Source: Chloroflexota bacterium
GTDB lineage: Bacteria; Chloroflexota; Chloroflexia; Chloroflexales; Roseiflexaceae
DNA length: 33,220 nucleotides
NCBI GenBank assembly: GCA_018969485.1
Contig: JAGWYG010000031.1
Coordinates: 1-33,220, forward strand
Reading direction: 5' to 3'
The notes beneath the pieces are model-generated. The model made no database searches and was not told the DNA's origin. It worked only from the letters and a program-made list of their open reading frames with translations. A program made the position numbers and the translations under genes. This document shows positions 1 through 33,220 of this stretch, one piece after another (within the stretch, counting starts at the first letter, position 1; every line of letters starts with the position of its first letter).

Positions 1-66
1 CGGGGGACGGGGGACGGGGGACGGGGGACGGGGGACGGGGGACGGGGGACGGGGGACGGGGGACGG
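1..66. repeat. Heptanucleotide tandem repeat (CGGGGGA)n
   Basis: About nine head-to-tail copies of the 7-nt unit CGGGGGA run from the first base to about position 66. Each unit has a run of five Gs, so the plus strand could form G-quadruplexes. The array is truncated by the window edge, so its true length is unknown, and such arrays often end assemblies. Confidence 0.9.
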
Positions 67-87
67 GCTCACACGAAGGCACGAAGG
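62..87. repeat. Dispersed ACGAAG-type repeat, left copy
   Basis: Positions 62-86 are identical over 25 nt to the last 25 nt of the window (33196-33220). The core is ACGAAGGC repeated after a GACGGGCTCAC lead. The same family fills 33090-33220. It is non-coding and looks like a dispersed intergenic repeat. Confidence 0.8.
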
Positions 88-112
88 AGTGGGCGACAAG
101 ATTCCATCCTGT

Positions 113-150
113 GTTTCTCTCTCCTCTCTTCTACCTCCTACCTCCCTCAG
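113..150. repeat. Polypyrimidine tract
   Basis: Nearly pure C/T run (purine-rich on the minus strand) with short CTACCTC direct repeats. It begins at the 3' end of the minus-strand gene ending at 147 and lies between it and the terminal repeats. It has no hairpin, so a classical terminator is not evident. Confidence 0.55.
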
Positions 151-530
151 GTTCGCGATCGCCGCCCGGCCTCGGCGGCTGATGATGCCAGCAGCCGCGC
201 CCCCCAGTCGACCAGCGTCAGCATGCCCTGGGCCGAGCGCGGTGCGCTGCGGCTCCAGCGGTAATTGCGACCATGATAGGCCGTCATCTGGGCATCATCG
301 ACGACGATGACGCACACCCGGCCGACCCGCTGGAGTTGCCGGAAGAGTCGGAGCACGATGGTATCGGAACGGGCGATCGCCAGGATGACAAACTCAGGCA
401 TGGACTGCGCGACATACTGGTATGCACTCGCAGTGTGATCGATGCTGCGAAGCACAACATGGTCGTCGAGCAGGTGAAACAGGTCGCGGTCATCCTCGAT
501 TGACCATCCGATGATGCAGGCATTCAACAT
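147..530 (-). CDS. Small receiver-like (pseudo-receiver) hypothetical protein
   Basis: 127 aa. I do not recognise a named family, but the pattern resembles a two-component receiver domain: a hydrophobic first strand (residues 4-8), an acidic cluster E12-D13-D14, a third strand PEFVILAIARS (45-55), and a fourth strand VCVIVVDD (72-79). The phosphoacceptor Asp expected in the third strand appears to be Ala51, so phosphorylation is unlikely if the fold assignment is right. There is no output domain. The start ATG at 530 has no clear Shine-Dalgarno sequence. Amino-acid composition is protein-like, unlike the antisense Arg-rich frames. It stands alone, about 620 bp from the next gene. It could also be a decayed fragment of a larger regulator. 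Confidence 0.5.
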   Translation of the reverse strand: MLNACIIGWSIEDDRDLFHLLDDHVVLRSIDHTASAYQYVAQSMPEFVILAIARSDTIVLRLFRQLQRVGRVCVIVVDDAQMTAYHGRNYRWSRSAPRSAQGMLTLVDWGARLLASSAAEAGRRSRT

Positions 531-1151
531 TTGGCGACGTGCCCTGTGCTTCGCGGCACTAGCAAGACAGTCTGCTCACGTGTCGCTCCGACGCATCGTG
601 TGCGGCGTCGTGACGACGCGACACGTACGATGCGAGGTTGCCGGTTACGTCCTGGTAACGTTACAGCGACTGTTCTCATCATAACAAGTCTGTCAAGGGG
701 TGCGGCGATGCACGAGGTTTGCGCCCGTGGCCTGCGGGCAGGTCGTGCGGCACGCAGTGAGTGGGGGGCAGCGGCCACGCCGCAGCAGCCGGGGGCATGG
801 CTGCCCGCTCTCACGGCGCACGGGAGCGACAGGGGGCACGGTGCGCTGCCGCGTCCTCGAAACTGGCCATGGCGCGGCGCTCGCAGCGGTTGATACGGCA
901 TCTGCGTGCGCCAGCGGCTGCAGGAGCGGCGTCGCACGCCACGGGCGGGCACATCTGGCTCGCGACCGGCAGCAGCGTGCCAGCACCCGGGGATTGCCCC
1001 AGGTGGGGCTGGCAGCGCCAGGTGACGGTGACGACACGTCGACGCATCTGGTGCCAGTGAACGCACGATTGCGCCCGATCGATGCGGGACAGGCACCGCC
1101 CGGCAGCGCGCGACACGGCGATGCGTCCGTCGACGAGGATCGATCAGGCGC
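531..1151. other. Gene-poor stretch, no convincing coding sequence
   Basis: Open frames exist on both strands but are Arg/Ala/Pro-rich, overlap each other and match no family I recognise. A short plus-strand stretch near 990-1060 reads like a degraded Cys-rich transposase zinc motif (CPRWGWQRQ...WCQ followed by a stop), which is too weak to call. Apart from the GTTAC cluster near 650, I see nothing definable. Confidence 0.5.
644..664. promoter_or_regulatory. GTTAC inverted-repeat cluster, possible operator
   Basis: Three GTTAC half-sites lie within 21 nt: GTTAC at 644-648, its inverse GTAAC at 655-659, and GTTAC at 660-664; the last two abut as the perfect palindrome GTAACGTTAC. A minus-strand TTGACA (691-696) and TATGAT (678-683) lie nearby but are not at standard promoter spacing. 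The site is about 115 bp upstream of the minus-strand gene starting at 530. Regulatory function is inference. Confidence 0.3.
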
Positions 1152-2570
1152 CTACGGGGTGCACGACAGCGCCGCACCGGCACGCTGCTGCTCGAGCAGC
1201 GTGATCGCCAGGACGACATGCGGATCTGCCTCGAGCGGATACTCCCAGTATGACGCCGTCAGGGCGCAATCCGGCTGGACACCGACATCCTCGATCGACA
1301 CGCCATCGGGCGGCAGATAGACATACTCGGCGAGCCACAACCGCGAACCATCACTGAAATCATGCGGCACAATGTTCTCGGTATTCCCCGAGGTTGGTTC
1401 GCCGACCAGCACCGCACGCTGGTTGGCGCGCATGCCGGCGGCGAACATCTCGCCGGCACTGGCCGTGCCATCGCCGATCAGGATGGCGATCGGCACATCG
1501 CGCAGCGCCGGGATGCGCTGATCGTCCGGGATGAGCAGATCACGCACGCTGGTCGCACGCGAGCGCGTGACGCCGATCGATCCGCCATCGACGAACAGCG
1601 CCACGGTGTCGAGCAGATAATCGACGCGCCCGCCCGAATTGCCGCGCACGTCGATGATCAGCCCGTTGATTGGCGTCACGTCATCGAGCGGCGCGAGTGC
1701 GTCGCGGATCAGCGACTCGAGGTCATTGATGTTGAATGTGTCGAGCAGCAGCACGAAATAGCCTGACTGCGGCAGCGGGGTGAGCTCGACGACCGGAAAG
1801 GCATCCCCGGGGATGACCCCCCGGATCACCGTGACATCGAATGCCGCGGCGTCGCCGCGCCGGATGGTGAGCACCACCGGCGTGCCCTCGATGCCGCGCA
1901 CCCGTGCGATCGGGCCATTCGGGCCAATCGCATCGACGTCGAGCACATCGATCCCGTCGATGTGCGTAACCAGATCGAACGGGCGCAACCCGGCGCGTTC
2001 GGCCGGGCTGCTGCCGGCGATCCGCGTCAGCAGCACGCCCTCGTCGGTCTCGCGGACGAGCGCGCCGATGCCGACGTAGCGCTGGTCACCCTCGAAGCGC
2101 GCCAGATCTTCGGCGACCTGCTGCGGCGTCTGGAAGTGCGAGTGGTCATCGTCGAAGCGCCGGATCAGCTCGCTGAGCGTCGCGTAGAAGGCGCTGGTAT
2201 CGCCTTCGCGCACCCGCGCGCCATACTCCTCGCGGATCGCGGCCCAATCGAGGCCGCGATAATCCTCATAGACATACCGATCGGCCACGAGCTGCCATAT
2301 CTCCCCGAAGATGCGGCTGCGGCTGTCGGCATCCACCGGCACGACGGTCGGCGTGGGGGTGAGCGTCGGCGTCGGGCTGGGCGGCGCGTCCGGCACGACG
2401 GCCGTGGGGGGCAGCGTCGCACTCGGCGCGGGCGCGGGCGTCGCACTCGGGCGCTGTAGCGCCATGCGCGTCGGTGTCTCGGGGCGCACCGGATCATCAG
2501 GTGTGGGCCACGGCAGGCTGCAGCCGACGATCAGCACCGCGAGCAGACCGGATGTGAGCCAGCGATTCAT
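1152..2570 (-). CDS. S41-family (C-terminal-processing-like) peptidase, lipoprotein
   Basis: 472 aa from the ATG at 2570; an upstream in-frame extension to 2723 lacks signal-peptide character. Residues 1-17 form a lipoprotein signal with LIVGC, so Cys17 is probably lipidated and the enzyme acts outside the membrane. A Pro/Thr-rich linker (about 28-80) follows, then an N-terminal helical region, a PDZ domain (about 165-250) and the S41 core. The nucleophile motif GTASAGE places Ser371. In CtpA-type enzymes a Lys lies in a GExTfGKG motif; here the aligned segment is GEPTSGNTE and the Lys position is Asn396. The protein may therefore use a different dyad or be inactive. Other S41 subfamilies use different catalytic sets. 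A minus-strand TATACT at 2712-2717 is a candidate -10 box. It follows the MFS gene with a 204-bp gap, so is probably a separate unit. Confidence 0.9.
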   Translation of the reverse strand: MNRWLTSGLLAVLIVGCSLPWPTPDDPVRPETPTRMALQRPSATPAPAPSATLPPTAVVPDAPPSPTPTLTPTPTVVPVDADSRSRIFGEIWQLVADRYVYEDYRGLDWAAIREEYGARVREGDTSAFYATLSELIRRFDDDHSHFQTPQQVAEDLARFEGDQRYVGIGALVRETDEGVLLTRIAGSSPAERAGLRPFDLVTHIDGIDVLDVDAIGPNGPIARVRGIEGTPVVLTIRRGDAAAFDVTVIRGVIPGDAFPVVELTPLPQSGYFVLLLDTFNINDLESLIRDALAPLDDVTPINGLIIDVRGNSGGRVDYLLDTVALFVDGGSIGVTRSRATSVRDLLIPDDQRIPALRDVPIAILIGDGTASAGEMFAAGMRANQRAVLVGEPTSGNTENIVPHDFSDGSRLWLAEYVYLPPDGVSIEDVGVQPDCALTASYWEYPLEADPHVVLAITLLEQQRAGAALSCTP

Positions 2571-2774
2571 GGATTGCTTGCCTTTCGGCGCGAAGGCCCG
2601 GCGGCGCCAGGAGGAGCACCCTCGACCGGCCCTTGATGCAGCGCTCTGGTCCGTCGCGGCTCTGCGCCCGCACCGATGACCGGGGCCCGTGCGGCACACC
2701 CCGCTGGAAACAGTATACACCATGCGGTCGGCCGGAACAGGGCGGCATCGTACGGCGCCGTGGCGCCATGCCGG

Positions 2775-3941
2775 TCAGCGCTGTGCCACCCGGCGGATCA
2801 GCAGCAGGAGCGCGACGCCGCTTGCACCGACCGAGACCAGCGCCATCTGGAGCCCATAGCGCACTGCGACCGCGCCGATCACCGGCGGGACGACGATGAA
2901 GCACAGGTAGGCCGTCGCCATGATCGCCCCGGTGATGGCGCCTGATTGCCCCGGCGCGACGCGCGCCGCCGCGCTGAGCACCGTCGGGATCACGCCGGCG
3001 ACGCCGATGCCGCATAGTGCGAATGCGACGATCGCGACCCACAGCAGCGGCTGCGGCAGCATCAGCAGCACGCCGGCGATCACCAGCAGCACGCCCGAGA
3101 CCACCAGCGACACGCGCGGGCCCCAGCGGGCGACCAGCGGAGCATTCAGCAACCGGCCGGCGAACATCGTGGCGTTGAACAGCGCGAAGGCGGCGCCGCT
3201 CGCCAGGACGTCGGCGCCGAGCTGCTGGAGATAGATCACCGACCAGCCGATGGCGACGCTCTCGCCGACGACACCGAGCAGGCCGATCAGCGCCAGCCAG
3301 GCGATCGCCGGCACGGTCAGGATGCGCAGCGCCGCGAGCGGCGAACTGCTGTCGCCGCCGGTCTCGGGAGCATACGTGATCGGCAGGGTGGCCAGCAGCG
3401 CGATGGCGGTCAGCCCGGCGATGGCGTACAGCAGCTCCTGGTACGTCCAGCCGGCCTCGAGGAGCGCGCCTGCCAGCAGCGCACCGATCACCGCGCCCCC
3501 GCTGAACCCGGCATGCATCGCATTCATCACCGACCGGCCAGTGGCGTGTTCCCAGTCGAGCGTGGCGCTGTTGATCACCATCTCGAGTGCGCCGAATGCG
3601 ACCCCCTGCAGCAGCACCGCGCCGATCAGCGCCCAGAACCCATCGGCGCGCGCGGTGGCGATCATCGCGACGCCGAGGAGCGCCAGCCCGGCCAGCGCCA
3701 GGCGCTTCTTTCCCGTGATGGCGACCAGCGCGCCGCCGGCGAGCAGGATGACGGTCGCGATCAGCGGTGACGCGAGCTGGGCATTGCCGATATCGGCCTC
3801 GTTCAGCCGCAGGGCCCGCATGATCTCGGCCCACAGCACGCCGTAGGTGCTGACGGTGATGCCGAAGAGCAGCATGTAGCCCGACAGCAGGACGATGACG
3901 GGCCACGGGCGCCAGGGGCGCATGACGGACGACGTGTTCAC
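2775..3941 (-). CDS. Major facilitator superfamily transporter
   Basis: 388 aa with about twelve hydrophobic segments from residue 12 to the C-terminus and a short basic end (LIRRVAQR), the normal size of a compact MFS permease. The basic loop after the second segment (TGKKRLALAG) fits the MFS cytoplasmic 2-3 loop. The start is GTG at 3941, directly after the TAA stop of the upstream dehydrogenase, with AAGGGACG just upstream, so translation is probably coupled. An alternative ATG lies at 3923. It is the last gene of the four-gene minus-strand cluster and probably moves that pathway's substrate or product across the membrane. The substrate cannot be read from sequence; a fucose/sugar or aromatic-acid MFS are both possible. 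Confidence 0.88.
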   Translation of the reverse strand: MNTSSVMRPWRPWPVIVLLSGYMLLFGITVSTYGVLWAEIMRALRLNEADIGNAQLASPLIATVILLAGGALVAITGKKRLALAGLALLGVAMIATARADGFWALIGAVLLQGVAFGALEMVINSATLDWEHATGRSVMNAMHAGFSGGAVIGALLAGALLEAGWTYQELLYAIAGLTAIALLATLPITYAPETGGDSSSPLAALRILTVPAIAWLALIGLLGVVGESVAIGWSVIYLQQLGADVLASGAAFALFNATMFAGRLLNAPLVARWGPRVSLVVSGVLLVIAGVLLMLPQPLLWVAIVAFALCGIGVAGVIPTVLSAAARVAPGQSGAITGAIMATAYLCFIVVPPVIGAVAVRYGLQMALVSVGASGVALLLLIRRVAQR

Positions 3942-4976
3942 TTACGTCCCTTCGGCTGGTGCGGCGACGCCATGCAGCAGGCCGCATTCGACAATCAGAT
4001 GCCAGGTCGTGTCGTCGAGCGGAATGCCGCTGTGCTCGCGCACATGCCGTGTGCGCCGCTCCGGCTCGCCGGGGAGCATGACTGCTGCAAACCCGGGGGC
4101 GGGCGGAACCGCGACGACCCGCGCGCAGAAGGCGGCGACGTCGGCGGCATAGGCCGCCGGGTCGCGGAAGGCCGCCGGGTCGAGCACGATGAACAACACC
4201 CCGTTGCCACCGGGAATGACGTCGCCGGGCGTTTCGGCGAGCACGCCGCCGAGCAGTTCGACCAGCAGCGCCAGCGCGTACCCTTTGTGGCCGGCCATCG
4301 GCAGCAGCACACCGCCGCGGTAAAAATCCCCGGGGTCGGTCGAGGGGTGTCCGGCCGCATCGAGGATCAGGCCGGCAGGGATCGGCTGGCCCTGGTTGAA
4401 GGCGATGCGCAGCTTGCCCTCGGCGACGGTGCTGGTGGCGAAGTCGACGACGATCGGCGCGGCGCCGGCGTGCGGGATGGCGGCGGCCACCGGATTGGTG
4501 CCGAGCGCGCGCCCGGCGCCACCATGCGGCGCGACCGGCCCCAGCGGCCGGCCGGCGTTGCAGAATGCCAGCCCGATCAGCCCAGCGGCGGCGGCGAGCT
4601 CGACCCACTCGCCCATGCGGCCGGCATGGCTGCAGCGCTCGATGGTGACCGCCGACAGGCCGTGGCGCTGTGCCCGCCCGATCGCCTCGCCGATCGCGAC
4701 GCGCGCCGCCAGCTGGCCGAACCCGCGCTGCGCGTCGATGACTGCCACCACGCCGCGCTCGCGGGCGACGTATGGCACCGCGGCCGGGTCGGTTTCGCCA
4801 CGGGCGATGCTGGCGAGATACTGCGGTACGCGCACGACGCCGTGCGAATCATGGCCGACGAGGTTGCTGGCGACGAGCGATTCGGCGACGGCCGCGGCGT
4901 GCGGCGGCGGGGCGCCGGCGGCGGCGAAGATCTGGCCGACGTAGCCGGCGAGCGGCGCGGGCATGACCAGTGGCAT
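3942..4976 (-). CDS. Ldh2/MDH2-family NAD(P)-dependent 2-hydroxyacid dehydrogenase
   Basis: 344 aa, the usual length of the malate/L-lactate dehydrogenase (type 2) family, which also contains ureidoglycolate, sulfolactate and 2,3-diketogulonate dehydrogenases. Family motifs are intact: GHDSHGVVRVPQYL at 41-54, SHAGRMG with the probable catalytic His117, GTNPVAAAIP at 159-168, and AGHKGYALALLVELLGG at 228-244. The ATG at 4976 is chosen over an upstream one at 5006 because AGGAGA sits 4 nt before it. The stop abuts the GTG of the MFS gene. With the cupin and LLM oxidoreductase upstream it probably oxidises or reduces a 2-hydroxy/2-oxo acid in a catabolic route; the exact substrate is not determinable. 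Confidence 0.93.
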   Translation of the reverse strand: MPLVMPAPLAGYVGQIFAAAGAPPPHAAAVAESLVASNLVGHDSHGVVRVPQYLASIARGETDPAAVPYVARERGVVAVIDAQRGFGQLAARVAIGEAIGRAQRHGLSAVTIERCSHAGRMGEWVELAAAAGLIGLAFCNAGRPLGPVAPHGGAGRALGTNPVAAAIPHAGAAPIVVDFATSTVAEGKLRIAFNQGQPIPAGLILDAAGHPSTDPGDFYRGGVLLPMAGHKGYALALLVELLGGVLAETPGDVIPGGNGVLFIVLDPAAFRDPAAYAADVAAFCARVVAVPPAPGFAAVMLPGEPERRTRHVREHSGIPLDDTTWHLIVECGLLHGVAAPAEGT

Positions 4977-5042
4977 GATGTCTCCTGTGCTGCCATATCG
5001 TACCATGCCCGCGGGCGGGCGCAGCCCGGTGGGCGGCGGCGA

Positions 5043-5507
5043 TCACGCCGGCTGGCGGGGCGGGATGCCGTCGCGCGTCCGCGCATCCGACGGGTGATCG
5101 ATGATGCGGTCCCACTCGTCGGCGGCCGAACGCGCCACAACCGCCACCAGTGGCCCATCGCCGATGTTGTAGACCTCATGTGGGATCCCTGGCTCGATGT
5201 AGATGAAATCCCCCGCCTCGTTGTCGACGCTGTGCTCGAGGTCGGCGCCGAAGATGTGCCGCACGCGCCCTTCGAGGATGAACAGCATCACCTCGAATCC
5301 GTCGTGGATGTGGGCATACGCCACGGCGCCCGGCGGAACCGTCGCCACATTCATCGAGAGGTCGCGGGCGCTGGTATTGCGCGCCGATAGCCCGGTCTTG
5401 TAGCGGATGCCATTCCAGGCGCGGCTGGTCGGCCCGCCGCCGCGGATGACGTGGACGCCCGGGTGTGGTTCGACATACTGCCGCAGATCGTCGTCGTGCG
5501 TGGTCAT
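5043..5507 (-). CDS. Cupin-domain protein
   Basis: 154 aa from the ATG at 5507, chosen because AAAGGA lies upstream at suitable distance; the longer frame to 5558 lacks this. Residues 48-128 form one cupin barrel. Motif 1 is AHIHDGFEVMLFILEG with H66, H68 and E72, and motif 2 is GDFIYIEPGIPHEVYN with H110, so all four usual metal ligands are present. Small cupins of this kind act as isomerases, dioxygenases or metabolite-binding proteins. It lies 47 bp after the LLM gene and 66 bp before the dehydrogenase start, in the same orientation, so it is probably co-transcribed and acts on an intermediate of that pathway. No specific function can be assigned. Confidence 0.88.
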   Translation of the reverse strand: MTTHDDDLRQYVEPHPGVHVIRGGGPTSRAWNGIRYKTGLSARNTSARDLSMNVATVPPGAVAYAHIHDGFEVMLFILEGRVRHIFGADLEHSVDNEAGDFIYIEPGIPHEVYNIGDGPLVAVVARSAADEWDRIIDHPSDARTRDGIPPRQPA

Positions 5508-5554
5508 CGGTGAGCCATCCTTTCGCCAGAGTGCCGGATTCGTCGCGCTGCCGG

Positions 5555-6550
5555 TCACCGCCGGCGCAGCGCAGGGGCGACCGCCGTGCCCAGGAGTGCG
5601 AGCCCGCGGGCGGCCGCGATGCCATGCGGGGTGCCGAACTCGACGCGTCCGGCCCCGGCCTCGAACAATGCCGCCGCCTGTGCGGCGACGTCGGCCGGCG
5701 CGCCGGCGAAGGCGAAGCGGCGCAGGAGATCATCGGAGATCAGCCCGGCGGCGGCGGCGTGGTCGTGGCGGGCCGCAGCCATGCGCAGCCGCGCCAGCAA
5801 CTCGGGATCGAGCGCGAGGGTCGGGTCGAGCCCGGCTACGACCGGCAGGTAGAGCGCGACCTCGCGTCGCGCCAGCGCCCGGGCGGCGGCGGCGTCGTCA
5901 TCGACGACACACACGGCGCCGACGACGATCTCGATCCCGGCGCCATCGCGGCCGACACGCTCCGCCGCCGCGTCGATGATGCGCCGGAAGTGCGGCACGA
6001 CCGCCGGGTTGGCGCTGCCACCGATCTTCACCGCGTCGATGTGTTCGATGCAGGCACGGATGGTGTCCGGCCCCCACGAACCGAGCAGGAACGGGACGGT
6101 GTCGCGCAGCACCGGCCAGCGCAGCGTGGCGCCGCCGGCGAGCGTGAAGCAGGCGCCGGCGAACGGGGCGGGATCGCGCCGCAGCAGGTGGCGCACGCAG
6201 GCCAGCGCCTCGCGCAGCGCGGCGACCGGATGTTCCGGCTCGATCCCGATGGCATCGAGCCAGGCGCCGCGCGCCATGCCGAGCGTCGCCCGCCCGCCCG
6301 CCGCCTCGTCGATCAGCGCGATGTTGCCGGCGATGGCCAGCGGATGGCAGGTGAATGGATTGACCGCGGCCACGCCGAGCCGGATCCGGCTGGTCGCACG
6401 GGCGATCTCCAGCAGCGGCAGCCACGCCGGCTGGAAGTACAGGTCGTTGTAGACGGTCACCATGTCGAAGCCGTAGGCCTCGGCCTGCGCCGCCAGCGGG
6501 CCGTAGGCAGCGAGCGGCTTGTCGGTCTGGAAGGCGATCGAGAGTCGCAT
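5555..6550 (-). CDS. LLM-class flavin- or F420-dependent oxidoreductase
   Basis: 331 aa, typical of the luciferase-like / methylene-tetrahydromethanopterin reductase-like TIM-barrel family. The N-terminus (LSIAFQTDKPL...AEAYGFDMVTVYND), the strand RIRLGVAAVNPFTCHP around 56-71 and the segment GGRATLGMARGAWLD around 85-99 are characteristic. The C-terminal FAFAGAPADVAAQAAALFEAG is also typical. Such enzymes use FMN or coenzyme F420 to reduce or mono-oxygenate small substrates; the cofactor cannot be decided here. It is the first gene of the minus-strand cluster LLM, cupin, Ldh2, MFS. A TTGACA -35 and a GATGAT -10 with 16-bp spacing lie just upstream. Confidence 0.9.
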   Translation of the reverse strand: MRLSIAFQTDKPLAAYGPLAAQAEAYGFDMVTVYNDLYFQPAWLPLLEIARATSRIRLGVAAVNPFTCHPLAIAGNIALIDEAAGGRATLGMARGAWLDAIGIEPEHPVAALREALACVRHLLRRDPAPFAGACFTLAGGATLRWPVLRDTVPFLLGSWGPDTIRACIEHIDAVKIGGSANPAVVPHFRRIIDAAAERVGRDGAGIEIVVGAVCVVDDDAAAARALARREVALYLPVVAGLDPTLALDPELLARLRMAAARHDHAAAAGLISDDLLRRFAFAGAPADVAAQAAALFEAGAGRVEFGTPHGIAAARGLALLGTAVAPALRRR

Positions 6551-6583
6551 GGCGTGCTCACCGTGACAGGTTGCTGCGCGCCA

Positions 6584-6611
6584 TCATCACCGATCGCGGC
6601 AGCGCTGTCAA
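6584..6611 (-). promoter_or_regulatory. Predicted sigma-70 promoter of the LLM-cupin-Ldh2-MFS operon
   Basis: On the minus strand a perfect TTGACA (6606-6611) is followed after 16 nt by GATGAT (6584-6589), matching the -10 consensus at four of six positions. Transcription would start about 25 nt before the ATG at 6550. Confidence 0.45.
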
Positions 6612-6704
6612 CGTGCCGCCCGCCCGGGCCCGCAGCCGGCGGTTGGCGCGTCGCGTAGAATGGGCGCATGCTGTGACGATGCAGCATCACGGGGGAGGCC
6701 AGCG

Positions 6705-7079
6705 ATGGATCAGCCGGCAGCGACCGATACCTTCACGCTGTACGACCTGACGGTCGTCGTCGAGCAGATCGCGGGTCACTGCACCTGCGCGATGGCGGTC
6801 GGCGATCGCTTCATGCTGCAGGGCGGCAAACTCGCCCTGCCGGCCGGCCAGACGTTCTGCATCTATGCGCTGCAGGCGACGCTGCCGCTGTTGCCGGCGA
6901 AGCAGCGGCAGAATCATCCGGCCGACTGGATCGAGACTGATGCGCGGACGACCTGCCCGGATCCGGCGTGTCGCCTGATCATGCGCATCGATCGCACAGC
7001 CAGCCGGACGATCAGGCACGATGATGTGAGTCCGATCCCCTGGGCCGATATCGCAGGTGATCAGGCAGATCACGTGTGA
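6705..7079 (+). CDS. TIGR04076 family protein
   Basis: 124 aa. The sequence follows the small TIGR04076 family closely: LYDLTVVVEQIAGHC at 12-26, GDRFMLQGGKLALPAG at 33-48, FCIYALQATLPLLPAKQR at 51-68, DWIETD at 74-79 and TCPDPACRLIMRIDR at 83-97. Conserved Cys26, Cys52 and Cys84 stand out and could bind a metal or cofactor. The family has no established function. The ATG at 6705 is preferred over an upstream ATG at 6660 because GGGGGAGG lies 5-6 nt before it and homology begins just after it. It is divergent from the LLM operon and is followed 128 bp later by the FGE-like gene. Confidence 0.9.
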   Translation: MDQPAATDTFTLYDLTVVVEQIAGHCTCAMAVGDRFMLQGGKLALPAGQTFCIYALQATLPLLPAKQRQNHPADWIETDARTTCPDPACRLIMRIDRTASRTIRHDDVSPIPWADIAGDQADHV

Positions 7080-7207
7080 TGCGGGCCGAACGCACAGCCT
7101 GGCCGGCATCCCGCGCGGCGCAGCGCCGGGCGATGCGCTGATGGCATGGCGGTGGTATGATGGTGCTGAGCACACCGGCTCGCCGTACCAGAACCGTGGA
7201 GGCCGCG

Positions 7208-7969
7208 ATGCAATGCTCGTGGTGGCGCACGCTGCGCCAACTGTTCGACAGACGGGCCACGACACCGACCGATACCGGCATGGTCGTGGTGTCGGCAGAT
7301 GCCGATCGCGTGGCGCATCAGGACGTGGCTGTCGCGCCTGCAGCCGCCGACACGCTGGCTCGCGACCGGAATGGTGGTTCATATGTCGACATCCCCGCGA
7401 GTGGCGCGATCAGCGCGTTCCAGATCATGCGCACGCCGGTGACCAACGCCATGTACCGGCGCGCCGTCGATGCCGGCGTATGCCCGGAGCCGGATGGCCG
7501 GGGCGGCGCCCGGCTCAGGCTGCCCGCCTACGCCGAGCACCCGGTCGTCCAGGTGCGCATCGGCGACGCCCGCGCATACGCCGACTGGGTCGGCGGCCTG
7601 TTGCCAGACGACGCATCGTGGATGCGTGCGGCATTCGGCGACGACGGACGCCCGTATCCGTGGGGGCACGAGCCACCCGCTGCGCACCGGGCCAACCTGT
7701 GGTTCAGCCAGGCGCTGCTGTATGGCGGCGGACTGCCGCCCGACGACACCACGCCCGTCGGGCGTTACCCGGCCGGTGCCAGCCCGTTCGGCGCGCTCGA
7801 CATGCTCGGCAACGTGTGGGAGTGGATCGACGGCCCCCGCCCGATCGCGCGGGGCGGCGCATTCAGCACCGCCGGGCACCAGGTTCACCGCGGCATGCTG
7901 GTGCACGTGCCGCCTGCCGGCACAAGCCCGGCGATTGGCGTTCGGGTGATGTGGCGCAGCGGCACCTGA
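7208..7969 (+). CDS. FGE/SUMF1-domain protein lacking active-site cysteines
   Basis: 253 aa from the ATG at 7208, preceded by GTGGAGG at good spacing. Residues about 70-250 carry the formylglycine-generating-enzyme (sulfatase-modifying factor) fold signature: PVTNAMYRRAV at 77-87, HPVVQVRIGDARAYADWVGG at 111-130, RPYPWG at 148-153, GRYPAGASPFGALDMLGNVWEWIDG at 185-209 and RGGAF at 215-219. True FGEs have two redox cysteines in the segment after RGGSW; here that segment (219-240) has none, so formylglycine generation is unlikely. Many bacterial members serve other roles, such as sulfoxide synthases or ligand-binding domains. The first 65 residues are not recognisable. The domain is also shorter than classical FGE. 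Confidence 0.85.
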   Translation: MQCSWWRTLRQLFDRRATTPTDTGMVVVSADADRVAHQDVAVAPAAADTLARDRNGGSYVDIPASGAISAFQIMRTPVTNAMYRRAVDAGVCPEPDGRGGARLRLPAYAEHPVVQVRIGDARAYADWVGGLLPDDASWMRAAFGDDGRPYPWGHEPPAAHRANLWFSQALLYGGGLPPDDTTPVGRYPAGASPFGALDMLGNVWEWIDGPRPIARGGAFSTAGHQVHRGMLVHVPPAGTSPAIGVRVMWRSGT

Positions 7970-7996
7970 CCAGCCGCACGGCGCGGGCGCGCGGGG

Positions 7997-8716
7997 TCAG
8001 TCGAGCGACTGCCGCACGGCCCGGGTCAGGGCACTGAGCGACCGGCGCTGCCGCCCCGCCCCATCGAAGGTATCCGGGTCGAGCCATGCCAGGAATGCCT
8101 GTTCGAGCGCCGGCCACTCGCGGTCGATCACCGCATACCAGGCGGTGTCACGGTTCCGCCCGTTCACGACGGCCGCCTGGCGGAAGATGCCCTCGAAGGC
8201 AAACCCCAGCCGCACGGCGGCGGCGCGCGATGGCGCGTTGAGCGCATCGCATTTCCACTCGTAGCGGCGGTAGCCCAGCGCGAAGGCCTGGCGCATCAGC
8301 AGGAACATCGCCTCGGTGGCGAGCCGGCTGCGCTGCGCCTGCTGGCCGAGATGGATGTGACCGACTTCGATGCTGCCGGCTGAGGGAGCGATCCGCAGGT
8401 AGCTTGCCAGCCCGACGGCCACGCCGGCGGGGGTGCAGAGCGCGAAGAACAGCGGGTCCGACTGCGCCGCCGCCGTCGTCAGCCATTCGGCGTGGGCGTC
8501 GGGATCGGCGAACGGCCCATAGGGCAGGTACGTCCACGAGGCGTCATCGTCGGCGAAGGCTGCATCCAGCGCCGCCGCGTGGGCCTGCACATCGAGCGGC
8601 ACCACCGCGACGCTGCGACCGGTGAGGGCGGTGCGTGGCGGCGCCGGCGGTGGCGTCCAGCCGTCGAGGCGCGCACCGACCGGCTGATGGTGGGCGTTGC
8701 GTTCGGGTTCCGTCAT
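7997..8716 (-). CDS. GNAT-family N-acetyltransferase (RimJ/RimL-like)
   Basis: 239 aa from the ATG at 8716, chosen because AAGGAG lies 6 nt upstream; the open frame continues to 9259 but that part runs through transposon remnants. The RimL-type acetyltransferase pattern is clear: RSVAVVPLDVQAHAAAL near residue 33, a central strand IEVGHIHLGQQAQRSRLATE that includes the acetyl-CoA loop, YRRYEWKCDALNAPSRAAA and RLGFAFEGIFRQAAVVNGR, ending with the Tyr-containing WYAVIDREWP. Family members acetylate ribosomal protein N-termini, amino acids or small amines. The C-terminal 30 residues extend past the core. It converges on the FGE-like gene with 27 bp between stops, so the two are not functionally linked by operon structure. 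Confidence 0.92.
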   Translation of the reverse strand: MTEPERNAHHQPVGARLDGWTPPPAPPRTALTGRSVAVVPLDVQAHAAALDAAFADDDASWTYLPYGPFADPDAHAEWLTTAAAQSDPLFFALCTPAGVAVGLASYLRIAPSAGSIEVGHIHLGQQAQRSRLATEAMFLLMRQAFALGYRRYEWKCDALNAPSRAAAVRLGFAFEGIFRQAAVVNGRNRDTAWYAVIDREWPALEQAFLAWLDPDTFDGAGRQRRSLSALTRAVRQSLD

Positions 8717-8860
8717 CCCATGCTCCTTCCGGCCGCCTGGCCGCAGCGTGATGCAGGCGCGCGCAGGTACGGCGCGCGCCCGGCGCACGCCGCTGAGTAT
8801 CGCCCGGCGCGTGGCCGGCGTCAATCCACCCCGCTGCCGGCCACCTGCCCGGGGCGCAGC

Positions 8861-9130
8861 ACCGGCATCGCCGTGTCGACCGAAACGGTCCGTTTGCGGC
8901 TCGATGCCCTCGGCTCTGTCTGCAAGCGCCCGACGTCGACCCTCACGCGCAACGCCGAAGCCCAGGAGGGCTCGGTGGAACATGCCTGAGGGTGGAGGTG
9001 CTGCTGGCCGGCGCAGGCGCGGATGCGCCGCCACCCCGCATGGATGTGGTGAACCCCGATCTGCATGACGCGCTTCCGCCCGATGTGCCCACGCTGCTGG
9101 ATGTGCGGCCGCGGGCGATGGCGGCAGGCC
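8861..9130 (+). pseudogene. IS630-family transposase remnant, frameshifted
   Basis: In one frame 8861-8989 encodes GIAVSTETVRLRLDALGS followed by VCKRPTSTLTRNAEAQ and a stop. This matches the winged helix-turn-helix of IS630/Tc1-type transposases (V-S-x-x-T-V-R-x-x-L-x-x-L-G ... K-R-P). Immediately downstream the neighbouring frame gives VEVLLAGAGADAPPPRMDVV then PDLHDALPPDVP, resembling the segment around the DDE aspartate (D-E-x-D-L-x-L-L-P-P), and a third frame gives CPRCWMCGRGRWRQ, like the CWMPRGQQ that follows. The C-terminal half is missing. At least two frameshifts and a stop make it non-functional. Confidence 0.55.
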
Positions 9131-9377
9131 GCGCAGGTGGCCCTGGCCCCGGCACTTCAGGGGCGACGGCGCGCCGTCGGGGGCGTGGTGCTCACAATCA
9201 TGCCAGAGGTGCGCCGCCGCACCGTGATGCGCATGGAGCGCAACCCGGGGCAGCCGCACGGGGTGCTCCGACGGGATTGCCTACATCGTAGGCACCCGCA
9301 CGGCGGGGCGGCCCGTGGCGGGTGCAGGCATGCATTGACAGCGCGTTGAGCGCGCCGCCGGAAGGAGGTACGATTCG

Positions 9378-9570
9378 TTGCTCACCACAACCCGTACCAC
9401 CCGCGCCCGCGGGCTGCCGGTGGGCAGCGGCACGGCGGAGCGCGCCTGGCAGCACCGGGTGAGCGCACGGCTCACGCCCGCCGGCATGCCCTGGGACGTA
9501 CCAGGCGCCGAGGCGGTGGCCGTCGTCCGCGCCTGGCGGAACCGCGACCGCCGGGACGACGCACTGCGCC
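9378..9570 (+). pseudogene. ISKra4-like transposase C-terminal remnant
   Basis: The frame from 9378 encodes GLPVGSGTAERAWQHRVSAR then LTPAGMPWDVPGAEAVAVVR and AWRNRDRRDDAL. This matches the C-terminal signature of ISKra4-type transposases (G-L-P-I-G-S-G-x-V-E-x-A ... R-M-x-x-x-G-M-R-W ... G-A-x-A). The rest of the transposase is absent, and the frame then runs into low-complexity Arg/Pro sequence. It belongs to a different IS family from the remnant just upstream. Confidence 0.6.
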
Positions 9571-9685
9571 TGCGCCCGCCGCCCCGGCGCCGCTACCGGC
9601 GTCAGGCGGCAGCAGCCACGGCACAGCCTGACAACGCATGCCTGGACCCGCCCGTGGCTCGCCCGTGGAACGCAGCGGCGGCGTA

Positions 9686-9694
9686 TGCTAGAAT
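9686..9694 (+). promoter_or_regulatory. Candidate extended -10 promoter element for the xylonate dehydratase operon
   Basis: TGCTAGAAT is a TGn extended -10 element with TAGAAT matching TATAAT at five of six positions. No good -35 box lies 17 nt upstream, as is usual for extended -10 promoters. It is 79 nt before the ATG at 9773. Confidence 0.35.
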
Positions 9695-9772
9695 GCGGCA
9701 CGCGTGCTGGTGCCACCCGCCCGAATGCAGCGCGGCACGCACACACCGTCAGCCATGCCGGAGGATCGCGCG

Positions 9773-11740
9773 ATGCCACACCGACTCGAGACACTCCTCG
9801 GGCTGAGCGAAGCCGAGCCGTTGCTCGCCACCCGCGCCGCCGGGCCGGCCGGCGCGCTGCCACTGACCCACGAGATGCTGCTCCACGAGCCGAGCGGCAA
9901 CCTGTTCGCCTGGAGCCAGAACGTCGGCATGGGCTGGGACCCCGACGAGCTCAACCGGCCGCAGGTGTTGATCCTCAGCACGCAGGGCGGCATCCGCGCG
10001 CCCGACGGCCGGCCGATCGCGCTCGGCTACCACACTGGCCACTGGGAAGTCGGGCTGCTGATGGAAGCCGCGGCGCAGACCATCCGCGGCGCCGGCGGCA
10101 TGCCATTCGCCGGCTTCGTCACCGACCCCTGCGATGGCCGCTCGCAGGGCACCGAAGGCATGCTCGACAGCCTGCCCTACCGCAACGACGCGGCGATCGT
10201 GTTTCGGCGGCTGATCCGCTCGCTGCCCACGCGCCACGGCGTGCTGGGCGTCGCCACCTGCGACAAGGGTCTGCCGGCGATGCTGATGGCGCTGGCCGGC
10301 AGCCACACCCTGCCGACGATCCTGGTGCCCGGCGGCGTCACGCTGCCCGCCGAGGACGGCGAGGACGCCGGCACCGTCCAGACGATCGGCGCACGCTACG
10401 CCCACGGTGCGATCACGCTGGCCGAGGCCGCCGCCCTCGGCTGCCGGGCCTGCGCCTCGCCCGGCGGCGGCTGCCAGTTCTTCGGCACCGCCGCGACCGC
10501 CCAGGCCGTCGCCGAGGGGCTGGGGCTGGCGCTGCCCCACACCGCCCTGGCGCCGAGCGGGCAGCCGATCTGGCTCGCCGCCGCGCGCGCCAGCGCCACG
10601 GCCCTGCTGGAACTGCAGCGCGCCCGCCGCACCACCCGCGACATCCTCGACGACGATGCCCTGCAGAATGCCATGGTCGTCCATGCGGCGATGGGTGGCT
10701 CGACCAACCTGCTGCTCCACATCCCGGCGATCGCCCACGCCGCCGGCCTGCGGCGCCCCACCATCGACGACTGGGCCGCCATCAACCGCAGCGTCCCGCG
10801 GCTGGTCGACGTGCTGCCCAATGGCCCGCGCAATCACGTCACCGTCCAACTGTTCCTCGCCGGCGGCGTCCCCGAAGTGATGCTGCACCTGCGCCGCCGC
10901 GGCCTGGTGCGCGAGCGGGCGCAGACGGTCAGCGGCGAGACGCTCGGGACGGTGCTGGACTGGTGGCAGGACTCGCCGCGCCGCGCGCTGGTGCGTCAGC
11001 TGCTGCGCGACCGCGACGGGATCGACCCGGATGATGTGATCATGGATCCCGACCGGGCGCGCCGGCGCGGCCTCACCAGCACGGTGACGTTTCCGCGGGG
11101 CAATCTGGCGCCCGAGGGCAGCGTGATCAAGAGCACGGCCATCGATCCGACCGTCGTCGATGCCGACGGCGTCTATCGCAGGCGGGGCCCGGCGCGCGTC
11201 TTCACGCGCGAGCGTGCCGCCATCCAGGCGATCAAGGGGTTGAGCGAGCCGGCAGTACGGCCGGGCGACATCGTCGTGCTGATCGGCTGTGGGCCACTCG
11301 GCACCGGCATGGAGGAGATCTACCAGATCACGTCGGCGCTGAAGCATGTGCGCTGGGGCAAAGAGGTCGCCGTGCTGACGGACGCGCGCTTCTCGGGGGT
11401 GAGCACCGGCGCGTGCATCGGCCATATCGGCCCGGAGGCGCTCGCCGGCGGGCCGCTCGGGCGATTGCGCGACGGCGACGAGATCGCCATCGAGATCGAT
11501 CGCATCGGCCTCACCGGGCATGTCGACCTGGTGGGCACCGCAGCGGGCGCGCTCGAGCCTGCGGCGGCGGCGGCGCTGCTCGCCGCGCGGCCGCCACACC
11601 CCGAGCTCGCGCCGCATCCGGCGCTGCCCGACGACACCCGCCTGTGGGCGGCGCTGGTCACCGCCAGCGGTGGCGTCTGGGGCGGCTGCGTGTATGATAG
11701 CGACACCGTCGTCGCCGCGCTGGGCGGCATCACGCGGTGA
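9773..11740 (+). CDS. yjhG: D-xylonate dehydratase, YjhG/YagF type (IlvD/Edd family)
   Basis: 655 aa, the length of E. coli YjhG/YagF, to which similarity runs end to end (QGALPLT-like start, [49 protein letters not shown]). The family removes water from D-xylonate (or D-galactonate-type sugar acids) to give 2-keto-3-deoxy acids, using an Fe-S cluster and Mg2+. Cluster cysteines are apparent: Cys120 in [10 protein letters not shown], Cys163 in ATCDKGLPA and Cys234 in [10 protein letters not shown], with the additional pair Cys224/Cys227. The start at 9773 is supported by GGAGG 8 nt upstream. It heads a plus-strand run with a nucleoside hydrolase 20 bp downstream. Other genes of xylonate catabolism are absent here, although a xylulokinase lies at 31305-32813. 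Confidence 0.93.
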
Positions 11741-11760
11741 TGCAAGCAGGAGGGCAAGGC

Positions 11761-12684
11761 ATGCGGATCATCTTCGACACCGACATCGGCACCGACGTCG
11801 ATGACTGCCTGGCGCTGGCGCTGGTGCTCGGCTCGCCCGAGATCCGTCTCGAGGCGGTGACGTGCGTCTATGGCGACGTGGTGCTGCGTTCGCGCATCGT
11901 GGCGCAGCAGCTTGCGCTGCATGGCACCACCGGCGTGCCGATCGCGCTCGGCGCCCGCGAGACGCTGATGCGCCAGCGCGCGATCTACTGGGAGGGCCAC
12001 GAAGGCGTCGGGCTGCTGCACCCCGACGAGCGCCCGGCGGGCGTCGTCGATGAGCACGCGGTCGATCTGATCGTGCGCACCGTGATGGCGCATCCCGGCG
12101 AGATCACCATCCTGGCGATCGGCCCGCTCACCAACATTGCCCTGGCGCTCAGCCGCGAGCCGCGCATCGCCCAGGCCGCCGCCGGCTTCATGCTGATGGG
12201 CGGCGTGGCGCGCGGCCCCGCCACCCTGAGCCTGCCGGTCGCCGAGCACAACATTGTCTGCGATCCCGAGGCGGCGGCGATCGTGTTCGCCTCCGGCGCC
12301 CCGATCCGCCTGGTGCCGCTCGACGTCACCACGCGCGTCAGCATCCGCCAGGCAGACGTCGCACGCCTGCGCGCCCGGCACACCCCCTATCACGATGCGG
12401 TCGCCGGGCAGGTCGAGCGCTATCCGCGGTTCCAGCGCCAGGGCCAGACCGACCTGCACGATCCGCTGGCGGCTGCGGCGCTGCTGCGCCCGGATCTGCT
12501 GACGTTCCAGCCGCTGTATGTCCAGGTCGAGACGGCGGGCCGCCTGACGGGCGGCATGACGGTGATGCGGGCGCCGTCGCAGAAGCATCCGGCGAGCGCC
12601 GAGGTGGCGCTGGATGTCGCTGTGGCGGAGGCGGAGGGCTGGATCATCGACCGTATCGCCGCACCGCTCGGCGGGGGCCAGTGA
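11761..12684 (+). CDS. Inosine/uridine-preferring nucleoside hydrolase family protein
   Basis: 307 aa. The N-terminal FDTDIGTDVDDCLAL supplies the calcium-binding aspartates (D8, D12, D14, D15 region) of the IU-nucleoside hydrolase fold. ILAIGPLTNIALAL, FMLMGGVA and EHNIVCDPEAAAIVF are further family motifs, and the late HDPLAAAALL segment carries the C-terminal Asp ligand. These enzymes cleave the N-glycosidic bond of ribonucleosides to base and ribose in the cytoplasm. AGGAGGGC precedes the ATG at 11761. The stop overlaps the ATG of the kynureninase gene (TGATG), so the genes are coupled. The base specificity cannot be read. A BMP-type (nucleoside-class) ABC importer elsewhere in the window would be a fitting partner. 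Confidence 0.93.
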   Translation: MRIIFDTDIGTDVDDCLALALVLGSPEIRLEAVTCVYGDVVLRSRIVAQQLALHGTTGVPIALGARETLMRQRAIYWEGHEGVGLLHPDERPAGVVDEHAVDLIVRTVMAHPGEITILAIGPLTNIALALSREPRIAQAAAGFMLMGGVARGPATLSLPVAEHNIVCDPEAAAIVFASGAPIRLVPLDVTTRVSIRQADVARLRARHTPYHDAVAGQVERYPRFQRQGQTDLHDPLAAAALLRPDLLTFQPLYVQVETAGRLTGGMTVMRAPSQKHPASAEVALDVAVAEAEGWIIDRIAAPLGGGQ

Positions 12685-13952
12685 TGGCCCTGATGCCCGA
12701 TCGCGCCGCGGCGCTGGCGCGCGATGCGGCCGATCCGCTGGCGGCCGCCCGCGAGCAGTTCGTCGCGGCGGACAGCGATCCGATCTACATGGACGGCAAC
12801 TCGCTGGGGCGGCTGCCGCGCGCCACCATGACGCACCTGCGCCGGGTCGTCGAGGACGAGTGGGGCACGCAGCTGATCCGTGGCTGGGGGACCGGCTGGT
12901 ACGAGGCGCCGCAGCGCATCGGCGACCGCCTCGGCACGCTGCTGGGAGCCGCCGCGGGCCAGGTCGTGATGTGCGACTCGACGTCGGTGAACCTGTTCAA
13001 GGTGCTGCTGGCGGCGCTGGCGCTGCGCCCGCAGCGTCGGACGATCGTCAGTGATGTGTTGAATTTTCCGTCGGATCTGTACCTGGCACAGGGGTGTGCG
13101 GCATTGCTCGGCGGGCGGCACCATCTGCGGCTGGTGCCATCGCACGACAGCCTGACGATCAGCGCGGCCGACCTGGCCGACGCCATCGACGACGACACCG
13201 CCGTCGTGATGCTGACGCATGTCGCCTTCAAGAGCGGCGCCATCCACGACATGGCTGCGATCACCGCGGCCGCCCACGCCGCCGGCGCGCTGGTGATCTG
13301 GGACCTGAGCCACTCGGCCGGCGTCCTGCCGATCGAGCTCGATGCCTGCCGGGTCGATTTCGCCGTCGGCTGCAGCTACAAGTACCTGAATGGCGGGCCG
13401 GGCGCGCCGGGCTACGTCTACGTCAATGCGGCATGGCACGAGCAGGCGCTCTCGCCGATCTGGGGCTGGTTCGGCCAGCACCAGCCGTTCGGCTTTGCGC
13501 TCGACTACACGCCGGCCGCCGGCATCGCGCGGTTTCTGGCCGGGACGCCGCCGATCCTGGCGCTGGCGGCCATCGAGCCGGCGGTCGAGCAGTTGGCCGA
13601 GGTCGGCATCGCCGCGATCCGTGCCAAGTCGCTGGCGCTGACCGGGTACGCGATCGAGCTGTTCGACGCGCTGCTGGCGCCGGTCGGGTACACGCTCGGC
13701 TCGCCGCGCGATCCGGCGCGGCTCGGCGGCCACGTGAGCGTGCGGCACCCGGCCGGCTACCAGATCAACCGCGCCCTGATCGAACGGCTCGCGGTCATTC
13801 CGGATTTTCGCGAGCCGGACAACATCCGCCTGGGCATGAGCCCGCTGACGACCCGGTTCGTCGATGTGTGGGAGACCGCCGACCGGCTGCGGCGTGCGGT
13901 GGTGGATGGCCACTACCAGGCGTTCGCGGCGCAGCGCCGCGCGGTGACGTGA
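12684..13952 (+). CDS. kynU: Kynureninase
   Basis: 422 aa, normal for kynureninase, the PLP enzyme that cleaves L-kynurenine or 3-hydroxykynurenine to anthranilate or 3-hydroxyanthranilate plus alanine. The N-terminal YMDGNSLGRLPRAT, the cofactor-binding DLSHSAGVLPIEL and the Schiff-base segment GCSYKYLNGGPGAPGYVYV with Lys233 are diagnostic. The C-terminal IPDFREPDNIRLGMSPLTTRFVDVW is also typical. The ATG at 12684 overlaps the stop of the nucleoside hydrolase; a GTG at 12681 is an alternative. No other tryptophan/kynurenine gene is nearby, so its grouping with nucleoside and sugar-acid genes is unexpected. It may supply alanine and anthranilate salvage, or be a member of a broader scavenging operon. 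Confidence 0.95.
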   Translation: MALMPDRAAALARDAADPLAAAREQFVAADSDPIYMDGNSLGRLPRATMTHLRRVVEDEWGTQLIRGWGTGWYEAPQRIGDRLGTLLGAAAGQVVMCDSTSVNLFKVLLAALALRPQRRTIVSDVLNFPSDLYLAQGCAALLGGRHHLRLVPSHDSLTISAADLADAIDDDTAVVMLTHVAFKSGAIHDMAAITAAAHAAGALVIWDLSHSAGVLPIELDACRVDFAVGCSYKYLNGGPGAPGYVYVNAAWHEQALSPIWGWFGQHQPFGFALDYTPAAGIARFLAGTPPILALAAIEPAVEQLAEVGIAAIRAKSLALTGYAIELFDALLAPVGYTLGSPRDPARLGGHVSVRHPAGYQINRALIERLAVIPDFREPDNIRLGMSPLTTRFVDVWETADRLRRAVVDGHYQAFAAQRRAVT

Positions 13953-13980
13953 TGCAGCGATGTCGTCGGGGAGGGAGCTG

Positions 13981-16900
13981 ATGGGCCTGGCCGGCGGGCC
14001 GTGGGACGGGCTCGTGGCAGTGGTGCTGGTGCCGCTGGTGGCGACGCTGCTGGCGGGCTGGTGTGGCTGGGGGCTGGTGCGGCTGGCGCTGCCGGCGGCG
14101 TTGCGGCCTCACCAGCGCGCCCTGACGCCGCTGGTGGGCATCGCCGCGCTGATGGTGGCGCTGTACCTGGCGGTGTCGGGCGCCTGGGGCGTCGCGGCGG
14201 CGCTGCCGGCTGTGCTGCTCGCGGCCGGCGGCGCGAACCTGCTGGCATGGCGGCGGCGTGGCCCGCCGCGCTGGCGTGCGCTGCAGCCCGACGGGCTGCT
14301 GTGGCTGCTGCTGGTGGCCACGTATCTGGTGGGCATCTGGCCATTGCTGGCCCACGGGCAGATCGGCATCATCGGTGCCGGCTGGGACGCCGAGTCCTCG
14401 CTGGCGACCGCGCGCTATCTGCTGCATGGCCCGGTGCGCGCGATCGCCGCGGCGCCGGACAACCCGCTGCGCGATCTGGTGCAGGACCCGCCAGCGATCG
14501 GCATGACGCTGGGCTTCGCGCTGGTGCAGGCGGCCGTCGATACCGTGCTGCGCGGCGAGGCGCTGGCGAGCTTCGCGCCGCTGCTGGCCTGGTTCCGCGC
14601 GCTGGGCATCGCCGCGCTGGTGGTCTGGCTGCGCGCGACGATGGGCCTGGGCCGAAGCGCGGCCCTGCTGGGTGGTGCGCTGGCGTCGGCCGGCGCGCTG
14701 CTGCTGTGGGTCAGCTATTTCAACTTCAACAACCAGCTGGCGGGCTGGCCGCTGCTGTGGCTGAGCCTGACGATACCGCTGGCGGCGGTCGATGCGGCGG
14801 CGGGGCGCGGCTGGCGCGGCTGGCCCGAGCTGCTGCTGGCGGCGCTGGTCGTCATGGCGCAGGCGGTGGCCTACTATGCGGCGCTGACGCTGTGGGCGCC
14901 GCTGGCGCTGGCGGCCGGCGCGCTGCGGCTGCTGCAGGCGCGGCACGAGGCGCCGGGCCAACTGCGGCGGGTGCTGGGCGCCGCGGCGGCGCTGGCGGCG
15001 CTCGGCATGGTGGCTGCGGTGCCGCTGGCGCGCGATTATCTGGCAGGCTTCGCCTGGCGCTACGCCGGCCAGGTCACCAGCCTGGGGGTATTCCGGTTCA
15101 TCGGCGCCGACGAGGTGCTGGGCATCACGGCGTTCGCGCCGGGGGTGGCGCCGGTGCCGCCGCCCTGGAGCATGCCGGCGCTGCTGCTGGCCGGCGGGCT
15201 GCTGCTGGCCGGGCTGGTGCTGCCGCGCGCCGCGGGCGCGGCACGGGTGCGCTGGCTGGCGGCCGGTGCGGCGACGCTGGCCTACCTGGCGTGGCTCCAG
15301 TTCGGCCAGGCCTATCCCTACGCTTTCATGAAGGGGGCGGCCTACGCTGTGGCGGTGGCGTACGGCATCATCATCGCGGGCTGGGCCGCCGCGCGCCAGC
15401 ACCTGACCGGCCGCCGGCGGCTGCCGCTCGACGCCGCGCTGCTGGCGCTGTTCGGCGCCCTGCTGGCCGGCCAGCTCCAGGTGGTCCAGCGCCATCTGCA
15501 GGCGCCCGGCCTGTATGCCGGCGAGGTTCCGGCGCTGCTGGCGCTGCGCCAGCTGGTGCCGCCCGGCGCGACGGTGCTGCTCAGCGGCGACTCGCGGCTG
15601 CGCGGGCCGACGCTGGGCATCGCGGCCTATGCGCTCGACCACGCGGTGGTGCGCGGCAGCCTGCGCACCGCCTATCGCTCGTACGACCGGCCCGCCGGCG
15701 TGCTGCTGCCCGACTACGCGCTGCTGCATGCCCGGGAGGATCCCACCGCCCTGGGGTACGACGGCGCACTCTGGCGCGGTGGGTCGTTTGCCTTGTATCG
15801 GCGCGCGGCGGATGTGCTCGGGCGCACCGATGACGGGCGCCTGCTGGCGGCTGGGAGCACCGCCACGGTGGTGCCAGCGCCGCCGCCGGGCACGGTGGCG
15901 CTCGATGTCGAGCTGGCCGCCTTCGCCGCGGGCGAGGTGCGCCTCGGCGCGCAGCGGCTCATACTGCCGGCCGGCGTGAGCGTGGTGACGCTGGCTGCGG
16001 TGCCGCCGGCGCTGGAGCTCGCCGCGCCCGCGACGGCACCGCTCATCCTGCGGGGGCTGACCTATCGCACGGGCGGCGATGCTGGCGTACGGGAGTATCC
16101 GGGCGCGACGGTGCTGGCTGTCGTGAGCCGTGCCGACGGCCTCGTGGTGCAGACCGACGCGCAGGTGCGCCTCGATCGCGTCGGGCCGGTGCAGCTGGCG
16201 ATCGACATCTGGGACGCGGCGCGTGGGGTGCAGTATGGCTGGTACGGCGTCAGCCTGCCGCCCGACAGCGCCGGCGCGCTGGCGCTGTCGCTGGATCTGC
16301 GCGACGGCGCGATGCGTGGCACGCTCGATGGCGTCGCGCTGCCGCTGGGCGTCTCATTCGCCGGCCTGCGCCCCGGCAGCTACCTCGCGCGGCTTCAGCT
16401 CGGCGCTGGTGCCACCGTGCTGGCGACGCCGCCGCCGCTGTTTCAGTTCACGATCCACGAGGACGGCCGGATCGATGCGGTGGGCACCTATCGGGCCCAG
16501 ACGCTGGTGGCGCTGCCGCCCGCGCCGGACCAGCCGCTCGGGGCGCGTCTGGCCGACGACGCGACGCTGCTGGGGTACTGGCCGACATCACTGCGCGCCG
16601 CCCCCGGCGGCGCGCTCGACCTGCTGCTCGCCTGGCGTGCCGACCGCGCCGGCAGCGAGGAGCGCTCGGTGCTGCTGCATCTGCTCGACGCCAGCGGCAC
16701 GCGCGTGGCGCAGTTCGATGGGCCGCCGGGTGCCGGCGCGACGCCCACCGCCACCTGGCGCGCCGATACGCACATCCTCGATGCGCGCCGCCTGGCCATT
16801 CCGCCAGACCTGCCGCCCGGCGACTACACGCTGCTCGTCGGCATGTACCGCTGGCCGGCGCTCGATCGCGTTCCGCTGCGCGTCGCCGGCCAGCGCCCCG

Positions 16901-16986
16901 CCGACGACGTCGTACGCCTGCCGGTCGTGATCACCGCGCCGCCGCCGGTTGCAGCGCCGGCCCGTCTGCCCTATAATGGGCCGTGA
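13981..16986 (+). CDS. Large polytopic membrane protein, glycosyltransferase (GT39/PMT)-like
   Basis: 1001 aa. Residues about 5-500 contain roughly a dozen strongly hydrophobic segments, with an early periplasmic loop (GIIGAGWDAESSLATARYLL) of the kind seen in GT-C type membrane glycosyltransferases. The C-terminal half (about 510-1001) is soluble, Ala/Gly-rich and beta-predicted, ending in a segment like LPPGDYTLLVGMYRWPALDR that I associate with surface domains of large Chloroflexota membrane glycosyltransferases. The lipid-linked sugar donor and acceptor are unknown; no canonical catalytic DD/DE motif could be fixed by eye. The ATG at 13981 is preferred over 13960 because GGGGAGGGAG precedes it. 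It starts 28 bp after kynU in the same direction. It could instead be a non-enzymatic membrane protein. Confidence 0.75.
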   Translation: MGLAGGPWDGLVAVVLVPLVATLLAGWCGWGLVRLALPAALRPHQRALTPLVGIAALMVALYLAVSGAWGVAAALPAVLLAAGGANLLAWRRRGPPRWRALQPDGLLWLLLVATYLVGIWPLLAHGQIGIIGAGWDAESSLATARYLLHGPVRAIAAAPDNPLRDLVQDPPAIGMTLGFALVQAAVDTVLRGEALASFAPLLAWFRALGIAALVVWLRATMGLGRSAALLGGALASAGALLLWVSYFNFNNQLAGWPLLWLSLTIPLAAVDAAAGRGWRGWPELLLAALVVMAQAVAYYAALTLWAPLALAAGALRLLQARHEAPGQLRRVLGAAAALAALGMVAAVPLARDYLAGFAWRYAGQVTSLGVFRFIGADEVLGITAFAPGVAPVPPPWSMPALLLAGGLLLAGLVLPRAAGAARVRWLAAGAATLAYLAWLQFGQAYPYAFMKGAAYAVAVAYGIIIAGWAAARQHLTGRRRLPLDAALLALFGALLAGQLQVVQRHLQAPGLYAGEVPALLALRQLVPPGATVLLSGDSRLRGPTLGIAAYALDHAVVRGSLRTAYRSYDRPAGVLLPDYALLHAREDPTALGYDGALWRGGSFALYRRAADVLGRTDDGRLLAAGSTATVVPAPPPGTVALDVELAAFAAGEVRLGAQRLILPAGVSVVTLAAVPPALELAAPATAPLILRGLTYRTGGDAGVREYPGATVLAVVSRADGLVVQTDAQVRLDRVGPVQLAIDIWDAARGVQYGWYGVSLPPDSAGALALSLDLRDGAMRGTLDGVALPLGVSFAGLRPGSYLARLQLGAGATVLATPPPLFQFTIHEDGRIDAVGTYRAQTLVALPPAPDQPLGARLADDATLLGYWPTSLRAAPGGALDLLLAWRADRAGSEERSVLLHLLDASGTRVAQFDGPPGAGATPTATWRADTHILDARRLAIPPDLPPGDYTLLVGMYRWPALDRVPLRVAGQRPADDVVRLPVVITAPPPVAAPARLPYNGP

Positions 16987-17014
16987 TGGGTGGCGCACGC
17001 AACGGGACATAACG

Positions 17015-17040
17015 ACGGGTCGGAGCATGCTCCGACCCGT
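17015..17040. terminator. Perfect 26-bp palindrome, probable bidirectional terminator
   Basis: Two perfectly complementary 13-nt arms (left arm ACGGGTCGGAGCA) meet without spacer. It lies 28 bp after the plus-strand membrane-protein gene and 22 bp after the 3' end of minus-strand rpmB, the expected position of a shared terminator between converging genes. There is no U-tract on either side, so it may act with Rho or as an RNA-end stabiliser. Confidence 0.6.
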
Positions 17041-17062
17041 GTGTCGCAGACGCTGCCGCGGT

Positions 17063-17269
17063 TCAGCGCAATCGGTACATGGATCGGAGGCAGCGCGTGC
17101 ACACGTTGATCTGCACCCGGCGATCGCCCTCGGTGACTGTCGCCCGCTGCACGTTTGGCTTGAACGTCCGGTTGGTCTTCGGCGCGCGGCGTGCCCAGCC
17201 ACCCGACGCCTGGTGGCGGATATTGCGTCCAAACGTGACGCCTTTGGCGCAGACTTCACACTTTGCCAT
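17063..17269 (-). CDS. rpmB: 50S ribosomal protein L28
   Basis: 68 aa, within the usual range for bacterial L28. The start MAKCEVCAKGVTFGRNIRH and the segment RRAPKTNRTFKPNVQR are characteristic. Two CxxC pairs, Cys4/Cys7 and Cys57/Cys60, make this a zinc-binding (C+) form. The protein is part of the large ribosomal subunit. It is divergently transcribed from the asp23-fakA operon, and a good promoter lies at 17314-17342, giving a leader of about 38 nt. The ribosome-binding site is weak (GAGAGTGAGAA). No rpmG or other ribosomal gene is adjacent. Confidence 0.97.
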   Translation of the reverse strand: MAKCEVCAKGVTFGRNIRHQASGGWARRAPKTNRTFKPNVQRATVTEGDRRVQINVCTRCLRSMYRLR

Positions 17270-17313
17270 GGGGGTTCTCACTCTCTTGGATCGGCCAGTC
17301 GCAATCGCCGCAC

Positions 17314-17342
17314 ATAGTACCACATCCGCCGGGCGTCTGCAA
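17314..17342 (-). promoter_or_regulatory. Sigma-70 type promoter of rpmB
   Basis: On the minus strand TTGCAG (17337-17342) and TACTAT (17314-17319) are separated by exactly 17 nt. Predicted start of transcription is near 17307, about 38 nt before the rpmB ATG. Confidence 0.6.
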
Positions 17343-17356
17343 CCACGGTGGGCGTG

Positions 17357-17692
17357 ATGGCCGATGCACGCGACACCCCCGGCAGCATCGCCGTCCTGCC
17401 GCGCGCCATCGCGCGGGTAGTCGCCGCCGAGCTGCGCACCCATCCCCACGTCGTCGCGCTGACCAGGCCACGCAGCATGCTGGCGCTCGATTGGCCCGAC
17501 GCCTGGCGCGGCGTGGCCGTCCACGACGATGGTGCGGGCGTCACGCTGGAGATCGGGCTGATTCTGGTGAGCGGCGTTGCGATCGAGGCGGCCACCGACG
17601 ATATCCGCGAGCGGATCACCCGCCGCGTCGCGCGCACGTTTCGCCTTGACGCGCGCGTGATGCTCGCACTGCAAGGGGTACAGGCGTCGTGA
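17357..17692 (+). CDS. Asp23/Gls24 family protein (YloU-like)
   Basis: 111 aa. The order GSIAVLPRAIARVVAAELRTHPHV, then a short strand pair GVAVHDDGAGVTLEIGLILVSGVAIEAATDDIRERI and a final VARTFRLD follows the Asp23/Gls24 family. Members lie next to fakA in many Gram-positive-type genomes and are linked to envelope homeostasis. In this gene the usual conserved glycine-rich region is divergent, so the call rests partly on context. Its stop overlaps the GTG start of fakA (GTGA), showing translational coupling. The start could be the ATG at 17357 or GTGs at 17348/17354; no clear Shine-Dalgarno sequence decides it. Confidence 0.75.
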   Translation: MADARDTPGSIAVLPRAIARVVAAELRTHPHVVALTRPRSMLALDWPDAWRGVAVHDDGAGVTLEIGLILVSGVAIEAATDDIRERITRRVARTFRLDARVMLALQGVQAS

Positions 17693-19182
17693 GCGACGAG
17701 CAGTGGGACGGCGCGCAGTTCGCGCAGGCGCTGCACATGGCAGCGCGCCACATCGAGGTCCATCGTGCCTACCTGGACGGGCTGAACGTCTTTCCGGTGC
17801 CCGACGGCGACACCGGCACCAACCTGGCGCACACGCTGCGCGGCATCGTCGCGGCGCTCCCGGCATCCGACGCCCTCGGCGGGGTCGCCCGGGCGCTGGC
17901 CGACGGCGCGCTCCAGCATGGGCGGGGCAACTCCGGGATCATCCTGGCCCAGGCGCTGCGCGGGCTGGCCCAATCGCTGGCGCACGCGCCGACGCTCACG
18001 GCTGGCGATCTGGCCGCCGCACTCCGCGCCGCCTCGTGCGCTGCCGACGCCGCCGTCGCCAGCCCGGTCGACGGCACCATCCTGAGCGGCATCCGCGCGA
18101 CGGCCGCGGCGCTCGATCCCGCGCCCGCCAGCCTGGCGATCGCGCTCGAGCGCGCCTGGCACGCCGCACGGCAGGCGGTCGAGCGCTCGCCCCAGCAGCT
18201 CGCCGTGCTGCGCGAGGCTGGCGTCGTCGATGCCGGCGCCCATGGCTGGGCGCTGCTGCTCGAGGCGTGGGCCGCGCTGGCCCACGGGCGGCCGCTGGCG
18301 GCCACCGCGCCGCCGCCACCCCGGCCGCGGCGCAGCGCCGCCGGCCCGGCCGGCTATTGCGTCAACCTGATGATCACCGCCGCCGAGATCACGCCCGAGC
18401 AGGTGCGCCGCGCGCTGGCGCCACTGGGCGACTCGCTGGCGATCGCCGGCACCGCACCGCGCATTCGCGCCCACCTGCACACCGCCCACCCCGGCCAGCC
18501 GCTCGATGCCGCCGCCGCGCTCGGCGAGCTCGACCGCATCGAAATCCAGAACATGGCGCAGCAGTGCCGCCAGCAGCGCCACCGCACCGACGACCTGCCG
18601 CTCGGCCTGGTCGCAGCCGTCGCCGGCGATGGATTTGCCGCGCTGCTCGGCGCGCTCGGCGCGACGGTCGTGCCCGATGGCGCTGCGGGCGATGCCGCGA
18701 TCGCCGAGGCGCTGCTGGCCCGCGCCACGCAGCCGGCGATCGTGCTCAGCGAGCGTCGCGCCGCCTGGTACCAACTCGGCCCCGCGCCCATCGCCTGGCT
18801 GCCCTGTGCCACGCCGGCCCACGCGCTCGCCGCCGCGCTCGCGTTTGATGCCCACGCGACGCTCGCCGAGGCCGCCGCGACGATGCGCGCCGCACTGGCG
18901 CGCGTCGCCGTCGCCAGCATCGATATCGTCGGCACGCGCGCACTGCTCGTCGGGCCCGACGGCAGCATCACCGATGATGCCGTCGATGCGCTGCTCGATG
19001 GCTGTGCCACGCACGCCTGGCTCGATGACGCCGAGCTGGTGAGCATCTCCACCGGCGCCGCCGCGTCACCCGACGAGGTGCTGCGGCTGTGCGCCGCCAT
19101 CGCGCGCCATCGCGCCACACCGCGCATCGTGACGCTCGACGGTGGCCAGGCGGCGCCGCGCTATCTCCTCGCCATCGAATGA
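17689..19182 (+). CDS. fakA: Fatty acid kinase subunit A-like (DhaL-domain) protein
   Basis: 497 aa. FakA phosphorylates fatty acids bound to a FakB (DegV) partner to make acyl-phosphates for membrane lipid synthesis. The N-terminal DhaL domain (about 5-200) has the Mg-ATP motif NVFPVPDGDTGTN with Asp39 and Asp41, HGRGNSGIILAQALRG at 77-92 and GVVDAGAHGWALLLEA at 178-193. A Pro-rich linker (208-214) leads to the middle domain, where Cys224 and the His pair of RAHLHTAHPG (H262, H264) correspond to the zinc ligands known in staphylococcal FakA. The C-terminal domain follows. The GTG start overlaps the stop of the Asp23-like gene. Two degV/fakB genes directly downstream support the assignment. 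Confidence 0.9.
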   Translation: MSDEQWDGAQFAQALHMAARHIEVHRAYLDGLNVFPVPDGDTGTNLAHTLRGIVAALPASDALGGVARALADGALQHGRGNSGIILAQALRGLAQSLAHAPTLTAGDLAAALRAASCAADAAVASPVDGTILSGIRATAAALDPAPASLAIALERAWHAARQAVERSPQQLAVLREAGVVDAGAHGWALLLEAWAALAHGRPLAATAPPPPRPRRSAAGPAGYCVNLMITAAEITPEQVRRALAPLGDSLAIAGTAPRIRAHLHTAHPGQPLDAAAALGELDRIEIQNMAQQCRQQRHRTDDLPLGLVAAVAGDGFAALLGALGATVVPDGAAGDAAIAEALLARATQPAIVLSERRAAWYQLGPAPIAWLPCATPAHALAAALAFDAHATLAEAAATMRAALARVAVASIDIVGTRALLVGPDGSITDDAVDALLDGCATHAWLDDAELVSISTGAAASPDEVLRLCAAIARHRATPRIVTLDGGQAAPRYLLAIE

Positions 19183-19209
19183 GCGACCAGAGCAGTAAGG
19201 ATGGATCCT

Positions 19210-20061
19210 GTGTCACGCATCAAGATCGTCACTGACAGCACCTGTGACATCCCGCTGGGCGTCGCGCACGACCTCGGCATCGAGATCGTGCCGATGACGC
19301 TGTATGATGACGAGCACACGTTCCGCGCCGGCATCGACCTGACCAACGAGCAGTTCTATACGCTGCTCACCGAGGAGCATGCCGAGTTGCAGGCGCAGTC
19401 GCCCACCGCGCTCCAGTTTCGCCAGGTATACCGGCGGCTCGCCGGCGAGTACGACTACATCTACTCGATCCACCTGTCGAGCCGGCTGGGCGGCGTCTAT
19501 CAGGAAGCCGTGCAGGCGCGCGCACAGATGCCCGCCTCGGCGACGCGCATCGAGATCATCGACAGCAAGCTGGCATCGATGGCGCTCGGCCTGGTGATCG
19601 AGCACGCCGCCCGCGCCGTGCGCGACGGCGCGACGCCGGCACAGCTCACGTCGCTGATCGGGCGGCTGATGCAGCACTGCCACATCGTCTTCTTCGTCGA
19701 TACGGTGGAGTATCTCGAACGCAGCGGCCGCCTCGGCCTGGCGACGGCCGTGCTCGGCTCGATGGCGCGCATCAAGCCGCTGATGCTGCTCGACGACGGC
19801 GAGATCGTGCCGTACGAGCGTACCCGCACGCGCGCCAAGGCGATCGAAGGGCTGTTCACCTTCATCGAGGACTTCCCGAGCGTCCAGGAGGTGGTCGCGC
19901 TGTTCTCGACGACGCCGGAGGATGTCGACAAGCTGCTCGACAAGGTCGAGCCGATCTTTCCGCGCGAGCAGGTGCGGATCGCCCAGTTCGGCCCGAGCAT
20001 CGGCGCCTATCTCGGGCCGGGCGCGATGGGGGTGGCGGTGTTCGAGGGCCTGGGCGGCTGA
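19210..20061 (+). CDS. DegV family protein (FakB-type fatty-acid-binding subunit), first copy
   Basis: 283 aa from the GTG at 19210; AAGGA lies 8 nt upstream of it, whereas an ATG at 19201 sits directly on that element. The start SRIKIVTDSTCDIP is the DegV signature, and the lipid-carboxylate-binding pattern continues with SIHLSSRLGGVYQ, DTVEYLERSGRLG and MARIKPLMLLDDGEI. The C-terminal GPSIGAYLGPGAMGVAVF closes the fold. DegV/FakB proteins hold a fatty acid and present its carboxylate to FakA. The gene starts 27 bp after fakA. It shares about the same architecture as the following degV but the two are clearly diverged, so they are old paralogues rather than a recent copy. Confidence 0.93.
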   Translation: MSRIKIVTDSTCDIPLGVAHDLGIEIVPMTLYDDEHTFRAGIDLTNEQFYTLLTEEHAELQAQSPTALQFRQVYRRLAGEYDYIYSIHLSSRLGGVYQEAVQARAQMPASATRIEIIDSKLASMALGLVIEHAARAVRDGATPAQLTSLIGRLMQHCHIVFFVDTVEYLERSGRLGLATAVLGSMARIKPLMLLDDGEIVPYERTRTRAKAIEGLFTFIEDFPSVQEVVALFSTTPEDVDKLLDKVEPIFPREQVRIAQFGPSIGAYLGPGAMGVAVFEGLGG

Positions 20062-20083
20062 TGTCCGGCGGTGGGAGGGGTCG

Positions 20084-20926
20084 ATGCTGCGAGTGGTGGT
20101 CGACAGCACTGCCGATGTGCCGCCGGGGTTGCGGGCGAGTGGCGCGCTGACGGTGGTGCCGGTGCTGTTGCATCGTGGTGACGAGACGCTGCGCGACGAT
20201 GTGGATATCAGCCGCGATGCCTTCTATGCCTGGCTGACGCATGCGGACGCATTGCCGCGCACGGCGGCGCCGACGGTGGGCATGTTCGCCGCGGCGCTGG
20301 GCAGCGCCGCGGCCGACGGCACGCCAGTGCTGGCGATCACGGTGTCGCAGGCGCTGAGCGCGACGTACGGTGCGGCGTGCCAGGCGGCGGCGCTGCTGCC
20401 TGCGGCGCAGATCGCAGTGCTCGACAGCCGGTCGATTGCGCTGCCGATCAGCTACCTGGCGCTCGAGGCGCTGCGGCTCGACGCGGCGGGTGCCACGCTG
20501 CCCGAGATCGTCGCGCAGCTTGAACGGCGGCGCGAGCAGACGATGGCGCTGGTGGCGCTGGATACGGTGCGCTACCTCGAACGCGGCGGCCGCATCGGCC
20601 GCGTGTCGGCGCTGCTCGGCGGGCTGCTCGACATCAAGCCGGTGCTCGCGGTGGCCGACGGCACGCTGCGCGCCGTCGACCGGCCGCGCACGCGGCGGCG
20701 GGCGCTCGAGCGCCTGGTCGACCTGGCGGCGGCGCAGGCGCCGTTCAGCCGGCTGGACGTAATGTACAGCACCGAGCCCGACGTGGCGGCGCGGCTGGCC
20801 GATGCGTGTGCCGCCGCCGGGCTGCATCCGCGCGCGCAGATCGGGCTGGTGCAGATCGGCGCGGTGCTCGGGGCGCACGCCGGGCCCGGCGCGCTCGCGA
20901 TCACTGCGCTGCGGGGCACCACGTGA
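20084..20926 (+). CDS. DegV family protein (FakB-type), second copy
   Basis: 280 aa from the ATG at 20084, preceded by GGGAGGGG. It has the DegV start LRVVVDSTADVPPGL, the segment ITVSQALSATYG, the motif DTVRYLERGGRIGRVSALLGG, and LLDIKPVLAVADGTL followed by basic RPRTRRR. The end GAVLGAHAGPGALAI matches the family. It lies 22 bp after the first degV and its stop overlaps the GTG of recG (GTGA). The ligand-pocket residues differ from the first copy (for example SQALSATYG against SSRLGGVYQ), which fits a different acyl-chain preference. That is inference. Confidence 0.93.
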   Translation: MLRVVVDSTADVPPGLRASGALTVVPVLLHRGDETLRDDVDISRDAFYAWLTHADALPRTAAPTVGMFAAALGSAAADGTPVLAITVSQALSATYGAACQAAALLPAAQIAVLDSRSIALPISYLALEALRLDAAGATLPEIVAQLERRREQTMALVALDTVRYLERGGRIGRVSALLGGLLDIKPVLAVADGTLRAVDRPRTRRRALERLVDLAAAQAPFSRLDVMYSTEPDVAARLADACAAAGLHPRAQIGLVQIGAVLGAHAGPGALAITALRGTT

Positions 20927-23430
20927 CCGCAGCAGCCGGCGCGAACCCCGCGCGCGAACAGATCATCCGCCTCGGCCATGCGCTCGTCGCCGAGCAGCGC
21001 CGTGACTATGACGACTGCGCCCATGCCGGCGGTCTCGCCGGGTTCCTGGCGGCGTGGCGCGCCGACGCCGACGCCGCACTGGGCCACGAGGCCGTCCGGG
21101 TGACGCTGGTGGCGCTGGCCGAGTATGCCGCCCTGCCCGCGGATGGGCGCCGCGAGCGCCTGGATGCGGCGATCGTGCGACTGCGCGCGCTCGTGCGCAG
21201 CCTGCCCGCCACGCTGGCGGCGCCACCGCCACGCCCGGCCCGCCGTGCCCGCGCCAGCCAGCCGGCGGCAGCCGCGCCGTTCACACTCGCGACGCCGCTC
21301 GATGCGGTCGAGAGCGTCGGCCGCCAGAATGCGCTGGCGTTCCGCCGCCTGGGCGTACACACGGTGCATGATCTGCTGTACCACCTGCCGCATCGTTACG
21401 ACGACTTCAGCAGCCAGCTGCCGATCGCCCGGCTGACCCCCGGCGCCGTCGCGACGGTGGTCGCCGAGGTGCGCGAGCTGCGCAGCTTCACGATGCGCGC
21501 CGGCGGAGGCGGCACCGAGGTGCTGCTCGCCGACGACAGCGGTGTGCTCAAGGCGGTGTTCTTCCGCCAGCCATGGCTGGCGCGCCAGCTGCGCCCCGGC
21601 ATGCGGCTGGTGGTGAGCGGCCGGGTCGAGCTGGCGTTTGGTGCGCGCCAGATGACCGGCCCTGACTGGCAGCAGGCCGACGCTGAGTTGCTGCACGCCG
21701 GGCGCATCGTCCCGGTGCATCCGCTGACCCGCGGACTGGTCGAGCGCAGCGCCCGCAGCGTGATCCGGCAGGTCGTCGAGCGGGCGGCGCCGCTGGTCGT
21801 GGATCATCTGCCCGAGGCGACGCGTCAGCGCGCCGGGCTGGTGCCGCTGGGCGAGGCATTGTGCCACGTCCACTTCCCGCCCGATCAGGCGGCGCTGGAG
21901 CGGGCGCGGCGCCGCCTGGGGTTCGACGAGTTCTTCCTGATCCAGCTGGGCGTGCTGCGCCGCAAGGCCGAGTGGCAGCAGGCGAGCGGGTATGCGATCG
22001 CCGACGCCCCCGCGGTGCATCGCGCGTTCCTCCAGCGCCTGCCGTTCGCGCCGACGCGCGCCCAGGCGCGCACCATCGAGGAGATCGGCGCCGATATGGC
22101 GCGGCCGGTGCCGATGGCGCGCCTGCTGCAGGGTGATGTCGGCAGCGGCAAGACGGCGGTGGCCGCGGCGGCGGCGCTGCGGGCGATCGCCGGCGGCTTC
22201 CAGGTGGCCTTGATGGCGCCGACCGAGATCCTCGCCGAGCAGCACTACCGTGGCCTCAAGGGGTTGCTGAGCGGCGTGCCGGTGCGCCAGCCGCCACCCG
22301 ACGACGGCGTCGCGTCGGCCGAGCGCCTGGCCGAGATCCGCGCGCTGCTCGGCCTGGCGTTCGAAGGCGATCTCGGCCCGGCCGGCGTGCGCGTGGCGCT
22401 GCTCACCGGCGGCCTCGGCGCGCGGGCGCGGCGCCGCGTGCTGGCCGCGCTGGCCCAGGGCGACATCGATCTGCTCATCGGGACGCATGCGCTGATCAGC
22501 GAATCGGTGGCCTATCGCCAGCTTGGTCTGGTGATCGTCGATGAGCAGCATCGCTTTGGCGTCGAGCAGCGCCAGCGCCTGAAAGACAAGGGGTTCAACC
22601 CGCACCTGCTGGTGATGACGGCGACCCCCATCCCGCGCACGCTGACGCTGACGCTGCACGGCGATCTCGATACGTCGATCCTCGATGAGCTGCCGCCCGG
22701 CCGCCAGGAGATCCGGACGCGCTGGATCCGCAGCGCCGACCGTGAGCGTGCCTATCGTCACATCCGCCGCGAGATCGCCGCCGGGCGCCAGGTGTTCGTG
22801 ATCTGCCCGCTGGTCGAGGAGAGTGAGAAGATCGATCTGCCGAGCGCCGAGGAGATGCACCAGCGCCTGTCGCAGGCCGTGTTCCCCGAGCTGCGCGTCA
22901 CGCTGATCCACGGCAAGATGGCGCCGCGCGACAAGGACGCGGTGATGGTGGCGTTTCGCAATCATGCGTTCGACATCCTGGTGGCGACGGCGGTGATCGA
23001 GGTGGGCATCGACATTCCGAATGCGTCGACGATCATGATCGAGGGCGCGGATCGCTTTGGCCTGGCTCAGCTGCATCAGTTCCGCGGCCGCGTCGGCCGG
23101 GGGCAGCATGCCAGCTTCTGCATCCTGGTGAGCGACCGCGACAACGAGGTGACGACGCGCCGGCTGCAGGCGATGGAACAGACGCGCGATGGCTTCCGCC
23201 TGGCGGAGATCGATCTTGAGCTGCGCGGGCCGGGCGAGTTCTTCGGCACACGGCAGTCGGGTACGCCGGACCTGAAGGTGGCGCAGCTGGCGGATACGCG
23301 CCTGCTGCTGACGGCGCAGCAGGAGGCGCGCCGCATCATCGAGGCGGATCCGACGCTGGCGCAGCCGGAGCATGCGGCGCTGCTGGCCCGGATCGAGGCG
23401 TTCTGGTCGGAGGGTGTGCAGTCGGGCTGA
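20923..23430 (+). CDS. recG: ATP-dependent DNA helicase RecG
   Basis: 835 aa from the GTG at 20923, which overlaps the degV stop. RecG drives regression of stalled forks and Holliday-junction branch migration. After a non-conserved N-terminal extension of about 125 residues comes the wedge/OB domain with LDAVESVGRQNALAFRRLGV and LLYHLPHRYDDFS. Helicase motifs follow: Walker A GDVGSGKT with Lys410, motif Ia APTEILAEQH, motif II DEQH at 540-543, motif III TATPIPRT, and motif VI QFRGRVGRG. The C-terminal LELRGPGEFFGTRQSG is the RecG TRG region. The last 49 codons are duplicated immediately downstream. Placement after degV genes is a common bacterial arrangement. Confidence 0.98.
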   Translation: MTAAAGANPAREQIIRLGHALVAEQRRDYDDCAHAGGLAGFLAAWRADADAALGHEAVRVTLVALAEYAALPADGRRERLDAAIVRLRALVRSLPATLAAPPPRPARRARASQPAAAAPFTLATPLDAVESVGRQNALAFRRLGVHTVHDLLYHLPHRYDDFSSQLPIARLTPGAVATVVAEVRELRSFTMRAGGGGTEVLLADDSGVLKAVFFRQPWLARQLRPGMRLVVSGRVELAFGARQMTGPDWQQADAELLHAGRIVPVHPLTRGLVERSARSVIRQVVERAAPLVVDHLPEATRQRAGLVPLGEALCHVHFPPDQAALERARRRLGFDEFFLIQLGVLRRKAEWQQASGYAIADAPAVHRAFLQRLPFAPTRAQARTIEEIGADMARPVPMARLLQGDVGSGKTAVAAAAALRAIAGGFQVALMAPTEILAEQHYRGLKGLLSGVPVRQPPPDDGVASAERLAEIRALLGLAFEGDLGPAGVRVALLTGGLGARARRRVLAALAQGDIDLLIGTHALISESVAYRQLGLVIVDEQHRFGVEQRQRLKDKGFNPHLLVMTATPIPRTLTLTLHGDLDTSILDELPPGRQEIRTRWIRSADRERAYRHIRREIAAGRQVFVICPLVEESEKIDLPSAEEMHQRLSQAVFPELRVTLIHGKMAPRDKDAVMVAFRNHAFDILVATAVIEVGIDIPNASTIMIEGADRFGLAQLHQFRGRVGRGQHASFCILVSDRDNEVTTRRLQAMEQTRDGFRLAEIDLELRGPGEFFGTRQSGTPDLKVAQLADTRLLLTAQQEARRIIEADPTLAQPEHAALLARIEAFWSEGVQSG
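23284..23430 (+). repeat. Direct repeat: recG 3' end, copy 1
   Basis: The last 147 nt of recG, including its TGA, recur at 23491-23637 with only four differences, all transitions. This copy is the one in frame with the helicase. Confidence 0.95.
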
Positions 23431-23637
23431 GTGGTGCGGGCATACTATCAGCAGAATACGCGGCTGTTCCACGTCATCGGCCGTGCGGCGCAGCTGGCGG
23501 ATACACGCCTGCTGCCGACGGCGCAGCAGGAGGCGCGCCGCATCATCAAGGCGGATCCGACGCTGGCGCAGCCGGAGCATGCGGCGCTGCCGGCCCGGAT
23601 CGAGGCGTTCTGGTCGGAGGGTGTGCAGTCGGGCTGA
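23431..23637 (+). pseudogene. Chimeric remnant: methyltransferase head fused to recG tail
   Basis: A 68-codon open frame begins with GTG directly after the recG stop. Its first 20 or so residues (VRAYYQQNTRLFHVIGRAA) copy the N-terminus of the methyltransferase at 23666; the remaining 49 copy the recG C-terminus. It results from tandem duplication of the recG/methyltransferase junction. The piece lacks the methyltransferase ribosome-binding site and ATG, and has no complete domain. It could be translated by coupling to recG, but I regard it as a by-product of duplication. Confidence 0.85.
23491..23637 (+). repeat. Direct repeat: recG 3' end, copy 2
   Basis: Second copy of the recG tail. The four transitions change three residues relative to copy 1 (Leu to Pro twice and Glu to Lys), as expected without selection. 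Confidence 0.93.
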
Positions 23638-23665
23638 GCGGTGCGGCACCGCGGCGAGGTGATCG

Positions 23666-24508
23666 ATGCATCCGGGTACTGCCGCGGTGCGGGCATATTA
23701 TCAGCAGAATACGCGGCTGTTCCGCATCATCGGCCGTGCGGCCGCGGCGCTGGCGACGCATCGGGCGGTCTGGAGCGATGGTGCCCGCACGCATGCGCAG
23801 GCGCTCCAGACGGTGAACATGCGGCTGGCGGCGCGCTGCACGGCGCTGGCGCACGCCAGCGGCCAGGTGCCGCGTGCGCTGGATCTGGGGTGTGGCGTGG
23901 GCGGCAGCCTGATCACCATCGCGCGCCACAGCCCGGCAGCGCTGGTCGGCGTGACGATCAGCGGCGCGCAGGCGCGCATCGCCGCCGCCGCCGTGCGTCG
24001 GCACCGGCTGGCCGAACGCTGCCACGTGCTCGAGGCCGACTATCACGCGCTGCCGCTCGCCGGGCCGTTCGACCTGATCGCCGCCATCGAGTCGCTGGTG
24101 CATGCCGCCGAGCCCGACCGGGTGTGGCGCGAGATCGCGCGGCTGCTGCGGCCCGGCGGCCAGGTCGTGCTGGTCGATGACGTGCTCGCCGCGGCGTCGC
24201 CCGATCATCCGCTGGCGTCCACCATGATGCGTGGCTGGTGCGCGCCGGCGCTGAGCTCGCCGCGCGCGGTCATCGCGCTGGCCGGGCGCCACGGGCTGCG
24301 CTGCTGCAGCGACGAAGACCTGACGGCGGCCACCCGGCCGCGCGCCGTGCCGTCGGCGCTGGCCGCGCTGGTGATCGCGCTGGGGCGCCGCGTGCCGCTG
24401 GCGGCGCGCCGGACGCACAGCCAGCTCGGCTCGATCGCGCTGCAGGCGGCCTTGCACGCCGGCGTGCTGCAGTACCGGCAGCTGGTGTTCGAGCGCGTGG
24501 ATGGCTGA
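23666..24508 (+). CDS. SAM-dependent methyltransferase (class I)
   Basis: 280 aa. Motif I ALDLGCGVGGSL at 71-82, GVTISGAQARIAAA at 95-108, FDLIAAIESLVHAAEP at 135-150 and LLRPGGQVVLVDD mark a Rossmann-fold class I methyltransferase. The I-S-x-x-Q after motif I and the E-S-x-x-H segment are like those of enzymes that methylate sterol, tocopherol or other isoprenoid-type small molecules. The N-terminal YYQQNTRLFRIIG is also family-like. The ATG at 23666 has GAGGTGATCG just before it. The head of this gene is duplicated upstream. Its stop is 5 bp from the stop of the converging glycosyltransferase. Substrate is unknown; an isoprenoid lipid is a reasonable guess from both neighbours. Confidence 0.88.
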   Translation: MHPGTAAVRAYYQQNTRLFRIIGRAAAALATHRAVWSDGARTHAQALQTVNMRLAARCTALAHASGQVPRALDLGCGVGGSLITIARHSPAALVGVTISGAQARIAAAAVRRHRLAERCHVLEADYHALPLAGPFDLIAAIESLVHAAEPDRVWREIARLLRPGGQVVLVDDVLAAASPDHPLASTMMRGWCAPALSSPRAVIALAGRHGLRCCSDEDLTAATRPRAVPSALAALVIALGRRVPLAARRTHSQLGSIALQAALHAGVLQYRQLVFERVDG

Positions 24509-24513
24509 CGCGC

Positions 24514-25746
24514 TCAGCCGTGTGCGATGATCCGCGCCACCGCCAGCGCCACACCGTCCTCGGCGGCGATCTGGCCGGCCAGCGCCACCGCACGCTGCCG
24601 CGCCGCCCGATCGCTGGCCAGCGCCACCGCCGCCGCAGCCAGCGCGTCGGCGGCCGCCAGGCTGGCGAGCGGCCGCGGCGGCGCAGCCACGCCCAGCGCC
24701 ATCGCACGCCGCCCCCAGAAGCGCTGATCGACGGCCACCGGCGCGATGACCATCGGCACGCCGGCGCGCGCCGCGGCGTGTGTGGTGCCGGCGCCCCCGT
24801 GATGCACCACCACATCGGCGGCGGCGAACAGCCATGCGTGCGGCGCCGCGCCCAGCCAGCGCACCCCGGGCGGCGTCGGCAGCGGCGCCCCTTGGGCGAT
24901 CACCGACGCACCGCGCGCCAGCAGCGCCGCCAGCAGCGCCGTCACGTGCCCGCGCGCCAGATGCCGCGCCATCGAGCCGAACCCCACCGCCACCCGCGGT
25001 GAGCCCGGCGGCCACGACGGCGGCGCTGCCGCGGTGTCCGCCGGCAGATGCCACGCGCCGGTCACCTGTGCGGCCGCCGGCCAGTCTGGCGGGCGCGCCA
25101 GCAACGTCGGGCTGTGGGCATACACCAGCGGCGCCTGCCGCCGCAGCGCCCGTTGCCACCAGTCGGCCGCGACGGCGCCACGCAGGCCGTGCCGGCGGCG
25201 CCAGCGCTGGATCGTCGCCGCCCAGGGCCACCACAGCGCGTGGGCCGCCAGCCGGTGCGAGTGCCGGCGCAGCGCCGGCGCGTCCAGGGCATCGAACGGC
25301 ATCAACGGCGCTGCAAACGCCCGCGTCGGCCCGAGCGGCTGCAGCAGCGCGCGCACACACGGCAGGCCGCAGGCATCGGCCACCTGATCCGCCCACAGGC
25401 CCGCCAGCCCGACCACCACCAGCGCCGCGCCGCGCAGCAGCGCCGGCAGGGCGTCGAGCGTCAGCGCCAGTTCCGCGCGGGCCGCCAGCCAGTAGCGCAC
25501 CGTCGCATGGCTCGCGACGTCCACCAGTGCGCGCCGGAGCGCCGCGCGCTCGAACAGCGGCGCCGGATCGCCGGGCACCACCTCCGCCGCCAGCCCATGC
25601 GCCGCCGCCAGCGCCACCCCCGACGCGTAGGTCACCAGCCGCACCGGGCGCCCGGCCGCGCGCAGGCCGTGCGCCAGCGCCAGCATCGGCGCCACATCGC
25701 CGCGCGTCCCCAGCGCCAGCACCACGATCGGCCGCGCCTCAGCCAT
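24514..25746 (-). CDS. GT1-family glycosyltransferase (sterol glucosyltransferase / UGT-like)
   Basis: 410 aa with the two-domain GT-B layout. The N-terminal VVLALGTRGDVAPMLALAHGL (with GTRGD at 13-17) is the hallmark of sterol 3-beta-glucosyltransferase-like and macrolide-type UGTs. The C-terminal donor site has GFGSMA at 255-260, HHGGAGTTHAAARAGVPMV at 315-333 and DQRFWG at 340-345. Such enzymes transfer sugar from a nucleotide donor to a lipid or polyketide-like acceptor. In this phylum carotenoid and other isoprenoid glucosides are known, so that is one possibility. It converges on the methyltransferase gene and diverges from the DUF3830 gene, with 65 bp to the latter's start. Confidence 0.9.
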   Translation of the reverse strand: MAEARPIVVLALGTRGDVAPMLALAHGLRAAGRPVRLVTYASGVALAAAHGLAAEVVPGDPAPLFERAALRRALVDVASHATVRYWLAARAELALTLDALPALLRGAALVVVGLAGLWADQVADACGLPCVRALLQPLGPTRAFAAPLMPFDALDAPALRRHSHRLAAHALWWPWAATIQRWRRRHGLRGAVAADWWQRALRRQAPLVYAHSPTLLARPPDWPAAAQVTGAWHLPADTAAAPPSWPPGSPRVAVGFGSMARHLARGHVTALLAALLARGASVIAQGAPLPTPPGVRWLGAAPHAWLFAAADVVVHHGGAGTTHAAARAGVPMVIAPVAVDQRFWGRRAMALGVAAPPRPLASLAAADALAAAAVALASDRAARQRAVALAGQIAAEDGVALAVARIIAHG

Positions 25747-25762
25747 CGCGCGCCATCTCGGG

Positions 25763-25768
25763 TATACT
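25763..25768 (+). promoter_or_regulatory. Candidate -10 box for the DUF3830 gene
   Basis: TATACT lies 43 nt before the ATG at 25812 in the short divergent gap. No convincing -35 box is present at 16-18 nt, so this is tentative. Confidence 0.3.
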
Positions 25769-25811
25769 GGGCCGGTCAGACGCCGGCATCAGCACAGGAG
25801 CATCGATCAGC

Positions 25812-26222
25812 ATGTTGCGCATCACCGTCGGCCCATTCCAGTTCCACGCGCGCTTCGAGGACGCCGCCGCGCCACAGACGTGCGCCGCGTTCCGCCAGCT
25901 GCTACCCTACCGCCAGCAGATCATCCATGCCCGCTGGAGCGGCGAGGCATGCTGGATCCCGCTCGGCGACTTCCAGCTCGGCGTGGCGCACGAGAACCAT
26001 ACCAGCCATCCTTCGCGCGGCGACATCCTGTTCTATCCCGGCGGCATCAGCGAGACCGAGATTCTGTTTCCGTACGGCAGCGCCTGCTTCGCCAGCAAGA
26101 TGGGTCAGCTGGCCGGCAACCATTTCATCACGCTCACCGACGGCCACGAGCAGCTTGCCGCCATGGGCCGGACGGTGCTGTGGCAGGGCGCCCAGCCGAT
26201 CCTGTTCGAGACCCTCGCCTGA
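25812..26222 (+). CDS. DUF3830 family protein
   Basis: 136 aa. The sequence fits the DUF3830 family, small beta-barrel proteins with a cyclophilin-like fold: LRITVGPFQFHARFEDAAAP at the N-terminus, ARWSGEACWIPLGD, NHTSHPSRGDILFYPGGISETEIL and FPYGSACFASKMGQLAGNHF. No enzymatic role is established for the family. The ATG at 25812 has AGGAG 11 nt upstream, somewhat far. The downstream importer genes run in the opposite direction and end 11 bp away, so it is monocistronic. DUF3830 genes elsewhere often accompany small-molecule catabolic enzymes; that link cannot be tested here. Confidence 0.85.
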   Translation: MLRITVGPFQFHARFEDAAAPQTCAAFRQLLPYRQQIIHARWSGEACWIPLGDFQLGVAHENHTSHPSRGDILFYPGGISETEILFPYGSACFASKMGQLAGNHFITLTDGHEQLAAMGRTVLWQGAQPILFETLA

Positions 26223-26232
26223 GCTGCGGCGC

Positions 26233-27237
26233 TCATGGCCTGACGAACGACTGCCCCAGCGCTGCCGGCGCTTCGACCGACAGGCGCCCCAGCGCCCACA
26301 GCGCCGGGCGCCGCAGCGGCTCCGGCAGGCCGGCGGCGATGCGGGCGACCGCAGGGTTGGTCGCCCCGTTCACCAGCGCCAGCACCAGGATCATCAGGGC
26401 GAATGGCGCCAGTTGATAGATCTGCGTCGGAATCTCGGCCAGTATGCCCGGCGGCGCCCCTTGCCAGCGTGTCGCCAGCGTCTGTAGCGCGCCGAACAGG
26501 TAGCAGCCCAGCGCCACGCGCCATGGGTTCCAGCCGCCGAAAATCACGATCGCCAGCGCGATCCAGCCGATGCCGGCCGTGTGGCGATAGCTCCAGCCCT
26601 GCTTCAGATCCAGCGTGTATGCCGCGCCGGCGATCCCGACCAGCGCGCCGCCGATGACTACATACCAGGCCTGCAGCGGCACAACGGCGCTGCCGCGCGC
26701 GAATGCGGCGGCCGGCCGCTCGCCCAGCGCCCGCAGCACCAGGCCCTGGCGCGTCCGGAACAGAAACCACCACGCGGCCGGGATGAGCAGCATGCTCAGG
26801 TAGATCACCGGCGTGTGATCGAACAGCACGGTGCCCAGCCAGGGAATGTCGGCCAGCCACGGCACCGGCAGATGGCTCACCGCCACGCCCGACACACGAT
26901 TGTACGGATTCCCCAGAAACGACGACAGATCGGTGCAGAGCAGGGCCAGCACGAACCCGACGGCCGTCTGTGATTGGCGTAGCCGTAGGCTGACAAGACA
27001 TAACACTGCCGCCACCAGCGCGCCCACCAGGGCAGCGGCAGCGAAGCCGAGCAGCACATCGCCGGTGTGCAGCCCCACGGCGAACCCAGTCATGCCAGCC
27101 AGCAGCATCTTGCCATCGAGCGACAGGTTGACCACACCCGCCCGTTCGCTGATCGTCTCGCCCAGCGCTGCGATGACCAGCGGCGCGCCGCCGGCCAGGA
27201 TCGCCGCCAGGTCGATCGCCAGACGCGTCGTGTCCAT
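26233..27237 (-). CDS. ABC transporter permease, BMP/nucleoside type (second permease)
   Basis: 334 aa with about nine hydrophobic segments. ALGETISERAGVVNLSLDGKM at the start is the signature of the second permease of BMP-linked importers (NupQ / YufQ type), followed by ALLCTDLSSFLGNPYN and an inner-membrane core that ends in a basic tail. The start at 27237 is supported by GAGGAGG 8 nt before. It begins 2 nt after the stop of the first permease, so the two are co-translated and form a heterodimeric channel with it. It is the last gene of the importer operon. Confidence 0.93.
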   Translation of the reverse strand: MDTTRLAIDLAAILAGGAPLVIAALGETISERAGVVNLSLDGKMLLAGMTGFAVGLHTGDVLLGFAAAALVGALVAAVLCLVSLRLRQSQTAVGFVLALLCTDLSSFLGNPYNRVSGVAVSHLPVPWLADIPWLGTVLFDHTPVIYLSMLLIPAAWWFLFRTRQGLVLRALGERPAAAFARGSAVVPLQAWYVVIGGALVGIAGAAYTLDLKQGWSYRHTAGIGWIALAIVIFGGWNPWRVALGCYLFGALQTLATRWQGAPPGILAEIPTQIYQLAPFALMILVLALVNGATNPAVARIAAGLPEPLRRPALWALGRLSVEAPAALGQSFVRP

Positions 27238-27239
27238 CG

Positions 27240-28277
27240 TCAGGTCCTCCTCACCACCAGCGCCCGTGCGATCAGGGCGCAGAGCACCAGCGCGCCCTGC
27301 ACGACGCCGCCGAGGCTGCTGTCGACCTGTAGCGCCAGCGGCAGCTTGAACGCGCTGATCGCGAATGCGGCGAACGTCAGCGCCACCGGCAGGACCCAGG
27401 CCGGCCGGGCGTCGACCAGCAGCACGACCAGCAGCGCCAGCAGGCCGATGCCGCTGGAGACGTTCGAGACGAGCGCATGGAACACCGCGAGCACCTGCAG
27501 CCCGCCGGCCAGGCCGGCGAGCGCGCCGCAGACCGCCAGCGCGGCGGTCATGCGCTGGGCTGCCGGCACGCCGAGGCGTTCGGCGGCGGCGGCGTTGATG
27601 CCGACCGCGCGGATCTCGAGCCCCCAGCGGCTGCGCGCCAGCACCAGCCAGACCACGCCGATCGCCAGCAGGCCGAGGGCCGGCGCCACCGGCGCCAGGC
27701 GCACGCCCTCGAAGGTCGGCAGCCACAGCTCGCGAGCGAGGGGCTCGGTGCCGGTGATCGAGGCGCTGCCGGATTTCTTCCATGGGCCGGCGACCAGATA
27801 GAGCACACAGCCGGTGGCGAGAAAGTTGAGCCCCAGGCCGGCGAAGATCTCGCTCACCCGGCCGTAGCGCCGTAACAGCGCGGCAGCACCGGCCCATATG
27901 GCGCCCGCGAGCATCGCACCGGCCAGCGCCATCGTCCACAACAGTGGCGTCGGCCAGTCGGGGAAGGCGCGCATCACCGCCATGCAGCCGATCGCGCCGA
28001 AGGTGACCTGCCCCTCGATGCCGAGATTGTACAGCCCGGCGGCGAACGTGATCGTCAGCCCGGCGGCGCACAGCAGCAGCGGCGCCGCCAGCATCAGCGT
28101 GTCGGCGCGCGTGGCGGCTGTCGAGGCCCAGCCCGACAGCATCAACTGCCAGGTCGCCAGCACTGGCGTGCCGCTCAGCCAGAGCAGCACCGTGACGAAG
28201 CCGGGGGCGGCGAGCAGGGCCAGCAGCGGGGCGAGCGGCACCGCACGCCAGCGCGGCACGTGTGTCGGGTGGCTCAT
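27240..28277 (-). CDS. ABC transporter permease, BMP/nucleoside type (first permease)
   Basis: 345 aa. A short basic cytoplasmic head is followed by about nine membrane segments. LTITFAAGLYNLGIEGQVTFGA is the conserved N-x-G-x-E-G-Q loop of NupP / BMP-linked permeases. Also present are the EAA-like cytoplasmic stretch AVGINAAAAERLGVPAAQRM and a C-terminal basic end. The ATG at 28277 overlaps the TGA of the ATPase gene (ATGA) and has GGAGGCACG before it. Confidence 0.93.
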   Translation of the reverse strand: MSHPTHVPRWRAVPLAPLLALLAAPGFVTVLLWLSGTPVLATWQLMLSGWASTAATRADTLMLAAPLLLCAAGLTITFAAGLYNLGIEGQVTFGAIGCMAVMRAFPDWPTPLLWTMALAGAMLAGAIWAGAAALLRRYGRVSEIFAGLGLNFLATGCVLYLVAGPWKKSGSASITGTEPLARELWLPTFEGVRLAPVAPALGLLAIGVVWLVLARSRWGLEIRAVGINAAAAERLGVPAAQRMTAALAVCGALAGLAGGLQVLAVFHALVSNVSSGIGLLALLVVLLVDARPAWVLPVALTFAAFAISAFKLPLALQVDSSLGGVVQGALVLCALIARALVVRRT

Positions 28278-29764
28278 CGTGCCTCCTCGAACCCGATCCC
28301 GCCGATGAGCCGGGCCAGCCGTGGCGCATCGAGCTGCGCGCGCGGGATGAGCCGCGAGACGCGCCCGCCCACGAACACCAGCAGCGCATCGGCGTGCTCA
28401 AGCAGTTCGTCGAGATCGACGCTCGCGAACACCACCGCCGTGCCGCCGCGACGGCGCTCGGCGATGCGCTGCCAGACCAGCCGCGCCGATGCGACATCGA
28501 GGCCGCGGGTCGGCTGGTCGAGCAGCAGGCCGCGCAGCGTGTCGGGCATCAATGCCAGCATGGCGCGCTGCTGGTTGCCGCCCGAGAGCGCCTGCAGCGG
28601 CGTGGCCGGCGTGCCGCGGATGTCGAATGTGGCGATCGCCCGACCGGCTGCCGCCCGCGCCGCCACCCGATCGCGCCACCAGCGCCGCGGCGCCAGCAGT
28701 TCCAGGTGCTCGCCGAGGTCGAAGCTGCCGATCAGCCCGGCGCTGAGCCGGTCTGCGGGCAGATATTCGATGCCACGTGCCCGTGCCTGCGCCATGCCGG
28801 CGCCACCCAGATCGCGCCCGCCGCTCATCACGCGCCCGCTGACCGGCCGGACCGCGCCCGCCAGCAGCCGCAGCATCAGTTGCTGGCCGCTGCCCTCCAG
28901 GCCCGCCAGACCCACCGCCATCCCCGCCGGGATGGTGAGCGTCATGCGCTCGAGCGCCAGCACACCGTCGCGCACCGTCGCGTCATCGAGGTGCCACACC
29001 GCCGCGCCGGCAGCGGCGGGCTGCGCCGTGGCCACCGCATCCGGCTGCGCCAGCGCCTCGCCGAACATCGCCCGCAGCAACGCCGCCTGCGGCTGTGGCA
29101 TCGCGAGCTGTCCCGGTGGCTGCAGGCGGCCGGCGCGCAGCACGCTCACCGTATCGCACAATGCGGCCACCTCGTCGAGTTTGTGCGAGACGAACAGCAC
29201 CGTCCGGCCGCTCGCCGCCAACTGCCGCAGCGCGGCGAACAGCGCATCGACCTGCGCCGCCGAGATGCCGGTGGTCGGCTCGTCGAGGATGAGCAGCCGC
29301 GCGCCGGCAGTCAGCAGGCGCATCAGTTCGAGTTGCTGCCGCTGGCCGACCGTCATGCGGCCAGTGCGCTCCGCCGGGTCGACGCTGAAGCCGAGCCGCG
29401 CGTTCCATTCGATCAGCCGCGCGCGGGCGGCGCGCCAGTCGCCGAACACCACCGGATCGCTGCCGCACAGGAAGTTTTCCAGTGCCGTGAATGCCGGGAC
29501 GTCGAGCGGCTCCTGATGCACCATGCCGATGCCGGCGCGCGCCGCCGCCGCCGGCGTGCCGAGCTCCACCGGCGCGCCGGCGAGACGAATCTCGCCGGAG
29601 TCGCGCCGGATGAACCCCGCGAGCACCTTCATCAGGGTGCTCTTGCCTGCGCCATTCTCGCCGAGCACGCCATGGATCTGCCCGGCGGCGAACTGCAGCG
29701 TGATGCCGTCATTGGCACGCACGCCGCCGAACGTCCTGGTGAGCTGCTCGATGGCGACGTCCAC
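28274..29764 (-). CDS. ABC transporter ATP-binding protein with two ABC domains (BMP/nucleoside type)
   Basis: 496 aa with two fused nucleotide-binding domains, as in NupO / sugar-type importers. Domain 1: Walker A GENGAGKST at 35-43, a divergent signature TVGQRQQ, and Walker B LLILDEPT. Domain 2 (about 255-496): the Walker A site reads GLEGSGQQ and lacks the Lys-Ser of a functional P-loop, while LSGGNQQR is a full signature and Walker B is LLLDQPTRGLD with Gln in place of the catalytic Glu. Such asymmetry is common in this family, where hydrolysis occurs at one composite site. The start is GTG at 29764 with GGAGTGAC just upstream, 1 nt after the stop of the lipoprotein gene. Confidence 0.93.
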   Translation of the reverse strand: MDVAIEQLTRTFGGVRANDGITLQFAAGQIHGVLGENGAGKSTLMKVLAGFIRRDSGEIRLAGAPVELGTPAAAARAGIGMVHQEPLDVPAFTALENFLCGSDPVVFGDWRAARARLIEWNARLGFSVDPAERTGRMTVGQRQQLELMRLLTAGARLLILDEPTTGISAAQVDALFAALRQLAASGRTVLFVSHKLDEVAALCDTVSVLRAGRLQPPGQLAMPQPQAALLRAMFGEALAQPDAVATAQPAAAGAAVWHLDDATVRDGVLALERMTLTIPAGMAVGLAGLEGSGQQLMLRLLAGAVRPVSGRVMSGGRDLGGAGMAQARARGIEYLPADRLSAGLIGSFDLGEHLELLAPRRWWRDRVAARAAAGRAIATFDIRGTPATPLQALSGGNQQRAMLALMPDTLRGLLLDQPTRGLDVASARLVWQRIAERRRGGTAVVFASVDLDELLEHADALLVFVGGRVSRLIPRAQLDAPRLARLIGGIGFEEAR

Positions 29765-29765
29765 G

Positions 29766-31082
29766 TCACTCCGCCGCGCTCTCGCCGATGATCCCCTCGA
29801 GCAGCTGTTCGGTATACCAGATCTGCTCGTCGCTGGCAGTTGCGCCGTCGGCGAGATACTCGCTGCCGTCCTGGTAGTTCAGCGGGCCGGTGAACAGGTT
29901 CAGCTCGCCGCTGACGACCTGCTGTGTGAAGGTGGTCAGCGCTGCCGCGTTCTCGGCGGTCAGCCCCGGGCCCTGCACGAAGCCGATCATGCTGGTGTCG
30001 GGGTTGTTCATGTCGGCCACGTCGGGGCCGAGCCACTCCCACGTCGAGGTGAACGTGCCGGCGCGGGCGTCGGCGATGATCCGCGCGTACGATGGGCCCC
30101 AGTTGAAGTACGGTACGCCGAGACAGACGCTCTCGGCCACCGCGCACGCCCCCTTGAAGTCGTACGGTACGGCCCAGACGGTCTTGCCGGCAGCAGTCGC
30201 CTTGTTGGCCTCGACGATCGCCTCGGTGGTGTCGATGCCCGAGATGATCACGTCGCTGCCAGCGTTGATGAAATCGGTCGCGACGCGCGTGGGGTCCAGC
30301 GTGACGCCCGGGATGTTGAACCAGAAGCCGATCCAGACGACGTCGAACGCGAGACTGCCGGCCGGCTGCCCGCGTACCTGCTCCCAGCAGTGCTTCGCGC
30401 CCAGATACGTCGAGTTGACCAGCCGCCGCGTCTCGGGATCGATCAGCGCGCCGAGATACGAGAGTTTGCCGGTGCTCGACTGCAGCGCCGCCGCGCAGCC
30501 GGCGATCTGCTTGCCGATCTCCATCCGGCCCATCAGGTTGGTCAGGTTGGCGGGCGCCTCGCCCTTCAGGACGCTGTCGCCCGAGGCGTGCAGGAAGAAG
30601 ACGTCGGGGTGCGCTGCGGCCGCCTCGAGCGTGCCGTCGACGAATTCGGCTGAGTTGGTGATGATGAACCGCGCTCCCTGCGCGACGAGCTCGTCGACGA
30701 CTTGCGGTACGGTGACGTTCGGCTTGTCGGCGGGATTGACTTTGTCAATGTAGATGAATCGTGTGCCCGGCACATTGGCTTCGACGTACCGTGCGGCGTC
30801 GTAGTGCGCCTGGTTCCAGCCACCGTCGTTGATCGGGCCGACCAGGACCATGCCGAAGATGTATTCCCCGGCGGGGGCGTCCGGGGCGCTGGTGGGCGCT
30901 TCGGCGGGGGCGTCCGGGGCGCTGGTGGGCGCTTCGGCGGGGGCGTCCGGGGCGCTGGTGGGCGCTTCGGCGGGGGCGTCCGGGGCGCTGGTGGGCGCTT
31001 CGGCGGGGGCGGTCGGCGCACCACACGCCGCGACGGCGAGCAGCAACGCGATCAGGGCGGCCAGCAGGCGGATCGGAGACAT
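29766..31082 (-). CDS. BMP-family ABC transporter substrate-binding lipoprotein
   Basis: 438 aa. Residues 1-20 are a lipoprotein signal ending AVAAC, so Cys20 is probably lipid-anchored outside the membrane. Residues 27-70 are four perfect 11-residue repeats (AEAPTSAPDAP) that act as a flexible tether. From about 72 the BMP/Med fold follows: GMVLVGPINDGGWNQAHYDAA, the hinge segment ARFIITNSAEF, FLHASGD, MGRMEIGKQIAG, and GSDVIISGIDTTEAIVEA. BMP proteins bind nucleosides or related small solutes, and the D-x-G-W-N-x-x-H start of the mature domain is typical. The ATG at 31082 is favoured because AGGAG sits 9 nt upstream; another ATG at 31088 is only 3 nt from it. It heads the importer operon. 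Confidence 0.95.
   Translation of the reverse strand: MSPIRLLAALIALLLAVAACGAPTAPAEAPTSAPDAPAEAPTSAPDAPAEAPTSAPDAPAEAPTSAPDAPAGEYIFGMVLVGPINDGGWNQAHYDAARYVEANVPGTRFIYIDKVNPADKPNVTVPQVVDELVAQGARFIITNSAEFVDGTLEAAAAHPDVFFLHASGDSVLKGEAPANLTNLMGRMEIGKQIAGCAAALQSSTGKLSYLGALIDPETRRLVNSTYLGAKHCWEQVRGQPAGSLAFDVVWIGFWFNIPGVTLDPTRVATDFINAGSDVIISGIDTTEAIVEANKATAAGKTVWAVPYDFKGACAVAESVCLGVPYFNWGPSYARIIADARAGTFTSTWEWLGPDVADMNNPDTSMIGFVQGPGLTAENAAALTTFTQQVVSGELNLFTGPLNYQDGSEYLADGATASDEQIWYTEQLLEGIIGESAAE
30871..31002. repeat. Four perfect 33-bp tandem repeats inside the lipoprotein gene
   Basis: Four identical 33-nt units plus about 9 nt of a fifth. Each encodes 11 residues, so changes in copy number keep the reading frame. 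Full nucleotide identity, including silent positions, indicates recent expansion or homogenisation by slippage. Confidence 0.97.
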
Positions 31083-31200
31083 GGGCATCTGCTCCTCACA
31101 GTGGACTTCGGACGAGATCAGGATGTCCGGATCGTCGCTGACTGCCGACGTCACTGTCGCCGTGCACGTGCGCTCGTCGTGCGGCCGATGTCTGCCCCCC

Positions 31201-31227
31201 GCGTGGTGCGACACTGCCCTGCCACGC
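31201..31227. other. Inverted repeat in the importer leader
   Basis: GCGTGG (31201-31206) and CCACGC (31222-31227) can pair around a 15-nt loop in the presumed leader of the importer mRNA. I recognise no known riboswitch class. The hairpin could be incidental. Confidence 0.3.
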
Positions 31228-31255
31228 AGGCTGGAGAGATTAAGGAACCATCAAG

Positions 31256-31264
31256 AGTATAGCA
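31256..31264 (-). promoter_or_regulatory. Extended -10 promoter of the BMP importer operon
   Basis: On the minus strand TGCTATACT is a TGn extended -10 element, with TATACT at 31256-31261. A -35 match is poor, as is usual for this promoter class. The leader before the lipoprotein ATG would be about 165 nt. This gives the importer its own promoter downstream of xylB. Confidence 0.5.
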
Positions 31265-31304
31265 CAGGTCTGACCAGGAAATGCGGGGAGTGGGCCATCC
31301 GGCG

Positions 31305-32813
31305 TCATCCGGCGCCAGTGTGCGCCAATCGCTCGTCCAGGCCGCGCGTCGCCGCATACCCGTCGCGGAAGACCGCGTACGTCGCCTCGTACGCCGCACG
31401 GCGGCCGGCGTCGGGCTCGACGACGCCGCTGACGTGCACCGCCGACGCCACTGCATCGTCGATCGAGCGGAACACGCCGCCGCCGACGCCGGCGAGCAGC
31501 GCCGCGCCGAACGCCGGCCCCTCCTCGGCGCCGAGCATCTCGACCGGCGCACCATAGATGTCGGCCTGCAGCGCGCGCCAGAAGGCGCTGGTCGCTCCGC
31601 CGCCGGTGGCACGGATGTGCTGCGGCGCCAGCCCGAGCGCGCGCATGATCTCGAGCCCGTCGCGCAGCGCATAGACGACGCCCTCGAGGACGGCCCGCAC
31701 GAGGTGGCCGGCGCCGTGCCGCGACGTCAGCCCGATGAAGGCGCCGCGCGCCAGCGGATCCAGGTGCGGCGTGCGCTCGCCGGTGAGGTACGGCAGGAAG
31801 ATCAGGCCCTCGGCGCCGGGCGGTGTGTCGGCGGCCAGCGCCACCAGCGCATCGTAGCTCAGCGGTGCGCCGCCGAAGCCCGCCAGCGTGTCGCGCAGCC
31901 AGCGCAGCGCTCCGCCCGCGGCCAGCGTCACCGCCATCAGGTGCCAGGCACCCGGCACGGCATGGCAGAAGCTGTGCAGCCGGCCGGCCGGGTCCAGCGC
32001 GATCCGCGCCATGTGCGCGAACAGGACGCCGCTGGTGCCGATGCTGCTGCTCACCACGCCCGGCGCCACGATCCCGGTGCCTACCGCGGCAGCGGCGTTG
32101 TCGCCACCCCCGGCGACCAGCGGCACGCCGGCCGGCAGGCCCAGCTCGGCGGCCACCGCCGGCAGCAGCGTGCCAGTGATCTCGGGGCCCTCGAAGACGG
32201 CCGGGAACCAGCCGGCGGGCAGGTCGAGCGCGTCGAGCAGCGGCGCGCTCCAGGTGCGCCGCCGCAGGTCCAGCAGCAGCGTGCCGGCGGCATCCGAGGC
32301 GTCGGTGGCGGCGCTGCCGCTCAGGCGTAGCCGGATGAAATCCTTCGGCAGCAATACCCGCGCGATCCGGGCGTAGGCCTCCGGCTCGTGGTGGCGCAGC
32401 CAGATGATCTTCGGCGCCTGAAAGCCGGTGAGCGCCGGGTTGCCGGTGATCGCGACCAGCCGCTCGGCGCCGACGCGCTGCGTGATCTCGGCGCATTCCG
32501 CCGCAGTGCGCTGATCGTTCCACAGCATCGCCGGCCGGATGACCCGGTCGTGGGCATCGAGAAAGACGGCCCCGTGCATCTGGCCGGTGAGCCCGATCGC
32601 GACCACTGACGCACCGCCAAGCGCCGCGGTCACCGTTCGCACCGCCCGTCGCGCGCCATTCCACCAGTCTTCCGGCGCCTGCTCGCTCCACTGCGGGCGC
32701 GGCGCCGACAACGGGTATGGCTCGCTGGCGCTGGCGATCACCCGGCCGCGCTCGTCGACGGCGACAACCTTGACGCCGCTGGTGCCGATGTCGATCCCCA
32801 TCGTGAGTGTCAT
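31305..32813 (-). CDS. xylB: Xylulokinase (FGGY carbohydrate kinase)
   Basis: 502 aa against 484 in E. coli XylB. The enzyme phosphorylates D-xylulose to xylulose 5-phosphate. MGIDIGTSGVKVVAVD at 5-20 is the phosphate-1 motif with Asp8. TGQMHG at 76-81 and WNDQRT at 98-103 are substrate-site motifs specific to xylulokinases, and GGGDNAAAAVGTG carries the catalytic Asp238. GGGATSAFWRALQADIYG is the adenosine motif. The ATG at 32813 is chosen because GGAGGAG is 7 nt upstream; the longer frame to 32858 lacks this. The importer operon follows 222 bp later in the same direction, so the kinase could act on a pentose released from the imported solute. No xylose isomerase gene is in the window. Confidence 0.95.
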   Translation of the reverse strand: MTLTMGIDIGTSGVKVVAVDERGRVIASASEPYPLSAPRPQWSEQAPEDWWNGARRAVRTVTAALGGASVVAIGLTGQMHGAVFLDAHDRVIRPAMLWNDQRTAAECAEITQRVGAERLVAITGNPALTGFQAPKIIWLRHHEPEAYARIARVLLPKDFIRLRLSGSAATDASDAAGTLLLDLRRRTWSAPLLDALDLPAGWFPAVFEGPEITGTLLPAVAAELGLPAGVPLVAGGGDNAAAAVGTGIVAPGVVSSSIGTSGVLFAHMARIALDPAGRLHSFCHAVPGAWHLMAVTLAAGGALRWLRDTLAGFGGAPLSYDALVALAADTPPGAEGLIFLPYLTGERTPHLDPLARGAFIGLTSRHGAGHLVRAVLEGVVYALRDGLEIMRALGLAPQHIRATGGGATSAFWRALQADIYGAPVEMLGAEEGPAFGAALLAGVGGGVFRSIDDAVASAVHVSGVVEPDAGRRAAYEATYAVFRDGYAATRGLDERLAHTGAG

Positions 32814-32948
32814 CAGGCCGCTCCTCCGCTGCGCGCGCCCTGCCGCCACGCGCGGCATCTGGCGTCGGGTGCGATCATGCCGCAGATGGCGCGGCGCGCC
32901 CGAGGCGGCCGCTCCGCGATCGTCGCTGCGTGCTGCGATGCCCGAGGC

Positions 32949-33023
32949 TGGAGCCGGTGGTCGGGCTTGAACCGACGACCTGCTGTTTACAAGACAGCTG
33001 CTCTACCACTGAGCTACACCGGC
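32949..33023 (-). tRNA. tRNA-Thr (anticodon UGU)
   Basis: On the minus strand the full cloverleaf folds: acceptor GCCGGTG pairs with CACCGGC, D-arm GCTC/GAGC, anticodon stem GCTGT/ACAGC around the loop CTTGTAA with anticodon TGT, variable AGGTC, and T-arm GTCGG/CCGAC with loop TTCAAGC. After discriminator T the CCA end is encoded (32951-32949). It reads ACA threonine codons. Confidence 0.97.
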
Positions 33024-33031
33024 ATGGGCCG

Positions 33032-33061
33032 AGTATAGCATGCGCGGATTGCGCCCGTCAA
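33032..33061 (-). promoter_or_regulatory. Near-consensus sigma-70 promoter of tRNA-Thr
   Basis: On the minus strand TTGACG (33056-33061) and TATACT (33032-33037) are 18 nt apart, with TGC directly before the -10. The tRNA begins about 9 nt downstream of the -10 box, so transcription starts close to the mature 5' end. Confidence 0.75.
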
Positions 33062-33089
33062 TCCGGCCGGTGCCTGCATCGGGTTCTCC

Positions 33090-33220
33090 GCCGAAGGCAC
33101 GAAGGCACGAAGGGGCGGGAGACGGGCTCACACGAAGCCACGAAGACACGAAGGGACGGGAGGCACGAAGGCACGAAGAGACGGGAGGCGCGGGAGACGG
33201 GCTCACACGAAGGCACGAAG
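33090..33220. repeat. ACGAAG-type interspersed repeat cluster at right end
   Basis: Irregular copies of CACGAAGGC and variants, interrupted by GGGA(G)ACGGG stretches. A 17-nt unit GACGGGCTCACACGAAG occurs at 33121-33137 and again at 33196-33212, and a 25-nt version also occurs at the left end of the window (62-86). The cluster continues past the window edge. Spacers are not unique, so it is not a CRISPR array. Confidence 0.85.

Follow-up and report, generated by a model that had tools for sequence, protein, structure and literature searches.

The window, that is, the whole stretch of 33,220 nucleotides analysed here, is one contig (number 82) of the 4.0-Mb genome of an uncultured Chloroflexota bacterium, which is split into 247 contigs. 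Its forward strand carries a functional recG gene of 874 aa (20806-23430) that keeps its own original tail, followed by an intact gene for a class I SAM-dependent methyltransferase (MTase) of 280 aa (23666-24508), behind which lies a convergent glycosyltransferase gene. Both identities, which had been proposed in an earlier note on this DNA, are upheld by Pfam: recG matches DEAD, Helicase_C, RecG_wedge and the C-terminal domain-3 model RecG_dom3_C, and the MTase matches Methyltransf_11/25. Between the two genes, an open reading frame (ORF) of 68 codons (23431-23637) fuses an MTase head to a recG tail. Direct reading verified that this chimera, described earlier as in frame and starting right after the recG stop, is open throughout, with its GTG immediately after the recG TGA (0 nt between them). 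On the minus strand, a frame of 1025 aa (20572-23649) is open antisense to recG; it was not accepted as a gene, as such frames are typical of GC-rich coding DNA.

The chimera lies within a pair of duplicated units, whose copies were located by direct reading and by a repeat search. At an offset of 207, a 160-nt match links 23280-23439 to 23487-23646 with 97% identity, which is far above chance expectation for this length; at an offset of 253, a 57-nt match links 23433-23489 to 23686-23742 with 95% identity. The earlier note had reported that the recG tail (147 nt) and the MTase head (about 57 nt) each occur twice within 23284-23746; the double presence is confirmed and the span is accurate to a few bases. 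Because the copies are offset by 253 nt in one case and by 207 nt in the other, exactly 46 nt are absent from the upstream unit. Copy 1 of the unit comprises the recG tail and the start of the spacer (23280-23439) and is continued by the truncated upstream copy of the MTase head (23433-23489), which is devoid of the 46 nt, the ribosome-binding site and the ATG. The redundant downstream copy of the recG tail follows (23491-23637). The units stand head to tail, the segment being single in the congener described below, and the unit end is joined to the unit start at a microhomology of 3-4 nt (23487-23490), namely GGC, or GGCG if the MTase codon at this position was GCG, the codon of the congener. 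The two recG tails (23284-23430 and 23491-23637) differ at four sites, all transitions, exactly as had been noted: 23298/23505 (G/A), 23309/23516 (T/C), 23341/23548 (G/A) and 23384/23591 (T/C). Three transitions distinguish the MTase heads, at 23445/23698 (C/T), 23471/23724 (A/G) and 23473/23726 (G/A), and one more lies in the spacer (T at 23432, C at 23639).

In the intact downstream version, the segment that is missing upstream is bracketed by direct repeats. These had been given as GTGCGG at 23641 and 23687; the positions hold, but the repeat is 9 nt long, not 6, and reads GCGGTGCGG, with its first arm at 23638-23646, the end point of the deletion, and its second arm at 23684-23692. The 46 nt lost equal the spacing of the two arms, i.e., one repeat plus the interval, as slippage between them would leave it, and in copy 1 one GCGGTGCGG is left, altered by one later C-to-T change. 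A Shine-Dalgarno-like GAGGTG (23656-23661) and the ATG (23666) both map inside the missing segment, so the loss did take the ribosome-binding site and the start codon, as claimed before. A perfect inverted repeat of 10 bp has one arm, GCACCGCGGC (23646-23655), within the segment deleted upstream and the other, GCCGCGGTGC, at 23681-23690; its 25-nt loop contains both GAGGTG and ATG. Direct repeats flanking a hairpin are a documented substrate for replication slippage (PMC4134008). Here we only infer a contribution of the hairpin to the deletion, because its fold is not unusually stable for GC-rich DNA when compared with shuffled sequences (z of -0.24 as DNA and -2.0 as RNA). A programmed or regulatory hairpin around the MTase start was considered and rejected, as the RNA fold has only mild stability (z -2.0) and the congener has not kept the inverted repeat in perfect form. 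A search for a promoter or terminator within the duplicated stretch found none.

One congener was compared, the Chloroflexi MAG LaPlata_bin-0339 (G001, same genus; contig C116, CAIQIY010000116.1), which is fragmented into 710 contigs and 85% complete. It is colinear with the window both upstream (19084-23430 versus 1-4352, 88.6%) and downstream (23653-24495 versus 4412-5253, 86.6%) of the junction, with 94.9% identity of the recG protein over its last 374 aa and 87% identity between the MTase and its counterpart. In G001 the recG tail and the MTase head each occur once, and the 46-nt spacer can be aligned for the most part (from 23653 on), including GAGGTG and ATG. It thereby fits the relative with one copy and the spacer that had been predicted, and it also has the ribosome-binding site and start codon. 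The gap between recG and the MTase is 71 nt in G001 and 28 nt in the downstream unit of the window; therefore, another indel of about 43 nt, unpolarised, separates the two species. Searches for the junction elsewhere found none in viral contigs, and the one scan of genome contigs gave the congener only.

The 18 other family members with a readable recG (54 to 1,476 nt downstream) carry no relative of the MTase behind it. In one of them, G003, the next gene after recG is a convergent glycosyltransferase resembling the one behind the MTase here, with no MTase in between. Because of these arrangements, the recG-MTase neighbourhood seems specific to the genus, with the MTase (23666-24508) as a genus-specific insertion or move between recG and the convergent glycosyltransferase. 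A relative of the MTase was observed at another place in the G003 genome.

The congener also reveals which copy changed. G001 matches copy 1, the real end of recG and thus ancestral, at all four variable sites of the recG tail; therefore, all four changes arose in the redundant downstream copy, where one is silent (T) and three are missense (L to P, E to K and again L to P). Of the MTase heads, the truncated one holds the derived state at both missense differences (R to H and I to V); the intact one has a single derived change, a silent one, and no change fell in the functional recG tail. Such an asymmetry would be the expectation for one functional and one redundant copy. The changes in the chimera amount to five nonsynonymous and one synonymous. 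A missense share of five in six has a probability of P = 0.012 under recG constraint (missense fraction between the species of 0.31), P = 0.025 under MTase constraint (0.36) and P = 0.30 under neutral transitions (0.64), in a test that is weak, being post hoc and based on six changes and one congener. Within these limits there is no sign of purifying selection on the chimera protein, and the substitutions suggest drift or decay as a better explanation than constraint. The interest that the earlier note implied for the chimera is thus not upheld, as its substitutions look neutral. The changed recG residues sit at positions that vary among relatives, so conservation of the leucines was dropped as proof of non-function; proline occurs at these positions in no relative. 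As to age, the chimera has diverged by 3.4% (seven changes in 207 nt); at synonymous sites the two species stand about 0.30-0.42 apart, which makes 0.15-0.21 for each lineage. Provided that the chimera is neutral, the duplication would, as a rough estimate, be about one fifth as old as the split from the G001 species, which refines its earlier description as recent.

We consider it highly probable that the locus arose by duplication, loss of 46 nt and neutral decay of the inner pieces, which is the best explanation of these observations. A lineage-specific tandem duplication of 253 bp, sealed at the 3-4 nt microhomology, would have taken in 49 codons from the recG end, the spacer and some 26 codons from the MTase start. 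The upstream unit would subsequently, or in the same replication accident, have lost the 46 nt by slippage between the 9-nt direct repeats that bracket the 10-bp inverted repeat. Intact, functional genes would have persisted on the outside, recG on one flank and the downstream MTase on the other, with the redundant inner pieces drifting neutrally between them; these pieces, by chance in frame, would make up the 68-codon chimera with its GTG at the recG stop. Duplication of a 253-bp unit followed by the 46-nt deletion had been put forward as the simplest history, and the single-copy G001 with its spacer supports it, whether the two steps were successive or simultaneous.

The simultaneous version, a single complex replication event with two template switches in one pass, is a variant of this history and compatible with it. 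It would yield an identical final sequence, and microhomology or short repeats are present at both joints; two separate steps, however, require no special assumption, and as the sequence alone fits both, we regard the single event as possible but rather unlikely. With one congener, itself a fragmented MAG, the duplicate may also have been lost in G001 rather than gained here, a reading against which stands the lack of an MTase behind recG in the 18 other family members with a readable recG. The window furthermore derives from a metagenome-type bin of 247 contigs, and the 3% divergence of the copies falls in the range of strain variation, so that two strain alleles of one locus might have been placed in tandem by the assembly. 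The copies agree over at most 47 nt without a mismatch, however, and are therefore separable by k-mers or reads longer than that. Such an artefact would moreover need a novel junction with microhomology plus a 46-nt gap, and it is at odds with the asymmetry of the changes, four (three missense) falling in the redundant tail and none in the functional one, which makes it very unlikely in our judgement.

Under the preferred history of duplication, loss and decay, the chimera would most likely be a decaying by-product without a selected function, which may be weakly translated by leaky reinitiation at the GTG. Alternatively, it could be a new small protein with a function, or its translation could serve as a relay moving ribosomes from recG to the MTase: ribosomes ending recG would reinitiate immediately on the GTG and traverse the duplicated stretch. 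Termination-reinitiation is efficient at very short distances only (PMC10666635), a range that includes the 0 nt between the recG stop and the GTG, and the 68 codons are open and fused in frame with both parent genes. An in-frame fusion is nevertheless expected by chance in one of three cases, and five of the six changes are missense, with two of them replacing Leu by Pro. Between the chimera stop and the MTase ATG lie 28 nt, a distance at which coupling was largely lost in the tested E. coli pairs (PMC10666635), and the MTase retains its own GAGGTG and ATG. The chimera has no match in Pfam and no counterpart in G001, where the ORF after the recG stop lies in a different frame. A function of either kind therefore appears highly improbable to us, and annotators are cautioned against taking the 68-codon ORF for a gene, which it probably is not.

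The recG/MTase duplication is an ordinary mutational scar, though well preserved, and its mechanism is of a known kind. It resembles bacterial microhomology tandem duplications, which arise by illegitimate recombination or template switching, in its head-to-tail copy, short junction homology and lineage specificity; experimentally verified duplications in Salmonella have junction homologies of 11 bp and more (PMC3411829), compared with 3-4 nt here, and the present unit is very short. The deletion resembles replication slippage at a hairpin (PMC4134008) in its 9-nt direct repeats, the lost 10-bp inverted repeat and the one repeat kept, but the 10-bp stem with its 25-nt loop is modest, and the event is known here as an evolutionary footprint alone. 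Like gene-fragment pseudogenes from partial duplication, the locus has truncated redundant copies with missense-rich drift beside intact parents, whereas here two gene fragments were fused into one frame by the same event. It thus offers a readable example of how a short tandem duplication joins parts of two neighbouring genes into an in-frame fusion ORF, with the redundant parts decaying and the outer copies intact.

Similar repeats occur elsewhere in the genome. In a sample of 0.80 Mb (about one fifth of the genome), 13 non-microsatellite repeats of ≥ 60 nt and ≥ 88% identity were found at distances of 100-1500 bp; four of these reach the end of the scanned stretch, one of the four being a repeat inside a long ORF. 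Under the same selection, G014 gave 2 repeats in 0.38 Mb, G008 gave 12 in 0.40 Mb and G001 gave 0 in 0.10 Mb. As these sampled rates show no clear excess, for what is a heterogeneous class under unequal sampling, the idea of a burst of duplications peculiar to this genome was rejected. A close parallel (L070, 5069-5307/5307-5545; G000:C20) is a minus-strand gene whose tail is duplicated beyond the stop with a spacing of 238 bp and 97% identity; this duplication is single-copy in the congener, and five of its seven changes lie in the redundant copy, past the stop codon. Given this parallel and the other sampled repeats, the recG/MTase case belongs to a recurrent class. The L070 gene resembles a membrane-dipeptidase-type enzyme in its sequence and may encode one. 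A further gene-tail duplication (L057:1146-1752; G000:C1) includes the stop codon and spans 264 nt at 97% identity with a spacing of 343; its region was not found in the congener.

Within the window, 30869-31011 is a perfect minisatellite with a 33-bp unit in 4.3 copies. Both contig ends are simple repeats (window 1-67 and 33092-33220; a CGGGGGA heptamer and a CACGAAGG-type array). Arrays of the CACGAAGG type were also seen on other contigs of this genome (L063 and L075), and repeats also form many of the contig ends sampled, a probable explanation of the fragmented assembly.
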